A stretch of DNA of 55,211 nt from NCBI GenBank assembly GCA_002731275.1, contig PCBK01000072.1, forward strand, positions 1-55,211, given 5' to 3'. Source of the stretch: Deltaproteobacteria bacterium. Its GTDB lineage: Bacteria > Myxococcota_C > UBA6777. Positions 1-55,211 of this stretch are shown in pieces. The stretch's first letter is position 1. The number at the start of each line of letters is the position of its first letter. Below the pieces are notes generated by a model. It saw nothing but the letters and a program-made list of their open reading frames with translations, did not search any database and was not told the origin of the DNA. A program made the position numbers and the translations under genes.

Positions 1-13
1 AAAGCCTACTCAT
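1..13 (-). CDS. Start of a gene running off the window (partial)
   Basis: An ATG at 13..11 opens MSRL, the same first residues as the MYXO-CTERM protein whose start is at 579. It is preceded by the same GGAAAACCCC stretch. A second ATG at 50..48 opens a 12-residue reading frame that begins MSRLLV and ends in an ATGA overlap with the ATG at 13. The next gene is therefore probably a paralogue of its upstream neighbour. Only four codons are visible, so this rests on similarity of the start region alone. Confidence 0.35.
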
Positions 14-50
14 TGGGGTTTTCCTCTTGCGACCAAAAGCCTACTCATTG
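1..50. repeat. Duplicated gene-start segment
   Basis: A segment reading, on the minus strand, AATGAGTAGGCTTT occurs twice within 50 bases (starts at 50 and 13). It occurs a third time, with one change, at the start of the gene at 579. The block GGAAAACCCC plus ATG is shared by the copies at 13 and 579. This looks like a local duplication of the translation-initiation region of a paralogous gene family. Confidence 0.6.
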
Positions 51-66
51 AAATACTCCTTTGCCA

Positions 67-579
67 TCAGGCTTTTCGCCTGATGAGAAAGAGAAGGAAG
101 AGCAAGAAAAACCAAGAGACATCAAAGGACTTGGAGTGCTTTGCAGAGCAACCACAGCCTGGAATCCCACCACCACCGAGATTTGGGGAGTCTTTTTGCT
201 GGTTATGGTAAGGGGAATCAGCATAAAGGCTCCCATCTGGAGGACCAAAACCACCATCTCTGTCTGTTGTACGCTCGCCTTTCGGATAAGGATTGCACAG
301 AAAAAGCCCGATTCTTTTGATGCCTCTGAAGTCAGTGATAACTTTGTTGATGCGACAGCCATAACGACAAGTGTTCCAATGATCGCCTTTACAAGTAGGA
401 TTGCATCCCTTTTTGCATTTACACTCATTGTAACAAGTCTCATCATCAATGCCCCAAACTTTGCTGTCTTTGCACCATGCTTTTCTCGGACCACAAGAGC
501 AACTGCACGCTTGAACCGATGTGATGGAAGAAAACATCCACACCAGACAAACAGCCAATACAACCAAAAGTCTACTCAT
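67..579 (-). CDS. Secreted Cys-rich protein with MYXO-CTERM-like tail
   Basis: A 170-residue protein. It begins MSRLLVVLAVC with a signal peptide of about 24 residues ending near VQA. A cysteine-rich middle follows with many Cys pairs (CSCSCG, CKCKKGC). The end has a GCGCS motif, a hydrophobic stretch WFFLLFLLFL and a basic tail RRKA. Small-Cys motif, membrane helix and Arg cluster are the layout of the MYXO-CTERM surface-sorting signal of Myxococcota. The ATG at 579 is preferred over one 45 bases upstream because the signal peptide starts there, a purine-rich site (GGAAAA) precedes it, and it overlaps the stop of the small upstream gene (ATGA). It is probably anchored or sorted at the cell surface. 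The middle region matches no family I recognise. Confidence 0.7.
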   Translation of the reverse strand: MSRLLVVLAVCLVWMFSSITSVQACSCSCGPRKAWCKDSKVWGIDDETCYNECKCKKGCNPTCKGDHWNTCRYGCRINKVITDFRGIKRIGLFLCNPYPKGERTTDRDGGFGPPDGSLYADSPYHNQQKDSPNLGGGGIPGCGCSAKHSKSFDVSWFFLLFLLFLIRRKA

Positions 580-773
580 TGGGGTTTTCCTTTGCCAAAA
601 TGTTGTCTTTTGAGTGCTCTCCACTTTTCCATGAAGATTTTTCTATCACCCTCGAAGGAAAGTTGCTTTGCCGCTTGCTCAAAATCTTGAGTGACCTTTG
701 CATGAGCAGATGAAGCTTGGAGCTTTGTATGATGAAGTCTACCAACGTACCCCTCCAAGAAAGATGAAACCAA
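576..773 (-). CDS. Small hypothetical protein coupled to the MYXO-CTERM gene
   Basis: A 65-residue charged, probably helical protein (FEQAAKQLSFEGDRKIFMEKWRAL region) without signal peptide or membrane segment. Its stop overlaps the ATG of the next gene (ATGA), which argues for translational coupling and for a real gene. Start choice is uncertain: a TTG at 773 follows an in-frame TAG closely and has no good ribosome site. A second TTG lies a few codons on. A longer frame-shifted alternative (79 residues from 811) looks less protein-like. No function can be assigned. Confidence 0.45.
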   Translation of the reverse strand: MVSSFLEGYVGRLHHTKLQASSAHAKVTQDFEQAAKQLSFEGDRKIFMEKWRALKRQHFGKGKPQ

Positions 774-1113
774 AGACTATCTGCCATATCTTGCGCCGAA
801 AGATAGGACATATTCGTAGAGCTCCCCCGTATTGGATCATGTCATGTTATGACTGAGAGTATACGACATTTTCTTCATCCTTCAAGACTTTATTACTCAC
901 CAAAAGCAATATATCCGAATGCACCGATATAGTAGCCCCCCAAAAAAGAATAGCGCTCTATAAGTTTCCCCCTTTTCCTTTCGTCATCAGCGCTCGAAGA
1001 GCGCAACACAAACGATGCGAGAGCATCGTGGGGTCTGGGGGCAACGACCCCAGGCGGGTGTGGGTGGCAAACCCACTACGCCAAGCAAAGCGCGGCAGCC
1101 AGAAAAAGCAAAC
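774..1113. other. Intergenic region with four-hairpin array
   Basis: There is no credible gene here. The left part (774-985) shows nothing clear. Between 990 and 1082 four perfect stems follow one another: GCGCTC/GAGCGC (990-1004), CGATGC/GCATCG (1013-1028), GGGGTC/GACCCC (1030-1051) and GTGGGT/ACCCAC (1060-1076). The last is enclosed by GGCG/CGCC (1053-1056 and 1079-1082). The array lies just downstream of the asparaginase stop. Confidence 0.65.
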
Positions 1114-2193
1114 TCACATAGAAAGCTCACCAACAAGAGAGGATTGGAAGATCTCTTGTACATCGTCATGCTCTTGCCCAAGGAGCCACATCAATTTACA
1201 CATTGCAGCTTCAGGGGTCATATCAAATCCACTCCAAATCCCCAGGTCCAAGAGCTGTTGGTTGGTATCATACAATCCCATATTCACCCCACCTCGCCCT
1301 ACCCCTGTGACATTCACGACAACACCACCATCACCAAGATATGCCTGTATCGTCGACAAGAACCCTTTCTCCGTCGGGATATTCCCAGCACCAAACGAAC
1401 GCAGCACGATCCCCTTTGGTGCCTGTTGTGACAATATCGCCTCCAAGATCTTCGCACGTTGTATCCCTGGGAACATCTCCAACATGATCACATCACGCTC
1501 GACTTCTGTCCTCACACGCAATGGCTCCGAAGGAATCGGCAAGGAGTAGACAGGTCGTAACACGATCCGCTCTCCACACTCTCCAAGCCACGGCAGATCT
1601 GGAGAATCAAACCCTTGAAAACGAAATGAATCCACCTTGCGCGTTCGATTGCCACGCAAGATCCGTCCACCAAAACACACCATGACCTCAGGGATACATT
1701 TGAGTCCATGTGCCTTGGGATGCGCCAACATCGCAGCCGTCAGAAGATTCTGGTGCGCATCATTGCGCACAAACGACACACCACCAATCTGCGCTCCAGT
1801 GACAACCACAGGTTTCCCCAAGTGCCCCAACATAAAAGACAACATCGACGCTGTATACGCTAACGTATCAGTTCCATGAAGAATCACAAAGCCTTCGTAA
1901 TCGTCGTAACGCTGCGCGATGATGTCCGCCATCCACTGCCAATGGTAGGGTTCAATGTCGCAAGAGTTGAGAGGCTCCGCGAAGCTGATCGCGTCAATCG
2001 GGTATCCTAAACGATCGAGCCCTGGGATCGAGGTCTTCAAGTCTCTCCACGGCATCACGATCTGGGGACTGTGTGGATCCATCGGATCTTGTGGAGCGCT
2101 CCCGATCGTCCCGCCCGTGTAAATCAACAAGATCCCACGGCCTGTTTGGTCGTCTTTTTCAAGTGGAAGGAGATGGTCTTGAGAAGATGTCAT
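1114..2193 (-). CDS. ansA: L-asparaginase, type I-like
   Basis: Hydrolyses L-asparagine to aspartate and ammonia. The 359-residue protein has both signature blocks: the nucleophile segment YTGGTIG at about residues 25-31 and the HGTDTLAYTASML segment at about 106-118. GAQ and NDA motifs follow (residues VVTGAQIGG, SFVRNDAHQNLL). No signal peptide is seen, in keeping with the cytoplasmic type. The ATG at 2193 is chosen because AAAGGGA lies about 9 bases upstream. An ATG at 2298 would add a poorly conserved extension and overlap the upstream gene by 62 bases. The gene follows the racemase fusion by 43 bases, so the two are probably co-transcribed and handle aspartate together. Confidence 0.9.
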   Translation of the reverse strand: MTSSQDHLLPLEKDDQTGRGILLIYTGGTIGSAPQDPMDPHSPQIVMPWRDLKTSIPGLDRLGYPIDAISFAEPLNSCDIEPYHWQWMADIIAQRYDDYEGFVILHGTDTLAYTASMLSFMLGHLGKPVVVTGAQIGGVSFVRNDAHQNLLTAAMLAHPKAHGLKCIPEVMVCFGGRILRGNRTRKVDSFRFQGFDSPDLPWLGECGERIVLRPVYSLPIPSEPLRVRTEVERDVIMLEMFPGIQRAKILEAILSQQAPKGIVLRSFGAGNIPTEKGFLSTIQAYLGDGGVVVNVTGVGRGGVNMGLYDTNQQLLDLGIWSGFDMTPEAAMCKLMWLLGQEHDDVQEIFQSSLVGELSM

Positions 2194-2236
2194 GTATCGC
2201 GTCCCTTTGTGAGGCCAGCCCACAAAAGAAGGCTGA

Positions 2237-3685
2237 TCAATGTGTGGAGAGATGACATTGCGCACGTTCGAGATAGAGCCCTGCGATGGCCTCAGCATAG
2301 AGCTTGAGGGGCTCGATAAGTTGCTTGCGTTTGCCGCGCTTTTTTTGATGCGCCAAGAGAATCGAGCACTCAGTCATCGCGAGCACGACGTGTTGTGAAC
2401 GAACCTCATTTTTGAGGATATCGCGCAAGAGCTGCAAGCCAGACTCATTGGCCCCCTCGGCCTTGACCTTGTGAGCAAGTGTATACAGTCGCTCATGAGC
2501 CCGACTAGAGAGGTCTTCGACGTCACGATCTCGCAACATATGATAGGCACTCCACGGACCATGAATGTCCGCAACAAGCTCGATCCCAAGGCACGCAAAT
2601 TGTTCGATCTGATGTGTCTTGAGATAGATGTCTGTGACCTCTGCCATCGAGACGAATGTCGTCCCGTACTTTTCGCAGAGCGCACGAATCTGAGGGGTAA
2701 AATAGTGGGCAGTGTTACACGCCAAAGACAACAACGTGCAGCCACGTTCACAGAGCGACTTGACGGCATCTTTGAGAACATGCCAGGTCTCTTCTTCGCG
2801 ACGATCCAGCTCGATAGAGACGCCCAAGGCAGGGACAGACTCAATCGTCACACGAGGAAACGATAGATCTCCATAAAAATGGGAGCCTGATTGTTTGCGG
2901 ACTTCATCGTTGATCCAATTCCAAAGCAGCAGTCCAGATTCAGGAGTGTTGCCTGTGATGATCCCGATGGAGTGAGGAGGTGGCGCAGGTGTTTGTGTAT
3001 GACAAATATCGTGGAATGTCGCGTACTCCAGAGCTTCGGCGATCTCAGAGGGGCGAAACTCAACGGCCCAAGTGTGTTCACCGGCGTTGGTCATCATCGT
3101 GAAGGGCGCGCGTGTCGAGAGACGTGTCGAGACATCAAAGATCTGCAAGACAGGCACATCGCTTCGTTCCAATGTAAACGGATTGACGCGTCCGTACTCC
3201 ATGCCAAAGTGCGTGTGAAGTTCTTCTTCTTCGAGACGTGTGAGTGTGCCGACACCAAATCGATCGTTGAGCAGCACTTCGATCTTGTCCCAATCGAGCA
3301 GCTGGTGAGCGCGACTGTGAAAGATCACGTATTGGCTCGATGTATCAGACAATTCATATCGCGCAAAGTAGGATTTTAGCTCATCTTCGAGGGGGATCCC
3401 AAAACGCCCAAGACGCTCTCGCTTGTGAACGGCATCACGACAACTGCGGGCCTCATGGTTGCGACTCAACACACACCATAGCTTTTTGCGAACAAAGAAC
3501 GAGAGGGTTTGTTGCACGTGATCGGGGATGCGCTCGCCTTTTCCCACGAGCGCACGAGCTTCCTCTTCAAGATCTCGAATTCTCCCGATCCCACGACCAG
3601 CCTGTGCCTCTTCATGAAGGCGCTTTAACTCTGCGCTCGAACGCAGCGAAGGACCAGGGAGATGATTTGCTATCCGTTTCCGCAT
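2237..3685 (-). CDS. YbaK-like domain fused to Asp/Glu racemase
   Basis: A 482-residue two-domain protein. Residues about 110-220 read like the YbaK/ProX aminoacyl-tRNA editing fold (FGVGTLTRLEEEEL, VNPFTLE, VPVLQIFD, NAGEHTWAVEF). Residues about 238-475 read like an aspartate/glutamate racemase (GIITGNTPESG, SLACNTAHYF with Cys323, and MTECSILL with Cys440). In racemases the second catalytic Cys normally sits in a GCTE motif. Here the order is TEC, two positions later, so activity may differ. The first 100 residues are a charged helical region of unknown role. Next to asparaginase it may interconvert D- and L-aspartate. The editing domain could act on free or tRNA-bound amino acids, but that is inference. 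A single-function racemase remains possible. Confidence 0.75.
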   Translation of the reverse strand: MRKRIANHLPGPSLRSSAELKRLHEEAQAGRGIGRIRDLEEEARALVGKGERIPDHVQQTLSFFVRKKLWCVLSRNHEARSCRDAVHKRERLGRFGIPLEDELKSYFARYELSDTSSQYVIFHSRAHQLLDWDKIEVLLNDRFGVGTLTRLEEEELHTHFGMEYGRVNPFTLERSDVPVLQIFDVSTRLSTRAPFTMMTNAGEHTWAVEFRPSEIAEALEYATFHDICHTQTPAPPPHSIGIITGNTPESGLLLWNWINDEVRKQSGSHFYGDLSFPRVTIESVPALGVSIELDRREEETWHVLKDAVKSLCERGCTLLSLACNTAHYFTPQIRALCEKYGTTFVSMAEVTDIYLKTHQIEQFACLGIELVADIHGPWSAYHMLRDRDVEDLSSRAHERLYTLAHKVKAEGANESGLQLLRDILKNEVRSQHVVLAMTECSILLAHQKKRGKRKQLIEPLKLYAEAIAGLYLERAQCHLSTH

Positions 3686-3799
3686 CGGTTCTTATCCAAT
3701 TGGGGTCATCAATCATTGCGACAGACACAACGTAAACACTCCGTGAGGAGATGCCAACTACACACTAGGCACATGGACCCAGCGCAAAAAGGGTGGCCG

Positions 3800-3828
3800 A
3801 CTATAGCAAGTTCATCCCCATCTGAAAA
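3800..3828 (-). promoter_or_regulatory. Possible sigma-70-type promoter for racemase-ansA
   Basis: On the minus strand TTTTCA (3828-3823) and TATAGT (3805-3800) are separated by 17 bases, about 115 bases upstream of the racemase ATG. The -10 is a good match; the -35 matches four of six bases. Confidence 0.4.
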
Positions 3829-3922
3829 CCCACAACACAAAAAAGAGCGCAAACAACGTCTATCCATACAAAAAAGAACACTCTCCACGAAACAAAGAGG
3901 TACATCAGAAAAGCGATCACCC

Positions 3923-4002
3923 TTTTCGCAAACAGAATGGACAATCACACTTTGCGAAAAACCCCTCTCTTGTCTCAAAAGCCAAACAAAAGGCCTTTTT
4001 TT
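3923..4002 (+). ncRNA. Candidate small RNA 3' end / structured intergenic element
   Basis: The divergent intergenic region 3686-4242 has no credible gene. It holds a perfect 10-base inverted repeat (TTTTCGCAAA at 3923-3932, TTTGCGAAAA at 3951-3960). Then comes a terminator-like hairpin AAAAGCC/GGC with a T run at 3977-4002. There is no plus-strand gene upstream for this terminator to serve, so a small plus-strand transcript is possible. A further weak hairpin (ATGCCC/GGGCAT) lies at 4095-4120. Confidence 0.3.
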
Positions 4003-4242
4003 CACGAACTGCTTGAACGTAAATTGCTCACTGTGGTATCTGTTTGTTCAGTCTCGGAGCAAAGTTTTGATAAGGTTCATATTTTATCCCAACGATGCCC
4101 TGAGTCCTATGCTTGGGCATTGTCCTTTCTTTGCATCACCTTTCTCTCGTTGGTAGTTCAGTAACAAACAATCGCTACCTAGGTGCGAGGAGTATGTTTG
4201 AGAACGAAATAAGAATATCTTCAAGAAAAGACGGAGTTGAAG

Positions 4243-5307
4243 ATGGATAAAGATTTTGGAACATTGCGGGGACTTATTTCTGACCCATCCCAAAGTGAAG
4301 AGTGGAATGAAGTTTTTTGGGATTTGCTAAAAAGAGTGTCTACAGAGAGAGAGAAGGAATACCGAGATGTATGGATTCCTTATTGCTCTGAACACAAGCA
4401 AACACTGAAGAGTCTGAAAAAAACAGTGCTTTCATTGGGGGAACTTGAAGAGTGGGTGAAGCTTGCTCCCTTTGCTCTTTTTTCTCTTGATTTGAGTGGC
4501 AAAGAAATTGGTGACGAAGATTGTAAAGCTCTCGTGAAGTCTCCATTTCTGACGCATCTTTACTCTCTTGACTTGAGCGAAAACGAACTATATGACGACT
4601 GTTGTGAGGAACTTGTGAAGTCTCCGTCTTTAGGAAATCTACAGCATCTTTGTTTGAGGGGAAACTCATTGGGTCCGTTGGGCTGTAGAATACTTTCAAA
4701 ATCTCCGTACTTGAACAACCTTCAGACTCTTGACCTGGGTTGTTGTGAAATAGATGAGCAGAGTTTTGTTGATCTTGCCAACTCTCCGCATATGAGCAAT
4801 CTTCGTTCTCTTTTTTTGAATGGAAACCCTGTCAGAGGCCTGAACGGAGACAATTATGGTTTTGATGACCCTGTTGAGGCGCTCGCAAATTCTCCGTACC
4901 TGGACAACCTTCAAATCCTTGACTTGAGTCGGAACGGAATAAACAATGAAGATTGTAAAAAGCTCGCAAATGCTTCATCTTTGAGCAAACTCCACACTCT
5001 CTCCCTGAGAGAAAATGACATTGGTAATGAAGGTTGTAGAGAACTTGCCAACTCTCCATCTTTTAATGGTCTTCAAGTTCTAGAGCTAGAGGACAATTTT
5101 GATATCGAGGCAGAGGGGTATTTGGCAATTGCATGCTCAAGACACCTCTCCGAGGAGATACGCCGAGAATATCTAGAGAGCGTGGAAGAAGAGGAACTCT
5201 TTGATAGAGCAAGAGAATATGGGATTGAGGTAACCGAGGAGAACAAGCAGAAAGAAAGACTTGCAGAATTGATTTGGCAAGTCGTCGAGCAAAAAGTGAA
5301 ATCGTAG
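4243..5307 (+). CDS. Leucine-rich repeat protein (RNI-like)
   Basis: A 354-residue protein. An acidic N-terminal region of about 80 residues precedes at least eight repeats of roughly 25-35 residues. They follow the pattern L-x-x-L-x-L-S-x-N-x-I then LANSPxLxNL (for example LQTLDLGCCEID, LQILDLSRNGIN, LHTLSLRENDIG). The tail is a charged helix rich in Glu and Lys. No signal peptide or membrane segment is seen, so it is probably cytoplasmic. The ATG at 4243 is chosen because GGAG lies six bases upstream. The N-terminal region resembles the repeat-companion domain found before such repeats in Myxococcota and Planctomycetes. A protein-binding role is likely; the partner is unknown. The gene stands alone, and its base composition is visibly more AT-rich than that of its neighbours. 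Confidence 0.8.
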   Translation: MDKDFGTLRGLISDPSQSEEWNEVFWDLLKRVSTEREKEYRDVWIPYCSEHKQTLKSLKKTVLSLGELEEWVKLAPFALFSLDLSGKEIGDEDCKALVKSPFLTHLYSLDLSENELYDDCCEELVKSPSLGNLQHLCLRGNSLGPLGCRILSKSPYLNNLQTLDLGCCEIDEQSFVDLANSPHMSNLRSLFLNGNPVRGLNGDNYGFDDPVEALANSPYLDNLQILDLSRNGINNEDCKKLANASSLSKLHTLSLRENDIGNEGCRELANSPSFNGLQVLELEDNFDIEAEGYLAIACSRHLSEEIRREYLESVEEEELFDRAREYGIEVTEENKQKERLAELIWQVVEQKVKS

Positions 5308-5395
5308 CCAACCTGCAATCATACCTCAATTTTCGTCAAACAAAAAACCCCTTCTAAAGGTCAAGCCGACGAGATAGAAGAATTCACACCTTCTC

Positions 5396-6727
5396 TCACA
5401 ATTGATCATAACCAAGCGCCCAAAACGAGACGACATCCTCCCACGTCTCCCGGCGGCGTAGTACCTCAAACGTAACGCCATCTTCATCCGATGTGTACCC
5501 AAGCACAACAGGCATACACCGGCTGTTGTAACGAGACCACATCGACAAAGTGTATGCCCCAGCGTCGCAAATGATGAAGGCATCACCGGGTTCAGGACGT
5601 CGAAGTGTACGAGACTTGGCGATATAATCCCCTGAAAAACAGAGTGGACCAGCGACATGATACAGCCCAACAGACGAAGATGAATCGACATCCTCATGTG
5701 TGTCTTCGAGTAATTCCGTCGCGGGGATCACCTCCATCTCATGATGCCAATCATCGCGGTGATAACTCTCTCGCAAAAACATGTCTGCGCCGAGATGGAT
5801 GATAATGGTGTCGGCTTCCTTTCCGGGTTTGACGTACTCCACCTGACTGTATGCCCAAGCCGTGTTGGCGTGGACATAACGACCAAACTCTGTCAGCAAC
5901 CGGTAAGAACCATCAAAAAGACGAGGACACCGCTCTGTCAACATCGACACATATGTCTGCATGGACATCACATCCTGGGAAGGAGCGTAGGCAACGGGCA
6001 AACCACCACCGACATCGACACTTGTGATCTGTTGTCGCCCTGCTCTTCGGTTGACCTCTTCGACAAACGCGAAGACCTTCTCGACCCCTCGCAGAAGCAG
6101 CTCCGGCGCACAACCCTGTGAACCAACATGAAGATGCACTCCGTTGAGCCAAGGACAGCGCAGATACGCTTCGTAAAGTTCGTCTTGATGGGCCTCAAAG
6201 GGTACACCAAACTTGGAGTCCGTCGAGGCGACAGAGGTCGAGGCGATCGTCCCAGCGCCGACTTCGGGGTTGATCCTGATCCCAATGTGCCGATCTGTTG
6301 AGGGGTCTTGTGTGGACGCCAGCGCAGCCTCAAAACGCGCAAGTTCTTGGAAGTTATCGATGTTAATGTGCACACCTAACGCGAGAGAGGCCTGGATCTC
6401 TTCGTTGGTCTTGGCTGGAGAGTCAAACACGATGCGCTCGACAGGGAAGCCACTCTCAAGGGCAATACGAAGCTCTGGCATAGAGGCGACTTCGGCACCA
6501 TACCCCCAGACAGCGACCTTTTTCAGCACGGACGGGAGGGGATTGGCCTTGACAGCGACCGCATGGAGCGTGGACGCAGGAAACGCCGAACGCATAAGGC
6601 CTAAACGTTGTTGAAGAAGAGACAACGAGTAGAAGATCGCTGCCGTGTCTTGTGTGCGCAGATGCCCACCTTGACGTGCGTGTTGTAATGTTCGTTTCAA
6701 CTCAACTCGATCGATCGTAGACGACAT
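5396..6727 (-). CDS. PLP-dependent group IV decarboxylase (DapDC/ODC-like)
   Basis: A 443-residue enzyme of the alanine-racemase-fold decarboxylases. The PLP lysine lies in HAVAVKANP (about residue 50), followed by GAEVASMPEL. The phosphate-binding loop is DVGGGLP, and the C-terminal active-site segments are PLCFSGD and DAGAYTLSMWSRYN. Family members decarboxylate diaminopimelate, ornithine, arginine or carboxynorspermidine; the sequence alone does not settle the substrate. The ATG at 6727 has GGAG nine bases upstream. An upstream in-frame ATG at 6817 would add 30 unconserved residues. The gene is convergent with the leucine-rich repeat gene and 305 bases downstream of a response-regulator gene. 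Confidence 0.85.
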   Translation of the reverse strand: MSSTIDRVELKRTLQHARQGGHLRTQDTAAIFYSLSLLQQRLGLMRSAFPASTLHAVAVKANPLPSVLKKVAVWGYGAEVASMPELRIALESGFPVERIVFDSPAKTNEEIQASLALGVHINIDNFQELARFEAALASTQDPSTDRHIGIRINPEVGAGTIASTSVASTDSKFGVPFEAHQDELYEAYLRCPWLNGVHLHVGSQGCAPELLLRGVEKVFAFVEEVNRRAGRQQITSVDVGGGLPVAYAPSQDVMSMQTYVSMLTERCPRLFDGSYRLLTEFGRYVHANTAWAYSQVEYVKPGKEADTIIIHLGADMFLRESYHRDDWHHEMEVIPATELLEDTHEDVDSSSSVGLYHVAGPLCFSGDYIAKSRTLRRPEPGDAFIICDAGAYTLSMWSRYNSRCMPVVLGYTSDEDGVTFEVLRRRETWEDVVSFWALGYDQL

Positions 6728-7032
6728 GTGTAGAACTCCAGGACGGGATAAGTGGATTGTGGAGAGGAAAACGTTCGCTTGCGAAACGACTCCCCTCCAA
6801 AAAAGAAGCGAGAACACGCGAGCTGTTCTCGTTCAAGGCCGTCGGATGGAAAAAAGCGAAGACAAGAGGGCAGTGGATGGAGCCTCAAGCAAGGCATGAG
6901 GAGAAGGCATAGCATCGCTACGCCGACGACGAATCACGACGCTTGTGGTTTCAGCAACAACCTCCTGTGTTCGTCTCATTTTCCGTTTCCTTTTTTCATC
7001 CGGCGGCCCAAATACCAAATTGTGTGGAGATT
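6728..7032. other. Intergenic region with hairpins
   Basis: No gene is credible here. Three inverted repeats were seen: TTCGC/GCGAA near 6769-6784, a perfect 8-base stem CGAGAACA/TGTTCTCG at 6809-6831 with a 7-base loop, and GGCATAGC/GCTACGCC with one mismatch near 6908-6926. None is followed by a T run on the transcribed strand. Confidence 0.5.
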
Positions 7033-8220
7033 TCAAGTATCGAGTTGTGTCGAGATCTGAAGGAGAAGCGCCTGCACCTCAGCGTTGTCAGGCTCAAGCG
7101 ATTTCGCGATCGTCAAGTAGCGGCGAGCTTTTTGGTAGTTTTTCGCGTCCAGTTGTTCTTTGCCGTTGCGCATCAGCGTCGAAAAGTTATGCAGATCGGC
7201 AAGGGCAGCAGGTGGTTTGGGGGCCTGAAGGGGCGCAAGTTCTTGTAAGAAGGAGGCCGCTTTTTTTTCGGCAAGCTCACGCACGTCGACAGTGTGAAGA
7301 GAATCTGCGTGTTCACGCTCAAATGTATCGAGGGTTTCCTTGATGCGTGGTCCATCAAGACTTCCCTGATCCTGTGAGATGGCTTCGCTTGAGAGGAGCG
7401 AACGTCGTCGCTCCTGTTGGAGGATCTCGGCAGGAGGTGTGCTTGGTTGTGTCAACTCTCTCGTGCGCGCGCCCTTCTCTTCTCGGATGCCAAATATTCT
7501 TTGCAACTCCCCTGTTTCGGAGAGCTTCGCAAGCTCAGGCGCTGGCGCCTCACTTTGTATCTCGTACAACACCTTCGCCCAAAAATCGTTGACATCTCTC
7601 TCTCCCCAAGCTCTTGTCGTCGGGTGGCAGTGAGAGACGACGTGTTCAATAGAGGCAAGGCGCCGCAGCGCGTCGACACCAGTCCCCATGATGTCACGAA
7701 CCGACCACAACTCACCACGGGCGATCGTGCACGTCCCGAGTGGTGTCCCAAAACTCTCGACGAAGAGTTCACATGTGTACCGTCCGATACATGCAAGGTG
7801 AATAAAGTCGATGATGGAATACATTGGAGATATGTAGGCTGTCCCAAGGTTGTTGTGCAGTGCCTTCAGGATATCCCCGACGAGGAAGGGTCTGGCCTTG
7901 ATTTGAATGCCAGGAAAGAGACGAAGATGTTTGTATTGTGTGTTCTCAGCGGTCTCGCTGGCGATGAAACAGATGGGTCGGTGTATCCATTTCTCCTGAA
8001 GTTTGAGTAGGACATGCAAGCCGATATTTCGGTAAAACTCCAGATCGACGACAAACAGATCGATATCGTGTGCGTCGAGCACAGTGTCAAATTCATGCTT
8101 TGATGTCGCGGTCAGGACCGTATAGTCAGGCTCCTCAGAGAGTTGCCGTGACATCAAGGCACAATAGCCTGCCTGGCCAACCAATAACACGCTTCTTTCG
8201 GATGTACCCGCTGTTTTCAT
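7033..8220 (-). CDS. REC-DUF4388-TPR signalling protein
   Basis: A 395-residue protein. Residues about 8-125 form a receiver-like domain (VLLVGQAGYCALMSRQL, DLFVVDLEF with a candidate phospho-Asp). The acidic pocket is poor (GQAG where DD is usual), so it may be a pseudo-receiver. Residues about 128-235 resemble DUF4388 (LACIGRYTCELFVESFGTPLGTCTIARGELWSV). A charged linker follows, and the last 55 residues look like TPR units (GKEQLDAKNYQKARRYLTIAKSLEPDNAEVQALL). Such proteins act as intracellular signalling adaptors in Myxococcota. It lacks a DNA-binding or catalytic output domain. Two more DUF4388 proteins lie in the window. Confidence 0.75.
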   Translation of the reverse strand: MKTAGTSERSVLLVGQAGYCALMSRQLSEEPDYTVLTATSKHEFDTVLDAHDIDLFVVDLEFYRNIGLHVLLKLQEKWIHRPICFIASETAENTQYKHLRLFPGIQIKARPFLVGDILKALHNNLGTAYISPMYSIIDFIHLACIGRYTCELFVESFGTPLGTCTIARGELWSVRDIMGTGVDALRRLASIEHVVSHCHPTTRAWGERDVNDFWAKVLYEIQSEAPAPELAKLSETGELQRIFGIREEKGARTRELTQPSTPPAEILQQERRRSLLSSEAISQDQGSLDGPRIKETLDTFEREHADSLHTVDVRELAEKKAASFLQELAPLQAPKPPAALADLHNFSTLMRNGKEQLDAKNYQKARRYLTIAKSLEPDNAEVQALLLQISTQLDT

Positions 8221-8509
8221 GTGTGCACCAGATCGAGTGAGAACTGCCGGATTGCGAAGTCTTTCAAGTTAATCAGTCCATCGTCACACAATCGTCATAC
8301 AAGACGAGTGAGTGTGAAAAAGTCTTTAACTGTGGACATCTCCAACAACATCATATCCATCTGCCGTGCTTTTGCACCCTCCTGTGAGAAAGAGACGAGT
8401 GAAAAAAAAGGGGTGAAGGCGGATGTAGGGAGGCTTCAATTTTCGAGAAAAAGCAGCCCCTCCTTTTGCGAGTCCATGCGCAAGTCAAAAAGAGAATCAA
8501 ACAGTCTTG

Positions 8510-8538
8510 TTGACAGTCAGCTCGTCTCCCTATATATA
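8510..8538 (+). promoter_or_regulatory. Sigma-70-type promoter for the yfgM/bamB-like genes
   Basis: A consensus -35 TTGACA (8510-8515) and TATATA (8533-8538) are spaced by 17 bases, about 115 bases before the GTG start at 8653. This is the best housekeeping promoter match in the window. Confidence 0.7.
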
Positions 8539-8576
8539 GTGTTGTCTTGCGACAGCAAAAAGGACCATAAAGAGGC

Positions 8577-8602
8577 ACAAGTTTTGCCCTTTTTGCCGAA
8601 CG
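8577..8602 (+). promoter_or_regulatory. Possible second, sigma-28-like promoter
   Basis: ACAAGTTT (8577-8584) and GCCGAACG (8595-8602) resemble the FliA consensus TAAAGTTT-N11-GCCGATAA. The spacer is ten bases instead of eleven. It may be a second start for the envelope genes or chance. Confidence 0.25.
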
Positions 8603-8652
8603 TAACGTCGTCACATCAACCAAACTCTGGAAACACATAGAGGAGAAAGCTC

Positions 8653-9396
8653 GTGGTTAAGGTAGCCAAAAAGGCCAAGTCACGCGACAAACAACCCACA
8701 CAAAAAGACATCAAACAGCCGGATCAATTTGTTGAGACGAGCACCAAAGGTGCGGAGTGGCTCAATGAAAACCGCAACGCCGTCATCGTCGTATGTTTGA
8801 CAATCTTTGCTGTGGCATTGGGGATCTACACGTTCTTCTATTTTAATGATAGCTCCAAGCGTGAGGCCACGACCGCTCTCGGAGAGGCGTTGAAACTTTA
8901 CAACGCTGAGGTCACCGAGAAAAAACCGACAGATGATAGTCAAAAGACTTTCAAAACGTCCAAAGAAAAGTTCACCGCGTCCATCACAGCCTTCGAGAAG
9001 GTGATCAAAAAGTACGGAAAGACACGCGCGGCTTTGATCGCACACCTGTTTACAGGCAACAGCTACATGCAGCTTTCCAAGTGCGACAAAGCGATCCCCC
9101 ACTACAAAAAATTCAAGGCAGGTCTTTCCCCTGAGGATCCCATGTACTATCTTGGTGCCAATGGGCTCGCGTACTGTCTCGAATCCACGGGCAAAGCAAA
9201 AGAAGGTCTGAAGATCCTCGATAGTGTCCAAGAGAAAGGTCCTGCGTACACAAAGGCCTTCGCTCTGATGCGACTTGCTGAGTACTACCAACACAAAGGT
9301 AACAACAAGCAAGCACGCAAATACTACGAGAAACTCGCCAAAGACAAATCCAGCTTCCAAGCAGAAGCCAAAAAACGTCTCGCCGTCTTGCCCTGA
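8653..9396 (+). CDS. YfgM-like membrane-anchored TPR protein
   Basis: A 247-residue protein with a GTG start; AGGAG lies seven bases upstream. The basic N-terminal region of about 40 residues is followed by one membrane helix (AVIVVCLTIFAVALGIYTFFYF, about 43-64). A periplasmic TPR domain follows to the C-terminus (repeats around ALIAHLFTGNSYMQLSKCDKAIPHY and LGANGLAYCLESTGKAKEGL). This is the layout of YfgM, an inner-membrane protein that contacts SecYEG and periplasmic chaperones. In Escherichia coli yfgM also precedes bamB, as here, which supports the call. A general tetratricopeptide protein of the same topology is the alternative. Confidence 0.75.
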   Translation: MVKVAKKAKSRDKQPTQKDIKQPDQFVETSTKGAEWLNENRNAVIVVCLTIFAVALGIYTFFYFNDSSKREATTALGEALKLYNAEVTEKKPTDDSQKTFKTSKEKFTASITAFEKVIKKYGKTRAALIAHLFTGNSYMQLSKCDKAIPHYKKFKAGLSPEDPMYYLGANGLAYCLESTGKAKEGLKILDSVQEKGPAYTKAFALMRLAEYYQHKGNNKQARKYYEKLAKDKSSFQAEAKKRLAVLP

Positions 9397-9469
9397 TCAT
9401 CTTCCCCTCTCGCCTATCCATCCACATAGGACATTGGGGAACATCCCCCAACCTTTCCGGAGTACAATC

Positions 9470-10825
9470 GTGTACCAACGCCTCATATTGTTCCCCATCC
9501 TATTGGGTAGCCTGCTCGCTTTGGGCACAGGTTGTCCTTCCAAAGCGCGCGTCAAACAACGCCCCACATTTCGCTGTGATGCCCTCGGGATCGCACCCAA
9601 AAAGCGATTTCAGGTTGCCAACGGCGAATTTTTGGGAGGCTCTAGCACATCACTTCGTCGCCAACTGATCAAGCTCGCTTGGCGTCGCGCCATCGACCCA
9701 TCCTTTGGGGCACGGCAGTTGACATGGCGACTCAATCCCGAAGAGACCGCACGGCCCGTCCTTGATCCAGAAGAAGGACACCTGTTTGTCGGCAACGAAC
9801 AGCGCTTCTTCAGTAGCTTGTCTGCCAAAACAGGAAAGATCATTTGGTCCAAGCGCTTACAAGGACGTGTCGTCTCCGCCGCGACCTTCGACCAAGATCG
9901 CGTCTATGTCGGCACCACTAGCGGTCTGCTCTACGCGCTCTCGCGACAAACAGGTAAAGAGATCTGGAAGTACCAAGCCAAAGGCGAGATCCTCTCCTCC
10001 CCTGTCCTGATCCCCGAACGCGAAGACAAAGACAAAGAGATCCCCGCACAGCTCGCCTTCACAAGCAGCGACAACAAATTGCAAGTGCTCCAGGCAAAAG
10101 ATGGTAAGTGGCTCTGGCAGGTCAAACACGATCCACCAGAACAGCTCACGATCCGCGGCCAAGCGCCCCCAACCTTGCACAATGGCATCCTCTACACGGG
10201 CTTCTCAGATGGGACAGTGATCGCGCTCCGCGTCGAAGACACACAACAACTGTGGAAGGTCTCCTTACGTGACAACGATCGCTTCCCCGACGTCGACTCA
10301 CCGCTCACTTTCCACAAAGGCAAGGTGTTTGCAGCGTCTTACAACGGTGCGCTACACGCCATCGATGCCAAAACAGGCAAAAAGCTCTGGAAACACAAGC
10401 TCAAATTTGCCTCCAAGGTCGCGATCAAACACAACGAAGTCTTCGCAACCAACCCCGAAGGCGACATCGTCTCGCTCAACAAAGAGAGTGGAAAAGTCCG
10501 CTGGAAGAGCCACTTCAAACACGCAAAAAGCCTCGGCGCACCTGTCGTGTACAACAACAACCTCATCCTCGGCGATCGCAACGGGATGAAGATCCTGGAC
10601 ATCAAAAAACTCAACGCTCTGCGCACTTGCCTTCAGCAACACAAGAAGGTCTACAAATCCAGTGATCTTGAGCTTGAGAAGATCCAAAAACGCTACCAAA
10701 AATACACCACCGTACAAAAGATCCGCCTCGGACACGGTCTCGCCTCTCGGCCCATCGTCTCCTCGGGCATGATGTACGCCTTCACAAACGAAGGAAAACT
10801 CTACGCCTTTCGTCTCCAACGATAA
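9470..10825 (+). CDS. BamB-like PQQ-repeat beta-propeller lipoprotein
   Basis: A 451-residue protein. A GTG start at 9470 with GGAG upstream gives a lipoprotein signal ending in the lipobox LGTGC. Then come PQQ-like beta-propeller blades, visible as repeated AKTGKIIWSK, RQTGKEIWKYQ, AKDGKWLWQV, AKTGKKLWKHK and KESGKVRWKS. This fits BamB, the propeller lipoprotein of the BAM outer-membrane assembly machine, and the YfgM-like gene just upstream supports it. The final 90 residues (after RTCLQQHKK) contain an extra charged insertion before the last blade. Other PQQ-repeat lipoproteins share the fold, so BamB function is likely but not proven. Confidence 0.8.
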   Translation: MYQRLILFPILLGSLLALGTGCPSKARVKQRPTFRCDALGIAPKKRFQVANGEFLGGSSTSLRRQLIKLAWRRAIDPSFGARQLTWRLNPEETARPVLDPEEGHLFVGNEQRFFSSLSAKTGKIIWSKRLQGRVVSAATFDQDRVYVGTTSGLLYALSRQTGKEIWKYQAKGEILSSPVLIPEREDKDKEIPAQLAFTSSDNKLQVLQAKDGKWLWQVKHDPPEQLTIRGQAPPTLHNGILYTGFSDGTVIALRVEDTQQLWKVSLRDNDRFPDVDSPLTFHKGKVFAASYNGALHAIDAKTGKKLWKHKLKFASKVAIKHNEVFATNPEGDIVSLNKESGKVRWKSHFKHAKSLGAPVVYNNNLILGDRNGMKILDIKKLNALRTCLQQHKKVYKSSDLELEKIQKRYQKYTTVQKIRLGHGLASRPIVSSGMMYAFTNEGKLYAFRLQR

Positions 10826-10833
10826 AAAACCTC

Positions 10834-11295
10834 TTGTCCAACCTCCCCCAACTCCCAAACACATTGCTCCAAGACATCGCCCAACACGCCCACGATGATT
10901 ACCCCAATGAATGCTGTGGTGTCTGGCTTCAACACGCTGATGGTCGGTGGTCCAGTCGACGCTTACACAACATCGCGGCACAAAAACAGCGGGCGTTCAC
11001 GCTCGACCCTCTCGATATTCTCGACCTCCTGGAAGGTGAAGATCAGGGACGCTGGCGATGGCATGGAGTCTACCACTCTCACCCCGATCATCCCCCCTTC
11101 CTCTCGAACCAAGATCGGGCGCACTGGATCACAGCCCAGACCCCTTGGCTACCGGGGCGCCTTCAACTCATCGCAGGGGTCACAAATGGGCAATGTGACT
11201 TTGCCCTCTACATGTGGTCCGAAACGCAAAAGCAGTACGAATGTGTCCGCTTGATCAGGAACGTCATTTGCGATACATTGAGTACTGGAACCTAG
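10834..11295 (+). CDS. JAMM/MPN (JAB) metalloprotease
   Basis: A 153-residue stand-alone JAB domain. The zinc site is complete: Glu in PNECCGVW, then HSHP (GVYHSHPDHPPFLSNQD) with Ser and Asp in the usual spacing. Bacterial JAMM proteins remove ubiquitin-like proteins or process sulfur carriers such as ThiS, or CysO in cysteine synthesis. No ubiquitin-like or E1 gene is adjacent, so the substrate is unknown. The start appears to be a TTG at 10834, eight bases after the BamB-like stop. There is no strong ribosome site, so it is probably translated by coupling to bamB. Confidence 0.8.
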   Translation: MSNLPQLPNTLLQDIAQHAHDDYPNECCGVWLQHADGRWSSRRLHNIAAQKQRAFTLDPLDILDLLEGEDQGRWRWHGVYHSHPDHPPFLSNQDRAHWITAQTPWLPGRLQLIAGVTNGQCDFALYMWSETQKQYECVRLIRNVICDTLSTGT

Positions 11296-11364
11296 CGACA
11301 CAAAAGCAACGGTGAACAAATCATCTTCCCCTTCTGTTTTTGGTCCTTTTGCGAGACAAAGTGC

Positions 11365-13212
11365 ATGAAGCCCTCACATACTGAGACATCACAAGAGCAG
11401 GGTTTACGCCCTACAACACAAGAGGCGCGTATTCCGGCAAGCGCAGAAGAGAGTCAACTCAAACGAACTGAAGCTCAATTGCGCTCCGTCCTCGAGATCA
11501 GTCGAACCCTCGCATCCACACACGAGCCTGAACGCCTTTTGTCCCTTGTCATGGACAAAATTACAGAGCTTATGGACGCAGATCGTTCTACCCTCTTTTT
11601 GGTGGATCACGATCGTGGTGAGCTATGGTCCAAGATTATCCAGGGCGAAGAGTTGATCCAGCTCCGGCTTCCTCTTGGACAAGGCGTCGCAGGTTGGGTC
11701 GCAGAGACAGGCGAGACCGTCAATGTCTCCAACGCTTATGACGACGATCGCTTCCACTCCAACATCGATAAACAGACGGGCTATGTCACGACATCGATGT
11801 TGACGATGCCCCTTCAAAATCAACTCAACGAGATCATCGGCGTCATCCAGGTCCTCAATAAAAAAGGAGAGCAGGCCTTCTCCAAAGAGGATGAGCTGTT
11901 GCTCATGGCCATCTCCGCACAAGCCGCGATCTTTCTGGAGAACGCTCAGCTCTACCACACCATCCTTCAAAAAAACACAGAGCTCTTAAGGACTTCGATG
12001 CGATTACAGCAGCGCAGCAAAGAGCTCGACATCCTCTACGAGATCGAACAACAGGTCAGTGACGCCTTTCATCTCGATGAGATGTTGATCCGTACCCTCT
12101 CCAAAGCTGTCGATCTGCTCAATTGTGAAGCTGGCTCCATCGCCTTAATCGATGAGCAGGGAGATTCGCTGACCTTTCGCTCAGTCCTCGGACAAAAATC
12201 CAACGAAGTCAAAACCCTGAAGATCCCAAAAGGAGAAGGGTTTATCGGCTGGAGCGCCAAGCACGGAGAAGCCCTCCTGTCCAACAATCCGCTGCTCGAC
12301 AAGCGCTTTCGACATGATATCGCCGAAAAACTCGAATTTCCGTTGCGTTCTGTCCTATGTGTTCCGTTGATCTTCGACGACAAAAAGCACGGCGCGATCC
12401 AGCTGCTCAACAAAAAGCAAAAAAGTGGCTTTGCCGAAGACGATCTGAAGCTGCTTCGCTTGATCGGTTCACAGATCGGCCGGGCGATCAGCATCGGACG
12501 CCAGCGCGAAGAGCAAGTCAAACAAAACAGACTCGCGACGATCGGACAATTGCTCTCCGGCGTCCTACACGACCTGAAGACGCCAATGACCCTTATCTCC
12601 GGCTATGCGCAGATGCTGCAACATCCACAGAGCAAGGAGAACAGGGAGAAGCTCAGCCAATCGATCGAGACACAGATCGCACGTCTCAACCAGATGACAC
12701 GAGAGGTTTTAGCCTTTGCACGGGGAGAATCGACACTGCTTGTGCGCAAGATCCATTTGAACAAGTTCATCTCGGAGATCGAGCAAGATCTCTTGCAAGA
12801 GTTTGATGGGTATGCGATCGAACTAGTAGTCTCTTCGAATTACTATGGAGAGGCTTACTTTGACGAGATCAAGATCCAGCGTTTGATCTTCAACCTCGCG
12901 AGAAACGCGAGACAGGCGATGTCCAAAGGTGGTGAGTTTAAGCTGACCTTTGAGCGCGAAGAAGATCTCCTCCACATCAGCTGTACTGACACAGGAAAAG
13001 GCATCCCGCTTGCGCTACAGGATCAGGTCTTCAAGTCCTTTGTTACGGGGCGTCAGGGCGGTAGTGGTTTGGGTCTCGCGATCGTCAAGAAGATCGTCGA
13101 GCAACACAACGGTGAGATTCGATTTGAGTCCCAACCAGGTGTTGGGACGACATTTATGGTGACACTTCCAGATGCCCTTACGCCAGGAAAACAGCTCCCC
13201 TCAGCAGCCTGA
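11365..13212 (+). CDS. Double-GAF sensor histidine kinase
   Basis: A 615-residue cytoplasmic kinase without membrane segments. After a short disordered start come GAF 1 (about 45-190; STLFLVDHDRGELWS, GQGVAGWVAETGE, VIQVLNKK), a helix, and GAF 2 (about 225-375; GSIALIDEQGDSLTF, GEGFIGWSAKHGE, AIQLLNKK). Then come HisKA with phospho-acceptor His402 (GVLHDLKTPM) and a HATPase domain (N box LARNARQAM, G1 DTGKGIP, G2 GGSGLGLAIVKK). It signals in response to a small molecule or protein bound by the GAF domains. No response regulator is next to it. It ends five bases before the convergent poly-Arg lipoprotein gene and 840 bases before the T3SS locus. Confidence 0.9.
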   Translation: MKPSHTETSQEQGLRPTTQEARIPASAEESQLKRTEAQLRSVLEISRTLASTHEPERLLSLVMDKITELMDADRSTLFLVDHDRGELWSKIIQGEELIQLRLPLGQGVAGWVAETGETVNVSNAYDDDRFHSNIDKQTGYVTTSMLTMPLQNQLNEIIGVIQVLNKKGEQAFSKEDELLLMAISAQAAIFLENAQLYHTILQKNTELLRTSMRLQQRSKELDILYEIEQQVSDAFHLDEMLIRTLSKAVDLLNCEAGSIALIDEQGDSLTFRSVLGQKSNEVKTLKIPKGEGFIGWSAKHGEALLSNNPLLDKRFRHDIAEKLEFPLRSVLCVPLIFDDKKHGAIQLLNKKQKSGFAEDDLKLLRLIGSQIGRAISIGRQREEQVKQNRLATIGQLLSGVLHDLKTPMTLISGYAQMLQHPQSKENREKLSQSIETQIARLNQMTREVLAFARGESTLLVRKIHLNKFISEIEQDLLQEFDGYAIELVVSSNYYGEAYFDEIKIQRLIFNLARNARQAMSKGGEFKLTFEREEDLLHISCTDTGKGIPLALQDQVFKSFVTGRQGGSGLGLAIVKKIVEQHNGEIRFESQPGVGTTFMVTLPDALTPGKQLPSAA

Positions 13213-13217
13213 AACCC

Positions 13218-13847
13218 CTACTTTTTACGTGCTCGCCGTCTTCTACGCCTTCGTCTCCTGCGTCTTCGCCTCCGCCGTCTTCGATATCGCCTTCTCCGAC
13301 GTCTTCGATAACGTCGTCGTCTTCTGCGTATTTTGCGTTTGACGATCGTCTTTTGTTGGATGACGATCTTTTTGCGCGGTACAGGTTTGGGGACGTGCCC
13401 GACGGTCATAAACATGCGAGCGTACTTATCGAGCGGTTTGACCCCCTTTTTGGTCGTAAGCCAGCCCGCCTGGAGCGGACTTTTCCCGATCAAAAACCGA
13501 ACGTTGACCTGACAGTACTCACCTTCGCACTTTGCGCTCCAGCGTTTGAGACGGGCACGTGCTTTGAGCTTGTTTTTTGTAAGCGTTTTGTTCGTACGTA
13601 CGAGCCAACGCTTGATAAACGACACGACGTCCTCGCCGTATGTGTTCTTAGCCTTTTTGACGCGCGCGATAGCTTGGCGCTCTGCAGGGCTGAACTTGGG
13701 CGCCGAGACCGAGGGTTTGGTTTTTCGTGGTGGGGGCTTCTTCTTTCGCTTACAACCGACGGAAAGTAGGAGAAAACAGCCCAACAAAGAGATGAATATG
13801 GAGCGTTGTATGTGTGCCGATCCAAAGAACAAGATCTTGACCTCCAT
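13218..13847 (-). CDS. Lipoprotein with poly-arginine C-terminal tail
   Basis: A 209-residue protein. The signal peptide ends in a lipobox (LLLSVGC), followed by a basic linker (KRKKKPPPRK). A compact domain of about 120 residues has two Cys (CEGEYC) that could form a disulfide. The last 36 residues hold 31 arginines in runs of 6, 7 and 17 broken only by two Tyr and one Ala, before a KK end. All six arginine codons are mixed in the tail, so it is not a simple codon repeat. The ATG at 13847 fits the signal peptide; an upstream ATG at 13991 would bury it. The tail could bind lipopolysaccharide, peptidoglycan or nucleic acid. The folded domain is not recognised. Confidence 0.75.
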   Translation of the reverse strand: MEVKILFFGSAHIQRSIFISLLGCFLLLSVGCKRKKKPPPRKTKPSVSAPKFSPAERQAIARVKKAKNTYGEDVVSFIKRWLVRTNKTLTKNKLKARARLKRWSAKCEGEYCQVNVRFLIGKSPLQAGWLTTKKGVKPLDKYARMFMTVGHVPKPVPRKKIVIQQKTIVKRKIRRRRRRYRRRRRRRYRRRRRRRRRRRRRRRRRARKK

Positions 13848-14051
13848 CGTAAAAGAATCCGCGTTGACAGGAGTTTCAATTATCGCTACACTCCGAAACA
13901 GATCAAGTTGTGTGCTTGAAAAGTCACCTTTTCCAGTCGCTCCTAGCGATCCACAGCGGTAATGTTTGGAGGAGCGGACGAGACACAACAATCGCCGTGA
14001 TGAATCTCAAGTTGGTCCAGAGCAATTCTACGCGTGAAGCGGAGGAGATCC

Positions 14052-14444
14052 ATGTCTGATAAAAAAGAAGATTTTCAATCCTTTCAAATTGGGAACCTCA
14101 CCCCTCCTCGCCCAATGGGAGGTCCCCCGATCGCTTCGACTCCAGCCCCGGCCCCTAGTCAACCAGTGGCTTCAGCGACACCAGAGGCGATGGATATCGC
14201 GCCCGAAGATCGCGTGTTCCCCAACATCGAGATCTTGATCGAAACAGAAGCACTCGAAGAGATCGGGCAAAAGATGGGCGCAACTTGTGACCAGCTTGAC
14301 GAGATCGTCAACACACGCAGCGGACGTGCCAAGGTCGAAGCCCAAAAAGCACGACAAGCCTACGAAAGAACATTCGATCTGATCGATCATTTGATGCAAT
14401 TGAAGCAAACAATGCTCCACGCTCAAAACGAAAATAGCCAATAA
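14052..14444 (+). CDS. Small T3SS-locus protein, helical C-terminal half
   Basis: A 130-residue protein with an ATG at 14052 behind a strong GGAGGA site. Residues 1-60 are rich in Pro and Ala and probably disordered. Residues 60-130 form two charged helices (EALEEIGQKMGATCDQLDEIV, KVEAQKARQAYERTFDLIDHL). There is no signal peptide. It is the first gene of the run leading into the T3SS genes. A disordered front with a helical end fits a chaperone, regulator or export substrate, but no family is recognised. Confidence 0.6.
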   Translation: MSDKKEDFQSFQIGNLTPPRPMGGPPIASTPAPAPSQPVASATPEAMDIAPEDRVFPNIEILIETEALEEIGQKMGATCDQLDEIVNTRSGRAKVEAQKARQAYERTFDLIDHLMQLKQTMLHAQNENSQ

Positions 14445-14489
14445 GAACAAGCAAATAGATTTCAGACAAAAAAAGTCCCAAAAAAACAG

Positions 14490-14516
14490 GAAACCTTTTT
14501 GTGTGTTTGCCGAAAA
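14490..14516 (+). promoter_or_regulatory. Sigma-28 (FliA)-type promoter
   Basis: GAAACCTT (14490-14497), an 11-base spacer and GCCGAAAA (14509-14516) match the FliA consensus TAAAGTTT-N11-GCCGATAA at -AAA--TT and GCCGA-AA. It lies 84 bases before the gene at 14600. A FliA-type sigma factor is encoded 2 kb downstream. Confidence 0.6.
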
Positions 14517-14599
14517 CTGAATTGGGTTGGACGAGAACCCTTTGAATCAAAAAACAAACAAATGAGCAAACATCATTACACGCCCTATGGGAGGAAACG

Positions 14600-15142
14600 A
14601 TGAAAGTTAATAACACTACCCCCGGACTTCGCATGAACATGCAGTCCACCACAACTATCCGTCAAACCAAAAACACCAGCTTCGGTTCCAAATTGGCACA
14701 AGGCCTCCAAGCAACTGCAAACGTTGTTGGTGGAGCAGCTTCCATGGCGATCCCCAACCTTCCAGGCGGAAACGTCATCAGCGCAGCACTCTCTGGTGCA
14801 AAAGGAAGCATTGGTTCCAGCAGCTCCGCGTTGACAGCAGGAAACGCAAACGCAGCACCCGTTGGTGCAGCAGGTAGCGGCGCAGGTAGCCTGACAACAG
14901 GTGGTGTGGGTACAGCACAAGGCGCACTCCCCGGCGTCGGTGGCGCAAACACAGGCGGCAGCTCCGTCGATGGTGCATTCGCACAGAGCAAAAAAATGTT
15001 TGAAATGCAAGCTGGATTCAACCTCCAGTTCCTCGACTTGCAAACCAAAATGCAAAACGAGTCTCGTCAATTCCAAACAATGTCCAACGTGATCAAAAAC
15101 CGTTCGGATACTGCGAAAAACTCCATCCGTAACATCAACTAG
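14600..15142 (+). CDS. Candidate T3SS filament/needle-like or exported protein
   Basis: A 180-residue protein with GGAGG-type site upstream. Residues about 30-125 are very rich in Gly, Ala, Ser and Thr with few charges. The last 55 residues form an amphipathic helix (FNLQFLDLQTKMQNESRQF then TMSNVIKNRSDTAKNSIRNI). A helical C-terminus with aromatic, SN-V-I-K and D-x-A-x-x-x-I spacing recalls the C-terminal helices of SctF needle and SctI rod subunits, which are needed for packing in the filament. No Sec signal peptide is seen, in keeping with T3 export. It has its own FliA-type promoter. A needle subunit or a translocator is possible; neither is proven. Confidence 0.5.
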   Translation: MKVNNTTPGLRMNMQSTTTIRQTKNTSFGSKLAQGLQATANVVGGAASMAIPNLPGGNVISAALSGAKGSIGSSSSALTAGNANAAPVGAAGSGAGSLTTGGVGTAQGALPGVGGANTGGSSVDGAFAQSKKMFEMQAGFNLQFLDLQTKMQNESRQFQTMSNVIKNRSDTAKNSIRNIN

Positions 15143-15299
15143 TCCTTCCTAGTCGTTTTCCTCGCATGTATCTCCCCTTGCCTGACTCCCCATTCTTTGA
15201 TACAACTCTATTACACAATTGTCTGGATGGTGCCGATGTTTCATCGGTGTCCATTTATTTCCTTCCTATGGCCTCCAAGTAAAGCAAGAGTGGTGTAAG

Positions 15300-15716
15300 A
15301 TGAGCGCAGACGAAAGTTTGATTGGATTGGTAGAAGTCTCCAAACAAGAGGCTCAGATCCTTCTAGAAGCTGGTTACCTGTACATGGAGATGGGAGACTT
15401 TCAAGCGGCCCAAGAGATCTTCGAAGGTTGTGTATCGCTACTTCCACGTAGTGATGCTCCCTCTGTTGGATTGGGTAACTTGCTGGTCACACAAGGAAAA
15501 CACCAAGAAGCCATCAAGGCTTACCAAAACGCCGTCAAGATCAGCCCCGAGTCAGCAACAGCGCATGCCTTTTTGGGCGAAGTGCTGATGCTTCAAGGGC
15601 AAACACAGCAGGGACAACAATCCCTACAAAAAGCGATCGAGCTGTCTCCTGAAGGTGCTCCCCCAGCAGAGCTGGCACAGTCCCTCCTGAAGGCCGCACA
15701 AGAAGGCGTTTTTTGA
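15300..15716 (+). CDS. TPR protein, possible T3SS chaperone
   Basis: A 138-residue protein made of about three to four tetratricopeptide repeats (EAGYLYMEMGDFQAAQEIFEG, GNLLVTQGKHQEAIKAYQNAV, GEVLMLQGQTQQGQQSLQKAI). T3SS class II chaperones (SycD/LcrH) and needle chaperones (SctG) are small TPR proteins of this length, and the gene follows the candidate filament gene. The call is by position and fold. A hairpin CCGATG/CATCGG (15233-15247) lies about 50 bases upstream of the ATG and may act in the leader. Confidence 0.6.
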   Translation: MSADESLIGLVEVSKQEAQILLEAGYLYMEMGDFQAAQEIFEGCVSLLPRSDAPSVGLGNLLVTQGKHQEAIKAYQNAVKISPESATAHAFLGEVLMLQGQTQQGQQSLQKAIELSPEGAPPAELAQSLLKAAQEGVF

Positions 15717-15825
15717 GGCTTGATGACAACAGCCAGTCATTCCAACTCAACGTCCACACCATAATCCCAAATCAACAGCGCAAGGATGCCGGTTTTGTGG
15801 GCGTTTCAATGAATTGAGAAGAACG

Positions 15826-16281
15826 ATGAAGATACCCGGTGGAGGCTCACCATTTCACAACATCCGCCAACCCCAAAGCACGTCCAAAGCGAACAGCAGC
15901 AAGGGTGTGTCCAAGGGGAAAGGCAAAGGTAAAGCCGGCCAAGCAAGCCAAATCGCGGGCTCGTCTGCGACGAGTCTGCTCGATCAGGTCGAACAAGTCG
16001 ACTCTCCGATTTACGACGTGATGGCACAAGAGTCGCAACGTTTCGAAAACGGTGAGGCCGATCTCGAAGAAGCAACACGAGCTGTTGTCTCGGCGATGCT
16101 CAAGCAACATCTGGGCAAAACAAACCTCCCAGAAAAAGCACTTGATGAGATCGCAAACACCGTCTCTTCATCGATCACTGGTGACAAAACACTCAGCGAA
16201 CGACTAGAGCTTGCGCTCCGTCGCGTCGCGAAAAATGAAAAAAAGCGCACAGAGCAAAGTGACACGACATCAGCTCCATAA
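15826..16281 (+). CDS. Hypothetical protein of the T3SS locus
   Basis: A 151-residue protein. Residues 1-45 are rich in Gly, Ser and Lys and look disordered. Residues about 50-140 are helical and charged (LDQVEQVDSPIYDVMAQ, LEEATRAVVSAMLKQHL, SERLELALRRVAKNEKK). There is no signal peptide or membrane segment. The ATG at 15826 has GAGAAG close upstream. Position between the TPR gene and the sigma factor suggests a role in export or its control. No family is recognised. Confidence 0.55.
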   Translation: MKIPGGGSPFHNIRQPQSTSKANSSKGVSKGKGKGKAGQASQIAGSSATSLLDQVEQVDSPIYDVMAQESQRFENGEADLEEATRAVVSAMLKQHLGKTNLPEKALDEIANTVSSSITGDKTLSERLELALRRVAKNEKKRTEQSDTTSAP

Positions 16282-16446
16282 ACTCTCCCAATCGTCGCTT
16301 TTTACAAAAGAAACACAGCGCGTCATCCCTTTGCATTGTGCTTTATTTCGTGTTATTCATAGTAGAGCATACTTTTGAAATAAAAGGACGCCCACTTATC
16401 CAAAACAATGGAGTCGCCAACGTACTCCTCGTACTCATCGTGGTAA

Positions 16447-17241
16447 ATGCGAATGCCAAATATCCGCAAAACAAGCAAAACATCACGTCCCCGCTCCAAC
16501 CAAGAGACCTCTTCAGAGCAAGGGACCAACAAAAACAAAGCAGATGTTGCGCAGATGACTCGCGATGAGTTGATCCATCAATTTCGCCCCTACGTGCGCA
16601 ATATCGCACACAAGATAAGCAAAACACTCTCCAAAGACGTCGACTTCGAAGATCTGATAGGTTACGGCGAGCTCGGCCTTATCGAAGCCGCTGATCGCTT
16701 CGACCCAACCTTCAAGGTCAACTTCATGACCTTTGCTTACTACCGCATCCGGGGCGCGATTTACGACGGCTTGCGCGGCATGGGCTGGGTCTCACGCTCT
16801 CAATACGCAAAACTCCGCTATGAAGAGCGCGCAAACAACTACATCACGAGCGTCAACGAGCGAAACGCCTCCAGCCATAGCAGCTCACTCGGAGATGAAG
16901 TCGACCAGATCGGCGACGTGATCACAACTCTCGCCACGATCTACATCACATCTCTCGACGCATCCGAACACATCCAAGTCCAAACAGACAGCCCCGAGAG
17001 CGATCCCTATCACCAGGTCGAGCTGAAACAAGCCAAAGTCCTGATCCGAGAAGCCCTCACCCACCTCTCCGAGCAAGAACGCGAGCTCCTCCAGTACTAC
17101 TACTACAAAGACTACACCCTCGAACAAGCCGGCAGCGAACTCGGACTCTCCAAATCTTGGGCCTCCCGACTTCACGCACGGGCGATCCAAAAATTGCAAA
17201 AGTACGTCAAAGAACTCGCCCCCGAAGGCATCAAAACATAA
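16447..17241 (+). CDS. FliA/WhiG-type sigma factor (sigma-28 family)
   Basis: A 264-residue sigma factor. Region 2 runs about 40-125 (VRNIAHKIS, VDFEDLIGYGELGLIEAADRFD, VNFMTFAYYRIRGAIYDGLRGMGWVSRS). Region 3 is diverged, and region 4 runs about 205-255 (LSEQERELLQYYYYKDYTLEQAGSELGLSKSWASRLHARAIQKL). Region 2.4 with RIRGAIYDGLR and W-V-S-R-S is typical of FliA/WhiG, which read GCCGATAA-type -10 boxes. Two such boxes lie on either side of this gene. Residues 1-36 are a basic, probably disordered extension; the start is uncertain, and an ATG at 16555 would remove it. No FlgM-like anti-sigma factor is recognisable nearby. Confidence 0.85.
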   Translation: MRMPNIRKTSKTSRPRSNQETSSEQGTNKNKADVAQMTRDELIHQFRPYVRNIAHKISKTLSKDVDFEDLIGYGELGLIEAADRFDPTFKVNFMTFAYYRIRGAIYDGLRGMGWVSRSQYAKLRYEERANNYITSVNERNASSHSSSLGDEVDQIGDVITTLATIYITSLDASEHIQVQTDSPESDPYHQVELKQAKVLIREALTHLSEQERELLQYYYYKDYTLEQAGSELGLSKSWASRLHARAIQKLQKYVKELAPEGIKT

Positions 17242-17305
17242 ACGCGTTGTTTCGCAATAAAAACAAACAACTACAAAAAAAGATAGACCGCTCACAGAAA
17301 ATCAG

Positions 17306-17332
17306 CAACTTTACTTTTGGTCCTGCCGAAAC
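17306..17332 (+). promoter_or_regulatory. Sigma-28 (FliA)-type promoter before sctI
   Basis: CAACTTTA (17306-17313), an 11-base spacer and GCCGAAAC (17325-17332). The -10 matches the FliA box well and the spacer is exact; the -35 matches four of eight bases. It lies 58 bases before the sctI ATG. Confidence 0.55.
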
Positions 17333-17390
17333 TAGTATCGTGAGTTGTCGATAAATACCATTTTACGAACATAGATCAGGAGCCAATACA

Positions 17391-17930
17391 ATGAGTGATC
17401 CAATTTCCGGTGGTGGCGGAGCTGCTCTCAAAATCGCGATGCAGCAATTGCAACAAATGCAACAAACAAAGCCCCCTGTCGCTCAGCCAGGGCAACAAGG
17501 TGGTGGAGTCTCTTCTTTCCAGAAGACCATGCAAAACCACCAAACAAACCAGGCGCAAAAAGTCAATCAGGTCAACGATGTGCAAAAAGCAAATCAGGCC
17601 GGAAAGACCCGCTCCATTCGCAACATCGCGCAAAGCCAAAAGGTCCAGGCGACACAAAAAACTGACGCCACGCGCATGAACAAGCTCAACAACACCAAGT
17701 CCAACGCGCCCAAAGGCCTCTCTCGTATGATGGAAGGTCTCAGCAACCGCAAAAAGGACATGGACAAGCTGATCAAGCAAGTCCTCGCTGGCAAAAAAGG
17801 CTTCAACCAAAAAGAGCTCCTCGTTCTCCAATACAAAGTCTCCACCTTCTCCATGGAGATGGACCTCACCAGTAAAGTCGTCGAAAAGTCGACTGGTGGT
17901 GTCAAACAAGCGATGAACACCCAAGTCTAA
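17391..17930 (+). CDS. sctI: T3SS inner rod protein SctI
   Basis: A 179-residue protein. The C-terminal 60 residues (KKGFNQKELLVLQYKVSTFSM, then LTSKVVEKSTGGVKQ) carry the inner-rod signature: an E-L-L-x-L-Q helix, a bend, and a final helix with VSK-V-x-K-x-T-x-x-x-K-Q. This segment forms the rod between the export gate and the needle in SctI/PrgJ/YscI. Residues 1-110 are Gln/Asn/Lys-rich and disordered, longer than in classical rods of about 100 residues. A good AGGAG site precedes the ATG. The gene lies directly before sctJ, as in many injectisome operons. Confidence 0.8.
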   Translation: MSDPISGGGGAALKIAMQQLQQMQQTKPPVAQPGQQGGGVSSFQKTMQNHQTNQAQKVNQVNDVQKANQAGKTRSIRNIAQSQKVQATQKTDATRMNKLNNTKSNAPKGLSRMMEGLSNRKKDMDKLIKQVLAGKKGFNQKELLVLQYKVSTFSMEMDLTSKVVEKSTGGVKQAMNTQV

Positions 17931-18140
17931 TCTCCCCCGCCTCTCCCTTTCCCAACTCACATCCCCTCTCCTCGTAAAATGGATGAGCCTTCACGCTCGC
18001 ACAAGACAACTTCACGCCAAAGTCAACGACAGGCTCTTGCTTAAGCCTCCGGGCTATGCTATAGATCTCAACATCATTCTGGAGCTTGAACCCTATCTCC
18101 TTGTATGCCCCAAAACCCAGCGCGGATGGGAGTAATCGCC

Positions 18141-18986
18141 TTGAACCGACGTTACAATATTCTGTTAGCAGGTCTCCTTTCTTCTTTTCTCTTGCTCGCA
18201 GGTTGCTCAACAGAGATCCAACACAACCTGACAGAGAATCAAGCCAATAAGATCGTTGTATTGTTTGCGAAAGCCGGCATACAGGCAACCAAACAAAAAG
18301 ATGCCTCAGGCCGAGAGGTCAAATGGACCATCGTCGTCGGCAGCTCGGACAAAGTCAAAGCCATCAAGCTGCTGCAACAACATAACATCCCCTCCAAAAA
18401 GGCTGCCGGTTTGAGCGAAACTTACAGCCAGACGGGAATGATCCCCACAGCCACACAAGAGCGTGCGCGCTTCTTGATGGCACAAGCCGGTGAGCTGACC
18501 AAAACATTCAAAGCCATTGGTGGTGTCCTCGACGCACGTGTCCACCTCGTCATCCCCGAAGACAAGATCCTCCGAACGCCCGGAGAAAAACCACCCGAAG
18601 CGCGCGCCTCCGTCTTCCTGAGTGTCAAAACAGGGCAATTCAAAAGCGCCGTCAACAAACGTCGCTGGTTTGCGGAACTTTCGCGAGATGCAAAGTCCCT
18701 CGTCAACGGTAGTATCGAGAAACTCAAAGCACAAAACATCAGCGTCGTCATTCGACCACACGTCGTCCCCGGCGAGAGTGCGACAGAGACCATCGGAAAT
18801 GACCTCCAGACCTCCTCTGTCCTCTCCATCCGTGTCGACACCAAACACGCGATGCGACTCAAACTGATCCTTGGCGGAATGGTCCTCTTGCTCGTGCTCT
18901 TCATCTCCCTCTTTGTGTGGTTCTTTACACGCGCAACCTCCCTCAAAAACCAACTGCGCGCGCTCAACACAAACGCATTCAATTAA
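18141..18986 (+). CDS. sctJ: T3SS inner membrane ring lipoprotein SctJ
   Basis: A 281-residue homologue of YscJ/PrgK and of the N-terminal part of FliF. The lipoprotein signal ends in the lipobox LLAGC. The two ring-building motifs follow: ENQANKIVVLFAKAGIQATKQ at about 30-50 and the second at about 110-190 with GELTKTFKAIGGVLDARVHLVIPE and PEARASVFLSVK. A C-terminal membrane helix is at about 244-267 (LILGGMVLLLVLFISLFVWFF). The TTG at 18141 is preferred since GGGAG lies eight bases upstream and the signal peptide starts there; an ATG at 18105 has no ribosome site. It forms the inner-membrane ring of the secretion base. Confidence 0.9.
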   Translation: MNRRYNILLAGLLSSFLLLAGCSTEIQHNLTENQANKIVVLFAKAGIQATKQKDASGREVKWTIVVGSSDKVKAIKLLQQHNIPSKKAAGLSETYSQTGMIPTATQERARFLMAQAGELTKTFKAIGGVLDARVHLVIPEDKILRTPGEKPPEARASVFLSVKTGQFKSAVNKRRWFAELSRDAKSLVNGSIEKLKAQNISVVIRPHVVPGESATETIGNDLQTSSVLSIRVDTKHAMRLKLILGGMVLLLVLFISLFVWFFTRATSLKNQLRALNTNAFN

Positions 18987-19014
18987 CCCCTCCTGACCTC
19001 AAAGAGAGCCTTCC

Positions 19015-20076
19015 ATGCAACAACTCCAACAGCTCTCCAACGAACACTCCATCCTCGTGCTCACCCTTCTCATCCTCGAAGGCGAACAAGATCTCGACAT
19101 CTTGAGAATGTTCCCCGACGAGACAGCCGAACCTCTCTTACAAGCAGGTCAGGCGCTCAGTGAGATCGGCCCACGCAAACAAGTCCTCCCACAGCTGATC
19201 ACAGAGCTGAAAAAGCGCCTGAAGCTCGCGAACAAAAGCACCACAGAGCACTTCTCCGCTGACTGGCTCGCCGAATTTTTACAACACGAGAGCCCCATCG
19301 CGATCAGCTGCGTCTTGCGCAATTTCCCTCGCCCGATCGCCAACCAGATCGCCAAAAACTTCCCCCCAACAGTCACACAATCGCTGCCCACCCAACCTGG
19401 CACCGTCGAACCAGAGATCCTCCGTGTGGTACAAGAAGCCTTCGAGGGCAAGGTCCCAGAGCTTCCCGAGTATGAACCAGAAGAGCTCAACCTCAGCGCG
19501 CTCAAAGCAGCCAAAGCAGAAGAGATCTATATGCTGATCCGAGAGATTGGCTTCGTCGAATTGGCCGTAGCGTTCCGCGGTGCAGGAAAAGGACCGTTGA
19601 CAGAGCTCTGTCGTCGACTCGGTGCAGAAGAAGCCGAAAATCTCCTCAGCACGATCAAACGACTGCCCCCCTCTCCTTCAGACGAAGTGAAGGCCGCCCA
19701 AAGAAGTATCCGAGCCATCTCATTCACACATAGCTCACGCAGCGAGATCGTCGAAGAGGCAGGACTCAACCTTCTACACGCGGCGTTGCTTTCACTACCA
19801 GAGCGTGAGCGACAACTCATCGCATACCGCCTCCCAAAGCGCATCGGACAACGCCTCTTGTTGCCTGAATCGACCCCTATCGACGATCTTCAACGACTCA
19901 AGCTGCAACACCGCATCGCCAACACCCTACAATACCTCTCCGAAAAAGAACGCATCGCCCCATTCTGGAAACATATCGAGATCACCCTCCCCCCACTCCC
20001 CGAACCAGAGCCTGAAGAGGAAGAGTTTGGAGAGCTTACACCTGACGACGAAGAAACAGGAGACGCCCTCGACTGA
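19015..20076 (+). CDS. FliG-like protein in the sctK position
   Basis: A 353-residue soluble protein, close to the usual 330-345 of FliG. Three FliG-like parts are visible. Residues about 8-75 resemble the N-domain (SILVLTLLILEGEQDLDILRMF). Residues about 88-125 resemble the middle ARM motif (FLQHESPIAISCVLRNFP; FliG has EHPQTIAxxLxxLP). Residues about 170-240 resemble the C-terminal ARM unit (IREIGFVELAVAFRGAG, ending DEVKAAQRSI; FliG has LREVD-DLALALKGA and DVEEAQ). The tail is acidic. Classical injectisomes have SctK here, between sctJ and sctL, at the site FliG occupies in flagella but without clear sequence likeness. The charged torque helix of FliG is not evident. It probably links the SctJ ring to the cytosolic platform. 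Confidence 0.65.
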   Translation: MQQLQQLSNEHSILVLTLLILEGEQDLDILRMFPDETAEPLLQAGQALSEIGPRKQVLPQLITELKKRLKLANKSTTEHFSADWLAEFLQHESPIAISCVLRNFPRPIANQIAKNFPPTVTQSLPTQPGTVEPEILRVVQEAFEGKVPELPEYEPEELNLSALKAAKAEEIYMLIREIGFVELAVAFRGAGKGPLTELCRRLGAEEAENLLSTIKRLPPSPSDEVKAAQRSIRAISFTHSSRSEIVEEAGLNLLHAALLSLPERERQLIAYRLPKRIGQRLLLPESTPIDDLQRLKLQHRIANTLQYLSEKERIAPFWKHIEITLPPLPEPEPEEEEFGELTPDDEETGDALD

Positions 20077-20217
20077 ACATCTCCCTCCACGAAAGTCCAC
20101 TCTCCACACCATCATTTGCTTGTCCCTCTCAAAAGCTCATGAGGCGTTTGCCCCCTGTCTCCACGCGGCAATCCTATTCACTGTATGTGCGCAACGACAT
20201 CTCCTCTACGCTGAGGG

Positions 20218-20246
20218 ATGACAGTGACACGCAAACACGCTATAGT
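20218..20246 (+). promoter_or_regulatory. Sigma-70-type promoter for sctL-sctP
   Basis: ATGACA (20218-20223) and TATAGT (20241-20246) are spaced by 17 bases, in the 242-base gap before sctL. A 6-base hairpin CAGGGA/TCCCTG (20271-20287) lies in the leader that would result. This would let sctL-sctP be expressed apart from the FliA-type promoters. Confidence 0.5.
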
Positions 20247-20318
20247 AGATAAGATCAGAGCTGAACCAACCAGGGATATCTTCCCTGTATCGATAACCCT
20301 CAGTATATGGAGCAAACT

Positions 20319-21014
20319 ATGGCGGGCAATGTGATTAAGAAAGGAGGCGGTGGCGTCATCAAAAAAGGTGCCGGTGCAAATTACAGTTCGACAAACGCAC
20401 CTGCGACCAGCCGACGCCCACAGCCACATCAACGCCCCCAACATCGCAACAGCGGTGGGGTTATCCAGCGCGATGAGCTTGAAGCGCGCAACCAATACCA
20501 GGGTATCATCCAGAAGGCATACGCAGAAGCCGAGATGATCAGGGGTCAAGCCGAAGAGTACAGACAAAAAGGTTACCAAGACGGCTACCAAGAAGGGTTC
20601 GAAGAGGGGAAGTCCCAAATCACCGAGACCTTGTTGCGACTCGAACAAAATTACAAACAGCGTCTGGCCCAGACGGAGCCCGACCTCGTTAGACTCTCCG
20701 TGCAAATCGCCGAGAAACTCATCGGCGCGCAACTACAAATGCAACCCGATCTCATCGTCCAAATCGTAGGCAAAGCGCTCACCGCAGTCCGCCACCAGAG
20801 AGAGATCTTCTTGCGCGTCAATCCCGCAGACTACGAAGTCCTCACACAACATAAACCCCAACTTCTCGACTACCTCTCACGTGCCCAAGACATCGACATC
20901 CGCTCGGACAGCAGCATCGCACAAGGTAGCTGCATCGTCGAATCCGAGATCGGCACCATCGAAGCCGTACTGGAAAAACAGCTCGTGGCTTTTGAGAACG
21001 CTCTTTTGGGATAA
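20319..21014 (+). CDS. sctL: T3SS ATPase stator SctL (FliH-like)
   Basis: A 231-residue protein. Residues 1-45 carry short repeats (VIKKGG, VIKKGA, GVIQRDE) in a disordered stretch. The coiled-coil middle at about 50-120 contains a FliH-type small-residue helix (GYQDGYQEGFEEG). The C-terminal domain at about 125-230 (VRLSVQIAEKLIGAQL, ALTAVRHQREIFLRVNPADYE, DSSIAQGSCIVESEIGTIEA) is the ATPase-binding part of SctL/FliH. The ATG at 20319 is chosen because GGAG lies six bases upstream; another ATG sits at 20307. It regulates SctN and links it to the cytosolic platform. sctN follows by 29 bases. Confidence 0.88.
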   Translation: MAGNVIKKGGGGVIKKGAGANYSSTNAPATSRRPQPHQRPQHRNSGGVIQRDELEARNQYQGIIQKAYAEAEMIRGQAEEYRQKGYQDGYQEGFEEGKSQITETLLRLEQNYKQRLAQTEPDLVRLSVQIAEKLIGAQLQMQPDLIVQIVGKALTAVRHQREIFLRVNPADYEVLTQHKPQLLDYLSRAQDIDIRSDSSIAQGSCIVESEIGTIEAVLEKQLVAFENALLG

Positions 21015-21043
21015 GACCGGATGAAAGAAAGGGTCCACCGCAG

Positions 21044-22402
21044 ATGAGTCTTTTTTCGACAAACCAAGGTAACGGTTTCTCATCCTCTCTCCTCGATCTA
21101 TCGAAGTATATCGACAAACTCGATCAAGTCTCCACCATCAAAAGCCGTGGTCGCGTCACCGAAGTCGTCGGTCTCGTGATCAAAGCTGTTGTCGGAGGCG
21201 TACGCGTCGGCGAAATGGTCATCATCAAGAACCACAATGCTCCCGACATCCGCGCCGAAGTGGTTGGCTTTCGCGATGAACAGGTCATGCTCATGCCGAT
21301 CGGTGAAGCCATGGGGATCGGACCTGACTCTGAGGTCATCCCGACGGGAAAACCATTTACCATCAAGTGCGGTGATGAGTTACTTGGGCGCGTCCTCAAC
21401 GGCGTCGGCGAACCGATGGTTGGAGGTCCCCTCCCGCGCGGCATGGATGACTGGGCTGTCGAACGCCCACCACCCGATCCAATGGAACGTAAACGTGTCC
21501 TCCATCACCTGCCCTTTGGTGTCCGCGCGATCGATGGACTCCTCACAGTCGGCGAAGGACAACGGGTTGGACTCTTCGCTGGTTCTGGGGTTGGTAAATC
21601 GACCCTCATGGGACAGATCGCACGTAACGCTTCTTCGGACGTCAACGTCATCTGCCTGATCGGAGAGCGGGGGCGTGAAGTCCTCGACTTCATCGAAGAA
21701 TCTCTCGGAGAAGAAGGGATGGCGCGCTCGGTCCTCGTCGTCGCGACCTCGGACACCCCCTCTCTCGTCCGCTTGAAATCCGCCTTTGTATCAACAGCCA
21801 TCGCCGAGTACTTTCGCGAAAAAGGCGCCAAGGTCCTGTTTATGATGGACTCCACGACGCGATTTGCACGTGCACAACGTGAGATCGGCCTCGCTGTCGG
21901 AGAGCCCCCAGCGCGGCAAGGGTATCCCCCCTCCGTCTTCGCCATGCTCCCACGCTTGCTCGAACGCACTGGAAACTCCGCAAACGGCTCGATCACGGCC
22001 TTGTACACCATCCTCGTCGCAGGTGGTGACATGGAAGAACCGATCGCCGATGAGGTGCGTGGTATTCTCGACGGACACATCATCCTCAACCGAGAGCTTG
22101 GCGCAAAAAACCACTGGCCTGCGATCGACATTCTCCCCTCACTCAGTCGGGTCATGAATGGACTCGAAACACTGAATGACCGACATAAACCAGCCGCTAA
22201 GAAGTTACGGCAGGTGCTCGCAGCTTACAAAAAGAACGAAGACCTTATCCTCCTCGGCGCTTACACACATGGCTCCGACCCCGAGACTGATTACGCCATC
22301 GACAAGATCGAAGAGTGCAACAGCTTCCTCAAGCAAGGTCTCTACGAAAAACCTGACTTCAACGAATCCATCGATCACCTCGCGAGTATCTTTGGATTGT
22401 AA
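21044..22402 (+). CDS. sctN: T3SS ATPase SctN (FliI/YscN family)
   Basis: A 452-residue hexameric ATPase of the usual length. Walker A is GSGVGKST at 180-187 and Walker B ends at Asp268 (VLFMMDSTTRFA). The family signature REIGLAVGEPPARQGYPPSVFAMLPRLLER follows. The beta-barrel start (residues 30-105) and helical end are complete. It uncouples chaperones and unfolds export substrates at the base of the secretion channel. The same motifs occur in flagellar FliI; the neighbouring SctI and SctJ argue for a non-flagellar system. It lies between its stator gene sctL and its stalk gene sctO. Confidence 0.95.
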   Translation: MSLFSTNQGNGFSSSLLDLSKYIDKLDQVSTIKSRGRVTEVVGLVIKAVVGGVRVGEMVIIKNHNAPDIRAEVVGFRDEQVMLMPIGEAMGIGPDSEVIPTGKPFTIKCGDELLGRVLNGVGEPMVGGPLPRGMDDWAVERPPPDPMERKRVLHHLPFGVRAIDGLLTVGEGQRVGLFAGSGVGKSTLMGQIARNASSDVNVICLIGERGREVLDFIEESLGEEGMARSVLVVATSDTPSLVRLKSAFVSTAIAEYFREKGAKVLFMMDSTTRFARAQREIGLAVGEPPARQGYPPSVFAMLPRLLERTGNSANGSITALYTILVAGGDMEEPIADEVRGILDGHIILNRELGAKNHWPAIDILPSLSRVMNGLETLNDRHKPAAKKLRQVLAAYKKNEDLILLGAYTHGSDPETDYAIDKIEECNSFLKQGLYEKPDFNESIDHLASIFGL

Positions 22403-22473
22403 TTACATCACAAAATCGACGCCCCATCGTCACGGTGTGCATCTTTTTTGTCTCGACATCAAGAGGATTGGAT

Positions 22474-22965
22474 ATGGCAAAACCTAAATATCGGCTTCAA
22501 ACGCTCCTCGAAATCCGAGAACGCACAGAAAAAGAAAAGAAGGATCAGCTCGCTGAAGCGAAAAAAATTCACCGACAAGAGCAACAAAAAGCGGAAGATC
22601 TCCGAAAAGAACATCAGGAGATGAAAGATCGTCGTGTTGCACAAGCGGAGGAGAACGCCCGCAAAGTGCAGTCCGGTGAGATGGGCATCGAAAAGTTCCT
22701 TGCAGCCGAACGTTACGTCAAAAGACTTGATCAAGAGATTGAAGATTTCAAGAGCGTGATCAAGGAACAAGACAAAAAAGTGATCTTCGCCGAGCAAGAA
22801 GTTGAATGGGCCACTGAGGAGCTGATCAAAGCAACACAGGAATATAAAGCCCTTGAAAAACATAAAGAAAAATGGGAAACTCAGTATAAAAAAGAAATGC
22901 AGGCCAAAGAAGAACTCAAACAGGAAGAGATCTCCATGGCCATGTTCCTTTTCCGCGACAAATAA
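22474..22965 (+). CDS. sctO: T3SS central stalk protein SctO (FliJ-like)
   Basis: A 163-residue, almost fully coiled-coil protein rich in Lys, Glu and Gln (YRLQTLLEIRERTEKEKKDQ, continuing to the end). Length, coiled coil and position directly after the ATPase gene define SctO/FliJ, the stalk that turns in the ATPase centre and contacts the export gate. Sequence identity between family members is always low, so the call leans on position. The ATG at 22474 has GAGG eight bases upstream. Confidence 0.82.
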   Translation: MAKPKYRLQTLLEIRERTEKEKKDQLAEAKKIHRQEQQKAEDLRKEHQEMKDRRVAQAEENARKVQSGEMGIEKFLAAERYVKRLDQEIEDFKSVIKEQDKKVIFAEQEVEWATEELIKATQEYKALEKHKEKWETQYKKEMQAKEELKQEEISMAMFLFRDK

Positions 22966-23001
22966 ACGTGTAGACGTGCAACGCCAACAAGGAGAATCGA
23001 C

Positions 23002-23850
23002 ATGAGTCGTGTTTCCAACCAACAATCACAACAGCCTGCTGTACAAAACCAAAAACCCCCCAAGGATCTCTCCAAAAACCAAAATGTTCAGCGCAAGGCC
23101 GGCGAAAACGCTTTCGCCAATCGCCTCAAGGGCAAAAATGAACAACCCAAACCCAAGCAACAAACGCTGAAGCAACCCACCGCCAAAGCCGGCACAGATG
23201 CTTCCACAGCGCTGCTCCAAAAACATGGTCAAATGGCGATGTCGAGACGCGGTGGCAAAACCACCGTCGCCGACCTACAAGCCAAACTCGAAGCTTTCCA
23301 AGGTGGCGAAGGAAAAGGCGCAAAACTCGACGGCGCAGCGATGGGCAAAGGCGACAAGATGCTCCTCGGCGACGGCGATAACACCCTCCAGGGTGATCTG
23401 CTCGGCCAACAAGGACAGAGCGGTGACATGAGCCAGATCGCTGGCCAACAAATGCTCGGACAAAACGGAATCGAAGCCGCACAAGGCACCTACCAGGTCC
23501 AAGGTGCCAAGATCCCCACTGCGATGCTCGACAAAATGGTTGAACACGCACGTGTCGGTGTCAACGCCACAGGCGCTCCCGAGTTCCAATTTGACCTCAA
23601 AGGCGATGTTCTCGGTGGGCTCAAAATGCGTATGTCTATGGATAATGGACAACTTAAAGCGATCTTTGTCGCTGAAAACCCCGAAGTCCGACGCCTCATC
23701 GATGGCAACATGCAAGATCTCAAGAAAGCCCTAGAAGATCGTGGAATCCATATCCGCGACCTCGAAGTACGCGACCCCAAAGAAGATCAACGCCAACGTC
23801 AGCGCGACCAACATAACAAAGATCGCGAACAAGCCTTCAGCCAAGACTAA
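23002..23850 (+). CDS. sctP: T3SS length-control protein SctP (FliK-like)
   Basis: A 282-residue protein. The first 180 residues are low-complexity, rich in Gln, Gly and Lys, as expected for a ruler. Residues about 185-250 match the FliK/SctP C-terminal switch domain (FQFDLKGDVLGGLKMRMSM, DNGQLKAIFVAENPEVRRL, LKKALEDRGIHI). The end is highly charged. It measures needle or hook length and switches substrate specificity at SctU. AAGGAG lies before the ATG. It is the last gene of the run; a convergent lipoprotein gene follows. Confidence 0.85.
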   Translation: MSRVSNQQSQQPAVQNQKPPKDLSKNQNVQRKAGENAFANRLKGKNEQPKPKQQTLKQPTAKAGTDASTALLQKHGQMAMSRRGGKTTVADLQAKLEAFQGGEGKGAKLDGAAMGKGDKMLLGDGDNTLQGDLLGQQGQSGDMSQIAGQQMLGQNGIEAAQGTYQVQGAKIPTAMLDKMVEHARVGVNATGAPEFQFDLKGDVLGGLKMRMSMDNGQLKAIFVAENPEVRRLIDGNMQDLKKALEDRGIHIRDLEVRDPKEDQRQRQRDQHNKDREQAFSQD

Positions 23851-23891
23851 TCACCCTCTCCCCACTCCCTCAACGACAAAACACCTGAGCG

Positions 23892-24932
23892 TTAGCTTTC
23901 CTCCTCAAACGCTTTGATCCGCTCAAAGTAAATCTGCTTCCCTCTCAGCACGCCCTCAGAGCGAAACAAAAACCCACAGCCGCGCGCCTCCAGACGGACA
24001 GGCACAGACAGTGTCGCCCAAGGAATGCGTCTGATCACTTTCCTCTTCTTCGAGCTCATCAACAAACGCAGACGATAGTGTAGCCAATGTGCGTTGATCG
24101 GATAAAAGTCGAGCTGTGTCCACGGCGCCTTCGACCACGCCTTGCTCCCCTTTGCAAAGGAACGACAGCGCTCCTTTTCGAGAGGCGGTGTCCACTCGTG
24201 CTTCGACTGTAGCGCGCGATACGATGAACCCTTTAAGCGCTCTCTCCACATGTAAATCATCCGCCCAAAGTGCTCTAGTACCTCGCGCTTTAAATGCACA
24301 GGAACCCCCTCCCAACGCTTCCATGACCACTGTGGAACTTCGCCATTTTCAGGTTGGATATTCTTGGCTTCAACAAGCCACGAGGCCCGGATATCCTCAT
24401 GTATAGCGTGGAGCTTTAACCCCTGCACCTCCAATGAGATGTTCCGAAACTGCGTCCTTTGGTTGCGCCAGACATGTAGCTGTCGCCGAAAGTGGACAGT
24501 CGACGAAGGCGCACCGTACACCTTCTTGTACTGTCGCTGCATGGCTTTCACTTGTTTGGGGAGATGGGCACGACAGGACCACTCCACACGTACGAGCCCC
24601 CACTGATGGAAGGTCAACTCGTAACGACAGGGGTAGGGTGACGCCTGTGGCGTGTAGGCGAACATATGAACGCCCTCTGGGAGCTTCTTATCCAGGACTG
24701 GCTCCACTGCACGACACTGCCCCAACGACCACTCTCGACAGATGACACGCTGCGCTTGCCGGACAGAGCTTCCTGTTTGTAATCCCCGAAACAATGACAG
24801 CGCCCTGGGTTTTCGCCACAGGAGTTGCCTCGATGCGTGCTCAGGTGTCGTCTTCTTGTGTGGGCAACCTGACAAAAAAACACAGATCACGAGCAATAAT
24901 GTAAAGCCACGTATGTGTCGCGTATTTATCAA
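23892..24932 (-). CDS. Hypothetical lipoprotein
   Basis: A 346-residue protein. A TTG start at 24932 with AAAGGAG upstream gives a short signal peptide with lipobox VFLSGC; an ATG at 24977 would add 15 charged residues before it. The mature part is basic and rich in Arg and Trp (for example QWSWKRWEGVPVHLKREVLEHF). Several Cys residues (VICREWSLGQC, YPCRYEL, WSCRAHL) may pair. No family is recognised. It is convergent with sctP (41 bases between stops), so a link to secretion is possible only by position. Confidence 0.65.
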   Translation of the reverse strand: MINTRHIRGFTLLLVICVFLSGCPHKKTTPEHASRQLLWRKPRALSLFRGLQTGSSVRQAQRVICREWSLGQCRAVEPVLDKKLPEGVHMFAYTPQASPYPCRYELTFHQWGLVRVEWSCRAHLPKQVKAMQRQYKKVYGAPSSTVHFRRQLHVWRNQRTQFRNISLEVQGLKLHAIHEDIRASWLVEAKNIQPENGEVPQWSWKRWEGVPVHLKREVLEHFGRMIYMWRERLKGSSYRALQSKHEWTPPLEKERCRSFAKGSKAWSKAPWTQLDFYPINAHWLHYRLRLLMSSKKRKVIRRIPWATLSVPVRLEARGCGFLFRSEGVLRGKQIYFERIKAFEEES

Positions 24933-25051
24933 ATGAAGGCGCTCCTTTCCTTTGTCGTTCGATGTGAAAGGTGGCATGTGTTCGCGTTTGGTATATGATA
25001 GTCATCTGTTGAACAATGGTACAGTGCCACACAAGGAGACGGAGTGAGAAT

Positions 25052-26188
25052 ATGTTTTCGAAAGACGTGGATGAACACATCAAGCAAACAAACATCACCA
25101 CACACGTACTGACCTCCTCGGATGGCGAAGTCCTCTGTGTCGATCACGATATCCACAAACGACTCGGACTTCAACTTCCATCCTGGCGAGGAAAACATCT
25201 CTCAGCATACATTCCGGGCTTTGGGACACAACAAGAGTGTGTACAGACGCTGCGAGAACGCGCAGAAGATATGCAAGAGAGTCCCCTCACAGGCGACACA
25301 TCACACATCAAATTTACCGTCACGACGCTGTACCTCACACAGCGAGGTCTCCTTCACTTGTGGCAAAAAAAGCAACAACCACCTCCCTCAAAGATCCCCC
25401 CAGACGGAGAGTTTTTCTGGATTACACTCATCAGCCTCAAGTCGCTCTTTGAAACACAGCAGACAGAAGCAACATACAAACTACGTTCAACCATCGGTTC
25501 GATCATTGCGGGCTTTGCCCATGAAGTACGAAATCCCCTCTCCGCGATCTTGACCCTCGTGGAGGGGGTGATGATGCCTGACATGGAGAGCGACACACTG
25601 CGCGCGTTAGGCCGTATCCCCACGCTCGTCGAGCGTATCGAAGATCTCATCAAGATCGCGCTCTCGTACGGACGCCCCCGCTCTCCTCGCAGAGCATGGC
25701 ACCAGCTAGGTGTCCTTCTTCAACAGTCCGCCGAGCTACTCAACCAAGCAGGTATCCAACTTCCTCAAGACAAACTCCCACAACAACACACCAATATCCC
25801 CGTCTTTGTCGATGGCGAACAGATCATCTCCGTCATGACCAACTTGCTCCAAAATGCGACGGAAGAAGCCGGTCATGATGGTGTCTCCGTACAAATCGAT
25901 ACCAACCCCAAAGCCACCCTCTCACGCTGGCAAGGTTCATTTATCGCGATCGATATCATCGACAAAGGGAAAGGGATCGATCCCTCCGTACAAGACACGC
26001 TCTTCGAACCATTTGTGACAACAAAGAGCAAGGGTACAGGACTCGGCCTTGCGATTGCCAGGGACATTGCGCGCCTCAACAGAGGCGATGTCGTGCTCCT
26101 TGAGAGCTCTAGAAACGGCTCTACGTTTCGCCTCTTGCTGCCGTCCTACCAGGATCAACAAGAAGAACAACTCCAGAGGCCATCGTGA
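25052..26188 (+). CDS. Sensor histidine kinase (NtrB-like)
   Basis: A 378-residue soluble kinase. A PAS-like N-terminal region (about 15-130) is followed by HisKA with His157 (IIAGFAHEVRNPLSAIL) and a HATPase domain (N box LLQNATEEA, G1 DKGKGIDP, F box, G2 KGTGLGLAIARDIARLN). The ATG at 25052 has GGAG upstream. Its stop overlaps the GTG of the NtrC-type regulator by four bases (GTGA), so the two form a two-component pair. The signal sensed is unknown. Confidence 0.88.
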   Translation: MFSKDVDEHIKQTNITTHVLTSSDGEVLCVDHDIHKRLGLQLPSWRGKHLSAYIPGFGTQQECVQTLRERAEDMQESPLTGDTSHIKFTVTTLYLTQRGLLHLWQKKQQPPPSKIPPDGEFFWITLISLKSLFETQQTEATYKLRSTIGSIIAGFAHEVRNPLSAILTLVEGVMMPDMESDTLRALGRIPTLVERIEDLIKIALSYGRPRSPRRAWHQLGVLLQQSAELLNQAGIQLPQDKLPQQHTNIPVFVDGEQIISVMTNLLQNATEEAGHDGVSVQIDTNPKATLSRWQGSFIAIDIIDKGKGIDPSVQDTLFEPFVTTKSKGTGLGLAIARDIARLNRGDVVLLESSRNGSTFRLLLPSYQDQQEEQLQRPS

Positions 26189-27459
26189 CACATCCAAATA
26201 GAAAGATCTTACTCGTCGAAGACAACGAAGATTTCGCATTTGGTCTCTCTCTCATTTTGCGCAAGCATGGCTTCTTCTCTTCCTTGTCCTCAACACTACA
26301 AGACGCCAAGGAGCAGTTGTCCAGAGAGGCGTTCGACATCATCTTGTTGGATCTGACACTGCCTGATGCGTCAGGTGTGGAGGTCGTCTCAGCGGTGAGG
26401 GAGTTGCAGCGAGATGCCGCGCTTTTGGTCTTGACAGGGCACGACAACGCAGAGCTCGCGGTGCACACGCTCCGGCTGGGTGCGCAAGACTACCTGACCA
26501 AGCCGATCTCCGAAAAAGACCTGCTCAAGTCCATCGAGTTAAATTACAAACAGGTCCACTCACGCAATCACGCTCGTGCGTACATCGAACACGCTTCGAC
26601 GTATGTGATCGGCGACGCACCCGCTTGGCAAAACACCCTCTCCATGCTCAAAGCTGCAGCCGCCTCCCCAAAGACCACCGTCCTGCTCACAGGTGAGCCG
26701 GGCGTAGGAAAGGAAGTCGCCGCACAACTCCTCCACAAACAAAGCCACCGCAGCCGCAAACCAATGCTCGCGATCAACATGGCCTGTCTCCCCTCCTCGC
26801 TCCTCGAAGCTGAACTCTTTGGATACGAAGAGGGCGCATTTACAGGCGCTCGTGGCACCAAAAAAGGCGTCTTCGAGCAAGCGAATGGAGGCACACTCTT
26901 CCTCGACGAGATCGGTGAACTCCCCCTCGATCTACAGGCAAAAATGCTCCGCGTCCTCGAAGGAAAACCCTTTCGCCGTCTCGGTGGGGATACGGACGTC
27001 CAACCTGATGTAAGGCTCATCTCTGCGACCAACCGCTCTCTTCCAGAGCTCGTTGAGAAAGGACTCTTTCGCCAAGATCTCTACCACCGACTCAAGGTCC
27101 TGGAAATTCAGCTCCCTCCTCTTCGAGAGCGTGCTGGCGATATCGAAAAGCTCGCGCTTCACTTCCTAGTGCAGCTCGGCGCAGAGATGGGATACAAAGA
27201 CACTGTGTTCTCAAACGACGCACTCCACATACTGCGAACCTACTCATGGCCCGGTAATGTCCGAGAGCTGCGCAATGTTGTCGAGCGAGCGCTCGTCCTC
27301 TCCCGTGGGCAACACATTCTCCCCATGCATTTGCCACAAGAACTCAAATCCCTCTCCCAACCTGCTGCATCTTACCAAGAGACTCCCCACAAAGAGGACA
27401 CACCCGCTGCAAGAGAAAACACTCCCCGATTTGTGGTCACACTTACGGGAGGAAGATGA
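26185..27459 (+). CDS. NtrC-type sigma-54 response regulator, DNA-binding domain out of frame
   Basis: A 424-residue protein. The receiver (6-115) has phospho-Asp56 (IILLDLTLPD). The sigma-54 AAA+ domain (about 138-365) has Walker A TGEPGVGKE, the sigma-54 contact loop GAFTGA at 217-222, LFLDEIGELP and the Arg finger region FRQDLYHRL. The frame ends after a linker with no DNA-binding domain. A typical Fis-type helix-turn-helix is encoded directly afterwards in the next frame (27479-27607). Joining them needs a +1 shift between about 27350 and 27459, for instance at the A4 or C4 runs near 27416-27433. It activates sigma-54 promoters; the GTG start overlaps the kinase gene. Confidence 0.85.
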   Translation: MTHPNRKILLVEDNEDFAFGLSLILRKHGFFSSLSSTLQDAKEQLSREAFDIILLDLTLPDASGVEVVSAVRELQRDAALLVLTGHDNAELAVHTLRLGAQDYLTKPISEKDLLKSIELNYKQVHSRNHARAYIEHASTYVIGDAPAWQNTLSMLKAAAASPKTTVLLTGEPGVGKEVAAQLLHKQSHRSRKPMLAINMACLPSSLLEAELFGYEEGAFTGARGTKKGVFEQANGGTLFLDEIGELPLDLQAKMLRVLEGKPFRRLGGDTDVQPDVRLISATNRSLPELVEKGLFRQDLYHRLKVLEIQLPPLRERAGDIEKLALHFLVQLGAEMGYKDTVFSNDALHILRTYSWPGNVRELRNVVERALVLSRGQHILPMHLPQELKSLSQPAASYQETPHKEDTPAARENTPRFVVTLTGGR

Positions 27460-27478
27460 TCTACGACTCGATACAGCC

Positions 27479-27607
27479 ATGGCCCACTACATTGAGTTTG
27501 TTTTGGAGTTATGTGACGGAAACATCACACAGGCCGCAAAACGCCTGGGCATCACAAGGCAAACACTGCGCCGTCGACGACAACGCTCACACCAAGACCA
27601 AATGTGA
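27479..27607 (+). pseudogene. Fis-type helix-turn-helix displaced from the NtrC-type regulator
   Basis: The frame contains AHYIEFVLELCDGNITQAAKR and LGITRQTLRRRRQR, a standard Fis/NtrC C-terminal DNA-binding helix-turn-helix. It is one base out of frame with the regulator before it. The open frame continues upstream inside the regulator gene to 27257 without a convincing start. An ATG at 27479 has no close ribosome site. It may be the end of a frameshifted regulator, the product of programmed frameshifting, a base error in the sequence, or a separate 42-residue DNA-binding protein. Confidence 0.6.
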
Positions 27608-27661
27608 ATCTACTATTTTCGGTGCATATCAGATGAGCGAATGCTTCACCGCGGAGAAACT

Positions 27662-28822
27662 ATGCGACCCATTTTAATGATCGATGATGAGAAAGATCTC
27701 TGTGATTCTTTAGCCCGCATCCTGAGGCGAGAATTTCCCAAGATCCCCATCCACAACATCACACAACCTGTAGAAGGTCTCTCATGGCTGGCCCAACATC
27801 AACCCTCCATGTTGATCACAGACCTGAGAATGCCTGAAGTCTCAGGTCTCGAGTTGATCACACAGGCGGCGAGTCGATGGGGAACGATTCCCACGATCAT
27901 CATGACCGCGTTCGCCTCCCCAGAGCTCGATCAAATCCTCCATCTCGGCGCCATTCACTATCTACCGAAACCATTTCGCAGCCAAAAGCTCATCCAACTC
28001 GTCCGCCATGTCATCGAACACAACCCCTCGACGATTCAGACACCGACACACCACAGCCCATCGATGCTCATCGATATGATACAACTGCACGCCCTCGCCT
28101 GCTCGAATGGCACACTCAAGATCAACAACGCACAACATTCGGGGACCATTTGCTTCTCAAAAGGCCATATCGTCCACGCAGATGATGGGAGACAAACCGG
28201 CACCATCGCCTTCGAGAACATCCTCAAGTGGCGAAAACATCAATTCTCCTTTGTGGAAGGTGCAAAGTTCTATCAAGAGACGATCAAAACGTCGACTCCT
28301 GCGTTGCTATCAGATGCAATTATGACCCTCGACAAGCAAAAGCAAGAGGAAAACATCTCCCACCCCTTTCCGAAAGATCCTCCCTCATCACCCTTTTTTA
28401 TCAGCCCTTCTTCAGCCGATTTGGAGGCCGCCTCCCTCTCTTCCATCTCTGTCCATAACTTTGATCAGTCTCTCGATCGCCTCAAGGGATTGGGAGGATT
28501 TATCGGCGCGTACATCATCGATCTCAACAACAAACGCATCCTCGCCTCGCGAGGAAACGCAAAGTCTCGATGGGACATATCCATCCCAGATCAGTGCACT
28601 TTCTTCAACAAAAAGAGGAACGTACTCAAGCGACTTGGAGAATGTGGCTCGCTCGAAGAGATCACCGTGACCAGCGAAGTCACGTTCCAAATGTACCGCA
28701 ACAGCAGCCAATACCCACATATCCTGTTCTTCTTGCTCTTGGAACGCGCGTCTACCAATCTCGCTTACGCGCGCCTCGTATTGCTTGAGACGGAAAAACA
28801 ACTCGTGCTCGCAGCACACTGA
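27662..28822 (+). CDS. REC-DUF4388 protein with roadblock-like C-terminus
   Basis: A 386-residue protein. The receiver (3-120) has intact acidic residues (MIDDEKDL) and phospho-Asp54 (MLITDLRMPEVSG) plus the KP motif. Residues about 135-215 resemble DUF4388 (MIQLHALACSNGTLKIN, GTICFSKGHIVHADDG, AFENILKW). The last 110 residues (LDRLKGLGGFIGAYIIDLNNKRILASRG, RASTNLAYARLVLLETEKQL) resemble a roadblock/LC7 domain like the stand-alone one at 29210. The ATG at 27662 has GGAG upstream. It lacks a DNA-binding domain, so output is through protein contacts. It follows the kinase-regulator pair and probably belongs to the same pathway. Confidence 0.8.
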   Translation: MRPILMIDDEKDLCDSLARILRREFPKIPIHNITQPVEGLSWLAQHQPSMLITDLRMPEVSGLELITQAASRWGTIPTIIMTAFASPELDQILHLGAIHYLPKPFRSQKLIQLVRHVIEHNPSTIQTPTHHSPSMLIDMIQLHALACSNGTLKINNAQHSGTICFSKGHIVHADDGRQTGTIAFENILKWRKHQFSFVEGAKFYQETIKTSTPALLSDAIMTLDKQKQEENISHPFPKDPPSSPFFISPSSADLEAASLSSISVHNFDQSLDRLKGLGGFIGAYIIDLNNKRILASRGNAKSRWDISIPDQCTFFNKKRNVLKRLGECGSLEEITVTSEVTFQMYRNSSQYPHILFFLLLERASTNLAYARLVLLETEKQLVLAAH

Positions 28823-28847
28823 TACACGTGTACAAAAAGAAAGTATC

Positions 28848-28996
28848 ACGCGTACTCGTGAGTCGGAAGTTCTTCTCGAAGAGAACACCCCGATCCTGTA
28901 AGTCTCTGAAATTGCGTGATCAGGCCCATTCGATTGACTTTTTTGGGATTCAATCTTTTCAGTAGCTTACGAGAACTTCCGACTCACGAGACGCGT
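28848..28996. repeat. 149-bp element with 25-bp terminal inverted repeats
   Basis: The left arm 28848-28873 and right arm 28972-28996 are perfect inverted copies apart from one extra A at 28854 in the left arm. Inside are a hairpin GTTCT/AGAAC (about 28869-28886) and a hairpin GATTGA/TCAATC (28932-28955) followed by TTTT. No open frame or clear target duplication is seen. It lies between two convergent genes. A small non-autonomous mobile element, a bidirectional terminator or a structured RNA are all possible. Confidence 0.7.
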
Positions 28997-29209
28997 AATA
29001 GAGCCGTGTTTTATGCTGTCAATGGGGGAGATACAATAAAGCCTCGCCATACAAGTCTACCAAAAGCGGCAGCACGCAATGTGTGAAGAGGAGAAAAGAA
29101 ACGTTGGGGGGAAAGCACAACCAGAGCAGCAGAGAGGTTGTATGTGGATAGGGAGAGGATGGAGGGGATGGGGTAAAGACACTATATCATCGAAATGATG
29201 ACGGTTGTC
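28997..29209. other. Intergenic, purine-rich stretch
   Basis: No gene is seen. From about 29085 to 29175 the plus strand is strikingly rich in G and A. A small stem ATCAT/ATGAT lies at about 29187-29201, just beyond the stop of the roadblock gene. The rest shows nothing clear. Confidence 0.4.
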
Positions 29210-29575
29210 TTACAGTTGCAGGTCGTCGTCGATAGCAGCCAACTCGATACGCGCCATCGCGAGGTTTGCACGGCTACGATCAAGTGCCAAGTAAAGGAAG
29301 ACGTTGATGTTGTTGTGCATCATGCGAATCAAGTGATACTGACCATCCAATGTAATCAGGATGTCCTCGATTTTGTCTTTCAGACCAAGTTTGTCACGAA
29401 CATTCTTTTTTGCCCGAACAACTTCGGTGTTTCCCGCCGCAGCCAGATCCATATTGAGACCACCACCACCAGCGGTTCCCAAACACATTCCGGATTGAAA
29501 GTCGACCAGTGCTACACCAATTGCGCCGTTGATTTCCATTGCACGATTGAGACTTGCTTGAATGTTATTTGCCAT
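29210..29575 (-). CDS. Roadblock/LC7 domain protein (MglB-like)
   Basis: A 121-residue single-domain protein: GAIGVALVDFQSGMCLGTAGG, then IEDILITLDGQYHLIRMM and INVFLYLALDRSRANLAMARIELA. This is the roadblock/LC7 fold used by MglB and similar regulators of small GTPases. No MglA-type GTPase lies in the window. The C-terminal domain of the protein at 27662 has the same fold, and the two genes face each other, so they may act in one network. GAGGAGAAGGA precedes the ATG. Confidence 0.8.
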   Translation of the reverse strand: MANNIQASLNRAMEINGAIGVALVDFQSGMCLGTAGGGGLNMDLAAAGNTEVVRAKKNVRDKLGLKDKIEDILITLDGQYHLIRMMHNNINVFLYLALDRSRANLAMARIELAAIDDDLQL

Positions 29576-29910
29576 CTTTCCTTCTCCTCATATGTGTCGA
29601 AAGTTTGCTCTCTTTTGAGCAGATTTTTGCCGGTTTGTTTGTGTTGGTTTGATTGTTTGTCGACATTTGCTGTCTGCCCCTGTCCATAGCAAAGGACGAT
29701 CCAACTTCCCTCTTCTTTTTTTATCTTTTCTTTACAAGTACATAGAAAAACAGCATATAGCAAAGTGGATGATTTTTGACCAGGTGGATGATTTTGAACC
29801 AGATCGATCTGGATGATTTTTGACCAGTTTGATGGAGAAAGGTAAGATCGTGGATTGTAAGATGAGAGGAGAGAGGGAGTCAAAAAAGTCACAAAGAAAA
29901 AAGCCAGTGA
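29576..29910. other. Intergenic region between gpmI and the roadblock gene
   Basis: No credible gene is seen. It contains the triple 19-base repeat described separately and otherwise AT-rich sequence with pyrimidine tracts (29701-29733). Confidence 0.5.
29765..29827. repeat. Three copies of a 19-bp repeat
   Basis: Copies at 29765-29783, 29784-29802 and 29809-29827 read GTGGATGATTTTTGACCAG with one to two changes. The first two abut; the third follows a six-base ATCGAT spacer. Multiple short repeats of this kind, with a GGTCAAAAAT core on the other strand, recall the repeated ends of IS21-family elements. No transposase gene is nearby. They could also be binding sites in the leader of the roadblock gene. 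Confidence 0.75.
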
Positions 29911-31554
29911 CTAAGCAGGTGTGACGAGTGAGGGATCGTAGTCTTCTGGCGCTTCGAAGCCCAAGAAGTAAAAGACAGTCGCAGCAACATGGCTGAGACC
30001 AGCGTCGTCGAGCTCGCTCAGTTGGTAGTCTTTGTGACCTTTGGGATCGAAGATATAGAACGGGACTGGGTTGAGGGAGTGGCTGGTCTTGATTTTGGGA
30101 TTTCCGTTTTCGTCGCGTTTTGGCTGCCCCTGTTTGTCTCGCTCGAACATGTCATCGGAGTTACCATGATCAGCGGTAATTAGAGCGACACCACCGACTT
30201 CTTTGACCACTTTGAGCAGGCGAGCGAGGCAAAGATCGACACAAGCGACAGATTGGATTGCGGCCTGCATATTACCAGTATGACCGATCATATCGCCATT
30301 TGGATAATTGAGTCGTAGAAATTGGTAGGTGCCACTACGCAGCGCCTTGATCGTCTCATCTGTGATCTCAGCGGCTTTCATCCACGGTCTCTCTTCAAAG
30401 GGTACATCGTCACTGGGGATCTCGACGTATGCTTCGAGCTCTTCATTGAACTTTCCGCTCTTGTTCCCATTCCAGAAGTAGGTCACGTGACCGAACTTTT
30501 GGGTCTCACTGATCGCAAATTGGCGGACACCTTCGTGGCAGAGATATTCGCTCATGGTGCGTTCAATGTGAGGCGGCGAGACGAGGAAGCGTTGAGGAAT
30601 GTGAAGATCTCCGTCATACTGCATCATCCCGACAAACAAAACATCAGGACGTGTGCCACGATCAAAGGGAGTAAAGTCCTCATCCTCAAAAGCCCGACAC
30701 ATCTCAATCGCGCGGTCTCCTCGAAAGTTAAACAGTACAACAGCGTCACCATCGACAACAGGTCCAACAGCCTCTCCGTCTTTGGCGATCACAAAAGAGG
30801 GTAAATACTGATCGTTAGCGTCTGGATACTCACGACGCAATGTCTCAATGGCGTCACGTGCAGAAGCAAATTGTCGCCCTTCACCTCGGACATGCAGCGC
30901 CCATCCTCGCTTGACCATCTCCCAATCCGCTTCGTAGCGGTCCATCGTAATCAACATCCGGCCCCCACCAGAGGCGAGCTGGTAATCGAAGCCTTCTTGA
31001 GCGTTGATCTCAGCAAATACGGCTTCGAGCTTGTCGATGTATTCAAGGGCTGAACGATCGGGCACATCTCGCCCATCAAGAAGCGCGTGGACACGTGCGC
31101 GTTTGACCCCTTCCTTGGCTGCTTGTCGCAACATGGCGTGCAGGTGTTTTTCATGACTGTGTACATTCCCGTCAGACAACAGACCGAGCAGATGGAGTGT
31201 GCTCTGCTTGTCTTTGCAATGTGCGGTGACGTTTTGCCAATTTCCGTCGAAGATGGCACCAGAGTCGATGGCTTCTTGGACGAGTCGCGCGCCTTGCGCA
31301 AAGACACGTCCTGCGCCGAGCGCGTTATGCCCGACTTCAGAGTTCCCCATATCGCCATCGGAAGGCATCCCAACGGCGGTACCATGTGCGCGAAGGGTTG
31401 TCCACATCCCTTGGGAGAGCGCGTCGAGTGTCGGTGTATGTGCGAGATGGACAGCGTCGCTCTCATCTCGTCGGCCTATCGCCACACCATCCATCACAAC
31501 AAGCACGACAGGGCCTTGTGTTTGCTCTTCCTTTGTTCTTCGCTTTAGACGCAT
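29911..31554 (-). CDS. gpmI: 2,3-bisphosphoglycerate-independent phosphoglycerate mutase
   Basis: Interconverts 3- and 2-phosphoglycerate in glycolysis through a phosphoserine and two Mn ions. At 547 residues it is somewhat longer than the usual 510. The metal-binding VVMDGVAIG is at 18-26 and the catalytic Ser72 lies in DGDMGNSEVGHNALGAGR. HALLDGRDVPD and the second metal site ALITADHGNSDDM with TSHSLNPVP are all present. GAGGTG precedes the ATG at 31554. It stands alone and is divergent from the HEAT-repeat gene. Confidence 0.95.
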   Translation of the reverse strand: MRLKRRTKEEQTQGPVVLVVMDGVAIGRRDESDAVHLAHTPTLDALSQGMWTTLRAHGTAVGMPSDGDMGNSEVGHNALGAGRVFAQGARLVQEAIDSGAIFDGNWQNVTAHCKDKQSTLHLLGLLSDGNVHSHEKHLHAMLRQAAKEGVKRARVHALLDGRDVPDRSALEYIDKLEAVFAEINAQEGFDYQLASGGGRMLITMDRYEADWEMVKRGWALHVRGEGRQFASARDAIETLRREYPDANDQYLPSFVIAKDGEAVGPVVDGDAVVLFNFRGDRAIEMCRAFEDEDFTPFDRGTRPDVLFVGMMQYDGDLHIPQRFLVSPPHIERTMSEYLCHEGVRQFAISETQKFGHVTYFWNGNKSGKFNEELEAYVEIPSDDVPFEERPWMKAAEITDETIKALRSGTYQFLRLNYPNGDMIGHTGNMQAAIQSVACVDLCLARLLKVVKEVGGVALITADHGNSDDMFERDKQGQPKRDENGNPKIKTSHSLNPVPFYIFDPKGHKDYQLSELDDAGLSHVAATVFYFLGFEAPEDYDPSLVTPA

Positions 31555-31725
31555 GTCAACACCTCATTCTATCAGTAGAATTCTGATCACCTTACGAGAA
31601 AATTCTCTTGCCATCGGAGCCGAAACTCGCGTATAACATAACACTTTGAAGTCTGCAAAGTACCAACCGACAAACGAACACACTTGAGCAACACCTCATC
31701 CATTACGGTGCCGGAAGGAAAGCGA

Positions 31726-32586
31726 ATGACAAAGCCCACGGATACAGGCTATGAAGAACTGCTTACAAATTTGGAAAAGATGGAGCCCGGGCTCACCTCA
31801 CAAACCGATGAGAACCACTTTGCGTCGGCGATCCAAAAACAAGCGATAGATACGATCATCGATGGTCTCTCCCATGATCATCCGGACGTCAGGATCGACG
31901 CAGCGGAGGCTCTTGGTCGCTTAAAGACCCGCGCAATGCCGGCGTTGACTCCATTAAAACAGATTGCAGAAGGTGACAGCGATGGGACAGTCCGCCAAGC
32001 CGCAGCCATCGCCTTGATCCAGATTGGGGGCGACGCGCTCCTCGCGGAGGTTACCAAAAACCTGGAAGATGACAACCCCGAAGTGATCGCACATGCAGCG
32101 GTTACATTGGGAAAAGTAGGTGATCCCAAGATCGTCCCCAACTTGCTGAAGGCTTTCCAAACAGACGATCAACTCGTGGGCTCTGCGATCGCCTGGGCCC
32201 TTGGTCAGCTCGCAGACTCACGTGCTCTGACGTGGTTGGCAGCCGCTCTCGAAAATGGCTTCGTCGCGGCAAACGCAGCAGAAGCTCTTGGGCGTATTGG
32301 TGACCCTGAAGCCATCCCCATTTTGATCGACAGTCTTTACAGTGACAACGAAGACACACGAGCGTATGCTGCCCGTGCGTTAGGCATGATCAAAGCTCCC
32401 GAAAACATCTCGGGGCTTCGTGCGACGACCTGGCTGCAGCGCAAAGAAGAGAGCATCGACGCACTCTGCGAGACCATGGAAAGTGATCCATCCAGAAAAG
32501 TCCGCATCTTCGCATCCATTGCCCTCTTTGAGCTTGGACACAAACAAGCTGGACAACAATTTATCAGCCTCGTCCGAGAAGGCTGA
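31726..32586 (+). CDS. HEAT-repeat protein
   Basis: A 286-residue helical repeat protein. About seven HEAT/PBS-lyase-like units follow residue 55 (DVRIDAAEALGRLK, GTVRQAAAIALIQIGGDA, PEVIAHAAVTLGKVGD, VGSAIAWALGQLADSRA, VAANAAEALGRIGDPEAI, EDTRAYAARALGMI, RKVRIFASIALFELG). The N-terminal 50 residues are acidic. No signal peptide or catalytic motif is seen. Such proteins act as scaffolds or in phycobilin-lyase-like roles; here only protein binding can be inferred. The ATG at 31726 has GGAAAG upstream. Confidence 0.8.
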   Translation: MTKPTDTGYEELLTNLEKMEPGLTSQTDENHFASAIQKQAIDTIIDGLSHDHPDVRIDAAEALGRLKTRAMPALTPLKQIAEGDSDGTVRQAAAIALIQIGGDALLAEVTKNLEDDNPEVIAHAAVTLGKVGDPKIVPNLLKAFQTDDQLVGSAIAWALGQLADSRALTWLAAALENGFVAANAAEALGRIGDPEAIPILIDSLYSDNEDTRAYAARALGMIKAPENISGLRATTWLQRKEESIDALCETMESDPSRKVRIFASIALFELGHKQAGQQFISLVREG

Positions 32587-32612
32587 CAACCTGTCCAAAA
32601 ACACAAGCAGCT

Positions 32613-32909
32613 TCAGTCACCGGCCTCTTCTGCAGCTTGCCCCCCTTCATATGGGACGACCTGTACCTCTCCAGTCTCCGGCTCCTTCATCAACAACTCA
32701 ACAGTGCGTTCGGCCTCATCGAGTTTTTGTGTCCCCAGACGACAGAGCCGAATCCCCTCTTCAAAGAGCGTCAATGATTCACTCAGAGGCCGTTCACCTC
32801 GCTCAAGCGCGCTGACAACATGCTCAAGTTGCGAGAAGATATGTTCGAAAGATGCGTCTTCTGTGGATGTTGACGCTTTGGCTTTGGTGGATGGTTTCTT
32901 TTTTGCCAA
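32613..32909 (-). CDS. xseB: Exodeoxyribonuclease VII small subunit
   Basis: A 98-residue protein with the family core FEHIFSQLEHVVSALERGERPLSESLTLFEEGIRLCRLGTQKLDEAE. XseB wraps the XseA catalytic subunit to form the enzyme that degrades single-stranded DNA. The start is a TTG at 32909 with GGGAG eight bases upstream. The tail is longer and more acidic than usual. The gene is separated from xseA, which is not in the window, and is convergent with the HEAT-repeat gene. Confidence 0.92.
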   Translation of the reverse strand: MAKKKPSTKAKASTSTEDASFEHIFSQLEHVVSALERGERPLSESLTLFEEGIRLCRLGTQKLDEAERTVELLMKEPETGEVQVVPYEGGQAAEEAGD

Positions 32910-33114
32910 CTGTTATGCTCCCAAAGCAAAATGAAATGAAATCACTCGGCTTCTTGTTAAAAGAACGGCCATTGTACGTATTTTGTCTTGAAGATCAACG
33001 ACACCAACCGCATGATAGTGGTAGACACTGTCGATCGTATCCAAACGCCATCTCAACCAGTCAGGATATCTGGGTCACGATCTCCACGCTTTGACGACAC
33101 GAAAGGCCCCTTTG

Positions 33115-35718
33115 ATGAATCTTAAGAATTGGCTCTCTCGATACAGTCTGCTCTTCGCTCTGGGGCTCTTGGTAGCAGGTTGTCCAATGACACACTCCCC
33201 TACCAAGCAAATGAACACGCTCCCCAACCCCGACGTCAAAGTGTACTCCCTCCAGGTCGGTGCCAAAAAAAAGATCCCTCTGACAGACAACACCGCGCTG
33301 GTCTACCAATTTCATGTCCAGGTACAACAAGACGGTCTGTACGCATTTGAGACCTTTGGGGAATCCAATACGCTCTGTGCGCTGGTACGTACCCACAAGC
33401 AAACAGAGCACTTCTTGATCGTGCGAGATACAGGGGGAAAAGACGAAAACTGTCGCCTGATTTGGGCGTTCCCTCCAGGCAAACACCGTTTTAAAGTCCG
33501 CGTTGATGGCAGCGGTCACTTCTTCGCAAAGCTCAGCAAGATCAACTGGAAACGCCTCGAAAATAACACTCTCCCACAAGACAACAAGATCTTCTCAGGC
33601 ACCCTCGAGGGCATTAAGGATCGCCATCGTTTTCGCTTCCACTTACGCTCTCCACGGCTGATCTACATCAAAGTCAAAGGCAAACACCAAATGCAATGTA
33701 TGCTTCGCGCGGCCAGTGGAAAGTGGCTCTCAGAGCCGGGATTTCGCCAAAACTACGGTTCATGTGTCGTAGGACGTTGGTTGCAGCCTGGCGAATATCA
33801 CTTTGAGCTGCGAAGTAACCAACCTCAAAATGCGTACAAGCTCTCCTTCCAGATGGTGAGGATGCAAGATCTACAAACAGGCCACATCCGCGAAGGATTT
33901 ATCCAACGTGACATCTTCGACCTCTACCGTTTTCAATTGCGTGCAAACAGGCGACACCTGCTCCAAACACACGGGACGCAAGCGCTCCGATGCCAACTCG
34001 AAGATCAACTCGGACACGTTATCCAAACAGCACAGCTCGCCGAAGATGGAAAAAACTGTTTGCTCAGTGGGCAATTTCCTCCTGGACAATATTTCGTCCG
34101 TATCCAACTCCGTCGTGGGACAGGCGGTCATTACCTGATCAGCCTTCAGCAACAAACCTATACAGCGCTCCACCCCAACATGAAAAAGCAGATTGCCCCG
34201 AGCTTCCAGCAACATATGCAGCTCTATCGGATTCAAGTCAAAGAAGCGCGCCTCTACCAATTCTCTCTGCTTGGTCGCGCCATGCGTTGTGTCTTACACA
34301 GCTCAAAAAACAAAAAACCCTTCTTGATGGACCTGTCCAAAGACGATGGATGTATGATTTACGCCCACCTGCAGCGAGGCGTTTACTTCCTTCAGGCGTA
34401 CCCAAAAACACGCCGAGAGAAACCATATAAGCTCGCGATGCTCGCGTATCGGCCTGCAAGTGGTCAACGCTTGAACAACACAACCCCCAGATTGATGGGG
34501 CCTTCCTACAGAGGATTTGTTCGCAACTTGCAGTTGGATGTCAAACACCCAGAGCTGACAGTCATCGAGACACACGGAAACATCGACACAAATTGCTCAT
34601 TGTATGATAACAAAGGCAAACAGCTTTTATACGACGATGACGGGGGCAAGCGCTACAATTGCCGCATCACGCGTTACTTAAAGCCGGGCCGGTACCGCTT
34701 GAAGATCAAGGTAGGACGAATCCCTCGCGCTTCACGAGGCGGTGAGCGACTATTTTGGGTCCAACGCGTGACCAAAACGATCCCCTGGCTCGTACTTGGC
34801 CAGCCCGTCAAGGGCACACTCGCGAGCAAGGCCAAGCCTCAAACATACTTGCTCAAAGTCCCTCAAACAGGGATGTTTGGCATACGCACAACAGGTAGTA
34901 CGGACACCAAGTGCTTTCTGCTCAATAACGACTGGAAGCAGATCGCGATGGACGACGACAGCGGCACCGATCGCAATTGCTTTATGACCTCAGTCCTCTC
35001 ACCAGGTGTGTACCCTCTGCAAATCAAGATGTACCGCACGCCCGGACCATTTACCCTGCTCGTCGACTACCTACGTCCCAAGTTGATGGTCTCGGGGCAG
35101 CCGATACGAGACCTCCTCAAAGCGCCTAATTGGATGCACTTTTACCGCGTGGACATCAACACAAGAGGCCTCTACTCCTTACAGACAAAAGGCAACGTCG
35201 ACACACAATGTACTCTCCTCAACGACCTCGGTAAAAAGGTCGCCCATAACGACGATGGCAAAACAGGCGACAAAAATTGCGCGCTGATGCTCAATCTCGA
35301 ACGTGGAACCTACTACTTCCAAGTCAAACTGTTCCGCTCAAAGCGCAGTCGTTTACGGCGACAATTTGGATACCAAGCGCTGTTTGACAAGCTCACGCTC
35401 ACCTCCGAAGTGCTCTCCGTTGGCAAGAACAAAGCCGCCCACCTGCCCCAGGGTGGGATCAAAGAGTTTTCATTTAAGATCCAAACATCCGGTCACTACA
35501 ACATCGAAACTCGTGGACGAAACGCAGATCCGAAGTGTGTATTGATGGACCGCAAGACCCGAAAAATCATCACAAAAGACGATGACAGCGGCTTTGCTCG
35601 CAATTGTCGAATGAGACTCAACCTCTCCCCCGGCGAATACATCGTGCAGATACGCACGGCCTCCAACTCAAAGTACAGCACAGGCAAGTTTTCGATTGGG
35701 GTCCATCCCCACAAATAA
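33115..35718 (+). CDS. Large lipoprotein with PPC-like beta-sandwich repeats
   Basis: An 867-residue protein with a lipoprotein signal ending LLVAGC. The mature part is built of about eight repeats of roughly 95 residues. Each has a segment such as GLYAFETFGESNTLCAL, GMFGIRTTGSTDTKCFLL or GHYNIETRGRNADPKCVLM, then a DDD-rich turn (MDDDSGTDRNC), then LSPGVYPLQIKM or LSPGEYIVQIRT. This is the pattern of bacterial pre-peptidase C-terminal (PPC) domains, with a pair of Cys per repeat that could form disulfides. It has no catalytic domain. It is probably a surface or periplasmic binding protein. The ATG at 33115 fits the signal peptide. Confidence 0.8.
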   Translation: MNLKNWLSRYSLLFALGLLVAGCPMTHSPTKQMNTLPNPDVKVYSLQVGAKKKIPLTDNTALVYQFHVQVQQDGLYAFETFGESNTLCALVRTHKQTEHFLIVRDTGGKDENCRLIWAFPPGKHRFKVRVDGSGHFFAKLSKINWKRLENNTLPQDNKIFSGTLEGIKDRHRFRFHLRSPRLIYIKVKGKHQMQCMLRAASGKWLSEPGFRQNYGSCVVGRWLQPGEYHFELRSNQPQNAYKLSFQMVRMQDLQTGHIREGFIQRDIFDLYRFQLRANRRHLLQTHGTQALRCQLEDQLGHVIQTAQLAEDGKNCLLSGQFPPGQYFVRIQLRRGTGGHYLISLQQQTYTALHPNMKKQIAPSFQQHMQLYRIQVKEARLYQFSLLGRAMRCVLHSSKNKKPFLMDLSKDDGCMIYAHLQRGVYFLQAYPKTRREKPYKLAMLAYRPASGQRLNNTTPRLMGPSYRGFVRNLQLDVKHPELTVIETHGNIDTNCSLYDNKGKQLLYDDDGGKRYNCRITRYLKPGRYRLKIKVGRIPRASRGGERLFWVQRVTKTIPWLVLGQPVKGTLASKAKPQTYLLKVPQTGMFGIRTTGSTDTKCFLLNNDWKQIAMDDDSGTDRNCFMTSVLSPGVYPLQIKMYRTPGPFTLLVDYLRPKLMVSGQPIRDLLKAPNWMHFYRVDINTRGLYSLQTKGNVDTQCTLLNDLGKKVAHNDDGKTGDKNCALMLNLERGTYYFQVKLFRSKRSRLRRQFGYQALFDKLTLTSEVLSVGKNKAAHLPQGGIKEFSFKIQTSGHYNIETRGRNADPKCVLMDRKTRKIITKDDDSGFARNCRMRLNLSPGEYIVQIRTASNSKYSTGKFSIGVHPHK

Positions 35719-36039
35719 CCCCACACCCAATTTACCCATCCAACCCAACACAACCCAAGAGACATCAAGCGCCTCTCGTGTGGACTTTCTCTTTCAGTGT
35801 CGTGTACACTCATCTTTCGTTTGACGGCTCTATGAGCATATTTCCACTGCGATAAAAGACTGAAAACGTCGTACAGGAACACCATCGAAACTTTTTTCGG
35901 TGGACAAACCCAAAGAAGGATTATATCTTTTGATCGATAAAAAGGGCCACGAGCCACACAAGGCAGCCGGTTTCTTGCACCGGCCTGCCCAAGAGCTACG
36001 AAGCAAAAGTTGTCACTATAGCCCCGCGAGGCATGAGAA
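35719..36039. other. Intergenic region upstream of the J-domain operon
   Basis: No credible gene. A strong hairpin GGCAGCCGGT/ACCGG-CCTGCC (35962-35989) with a one-base bulge and 7-base loop lies 50 bases before the J-domain gene. A weaker stem with TTTTTT in the loop lies near 35880-35904. The strong hairpin may act in the leader of the operon. Confidence 0.5.
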
Positions 36040-36492
36040 ATGAGTTTTGCAGACCTGGGAAAACGCATCCTTCGTTCAGCACAAGAACACGGGAAGGCAT
36101 TTTTGGGAGATTTAGAGCGGGATTTGCGTCGTGACACGCCAGACTGGACACAGGCGCGAAAAGATCTTCGATCACACCTCGGAGGCCTGCGACAAGACCT
36201 CGAAGGAGAGTTGCGTGTCTGGCTCGAAGAACAGATGCGTCAACAAGGTGGTTCGTGGCAAACCCTGTGGGGCCCCGATCCCGAAGTCGAACGCTCTTAC
36301 AAACTCTTGGGATTGCCATACGGAACAGGCATCGACAAGGTCAAAGATCGTTGGAGAGATCTACTCAAAGATAGCCACCCAGACCGCTTTATGTCGGATC
36401 CAAAAGCCTACGATCAGGCGACACGCACAACCCAACATCTCACAGCTGCATATCACAGCATCGTCAAAGCGAATGAAGAAGGCCGAATCTGA
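36040..36492 (+). CDS. J-domain (DnaJ-like) protein
   Basis: A 150-residue protein. The first 75 residues are charged helix (AFLGDLERDLRRDTPDWTQARKDL). The last 65 are a J domain (SYKLLGLPYGTGIDKVKDRWRDLL, then KDSHPDRFMSDP with the invariant HPD, then TQHLTAAYHSIV). The J domain stimulates Hsp70 ATPase activity. A C-terminal J domain without Zn-finger or substrate domain marks a dedicated co-chaperone. It opens the operon DnaJ-like, DUF4388, REC-kinase, kinase. Confidence 0.8.
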   Translation: MSFADLGKRILRSAQEHGKAFLGDLERDLRRDTPDWTQARKDLRSHLGGLRQDLEGELRVWLEEQMRQQGGSWQTLWGPDPEVERSYKLLGLPYGTGIDKVKDRWRDLLKDSHPDRFMSDPKAYDQATRTTQHLTAAYHSIVKANEEGRI

Positions 36493-36542
36493 ATACTCAC
36501 TCTTGAAACTGTCGACATCCCATCCGGAGGTGCTCAAGTAAC

Positions 36543-38054
36543 ATGCCGCTTTTAGGAAAGATCGAACCAGGAACGATTACAGAGCTCGTTGACTCTGCGG
36601 TACAAGCAGGCCAGGACGCCATCTTGCGCATCGAGGGACCCCAACACGTCGGAGAAATCCAGCTGGAAGCCGGCCAAGTTGTCCACGCAAGCCATCAACA
36701 TACACAACTCCAAGAAACGCTCAACGCACTCTGTACAGTCGAAGAAGGCGAGTTTATGTTGTGTCGTGGAGATGAACACAACGCGAGCTCTTTGACCCCT
36801 TCGAATGTGCCTGTCTGGCTCCTCGACACCAACGAAGAGCGGCGCACCTCGCTGACACAAAGCCTCGCACAAAAAGGCTACTCTGTTGGGATGTTGCTTC
36901 ACCTCGAAGATATGACGGCCCTTCTACAAGAGAGCAAACCCTCCCTCCTCTTGCTCGGCGAAGAGCTCGCCACAGAGCACGAACGAGCTCTGCTGACCTC
37001 CCTGCAACAACAACAGCACATGAATGTCCTGCTCGTGGGCACACCAAGGGATATCTCTCCACAGCTCGCCACCGCAACAAAAGGATGGCTTGAGTGGCCT
37101 GGCGCGACAGAGCAAATGGAGAGCATCATGAGGCGCTGGACGAGTCCTCACAGCCCTGCCCCCTCTCCACCACAGAGCGCACAAACCGCGCTTCAATTGC
37201 TATCACACCTCACTCCAACGATGGACCCACGACAACAACTGCGACTCAACCCCAACCCACCACGACAGCTCAAAGAGCACCCGCTCCCACAAGGCTGGCA
37301 ACAATGGCTCTTCTCCTCGCCACACCAACGCTCAGTACAAGGCTGGCTACAAGACTTCCCTGGCCCCAACCGCATGGGTCACTTTGTCCTCCGAAGTCTC
37401 AAACAAAGTGGTATCCTACAAACAGCAAACATCCCACTCCCAGACAGCGCGACGGCCGAGACTCTCGGACACAACGTCTCTATAGAAGAAGTATCAGCCC
37501 TCGCCAGCTCCGACATCTCACAAGACGCCTTTGTCTTGCTCAAGGTGATCGTCTTTGGACTTCGTGGAAAACGGCGTGATGAGTGGATTAGCTCCCTTCA
37601 ACAGATCTCACAAACACAATCATCTCGCATCCCCAGAGATCGCTCCGTGCAGATCCCACACATCCCCAAAGCAGAGCTCGCGCGCATCCCCCTTCGCAGT
37701 GACTCACTGCTCGTCGTGTACGGCGCACTCACAGAGAACGCTGTCGACTCGTTGCTCGAAAAAATTGGAACGAACCTCGCGAGCTTCCTGTTCTTTATCG
37801 ACTTTGACAACCACGAAGAGCTCATCTACATCCGAGAGCTGCGTAAAAAACTCCTCTCTCGATACGCGCTCCCCGATCTCGTCATGGTCTCAGGCTCCGA
37901 AGGAAAAGATCCCGCGTTGATCAGCCAACAGCTCGAACTGCAAGGCGAATCTCTTTGGCACCCCATCGACACGTTCAACATCCGCACGAGCTACAAACTC
38001 TTGCGCATCCTCCTTCTGCGCACCGCCTCCTCCAAACGAAAGAAGAAATCCTAG
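36543..38054 (+). CDS. DUF4388 protein with degenerate receiver
   Basis: A 503-residue protein. Residues about 5-80 are DUF4388 (GTITELVDSAVQAGQDAILRI, GEIQLEAGQVVHASHQ, LNALCTVEEGEFML). Residues about 95-200 look like a receiver without phospho-Asp (VWLLDTNEERRTSLTQSLAQKGY, SLLLLGEELA where the Asp is replaced by Gly), so a pseudo-receiver. A helical region follows. The last 110 residues (DSLLVVYGALTENAVDSLLEKI, ASFLFFIDFDNHEELIYIREL) look like an alpha/beta fold without a P loop. The role is signalling by protein contacts. The ATG has GGAGG upstream, and the REC-kinase gene follows by 12 bases. Confidence 0.7.
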   Translation: MPLLGKIEPGTITELVDSAVQAGQDAILRIEGPQHVGEIQLEAGQVVHASHQHTQLQETLNALCTVEEGEFMLCRGDEHNASSLTPSNVPVWLLDTNEERRTSLTQSLAQKGYSVGMLLHLEDMTALLQESKPSLLLLGEELATEHERALLTSLQQQQHMNVLLVGTPRDISPQLATATKGWLEWPGATEQMESIMRRWTSPHSPAPSPPQSAQTALQLLSHLTPTMDPRQQLRLNPNPPRQLKEHPLPQGWQQWLFSSPHQRSVQGWLQDFPGPNRMGHFVLRSLKQSGILQTANIPLPDSATAETLGHNVSIEEVSALASSDISQDAFVLLKVIVFGLRGKRRDEWISSLQQISQTQSSRIPRDRSVQIPHIPKAELARIPLRSDSLLVVYGALTENAVDSLLEKIGTNLASFLFFIDFDNHEELIYIRELRKKLLSRYALPDLVMVSGSEGKDPALISQQLELQGESLWHPIDTFNIRTSYKLLRILLLRTASSKRKKKS

Positions 38055-38066
38055 ACGGACGACAGC

Positions 38067-39182
38067 ATGGCCTCGATCCTCATCGTCGACGACGAACCTA
38101 GCATCCGTTTGACTTTGCGGGAGTTCCTCAAAAATGAAGGACACTCTGTAGAGACGGCCTGTGACGTCCCAGAGGCGGAAGCAAAACTACAACAACACAC
38201 CTTCGACGTTGTGGTGTGTGACATCATCTTGCCCAAAATTAATGGTGTCCGGCTGTTGCACCACCTCCACCAGCGCGCACCAGAGATCCAGGTGATCATG
38301 ATCACAGGCTCCCCCAGCATCGAAACCGCAACGGAAGCTGTCCGCGCAGGTGCATATGACTACCTCTGCAAACCCATCCGTTCCAGCGAGATCTGTCGCG
38401 TCGTCAACGCCGCCGCACGTGAAAAACTCTGGAACGATGAAAAAAAACGCCTCGAAGAAGAAAACAAACAACACCAAGCCAAACTCGAACACCTCGTCCG
38501 TGAGCTGCGCACCGCGAATAAAGACCTAAAGGCATTCAACTACTCCGTCTCTCACGATCTACGCTCCCCTCTTCGTGCGATAGGTGGCCTCGCACAAATC
38601 CTCTACGAAACACACCAACAACAACTCCCAGATGACGCCAAACGACTCGTACAACTCATCACCCAAAATGCCGAACAAATGGAGCAGCTGATTCAAGCAT
38701 TGCTGTCCTTCTCACGTCTCGGCCGAAAAGCCATCCACAAACAATCTGTCGACCCTCACGAGTTGATCCAGTCCTTTCTCAAAGACCTCCCCCACAACAC
38801 CCCACAGAGCACCATTGAGCTCGATGACCTCCCCTCATGTCAGGCCGATCCAGCGCTCCTTACACAGGTCTTCTTCAACCTCATCAACAATGCGATCAAA
38901 TTCTCCCAAAAAGAACCACACCCAAAAGTACGTATTTTCGGGAACACAAGCGAAAAAGAGCACGTCTACCACATCCGAGATAACGGCGTCGGTTTCGATA
39001 TGCGCTACGCAGACAAATTGTTCGACGCTTTCCAAAGACTCCATCCTTCAGAGGACTATGAAGGAACAGGTGTTGGGCTCTCCATCGCACAGCGTATCGT
39101 CCAGCGTCATGGAGGACGTATTTGGGCAGAGTCGCAGCCAGGAGAAGGTGCGACCTTCTCATTCTCCCTACCTCTCTCCTGA
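38067..39182 (+). CDS. Receiver-histidine kinase hybrid
   Basis: A 371-residue protein. An N-terminal receiver (1-120; ILIVDDEPS, phospho-Asp52 in VVVCDIILPKING, KP motif) is joined by a coiled coil to HisKA with His163 (AFNYSVSHDLRSPLRAIGGLAQIL). The HATPase follows (LINNAIKFS, DNGVGFDMRYADKLFDAFQRLH, GTGVGLSIAQRIVQRHGG). The SHDLRSPLRAI type is common in phytochrome-like and adaptor kinases. The N-terminal receiver suggests it is itself controlled by another kinase. The gene is in an operon with the DUF4388 gene and a second kinase. Confidence 0.9.
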   Translation: MASILIVDDEPSIRLTLREFLKNEGHSVETACDVPEAEAKLQQHTFDVVVCDIILPKINGVRLLHHLHQRAPEIQVIMITGSPSIETATEAVRAGAYDYLCKPIRSSEICRVVNAAAREKLWNDEKKRLEEENKQHQAKLEHLVRELRTANKDLKAFNYSVSHDLRSPLRAIGGLAQILYETHQQQLPDDAKRLVQLITQNAEQMEQLIQALLSFSRLGRKAIHKQSVDPHELIQSFLKDLPHNTPQSTIELDDLPSCQADPALLTQVFFNLINNAIKFSQKEPHPKVRIFGNTSEKEHVYHIRDNGVGFDMRYADKLFDAFQRLHPSEDYEGTGVGLSIAQRIVQRHGGRIWAESQPGEGATFSFSLPLS

Positions 39183-39205
39183 CCAACACCAACGGGCAAG
39201 ACTGC

Positions 39206-40423
39206 ATGGACACACACCACAATCCCCTCCCTTCTCTCACATGGGATATTGTCGCAGATGCTTTCTCCCTCTTGCACCCATCACAACAACCCACCGCCTT
39301 ACATCGCTCGCTCCTCGACGCAGCTTATCTTCTCAGCCACGCATCCTATCTCGCGCTCTTGCTCCCCAACGAACATTTTCTCGCGGTCGTCGCCTCCAAA
39401 GGACAAAGCCATTCACAATCCCACCAACCACCACTCTCCCCAGAAGCAGCGTCCCTCTGCAAAGACACACTCCAACAACATTTTGAATCCTCACAAAACC
39501 ACTCTCTCCCCAACCAGCAACTGCCCCCCTCTCACACAACTTGCCTTCCCTTTATCACCCCCCAGGGCCCCGGAGGTCTTTACATCGAACGACCTCTATC
39601 ATCTCAACCACTCTCCACAAAACACACCAAAGCGCTCTGTAAACTTCTCGAACACGCGAAGTCCTCACTCTCCATTGTCTACACTTCCGTCAACTTGCGA
39701 CAATTCGCGCACAAACTCCACCACCAACAAAAGCTCGAATCCATCGAAACACTCGCTGGTGGTGTGGCGCACGAGATCAACAACCCCATCCAAGGCATTT
39801 TGGGTTATACAGAGCTGCTCCAAGTCCACGCCCCACAAGACGAAAAAATCCAGCGCTACACGGAGGCGATCATCGACGAAACCAACCGCGTGACCAACAC
39901 AGTTTATGCGCTGCTACACTTCGCACAAAACGACAACAACGCGTGCCAACTGACAAAGGTATCCGAGCTCATTCAATCGGCCTTTCGGCTTCTGCAAACG
40001 ATCCTACGTCATGATCATATCCAAGTCGCGTTTGACATCCAACCCAAACTCCCCCCCGTTCAATGCAATTTCAATCAAATGCAACAAGTCATTATGAACC
40101 TGGTGAACAACGCTCGATATGCACTGAACTTGCGTTTTCCTCGACACGACGAGCACAAAAAGCTCAAAGTCCTCGCACGTGAAACCAACGAAAACACCAT
40201 CCGCATCACCATCCAAGATTACGGTACAGGGATCCCTGAACACATTCAGGAACGGATCTTCGATCCATTTTTTACGACAAAAGAAAGGACACACTCCACA
40301 GGACTCGGCCTCTCAGTGAGTCATGGGATCATCCGTGATCACAGCGGCTCCCTGACAGTGGAAAGTCAAATCAACGAAGGCACACAAGTTCACATCGACC
40401 TACCTCCCTATAAGGACACCTAA
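39206..40423 (+). CDS. Sensor histidine kinase
   Basis: A 405-residue soluble kinase. The first 165 residues may be a diverged GAF-type sensor (LLPNEHFLAVVASKG, CLPFITPQGPGGLYIERPL). HisKA has His189 (ETLAGGVAHEINNPIQGILGY). The HATPase has N box LVNNARYALNL, G1 DYGTGIPE, F box IFDPFFTTKE and G2 STGLGLSVSHGIIRDH. No receiver is attached; the preceding gene's receiver is a candidate partner. The ATG at 39206 lies 23 bases after the previous stop and has only a weak ribosome site, in keeping with coupling. Confidence 0.85.
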   Translation: MDTHHNPLPSLTWDIVADAFSLLHPSQQPTALHRSLLDAAYLLSHASYLALLLPNEHFLAVVASKGQSHSQSHQPPLSPEAASLCKDTLQQHFESSQNHSLPNQQLPPSHTTCLPFITPQGPGGLYIERPLSSQPLSTKHTKALCKLLEHAKSSLSIVYTSVNLRQFAHKLHHQQKLESIETLAGGVAHEINNPIQGILGYTELLQVHAPQDEKIQRYTEAIIDETNRVTNTVYALLHFAQNDNNACQLTKVSELIQSAFRLLQTILRHDHIQVAFDIQPKLPPVQCNFNQMQQVIMNLVNNARYALNLRFPRHDEHKKLKVLARETNENTIRITIQDYGTGIPEHIQERIFDPFFTTKERTHSTGLGLSVSHGIIRDHSGSLTVESQINEGTQVHIDLPPYKDT

Positions 40424-40556
40424 TCTTGTGTCACTCCCCTGGACAATCCACTGAACACACCTCAACATATTGACAAAGGCCGCAAAGAGAGCACATACAA
40501 CCGTCCAAACGATATGTACACACCTGACACACGTACTCATCCATAGGAGAAAATGA

Positions 40557-41666
40557 ATGCAGCCCCGAAACATTCGCCTGATTATCGGGATTTGTCTTTG
40601 CCTCTTCTCACTCTCAAGCTCGACCGCGTGGGCCAAGAAAACGATCAAACTGGTCCCCTCCACACAAAAAGACCCCCCTATCCGTGGCAAACATCTCGGT
40701 GTACGTATCGTCAAAAAAGGCGACTATACAGAGAGCTGGATTGTATGGGCATGGAACAAGCAAGGCTACGAAGTGTACGCGCTGTTTGTCATCACCAAGA
40801 TCTTTTTGGGCACGCGCTTTGGTGTCATGCTGACTCTCCGCACCCCTGACGGAAAACTTCACCAACACATCAAGGACTACAAGAAAAAGGATCTGCGTCT
40901 CAAGAAGGGAACGTTTAGCCTACGAATCGGAGGAAAGCACCGTTTGGTCGGTACACCAAAGAAGGCGACGCTGGTCATCCAGTTCAAAAAGATGGGGGTG
41001 CGTTTGCGATTCAAGCGTCTGCTCAGTGGATTTCGCGTACAAAATGGCCCCATCTCTTTCGGCAAAGAACAATTTATTGGTCTGAGCTACGCCCCACGTA
41101 CAAAGGTCAAAGGCACGATCCGTGTAGGTAAAAAGACAGTCCCATTCAAGGGGATTGGTTTCTCCGATCACTCTTGGCAGGACATTATGCCCCCCAAAAT
41201 GTCTCGTCGTTGGTACGGAGGACGCGGGTTTAACAAAACCTACAGCGTGCTCGCGAGCCATCTCCAACCGGCAAAGGCATGGGGCCCCGAGCTCCCAGGA
41301 CTGAAGATCGCCAAAGGCAACAAGTGGATTTACTCAGGAAGCGCGACTCAACTGCGCTACAAAGAGAGCCGCAAGCTGAAAGACAAAGTCACGGGCTACT
41401 ACCCTCCACGGAAAGTCGAATATTGGGGAAAGATGAAAGATGGGCGCACATTCCACCTCAAGATCTTACACAAGACACTCTCCAATCGCCTCGATGTCTT
41501 GGCCCACTTTAACGCCATTTTGCGCTTCCTCGTACAGCGCTTCATCACCAAACCCTTCTTGCTTCGATATCGCTCAACGTTTATCCTGACATTCTACAAA
41601 GAAGGAAAGGTCGTCGAGCGAACCAAACTCAAAGGACGTTGTGAGTGGGTGTATATCAACCCGTAA
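40557..41666 (+). CDS. Periplasmic CrtC/AttH/Svf1-like lipocalin-type protein
   Basis: A 369-residue protein. A signal peptide (LIIGICLCLFSLSSSTAWA) is cleaved near residue 26. The central motif KGIGFSDHSWQDIMPP, followed by RRWYGGRGF, resembles the Asp-His motif of the double-lipocalin families AttH/CrtC (hydroxyneurosporene synthase-like) and Svf1. A basic mature region of beta character surrounds it. Substrate and reaction are unknown; a role with lipids or terpenoids is typical of the fold. AGGAG precedes the ATG. The gene stands alone. Confidence 0.55.
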   Translation: MQPRNIRLIIGICLCLFSLSSSTAWAKKTIKLVPSTQKDPPIRGKHLGVRIVKKGDYTESWIVWAWNKQGYEVYALFVITKIFLGTRFGVMLTLRTPDGKLHQHIKDYKKKDLRLKKGTFSLRIGGKHRLVGTPKKATLVIQFKKMGVRLRFKRLLSGFRVQNGPISFGKEQFIGLSYAPRTKVKGTIRVGKKTVPFKGIGFSDHSWQDIMPPKMSRRWYGGRGFNKTYSVLASHLQPAKAWGPELPGLKIAKGNKWIYSGSATQLRYKESRKLKDKVTGYYPPRKVEYWGKMKDGRTFHLKILHKTLSNRLDVLAHFNAILRFLVQRFITKPFLLRYRSTFILTFYKEGKVVERTKLKGRCEWVYINP

Positions 41667-41761
41667 CTCCCACCAATGCACCAACACGCTCCACAAACGA
41701 CCCCACCCAAATCGAGCTGTAAGGCTTTGTCTTACTCTATCGCACCAAGACAGGATGTCAC

Positions 41762-42994
41762 ATGACCCTTCGACGAATGGTACAATATCTCCTCTTCATA
41801 GCTTGCTTTTATGCCTTGGGCATCAACGGTTGTGGCTCCGGGCATGTCTGTAAAAATGATGTCTCCAACCTCACCATCGATCCAAACGGCAGCCCTTGCA
41901 GCGAGCGTTGTGAGTGTAACAACCAACTCTTCCATGGCTTCTGCAATGACCAAGGGGTGTGTGAGGCGTACACTCGAAAAGACTGTACAGAGCCAGGAGA
42001 GACGCAATCCTGCACCCTCCTCAAACCTGACATCAAAGAAGGCTGCGACCAAGGACAACAGACCTGTCAACCAGAAGAACTTACGCTCAAAAAGTGGGGC
42101 GATTGTCGCCCCATCACTCGTACACAAGCCGAAAATACACCAGAGCTCTGCTTTGACGCGCTGGACAATGACTGTGACGGTAAATTCGACAAGTTCGATG
42201 AAGATTGTGCGAGCTTTTGCCAACCCGATACGACAAGACCCTGTTACTCAGGGCCTGACAGCGCTCGCAACAAAGGGATCTGTAAGCTCGGAACACAGAC
42301 ATGCAACAAGGATGGGAAGGGATATGGTCCCTGCCAGGATGAGATCCTGCCCAAGCAAGAAGAGTGCAACGGAGAAGACGACGACTGTGATGGTCAGGTC
42401 GACGAAAATCCAGAGGGATGTAAATGTGACAAGGCCGGAGAAACAGGACCGTGCTACGGTGGCCCTGCAGACACCCTCAACAAAGGGATCTGCACTTCTG
42501 GTTTGCGCACATGTGTACAACAAAAAGAAGGGTTGCTCTGGGGACCTTGCTCAGGTGACATCACACCGCAAGTAGAAAACTGCGATGGGATCGACAATGA
42601 CTGTAATGACAAAGTCGACGACGCCAAACAATGCAATCCATGTGGTCTACCAGGGACAACACAACCTTGCTTCACTGGTAAACTCCACCAACGCAACAGA
42701 GGGATCTGCAGGGATGGTACCCAAACTTGCGGCGCAGATGGTCTTTGGAGCAAGTGCACACAGCAAGTCCTTCCAGACGCACAACACCTCGATACTGGGA
42801 CCTCCTGTGATCCAACAGCCTTTGACAGCTCTTGTGAGGAGGTCAAGTGCGATGGACAAGACAACGACTGCGACGGTATCGTCGATGAGACCTGTCCACT
42901 GAGAGCATGTGACACAGACGCCGATTGCCAACTCATCCCAAGCTCCAAAGGCGTGTTCACCTGCCAACTCAACCGCTGCGTCCCCAAGACATAA
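41762..42994 (+). CDS. MopE-like Cys/Asp-repeat lipoprotein
   Basis: A 410-residue protein. The signal ends in ALGINGC, a plausible lipobox. The mature part repeats a motif of the form C-D/N-G-x-D-N/D-D-C-D/N-G-x-x-D (CFDALDNDCDGKFDKFDEDC, CNGEDDDCDGQVDENPEGC, CDGIDNDCNDKVDD, CDGQDNDCDGIVDETC). It alternates with blocks GxxxPCYxGPxxxxNKGICxxGxxTC. This is the putative metal-binding motif of MopE (PF11617), widespread in Myxococcota surface proteins. It likely binds calcium or copper and is disulfide-rich. The final segment ends in another Cys-rich unit. Confidence 0.85.
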   Translation: MTLRRMVQYLLFIACFYALGINGCGSGHVCKNDVSNLTIDPNGSPCSERCECNNQLFHGFCNDQGVCEAYTRKDCTEPGETQSCTLLKPDIKEGCDQGQQTCQPEELTLKKWGDCRPITRTQAENTPELCFDALDNDCDGKFDKFDEDCASFCQPDTTRPCYSGPDSARNKGICKLGTQTCNKDGKGYGPCQDEILPKQEECNGEDDDCDGQVDENPEGCKCDKAGETGPCYGGPADTLNKGICTSGLRTCVQQKEGLLWGPCSGDITPQVENCDGIDNDCNDKVDDAKQCNPCGLPGTTQPCFTGKLHQRNRGICRDGTQTCGADGLWSKCTQQVLPDAQHLDTGTSCDPTAFDSSCEEVKCDGQDNDCDGIVDETCPLRACDTDADCQLIPSSKGVFTCQLNRCVPKT

Positions 42995-43207
42995 CGAGCT
43001 CAACAACCCAACAGAAAGATTCACCCCCTCTTCACACTCCTTTCATGTCTTCGCGCCAAAAAGTACACGCACCGATATCCGCACAAAACTGTTCAAAAAA
43101 AGATGACGAAAATCAGTGACAATAACGGGTGTACATATCAGCTTTCTAAAGCGTATACTTTGAAAGATAAGAGCATGCTCCCTAACGTTTCAGATAGGAC
43201 AACACAC

Positions 43208-43642
43208 ATGGACAACATCTCAACTCCCCCTCCGCAAAGCTCGCTTTTTTCGAAGCGTATGACGATCGTTGCGGCATTGTATATCGCCTTTTTGGTCACA
43301 TTGATCGTCCTCGCGGACAAAGGCATCCTGCGTGTCTGGTTGCTCAAACTACAGACCTTCCCATACTTCGATAAAATCGGACACTTCCTCTTGCTGGGGA
43401 CGGCGTCATTGTTCGTCAATCTCGCCTTGCGTTGTCGTCAGTTCAAGATCGGCTCACGCCCGTTTTTGCTCGGCAGCGCGATCGTTGCGGTCCTGATCAC
43501 TCTTGAAGAGTGCTCACAGATCTTCTTTGTGTTCCGAGGATTTGAATGGAGTGATATGTTCTCCAACTGGCTCGGGATTTTTGTCTTTGGCCAGATCGCG
43601 TTGCGCCTCTCTCCCCCTCCCCAGCAAGAAGAGAGCGCCTGA
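43208..43642 (+). CDS. VanZ-like membrane protein
   Basis: A 144-residue protein with about four membrane helices (MTIVAALYIAFLVTLIVLA, IGHFLLLGTASLFVNLAL, PFLLGSAIVAVLITLEE, NWLGIFVFGQIAL). The motif DKIGHFLLLG and a later EECSQIF with WSDMFSNWLG are typical of the VanZ family (teicoplanin resistance-like, function mostly unknown). The start is uncertain: ATGs at 43103, 43175 and 43208 are in frame, and 43208 gives the usual short N-terminus. Confidence 0.75.
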   Translation: MDNISTPPPQSSLFSKRMTIVAALYIAFLVTLIVLADKGILRVWLLKLQTFPYFDKIGHFLLLGTASLFVNLALRCRQFKIGSRPFLLGSAIVAVLITLEECSQIFFVFRGFEWSDMFSNWLGIFVFGQIALRLSPPPQQEESA

Positions 43643-43818
43643 ACGAATCCGCTCCGCAGCATCCACGCGACCCCTCGATACCTTCGCACCAAACAGAACA
43701 AGATCCTACGACCTCGCCGATGATAGCGCTCTCTTTTGTACTTGACATGAGGTCCAATTCGTAGTCCACTGCGCCAAAAATGAACGCTCACATCAGCTCT
43801 TTTCATAAGGAGATCACG

Positions 43819-44682
43819 ATGAAATTAGGTTTTTTAGGTTTGGGTATCATGGGCACAGGGATGGCACACAACCTGTTGAAAGCAGGTTTTTCTCTGACAG
43901 TGTACAATCGCACAGCCTCAAAGTGTGCTCCCTTCGTCGAAGCAGGTGCGACACAAGCAGATACAGCCGCAGATGTCGTCCGTGCATCGGATATCACCTT
44001 CGCGATCGTCTCGGACCCAGAAGCGTCACGTGCGCTGTGTTTCTCTGAAAACGGCGTCCTCGACGGCATCAGTGAGGGAAAAGGCTACGTCGATATGTCG
44101 ACCATTAACGCTGAGACCTCCAAAGAGATCGGCGAGGCGCTCACAGCAAAGGGGGGTCGATACCTGGAGGCTCCAGTCTCTGGAAGTAAAAAGCCTGCAG
44201 CCGACGGAACCTTGATCATCCTCGCAGGGGGTGACAAGTCCTTGTACGACGAAGCGGAGAAGGCTTTTGAGGCGATGGGCAAAAAGGCCCTCTACCTCGG
44301 AGAGGTCGGAAATGGCGCAAACATGAAACTCGTCGTCAACATGATCATGGGCGCGATGATGGCAGGGTTCTGTGAGGGCATGTCGCTCGCGGAAAAGGCA
44401 GGCCTTTCAACAACAGACCTTCTTGACGTGCTCGATGCAGGTGCGATGTCCAACCCGATGTTCCGCATCAAAGGACCACTCATCCAACAGGAGTCCTTTG
44501 GAGTGGCCTTTCCACTCAAACACATGCAGAAAGACATGCGCCTCGCGATCGCCTTAGGTGATCAGGTCGCCCAACCACTGTCCACCTGTGCGTCTGCCAA
44601 TGAATCATTCAAGAAAGCCCGCGCGCTCGGCGCAGCAGATGAAGACTTTAGTGCCGTCTCGAAGGCCATCAAGACCTCCTGA
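43819..44682 (+). CDS. NAD(P)-dependent beta-hydroxyacid dehydrogenase
   Basis: A 287-residue enzyme of the 6-phosphogluconate/3-hydroxyisobutyrate dehydrogenase family. The Rossmann start LGFLGLGIMGTGMAHNLLKAG has GLGxMG, followed by the NR of TVYNRT for NADP preference. The substrate motif EAPVSGSKKPAADGTLIILAGG and the catalytic Lys in GNGANMKLVVNMIMG follow. The pattern is closest to the GLYR1/succinic or glyoxylate reductase branch, which reduces small aldehyde acids, but the substrate is not determined. AAGGAG precedes the ATG at 43819. Confidence 0.9.
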   Translation: MKLGFLGLGIMGTGMAHNLLKAGFSLTVYNRTASKCAPFVEAGATQADTAADVVRASDITFAIVSDPEASRALCFSENGVLDGISEGKGYVDMSTINAETSKEIGEALTAKGGRYLEAPVSGSKKPAADGTLIILAGGDKSLYDEAEKAFEAMGKKALYLGEVGNGANMKLVVNMIMGAMMAGFCEGMSLAEKAGLSTTDLLDVLDAGAMSNPMFRIKGPLIQQESFGVAFPLKHMQKDMRLAIALGDQVAQPLSTCASANESFKKARALGAADEDFSAVSKAIKTS

Positions 44683-44722
44683 AACTCTTCCTCCTCTCCC
44701 ACATCCCCTCTCAGTGCAACTT

Positions 44723-45709
44723 CTACGGAAGTAGTACACCTGCGCGCAAAATCAACGACCAATCATGGCGGTAGAACGTCGTCAAGTCCGCACCTCTCTT
44801 GAGTTTGCTCACACCATCGTTGACCGCAATAGGAAGCTGAAACCCAAGTGAGACCTCAACGAGATTCATCAAGGTCGTGCGTGCGCCAATCGTCAACGTC
44901 ACCCCACCTGTCGGGTCTTGCGTTGCGCCACTCGTGATATCTCCAGCGGTCTGTGTCAATTCGTGATTACCACCGATCTCGATGATCGCCTCGATCAGGC
45001 GATTGCCGAGAATGTTATACGCTCCATACAGCTCCCAAGTCAGAATGGCCTCTACGTGGGGACTTTCGTATAGGTTTGCGTAATCACACGCGACGATGAT
45101 ATTACCGAGGATATGGGCTCCGACGGTCACAGGGCCGACTTTCTGGGCGTACGCAACACCTGGCCCTAACATCAAGTAACGGATGGGCATCAACTTGAAG
45201 CCCGTCTCCGCCCGATAGAAGTTGTAATTCGTCCGACGAGCCAAGATCTCCGCCCGTTTACCACCGAGTGTGTTGAGCAAACTCGTGGGCATGGTGACCT
45301 CAAGACCGACGGCCAGATAACTGTTTGTGTCTCTTTTGTTGAGGGCTTTCCAACGAAATTGGAAGTTCATGTCCCCAAGCATAAAGGTCGACTTCTCCGC
45401 GGTCGCACCAAAGACAGTGTCCGTCGATGTGGCCTGCCCAAAAGGCAATCTCATCCGAAAACCAAACCCTTCATCGCCGTACTCATACACCAGCGAAAAG
45501 GCTGCAGAGAAGTGCTCTTGCGAGGTCGCGTTTCCGCTCTCACGGGCGATGCTCCCAAGCCCCACATCGAGATGGACCCGTGAGTTGGCCACAGGAGTCA
45601 CTGCGACGATCGGATCAGAGATGTCAGGTCGATCGTATTTCTTCTTGGCTTCAACTGGGAACGTGAAAAAAAACATGATGAGAATCAAAGCATAACGTAC
45701 AAAATGCAT
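44723..45709 (-). CDS. Predicted outer-membrane beta-barrel protein
   Basis: A 328-residue protein. A signal peptide (YALILIMFFFTFPVEA) is cleaved near residue 20. The rest alternates hydrophobic and polar residues with Gly and aromatic residues. It has many short beta-strand segments (SAAFSLVYEYGDEGFGFRMRL, NFQFRWKALNK, SYLAVGLEVTMP, VEVSLGFQLPIAV) and ends in a strand SLILRAGVLLP. This is a typical outer-membrane barrel, perhaps porin- or transporter-like; no closer family is recognised. The ATG at 45709 has GGAGG five bases upstream; an upstream ATG at 45778 would precede the signal peptide. Confidence 0.7.
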   Translation of the reverse strand: MHFVRYALILIMFFFTFPVEAKKKYDRPDISDPIVAVTPVANSRVHLDVGLGSIARESGNATSQEHFSAAFSLVYEYGDEGFGFRMRLPFGQATSTDTVFGATAEKSTFMLGDMNFQFRWKALNKRDTNSYLAVGLEVTMPTSLLNTLGGKRAEILARRTNYNFYRAETGFKLMPIRYLMLGPGVAYAQKVGPVTVGAHILGNIIVACDYANLYESPHVEAILTWELYGAYNILGNRLIEAIIEIGGNHELTQTAGDITSGATQDPTGGVTLTIGARTTLMNLVEVSLGFQLPIAVNDGVSKLKRGADLTTFYRHDWSLILRAGVLLP

Positions 45710-45906
45710 CCCAACCTCCATGTCCATAAGCGCATATTTGGATGTAGAATAAGAAAGATCTTTGAAGATCGAGCGCATGTTGCCATACTTGCCACCTCTT
45801 TACAACGGCTAAGAGCAAAGCTAGAGTAGCGAAAACAATTTGTGCTGAACACACAACGAGCATTCCTCTTGTAGACGCATACCATTCGCAAGGACAATAC
45901 ACTTGT

Positions 45907-47949
45907 ATGACAGACTCAAAGGAACCGAAAAACCGAAAGGCCCAAAAAATAGGCAGAGTGTGGGCCCCTGTCCCCTCAAAGAACCAGCGCACATCCTCAC
46001 ATGAAGATGATGGGGCAACCGTACTACACGAGATATCATCCTCTGTACCACTGCATCTGCAAGATGATCTCCCCACAGAGTTCCAGTTAGACGAAGGGTT
46101 CGAAGGAAACCCAAACGCACAGGCCAAGGTCCACTCCTACAATCTAGATGATGAAGATGAGTGGCCAGTCAGCTCATCAGAGGAGTGGTCAGCCTCTCCT
46201 TCTCTCGACAGCGACGGCCCCACAAACCCACATATGGTTATCGGTCCCCACCAAGCGGCAGCAGATATCGCCCAAAGAACAACGCCTCCAGGGCTGCAGT
46301 TTCACCCAGTGGCCGACACGACCAACGAAGATCCCTTTGAGGATGATAGCCCAACACAGCTCAACATCGGCTCCCTTGCGCCCTCAGAAGAACCCACAGA
46401 CCTCCACGCCATCCCTGCACAGTTACCATCAAATGCACCGATTCTTTCGACGCCAACAGGCCGCATGAAAGCCCTCAAGCCGCTCACCTCCGATCCCTTT
46501 CAGTACAACACCTCTTCCCCTCTCAGCAAGCGACAAAGCCAGCCGCTCGAATCCAAACACGTCCCAGCACAGAGTCCACAAAACGACCAGATCGCGAGCG
46601 CATCGACTGCTTTGTACGAGCAATTGGGGGACAAAGTCGCCCCACTCAGCAAACTCGTCCTACTCAAAGGGGCAAAAGCCCAAGACCAGGAGGTCCTCCT
46701 TGTCGAGTCTCTGATCACCATGGGACGAGATCAACACAACACCATCACAGTCAATGATCCACTCGTAAGCCGACAGCAACTGCATATTCACCGCGGCAGC
46801 CGAGAGTACACGATCGAGGATCTCCAACAGGGAAATGGCACCATCCTCAACACAAAGCGGCTCACAGGTCGCGCCACGCTCAAAGATGGCGACACCATCC
46901 AAATTGGACAGACCATTTACCAGTTTAAACGCCTCGAACAGCACACCTCACAGGGCAACTTTAAATATATCCTCGCGACTTTCGTGCTTGTCCTGCTCAT
47001 CGCCGGAGGTGTCTTCTTTGTAAGCCAGCGCCCCTCACAACAGTACAGCCACCTAGAGAAGGAGACACAGGCGCATATCAAGCAGGGCTTGCAACACCTA
47101 CAAAAATCCAAGTGGAGAAAGGCGATCTTTGAGTTTCGCCTGGCCCAAAAGAAGTCGCCAAAGAGCCAGCAAGTCGCAAGCCTCCTCGAAAACGCGCTCA
47201 AAGAAGCGCGTGTGGCCATGCTTTTGCGCAAAGCCCGCCTCCTGCACGATAAAAAAAGATGGAAAGAGTGTCTCGCCACCCTCCAAAAAGCCGAAGCGAA
47301 CCTCGCAACAGGAAGCATCCACGCTGAGCAGGTGTGGAGTCTCGCCTTGCATACAAAGCGAAAATTGCGCAAGAGGCTTCCAAAAATCTCCACACCCCCT
47401 CCAACTCATCGCCCACAAGTCGTCAACAAGCCACATCATCCTGCACCAATACAACGTCCGAGAGTACGTTTGAGCGCTCCCAACAAAGAGCCGGTGCCAT
47501 CAGACGCAGGCGTACAAGAAGAACCACCACCACCTCCACCGACCCCACTCGAATTGGCACGATACGCCTACCACGCAGGTGCGCTCAAACGAGCGAAGGC
47601 GCTCTTTCAAAAGGCCAATCAAACACACACCCTCACCCATCTCAAACAATTTACGTTCTCTTTTCGAGAAGGCCGGAATGCCCACAACACCAGGAACTCA
47701 AGCGTCGCCATTCAACTCCTGATGCGCGCGCTCAAGCTCGACAAGGAAATAGGAGGTGGCGCGGGCGTGTTTTCCAAACAGATAAAGGCCATGCTCGCCA
47801 ATATGTACGCCTTTGAAGGGCTTCAAGCGAAGGTGCTCAAGCAACCTAAAACAGCCTTGCAAAACTTCCGCAAGGCACTACTTTACAACCCAAAGCACCT
47901 TTTGAGTCTCCAACAACTTGCGGGCATGCAACCCGACAAACGCAAGTAG
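45907..47949 (+). CDS. FHA-transmembrane-TPR protein
   Basis: A 680-residue protein. Residues 1-240 are acidic and disordered. The FHA domain at about 255-340 has the phosphothreonine-binding pattern (LITMGRDQHNTITVNDPLVSRQQLHIHR, GNGTILN). One membrane helix is at about 357-377 (YILATFVLVLLIAGGVFFV). A periplasmic TPR and proline-rich part follows (HIKQGLQHLQKSKWRKAIFEFRLA, HAGALKRAKALFQKA, KTALQNFRKALLYNPKHL). It would read phosphorylated threonine in the cytoplasm and bind proteins outside. There is no kinase gene adjacent. It is divergent from the beta-barrel gene. Confidence 0.8.
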   Translation: MTDSKEPKNRKAQKIGRVWAPVPSKNQRTSSHEDDGATVLHEISSSVPLHLQDDLPTEFQLDEGFEGNPNAQAKVHSYNLDDEDEWPVSSSEEWSASPSLDSDGPTNPHMVIGPHQAAADIAQRTTPPGLQFHPVADTTNEDPFEDDSPTQLNIGSLAPSEEPTDLHAIPAQLPSNAPILSTPTGRMKALKPLTSDPFQYNTSSPLSKRQSQPLESKHVPAQSPQNDQIASASTALYEQLGDKVAPLSKLVLLKGAKAQDQEVLLVESLITMGRDQHNTITVNDPLVSRQQLHIHRGSREYTIEDLQQGNGTILNTKRLTGRATLKDGDTIQIGQTIYQFKRLEQHTSQGNFKYILATFVLVLLIAGGVFFVSQRPSQQYSHLEKETQAHIKQGLQHLQKSKWRKAIFEFRLAQKKSPKSQQVASLLENALKEARVAMLLRKARLLHDKKRWKECLATLQKAEANLATGSIHAEQVWSLALHTKRKLRKRLPKISTPPPTHRPQVVNKPHHPAPIQRPRVRLSAPNKEPVPSDAGVQEEPPPPPPTPLELARYAYHAGALKRAKALFQKANQTHTLTHLKQFTFSFREGRNAHNTRNSSVAIQLLMRALKLDKEIGGGAGVFSKQIKAMLANMYAFEGLQAKVLKQPKTALQNFRKALLYNPKHLLSLQQLAGMQPDKRK

Positions 47950-47990
47950 ATTCCACACAACACCGCACAGCGAAGAAAACAAAGAACACC

Positions 47991-48716
47991 ATGCCAGTGT
48001 ACGGACTGACCCAAGACCTACTCTTTCCTCCACCCGAGCTCGCCGAAGAAGATGGGCTGCTTGCGGTCGGCGGCGATCTACGTCCTGAGCGACTTTTGCT
48101 CGCTTACAGCGACGGCATCTTCCCTTGGTACAACGAAGACTCTCCCATCTTATGGTTCTCCCCCAATCCTCGCATGATGCTTCATCCGTCGGAGCTACGA
48201 GTCAATCGCAGCCTGCGCAAAGCGTTACGCAAACACGATTATGAGCTGCGTTTTGATACACACTTTCGCGAAGTCATCGAGGCATGTGCAGAGACACCGC
48301 GAGAGGGACAAGACGGGACCTGGATCACCTCGGATATGTTGGAAGCTTACTGCGAACTTTTCGACCTCGGCTTCGCTCACTGTATAGAAGCATGGCAGGA
48401 CGATCGCCTTGTCGGTGGTGTATACGGCGTTTCCCTTGGAAGAGGTTTCTTTGGTGAGTCGATGTTTGCCCACGCCTCCAATGCTTCCAAGATAGCCTTT
48501 GTCGCCTTGACAAGGCAGCTTGAACGTTGGTCCTTTTGCTTGATTGACTGCCAAGTCTATACACCACATCTCGCCCACTTTGGCGCAACAGAGCGCCCAC
48601 GCGCTGAATTTTTACAGACACTCAAAGCAGCTCTTCGCCATGACACCCATCGTGGTCCATGGCAGCTTGACGCCGATCTCACCCACACCCCCTACGGGCA
48701 AACGATCACATCATGA
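47991..48716 (+). CDS. aat: Leucyl/phenylalanyl-tRNA-protein transferase
   Basis: Transfers Leu or Phe from tRNA to proteins with N-terminal Arg or Lys, marking them for ClpAP (N-degron pathway). The 241-residue protein has the family blocks FPPPELAEEDGLLAVGGDL, AYSDGIFPWYNEDSPILWFSPNPR, TWITSDMLEAYCELFDLGFAHCIEAW, GGVYGVSLGRGFFGESMF and IDCQVYTPHLAHFGA. Length and motif order are normal. The double-C2 gene follows by 22 bases and may be co-transcribed. Confidence 0.95.
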   Translation: MPVYGLTQDLLFPPPELAEEDGLLAVGGDLRPERLLLAYSDGIFPWYNEDSPILWFSPNPRMMLHPSELRVNRSLRKALRKHDYELRFDTHFREVIEACAETPREGQDGTWITSDMLEAYCELFDLGFAHCIEAWQDDRLVGGVYGVSLGRGFFGESMFAHASNASKIAFVALTRQLERWSFCLIDCQVYTPHLAHFGATERPRAEFLQTLKAALRHDTHRGPWQLDADLTHTPYGQTITS

Positions 48717-48738
48717 GACCCTTACAAAGGAGATGTCC

Positions 48739-49716
48739 ATGAAACTCTCACTGACTCTACCACTGTCTGCGTTGTTACTCTTCTCTTTATCCCAACACGC
48801 AGGAGCACAAGACCACCTCAGCTCGACGATGACACAGCCACCAACAGTCCGCTACGTCAAGCTGACTGTGAAATCGCTCAAACTGTGGCCTGTCAAAGTA
48901 TCGGGAAAGTGTTGGGATCCTTGCTTTGGCAAGCGTTACCCCATGCCCACTCGTGACAGCAACAAAAAATATACGGACTACTTCAAACACAAGACATTCC
49001 AACAAGCCTGCTCAGGTCGCAAAGCTCCGGACCCATATGTCCAAATCAAAATCGGACGATACGAGGTCTTCACCACAGCCAAACAAAACAACCAATGCCA
49101 AAGCAGATTCAACGTCGGACATGTCTTTCGAGTGGGTCAAAATGACGCCCTCAATGTCTCCGTTTACGATCACGATACAGTCTTGAACAAGCACGATATC
49201 ATCGGCAAATGGAAAGGTTCAGTGCTCCCCCCTCAGCTCCTCGCAGGGGGCACCTTTACGCTCAAGCGTTTTGGGCAGGTTGAAGAGCTCGTCCTGGAAT
49301 CCACCCCCATCACCTCCCCTGCTCCGAGCTGCGAAGGTGTGTATCAAGTTCGTATCGCTGAATATAATGTCAACGCAAAGAAGGAAAACGGTAAGTCTTG
49401 GGATCGTGGTCTCAAAAGATTCAGCAGGCCAGACGTGCTCATCGAGCTCAAGATCGGCAACAACACCCTCACAACACCAAAGATCCAGGACAAAACGCAG
49501 TTTGTCTTCTTGTCAGGGCAAAAGACCATCCCCATCAAAAAGCGTTCATCAGTGTCACTGACTGTCTACGACAAGGATATGTTTGGACGCAAAGAGACCA
49601 TTGGACAAACTGCGATGGTCGATGTTTGCAAAATGATCAACGCCAAAGGACTGTATACATTCACGTCATTTGGGCAGGTCAACAAGGTTGTGATTTTGTT
49701 TCGGAAGATGAAGTGA
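48739..49716 (+). CDS. Exported protein with two C2-like domains
   Basis: A 325-residue protein with a signal peptide (LPLSALLLFSLSQHAGA). Two C2-like domains follow. The first, about 30-190, has APDPYVQIKIG, then VSVYDHD-x5-HDIIG. The second, about 200-325, has RPDVLIELKIG, then LTVYDKD-MFGRKETIG. The Asp pairs in the loops (DPY, YDHD) are those that bind calcium in eukaryotic C2 domains. Exported tandem C2 proteins are uncommon in bacteria. The ATG at 48739 is chosen because AAAGGAG lies six bases upstream; another ATG lies at 48733. It may bind membranes or calcium outside the cytoplasm. Confidence 0.7.
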   Translation: MKLSLTLPLSALLLFSLSQHAGAQDHLSSTMTQPPTVRYVKLTVKSLKLWPVKVSGKCWDPCFGKRYPMPTRDSNKKYTDYFKHKTFQQACSGRKAPDPYVQIKIGRYEVFTTAKQNNQCQSRFNVGHVFRVGQNDALNVSVYDHDTVLNKHDIIGKWKGSVLPPQLLAGGTFTLKRFGQVEELVLESTPITSPAPSCEGVYQVRIAEYNVNAKKENGKSWDRGLKRFSRPDVLIELKIGNNTLTTPKIQDKTQFVFLSGQKTIPIKKRSSVSLTVYDKDMFGRKETIGQTAMVDVCKMINAKGLYTFTSFGQVNKVVILFRKMK

Positions 49717-49761
49717 TGGGGTAAGGGGACACTGAGGCGAGGGGAAAAGAGGACAACGCCG

Positions 49762-50355
49762 TCAGCGGCGCAGGATGATAAAGACGAGCAACAGGACCAG
49801 AATCACCATCACACTGACCAAGCCAAAGATCAGGCGATTTTTGGAATCATCACTTTCATTTGTGGGAGTCAAACCTGGATCGGGATCCGCGGAGTGAATG
49901 TTCATTTGGGATTTTGCGTTATCTGCGCCAGGTCCATCCTGACTTTTGATCAGGTTTTGGATCTCATCAGAAGAGAATTGCAATGTACCAAAGACATTGC
50001 GGACTTTCTTTTGCCCCTGTGGTTGTTGGGGAGCCGTATCCAACGTCGGTGTAAACGCGGGGATCTCGCCGGCAGAGGTGAATGTGATCTTGTATTTTCC
50101 AAGCTGGATCTCGTCTCCGTCCTTCAGCAGACGCTCTTCGACTTGATCTCCGTTGACAAAGGTACCGTTGCTACTTCCGTTATCAACCGCGTAAAAGTGA
50201 TCGTTGCGAAAGAGGACCTTTGTGTGACAACGGGAAACACCAATGTTGTCGATAAAGAGGTCGTTATCAGGATCGCGTCCGATGGTAAACTCTGACTTGT
50301 TGATCGCGATACGCTTGAGTTCTCGGTCACGTAATTTCAAAATAAGTTCGGGCAT
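49762..50355 (-). CDS. FHA-domain protein with C-terminal membrane anchor
   Basis: A 197-residue protein. An N-terminal FHA domain (about 5-95) has FTIGRDPDNDLFIDNIGVSRCHTKV and DNGSSNGTFVNG, the complete phosphothreonine-binding pattern. A disordered, acidic linker and a C-terminal membrane helix (LIFGLVSVMVILVLLLVFIIL) end in RR. This makes it a tail-anchored inner-membrane protein with the FHA domain in the cytoplasm. GGAAGG precedes the ATG at 50355. Partner kinases are not in the window. Confidence 0.85.
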   Translation of the reverse strand: MPELILKLRDRELKRIAINKSEFTIGRDPDNDLFIDNIGVSRCHTKVLFRNDHFYAVDNGSSNGTFVNGDQVEERLLKDGDEIQLGKYKITFTSAGEIPAFTPTLDTAPQQPQGQKKVRNVFGTLQFSSDEIQNLIKSQDGPGADNAKSQMNIHSADPDPGLTPTNESDDSKNRLIFGLVSVMVILVLLLVFIILRR

Positions 50356-50443
50356 TGTCCTTCCCTCGTAAAGTTTTCTCAAGTTATAGGGATTACAAAA
50401 CCACAGGTCAAGCGTCCCCGAAAAAAACGACGGTCAGAGAGAC

Positions 50444-50986
50444 CTACGACTTGAGCAGAAGTGAAGAAAAATTCAGTCGAAAAGAGAAGTCCAACTCATC
50501 CTTGAGCTTTATCACACCGAGAGGAGCGCGAAAAGGCGTGATCCCCAAGTCCTTGTGTGAGAGTCGCATCTTACCATGGAGCAGCTCACCTTCTCTCTCT
50601 GCAGAGAAAGTGATGGGTGCTTGTCGTCCACCAAGCTGAAGCTCTCCAGCGACCTGTACTCTTGTTTCAGAGTTCCAATTTGCCCGTCCCGAGAAACGGA
50701 TATCAGAAGGCAGGTGTTTGCGTATGTTATTTTGGATGTCTCGCTTGTCTTTGTCTTTGAGGTTTTCTGGCGTGAGCACCTCAAAGTGATCTTTGGGGAT
50801 ATGCAAAGAGACGCTCGCATGACCGTCCTCCTCCGCTGTGATCTCCAACGAAAATGACTTCATATCGAGCAACAAATCGTGCCCAACGGCAGAGAGTAAA
50901 CCAGATTTCCAGGTGTGAAGATGTAACCATCCGTCATCCTGACCCAACGTCCACGTTCCAGCTTGAAATCCTGTATGCTCAGACAT
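50444..50986 (-). CDS. YceI-family protein
   Basis: A 180-residue lipocalin-like beta-barrel protein. It starts GTWTLGQDDGWLHLHTWKSGLLSAVGHDLLLDM, where the GHDLLLD segment is typical of the YceI branch with SxxGH-x-L. Later come FSGRANWNSETRVQVAGELQLGG and the LGITPFRAPLGVIKLKDELDFSF end. YceI proteins bind isoprenoid chains. No signal peptide is present, unlike the classic periplasmic members, so it may be cytoplasmic. AAAGG precedes the ATG at 50986. Confidence 0.8.
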   Translation of the reverse strand: MSEHTGFQAGTWTLGQDDGWLHLHTWKSGLLSAVGHDLLLDMKSFSLEITAEEDGHASVSLHIPKDHFEVLTPENLKDKDKRDIQNNIRKHLPSDIRFSGRANWNSETRVQVAGELQLGGRQAPITFSAEREGELLHGKMRLSHKDLGITPFRAPLGVIKLKDELDFSFRLNFSSLLLKS

Positions 50987-51227
50987 CTCTTTCACCTTTC
51001 CCACAGATGCATTCGGTAGACGGAAGTCCTGTGTCAAAAGTTACACACACAGACTCCCGGTTAAGCAAAAACAACATACTAGCGAAAGATATTCCACACA
51101 AGCGAAACTTGCACAAAGCCCCCTCGAAAAGATGATAACATGTGAAAAAGACAACAAGACTTTTCGATGAACGTGTATCTTCAGGCAATTGCGATGTGTG
51201 ACAGGAAGAACAGACCGAGAGATTCGT

Positions 51228-51830
51228 TTACAGACCTATGTGATTGTATCGTTCAAGGACGAAATAGCTAAGGAATACACGCTTGGGTCCGAGAGCAGCG
51301 TAAGCTTTACCGAGAAACAGGTCGTTGTTATCGGGATCGACCTGAACGAGGTAATCACGCAGCACATTGGCGGGCTCATGAGGGGGATTTTCTGGACCTC
51401 TGGAGTAATCGATCAAGAGGGCCTGCGGATGCATATTATCAGGACCATGTGGTCGGCCTGGTGTGACGAGATAGTAGCCAAACTTCTTGGGCGCAAATTC
51501 GTTGGGGAGCGCCAAAAAGGGATCGTATGTCGCGTTCTGGCGGACCTGCACATTGTACCCAAAGAGCTCGTGTGGGTCGGTATCTTCTGTTCTAAAAAAT
51601 CCTTTTCGGAACTTTCGAATCCCCATCAGACGCGTCACTTTACGTGTATTGCAACCGCGAAACTCCCAGCCTACAAGGTCTTCGATGTCAGGCATCTGAC
51701 CACGTGCGAAGACGTTATCAAGCTCCACCAAAGGCATCTCAACAAGGCGCTTAAAAGTGAAGTAACGATACCGAATGCCTCGGGCAAACGAGGTGTGTTT
51801 TTCCTGTTCATGTGTGACTTGCTGTGTCAT
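51228..51830 (-). CDS. Conserved-looking protein of the GMC operon
   Basis: A 200-residue soluble protein without signal peptide. Visible segments include DLVGWEFRGCNTRKVTRLMGIRKFRKGFF, FGYYLVTPGRPHGPDNMHPQALLIDYSRGP and a C-terminal beta-rich part (RDYLVQVDPDNNDLFLGKAYAALG). Aromatic and Gly-rich motifs suggest a small beta-barrel binding fold. The ATG at 51830 has AGGAG nine bases upstream and lies 20 bases past the GMC stop. It is the last gene of the operon; a role with the oxidoreductase's lipid or sterol-like substrate is possible but inferred from position only. Confidence 0.6.
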   Translation of the reverse strand: MTQQVTHEQEKHTSFARGIRYRYFTFKRLVEMPLVELDNVFARGQMPDIEDLVGWEFRGCNTRKVTRLMGIRKFRKGFFRTEDTDPHELFGYNVQVRQNATYDPFLALPNEFAPKKFGYYLVTPGRPHGPDNMHPQALLIDYSRGPENPPHEPANVLRDYLVQVDPDNNDLFLGKAYAALGPKRVFLSYFVLERYNHIGL

Positions 51831-51849
51831 CTCGTCATTCTCCTCTGCT

Positions 51850-53361
51850 TCAAGGCGCGTAACGTTCGGCCATACGTAAGGCCGCTCGTCGTGAAAATCC
51901 CATGATGGTCTCTTGTGGGTTGTTGACACTGCCGGTCGGGAAGATGCTCGAATCACACACATAAAGATCTCTCACTTCGTGTGTCTCGCACCAACTATCG
52001 ACAACAGAGTTCCTGGCTCTCCCGCCCATTCGACAGGTACCAAAGACGTGGTTCCCAACGTACTCAAAGCTGTTGGCTTTAAAGCGCTTTTTGAGAAAAA
52101 TTTCGCTCTCTTCGGGCCGCTTCATCACCCACGGCGCGCCATAACAGCCGGGATACACCTCTTTTGCGCCCGCAGCGAACAAAGCATCGACGCAAGCCTT
52201 TAGACCCATCGCAGTTTCATCAACGTCTTCTTGCTTGACATGCAGATACAAAAATGGTGCGCCCTTGCGTGTCTCACTCACCCATCCAGTCGAACATCCC
52301 TTTGGCTTCGTCGCGATCGAGGTGCAGTTCTTGTACTTTTTCAGGCGGGAGATAAACTCGTGACCGATCCCAGGCAACCGGGATGAGAAGACAGGTGGAG
52401 GCGCCCAGATCGTCTCAAGAACCAAACCGCGGCGAAAGAAGGCGTTGCTCCCCCAACCTTGGGTCGCACCATACCAACCACTGACCTCTTCATCGAACAA
52501 GGCCAACGCCGCGACGCCAATGTGCATACGCAAGTTTTTGCCGACCCAGCCGTTTCCTTTAACACCTGAACGACGTAACAAGAGCGGACTCCAGATCACT
52601 CCAGCTGACATGACAACAGCTTTTGCGTAAATCGTGATCGTTGCGCGTTTTTTGCGCGTCTCAGGATCCAGGACGTCAGCCACAACGCCACGAGCCTGCT
52701 TACCGTCGATCAACACGTGCTTGACCCGACATAAAGGGTACACATCCGCGCCGTTTTCCGAAGCATCAGGGATATACGTCGCTCCCATCGTACGCTTGGC
52801 TCCAGAAGGACACCCCGTCATACAATCACTCGCCCCTTTACAACCTCTGACCACCCGACGGAGAGGATGGCTCTCCCAACCAAGCTTCTCAAAACCACGC
52901 TTCACAAGCAGGTTTTTGGGTCCTTGTGCGCTCATCTCGGAGTCCAAGGCACCGAGATCCTTTTCGAGATGGCGAAAGTGCCCGTGCATCTCTTCGAGCG
53001 AGATGTCCCGCAGTTCGTAATCTTCGATCCACTCTCGCAAAATATTGTCCGGAAGTGGCTTAAAGATCGCCGAATTGATCTCCGATGTCCCTCCTAACAT
53101 CTCCCCTTGCATAGTGGGCACAAAGACGTTCCCAATGGTCGAACGCATCGAGGCCTCTTGTACGTATTTTGCAAGAAAAGCTCCCGACTCCCGTGTCGAA
53201 CGTTTGTAATCGAAGACAGGTCCAGACTCCATCAGCGCAACATGTACACCGCGCTCAGAGAGTTCCTTCGCGACAGTCGCACCGCCAGGGCCAGAGCCAA
53301 CAATACAAACATCGACATGACGGACCTGATCACCATCAAATTGTTCGGTTTGATGAATCAT
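51850..53361 (-). CDS. GMC-family flavin oxidoreductase
   Basis: A 503-residue FAD enzyme of the glucose-methanol-choline oxidoreductase family. The FAD Rossmann motif is DVCIVGSGPGGATVAKELSERG at about 17-38. The second FAD segment is GEMLGGTSEINSAI. A cysteine-rich segment CKGASDCMTGCPSGAKRT (about 170-190) is common in the cholesterol-oxidase-like and long-chain-alcohol branch. The C-terminal active-site block GNHVFGTCRMG and LYVCDSSIFPTGSVNNPQETIMGFSRRAA is complete. The substrate is unknown. Its partner subunit and a FadR-type regulator lie upstream in the same operon. Confidence 0.88.
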   Translation of the reverse strand: MIHQTEQFDGDQVRHVDVCIVGSGPGGATVAKELSERGVHVALMESGPVFDYKRSTRESGAFLAKYVQEASMRSTIGNVFVPTMQGEMLGGTSEINSAIFKPLPDNILREWIEDYELRDISLEEMHGHFRHLEKDLGALDSEMSAQGPKNLLVKRGFEKLGWESHPLRRVVRGCKGASDCMTGCPSGAKRTMGATYIPDASENGADVYPLCRVKHVLIDGKQARGVVADVLDPETRKKRATITIYAKAVVMSAGVIWSPLLLRRSGVKGNGWVGKNLRMHIGVAALALFDEEVSGWYGATQGWGSNAFFRRGLVLETIWAPPPVFSSRLPGIGHEFISRLKKYKNCTSIATKPKGCSTGWVSETRKGAPFLYLHVKQEDVDETAMGLKACVDALFAAGAKEVYPGCYGAPWVMKRPEESEIFLKKRFKANSFEYVGNHVFGTCRMGGRARNSVVDSWCETHEVRDLYVCDSSIFPTGSVNNPQETIMGFSRRAALRMAERYAP

Positions 53362-53422
53362 TCATACACCTCATTTTGTGTGCTTCAATGTGTCTTCTTT
53401 GTGTGGACACATCGCCCCTTAT

Positions 53423-54085
53423 CTAGGAGAGTGTGGACGTTGCAGTGCCTGATGTCGCCTCTGGCGCAGAGAGCAAAGACTCAGAGAGCTCGACTTCCTC
53501 GTTCTTCTCGTCAAGAGTCTCCTCTTGTTCGAGTTCTTTCGCGATGGTGTTTTGCAACTCTTGTGAGATGCGCTCAATGATTTCGATATCACGGGGGTCA
53601 GAGGGGTATGCATAGTTCTTGAAGTACCCCATCTCCTGTAACACTCGCTCATCTGCCATGTAACCAAAGGACATAAACATCCGTAGCGCAACGTTGAGCA
53701 TACGAATGGGGTACAAGCGCGAATCATGGAGATGTTCGAGTAGATCTGTTTGGTCTTCGAAGGACATCTGCGAAAAGAGCCACCCTTTGCGGTACAAGGT
53801 GGGCAGAGCAAATTCATAGGCGAGGATCAACATGCACAACATGTTGGATTGCTGTGTGGGGATCTTGTAGAAGAAGTCGATCATATACTTGGTCAACTCA
53901 ACATCTTTGGCGGAGTAAGGAATTTCAGCCCCCGCCGGAAACATACACTCTCCAAGCGCGTCGATCCCACGCTCTATCCGTGGACGTAACCAAGGGATAT
54001 CGAGCAGCCGCTCATGCTTGCCCCCTAACAACCCTTCAAACCGCGCTCGTACACCAGACAACAGCCCCTTACGAACCTGTTCCAT
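53423..54085 (-). CDS. Gluconate-2-dehydrogenase-subunit-3-like partner protein
   Basis: A 220-residue, mostly helical protein without a clear signal peptide. It reads like the gluconate 2-dehydrogenase subunit 3 family (ALGECMFPAGAEIPYSAKDVELTKYMIDFFYKIP, MSFEDQTDLLEHLHDSRLYPIRMLNVALRMF, GYMADERVLQEMGYF), small partners of GMC dehydrogenases. The end is acidic. Its start overlaps the regulator gene by 17 bases and the GMC gene follows by 61 bases. This supports a two-subunit enzyme. The family likeness is weak and rests partly on position. Confidence 0.6.
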   Translation of the reverse strand: MEQVRKGLLSGVRARFEGLLGGKHERLLDIPWLRPRIERGIDALGECMFPAGAEIPYSAKDVELTKYMIDFFYKIPTQQSNMLCMLILAYEFALPTLYRKGWLFSQMSFEDQTDLLEHLHDSRLYPIRMLNVALRMFMSFGYMADERVLQEMGYFKNYAYPSDPRDIEIIERISQELQNTIAKELEQEETLDEKNEEVELSESLLSAPEATSGTATSTLS

Positions 54086-54911
54086 GAGAATCTCCTTCGT
54101 TTACTGACATAGATTGCAATGACGCCAAAGCGCCCATCATCTCAGCTGAGGTACCTGAAAAAGCACCACCTTCTAATGTGTGTGAAACCATCGAAATCCA
54201 CGTGTGGAGGCGCTCAGACTCTTCATTGAGATACTCCACCAACAGCGTCTTGGCCTGTGCCGCGTTACGCGCCTCGACCTCCGAATAAATCGACCATAAC
54301 CGCGCAGGATAACCATCTGGAGCCGTCCAAAACATAGAAATCGCAGACGAAAACTGACGGTATACACTCGACAAGGGCTGATACACCGAACGAAAGAGCA
54401 AGCTGTTGGACGCAGCGAGCAAACACTCAAACCAATCGAGATCAGCCAAAAACAAGGCCTCTGTAGAGGAATCTTCGTCGGCGAGAGACTGCAAACGCTG
54501 CAACGCCTCACGCAGCGCTTCGAGCTGTTCATCTGTCATCCTCTGCACTGCAAGCTCCAAGACCTCAGCCAACACGGGTGTTCGAATCGCGAGAAAATCC
54601 TCAATCACACGTACTGTCTCCTCGGAGATCCCTTTCGCCTCAAAAAGATACGGAAGCAAATGAAGTCCAGGATTCGCCCTGTAATCAGCAACTCGCCAGG
54701 GTCTCCCCTGACCGCCTTCAATCAGACCATCGGCCTTCAAAATCTGTAGCGCTTGGCGCAAACTGACCCTATTTGTTTCAAACTGGGAGGACAACGCCTT
54801 CTCCGAGGGCAATCGCTCATTTACACCAAGCTCATCACACAAAATCGCACGACGCAAAATCGCTGCAATCCGCTCCGGAACCGTCTCCGCTCTCTCCAAT
54901 GGACCAAACAT
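54069..54911 (-). CDS. GntR/FadR-type transcriptional regulator
   Basis: A 280-residue regulator. The winged helix-turn-helix (about 8-75; VPERIAAILRRAILCDELGVNERLPSEKALSSQFETNRVSLRQALQILKADGLI) is of the GntR type. An all-helical FCD-like effector domain (about 85-255) follows. It probably represses this operon and is relieved by a fatty-acid or organic-acid ligand. The ATG at 54911 has AGGAG just upstream; an ATG at 54929 is possible. Two palindromes lie in the 60 bases before it. Confidence 0.88.
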   Translation of the reverse strand: MFGPLERAETVPERIAAILRRAILCDELGVNERLPSEKALSSQFETNRVSLRQALQILKADGLIEGGQGRPWRVADYRANPGLHLLPYLFEAKGISEETVRVIEDFLAIRTPVLAEVLELAVQRMTDEQLEALREALQRLQSLADEDSSTEALFLADLDWFECLLAASNSLLFRSVYQPLSSVYRQFSSAISMFWTAPDGYPARLWSIYSEVEARNAAQAKTLLVEYLNEESERLHTWISMVSHTLEGGAFSGTSAEMMGALASLQSMSVNEGDSHGTGS

Positions 54912-54925
54912 GCTTCTCCTTCCTA

Positions 54926-54965
54926 CCATGTCAACATATCAACATGGCAACTTGTTAAACAAGTT
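54926..54965. promoter_or_regulatory. Palindromic operators for the FadR-type regulator
   Basis: AACTTGTT-A-AACAAGTT (54949-54965) is a perfect 17-base palindrome with the GntR-type core TTGT-TAA-ACAA. A second palindrome CCATGT-N10-ACATGG (54926-54947) lies next to it, directly before the regulator start. Both are placed for autoregulation. Confidence 0.65.
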
Positions 54966-55211
54966 TACATCTCAAAGAAAATCGCGCAAGCTCTTTCTTG
55001 CATTTCGTAAGAGAAAGTAGTCATTTAGGCGATATGTGCGGGGGATACTTGATATTTGATCCAGGGGCAGTTGCACTTGTGTCTTCGCAAAGTGCACCCG
55101 AATGTACGACACAATCCCTCATGGCAATACGGATACTGCAAGCAGTATCCTCCTAACGCTCGACTGCTCGGACAACATATGCGGTTGTCATTTGCTTCAT
55201 TCACTTTGCAA
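54966..55211. other. Intergenic region with hairpins at the window edge
   Basis: No gene is seen. Two strong inverted repeats occur: TGCACTT/AAGTGCA (55072-55078 and 55090-55096, 11-base loop) and GGATACTGC/GCAGTATCC (55131-55150, 2-base centre). Neither is followed by a T run. The region may hold a leader, a small RNA or binding sites for a gene beyond the window. Confidence 0.45.

Follow-up and report, generated by a model that had tools for sequence, protein, structure and literature searches.

The window analyzed here is a stretch of 55,211 nucleotides that forms one complete contig of the draft genome of a Deltaproteobacteria bacterium, which the genome set used here assigns to a small, separate phylum. 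A tight cluster of type III secretion system (T3SS) genes spans about 14034 to 23850 of the window on the forward strand, in the order two small proteins, a TPR protein, a further small protein, a sigma factor, sctI, sctJ, a FliG homologue, sctL, sctN, sctO, and sctP. Gene-order comparison identified a gene for a 136-aa protein of no assigned family (14034–14444) as the first of the conserved cluster. It is followed by genes for a 180-aa protein of no assigned family that is conserved in the needleless T3SS known from Myxococcus xanthus (T3SS*; 14600–15142), a chaperone-like TPR protein (15219–15716; Pfam and gene-order comparison) that is also conserved in T3SS* loci, an ~150-aa protein without an assigned family that is conserved in close relatives (15814–16281), and a sigma factor of the FliA/WhiG family (16447–17241; TIGR02479, 6e-43). 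The inner rod gene sctI (17391–17930; TIGR02497 3e-4, PF17001 6e-5, and conserved order) and sctJ (18105–18986; TIGR02544, 9e-42), which encodes an inner-ring lipoprotein with a second transmembrane segment and a short cytoplasmic tail of 19 aa, come next. On the far side of the FliG homologue lie sctL, encoding a FliH-type stator (20307–21014; YscL, 7e-30), the ATPase gene sctN (21044–22402; family match), the YscO-like sctO (22459–22965; PF16789, 3.4e-21), and sctP, whose product has a FliK C-terminal (Flg_hook) domain (23002–23850; PF02120, 2.4e-14). The genes for SctQ, FliO, and SctR are on a second contig (C13), and that for SctV on a third (C134). Searches for SctC returned generic secretin matches only (best 117–121 bits against a cut-off of 238) and those for SctD returned FHA-only matches (best 31 against a cut-off of 86), none of either being in the window.

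Three observations concern the neighboring genes. The FliA/WhiG-type sigma gene inside the cluster is also conserved in other T3SS* loci, which gives the impression of a retained flagellar regulator of the class-3 type. The 180-aa protein has homologues in the T3SS* loci L008, L043, L044, L128, L129, and L132 and gave no match in Pfam or NCBIfam; in hhalign, its C-terminal helix is weakly similar to a canonical SctF needle subunit (probability 57%, E = 1e-4), suggesting that a system described as needleless may own a needle- or rod-like substrate. Lastly, a small ORF on the reverse strand (13218–13991) encodes a product whose C-terminal end is a very long stretch rich in arginine (RRRRYRRRR...), and a similar tail is found at L008:15605–16441.

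Between sctJ and sctL, in the position of sctK, an ORF at 19015–20076 runs from ATG to TGA and encodes 353 aa, with exactly the boundaries given in the earlier note, which had described the product as a FliG-like protein taking the place of SctK. On its own, the protein matched Pfam FliG_C (PF01706) at 5.2e-6, above the gathering score, and FliG_M (PF14841) at 1.2e-4, just under the cut-off. Among 25 members of the corresponding T3SS* family, FliG_C and FliG_M were each detected in 23 (best FliG_M match 2e-8) and FliG_N in nine; neither YscK nor HrpB4 was among the families listed for these members. When the 25-member profile was searched against PDB sequences, all matches below E = 0.01 were FliG, the best at 2.8e-17, and an hhalign comparison with 12 flagellar FliGs gave E ~1e-23 and a probability of 99.6% over a span covering the N, M, and C regions. 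Moreover, a profile built from the five nearest proteins recovered ordinary FliGs of 330–370 aa from ~55 genomes belonging to other phyla, most of them at E = 1e-6 to 1e-9. With the NCBIfam fliG equivalog model the protein scored 19.5 bits, far below the cut-off of 226.7 bits. Judged by its sequence, the window protein is a true homologue of FliG and a remote member of that family. We also noted that NCBIfam NF004606 (PRK05934, 'type III secretion system protein') weakly matches five of the 25 T3SS* FliGs (best 0.0062), and that in L043:9286–10236 (reverse strand) the match sits at the C-terminal end of the model; another T3SS family may contain a FliG_M-like piece.

The FliG order proposed in the earlier note held for the M and C parts, and the similarity of the N part was the weakest. 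Residues 1–75 (19015–19239) form a shortened FliG_N-like region that was detected when the family N segment was aligned to the FliG N region (hhalign E = 1.6e-4); Pfam FliG_N (PF14842) was absent when the 353-aa protein was searched alone. The FliG_M (ARM_M) domain occupies residues 83–147 (19261–19455), and the family segment matched FliG there at 3e-14. It contains the predicted EHPQ-like motif, QHESPIAISCVL (residues 90–101, 19282–19317), in which the glutamate, E92, is invariant (25 of 25 members) and the proline is present in 21 of 25. The FliG_C unit spans residues 161–235 (19495–19719); the F-x-F ahead of it is mostly retained across the family, and the DEVKAAQ near its end, singled out earlier as the close of a C-terminal ARM unit, corresponds to residues 223–229, where the AQ ending agrees with FliG.

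Beyond this unit the architecture is more elaborate than first described. In a joint alignment, a segment of residues 239–290 (19729–19884) is inserted ahead of the last FliG_C helix; it resembles the C unit itself (internal repeat E = 5e-6) and is possibly a second C-like unit. Joint sequence and structural alignment matched residues 291–316 (19885–19962) with the last helix of FliG; the tail at residues 325–353, rich in acidic residues and proline, has no counterpart in FliG. The likeness of armadillo units to one another leaves doubt over how precisely this C-terminal rearrangement is to be read. Overall, the window protein shares with flagellar FliG (PF14842/PF14841/PF01706; TIGR00207) an N-M-C order that is tentative for its N part, an EHPQ-type motif, F-x-F, and the C-terminal helix, and T3SS* FliG further shares the place after the MS-ring gene and a FliM-type partner with GGxG. 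By contrast, the window protein has lost the torque charges, its N part is short, ~40 residues of the M–C linker/ARM_C are missing, the insertion and the acidic tail are additional, and the host genome shows no flagellum or MotB.

Structure prediction pointed in the same direction, at low confidence. AlphaFold2 (AF2) gave a pLDDT of 41 from the single sequence, and a pLDDT of 57.7 with a pTM of 0.37 from a five-row alignment. The 15 best structural neighbors of this low-confidence model were all FliG (14 at Z = 9.8–12.0 and one at 5.3), with the next non-FliG structure at 4.9. The 89-residue C domain of Thermotoga maritima FliG (1qc7) superimposed at 2.2 Å over 89 residues on model residues 157–314. 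In Foldseek, ranks 1–9 were likewise all FliG, at E values no better than 0.016 and hence none below 0.001, and generic armadillo proteins appeared at lower ranks as well; among the matches listed there was no SctK structure, which does not in itself speak for a difference.

Next, we considered whether the protein retains the charged residues of the torque helix. Escherichia coli K264, R281, D288, D289, and R297 correspond to R188, E205, S212, T213, and P221 in the window protein, so that all five are replaced, in agreement with the remark in the earlier note that the charged helix is not evident. Across the 25 members the torque columns are mostly uncharged or reversed, the R281 column being E/D in 14 of 25 and the R297 column being D in 15 of 25. 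No MotB_plug match was found in the host draft genome, while control genomes were positive; no second FliG over the cut-off was found in the draft genome, and no motor genes were seen in T3SS* loci. Given the loss of the torque charges and the absence of MotB and of a second FliG, the protein should be a static or slowly exchanging adaptor in the sorting platform.

The prospective partners of the protein were also informative. In SctQ of the host genome, the SpoA domain is preceded by a FliM domain (PF02154, 4.4e-11), and the GGxG-type motif reads LGGQGD. The SctQs of L043, L044, and L104 also combine a FliM domain with SpoA, and the corresponding motif in other loci reads LGGNGD, LGGAGE, LGGAGD, or LGGENK; by contrast, SpoA was the only kind of domain in the two canonical SctQs compared. 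A FliO homologue is encoded between SctQ and SctR on host contig C13 (L102:9804–10661, reverse strand; 1.4e-9), consistent with FliO in Myxococcota T3SS as published in 2025 (PMC12403147). On the membrane side, T3SS* SctJ tails are 15–53 aa long, often with a basic helix, compared to 67–92 aa for flagellar FliF tails. The FliF-type FliG-binding motif 'LI/VRTWL', present in flagellar FliF, was sought in the T3SS* SctJ tails and was not found. With short tails that lack the 'RTWL' motif, the membrane-side contact must differ from the flagellar one.

In other genomes, too, the genes are arranged as sctI-sctJ-X-sctL. All five genomes of the host phylum in the set carry the FliG-like gene in the same order, at 40–43% identity and with no internal stops. 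A second, Myxococcus-like phylum (genome G032) also has matches (127 of 193 genomes at the search threshold, a number that includes some ordinary flagellar FliGs), and two further lineages (G095 and G135) have strong homologues of T3SS* FliG. In family f29, which contains the M. xanthus-like locus, matches cover mostly residues 5–190 (the N and M parts), followed by long variable tails. Complete T3SS* loci read sigma-sctI-sctJ-FliG-sctL-sctN-sctO-sctP-sctQ-FliO-sctR. The flagellar operon has the order fliF-G-H-I-J-K-(L)-M-(N)-O-P, and the block sctJ-FliG-sctL-N-O-P-Q-FliO-R is colinear with it. In the ATPase tree, T3SS*, the host SctN included, formed one clade (97/97) and injectisomes another (100/99), and both together were split from flagella (99/98). 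In the FliG tree, which is unrooted and has long branches, T3SS* FliGs formed one clade against the flagellar FliGs (100/100) and were not nested among those that flagellated genomes of the Myxococcus-like phylum encode. An origin of the protein from a resident flagellum was rejected on the grounds of this separation and of the lack of a second FliG over the cut-off in the host draft genome.

The host system fits the 'Myxo' or needleless T3SS* of M. xanthus (MXAN_2434–2464). Shared components are SctI, J, L, N, O, P, Q, R, and V, and the two also have in common FliO, an in-cluster sigma factor, and the lack of a recognizable SctC or SctD (PMC12075869, PMC10433427). M. xanthus requires this system to lyse prey (PMC12075869, PMC10433427), and a role in contact-dependent predation is known for M. 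xanthus only (PMC12075869). Among non-flagellar T3SS, the Myxo group has been described as the basal branch (PMC3459982). The earlier note had suggested an early-branching or hybrid export apparatus: 'early-branching' fits, because the ATPase tree puts the system outside flagella and beside injectisomes and Myxo systems are basal in the published phylogeny (PMC3459982), whereas a hybrid peculiar to the host genome does not, since the system is a known one and FliG is common to its whole family. Published descriptions of T3SS* nonetheless call FliG absent or omit it (PMC3459982, section 9). Abby and Rocha (2012) reported Myxo systems to be without FliE and FliG and argued that these would have been detectable if there (PMC3459982); the FliG was likely overlooked because of its divergence, as its equivalog score indicates. 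FliG was not reported for these T3SS in the open-access papers covered here, and a 2022 Cell Reports paper on T3SS* may name the gene.

The slot between sctJ and sctL is shared with the SctK family (YscK, PF06578), whose presumed job is to join SctQ to the inner-membrane ring (PMC4045390), and an annotated SctK of a Nitratidesulfovibrio plasmid is encoded in the same slot. On this view the window protein might be an ordinary divergent SctK (YscK/HrpB4/OrgA family) whose likeness to FliG reflects convergent helical repeats; both proteins are mostly helical, and generic armadillo proteins are found among the lower Foldseek hits. However, the profile matches are specific to FliG and are accompanied by the invariant EHPQ glutamate, F-x-F, and the AQ ending. 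Moreover, the Nitratidesulfovibrio SctK matched Pfam YscK (1.5e-4) and had no FliG match, and the 25-member profile showed no similarity to it (probability 0.1%), in a comparison with one annotated sequence only; we therefore consider a divergent SctK highly improbable. A search with the YscK family over the 193 genomes gave no match, controls included, and is hence silent on absence. The profile–profile search against FliG and SctK that the earlier note called for came out on the side of FliG. A different relationship, in which injectisome SctK is itself a much-diverged FliG, with the T3SS* family as an intermediate and with one lineage, slot, and job throughout, is a possibility, though less likely than not. 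The operon position is the same for fliG in flagella, FliG in T3SS*, and sctK in injectisomes, the ATPase tree shows T3SS* and injectisomes as sister clades, and reviews, arguing from function, enter SctK as 'FliG (?)' (PMC4045390). Nevertheless, the T3SS* FliG profile is without similarity to the one SctK compared, and SctK could be an unrelated replacement.

How the system came by its FliG can be approached from gene order and phylogeny. Exchange of parts between T3SS is known to be modular, and secretins have been recruited several times (PMC3459982), hence an already non-flagellar system might have taken up FliG later from a flagellar operon. We regard such late recruitment as improbable, since the whole block from sctJ to sctR is colinear with the flagellar operon, and T3SS* FliGs are one clade that does not lie within the flagellar FliGs, those of the Myxococcus-like phylum included. 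The colinear operon and the separate clade favor retention from a flagellar ancestor instead. Given that FliG, FliM, and FliO parts have all been kept, it could also be asked whether T3SS* still rotates, or passes on torque via a different motor. With torque-helix charges lost or reversed, MotB not found in a search whose controls were positive, and T3SS* loci devoid of motor genes, this appears the least credible of the alternatives.

FliG couples the MS ring to FliM. Our preferred reading is that, in T3SS*, a non-rotating adaptor derived from FliG very probably links the SctJ ring to the C-ring of FliM-like SctQ, the job that SctK has in injectisomes. The M and C domains of T3SS* FliG would dock on SctQ, whose FliM domain retains the GGxG loop that binds FliG, and the N part, probably together with the short basic SctJ tail, would anchor the platform beneath the inner-membrane ring. 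Torque generation would have been abandoned, with the MotA-facing charges lost and no MotB stator in the genome. We infer the contacts, the ring stoichiometry, and the non-rotation of T3SS* FliG; as a FliM-type SctQ with GGxG and an EHPQ-type FliG face have both been retained, a FliG–FliM-type contact would be the simplest reading. A bolder reading, less likely than not, is that FliG and FliM-like SctQ of T3SS* build an unbroken C-ring of the flagellar type in place of the six separate pods of injectisomes, and that injectisome SctK derives from this FliG. If true, T3SS* would be a living intermediate between a flagellar rotor and a sorting platform.

In the standard account, the loss of FliG precedes the first branch on the way from flagella to injectisomes, and its absence from Myxo systems was used as evidence (PMC3459982). 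The presence of FliG and of a FliM-type SctQ in Myxo systems shifts this loss to after the Myxo split. The equivalence of SctK and FliG thereby becomes a testable question in M. xanthus, a genetically tractable predator, and FliG fills a gap in models of the T3SS*/Kil killing machine.
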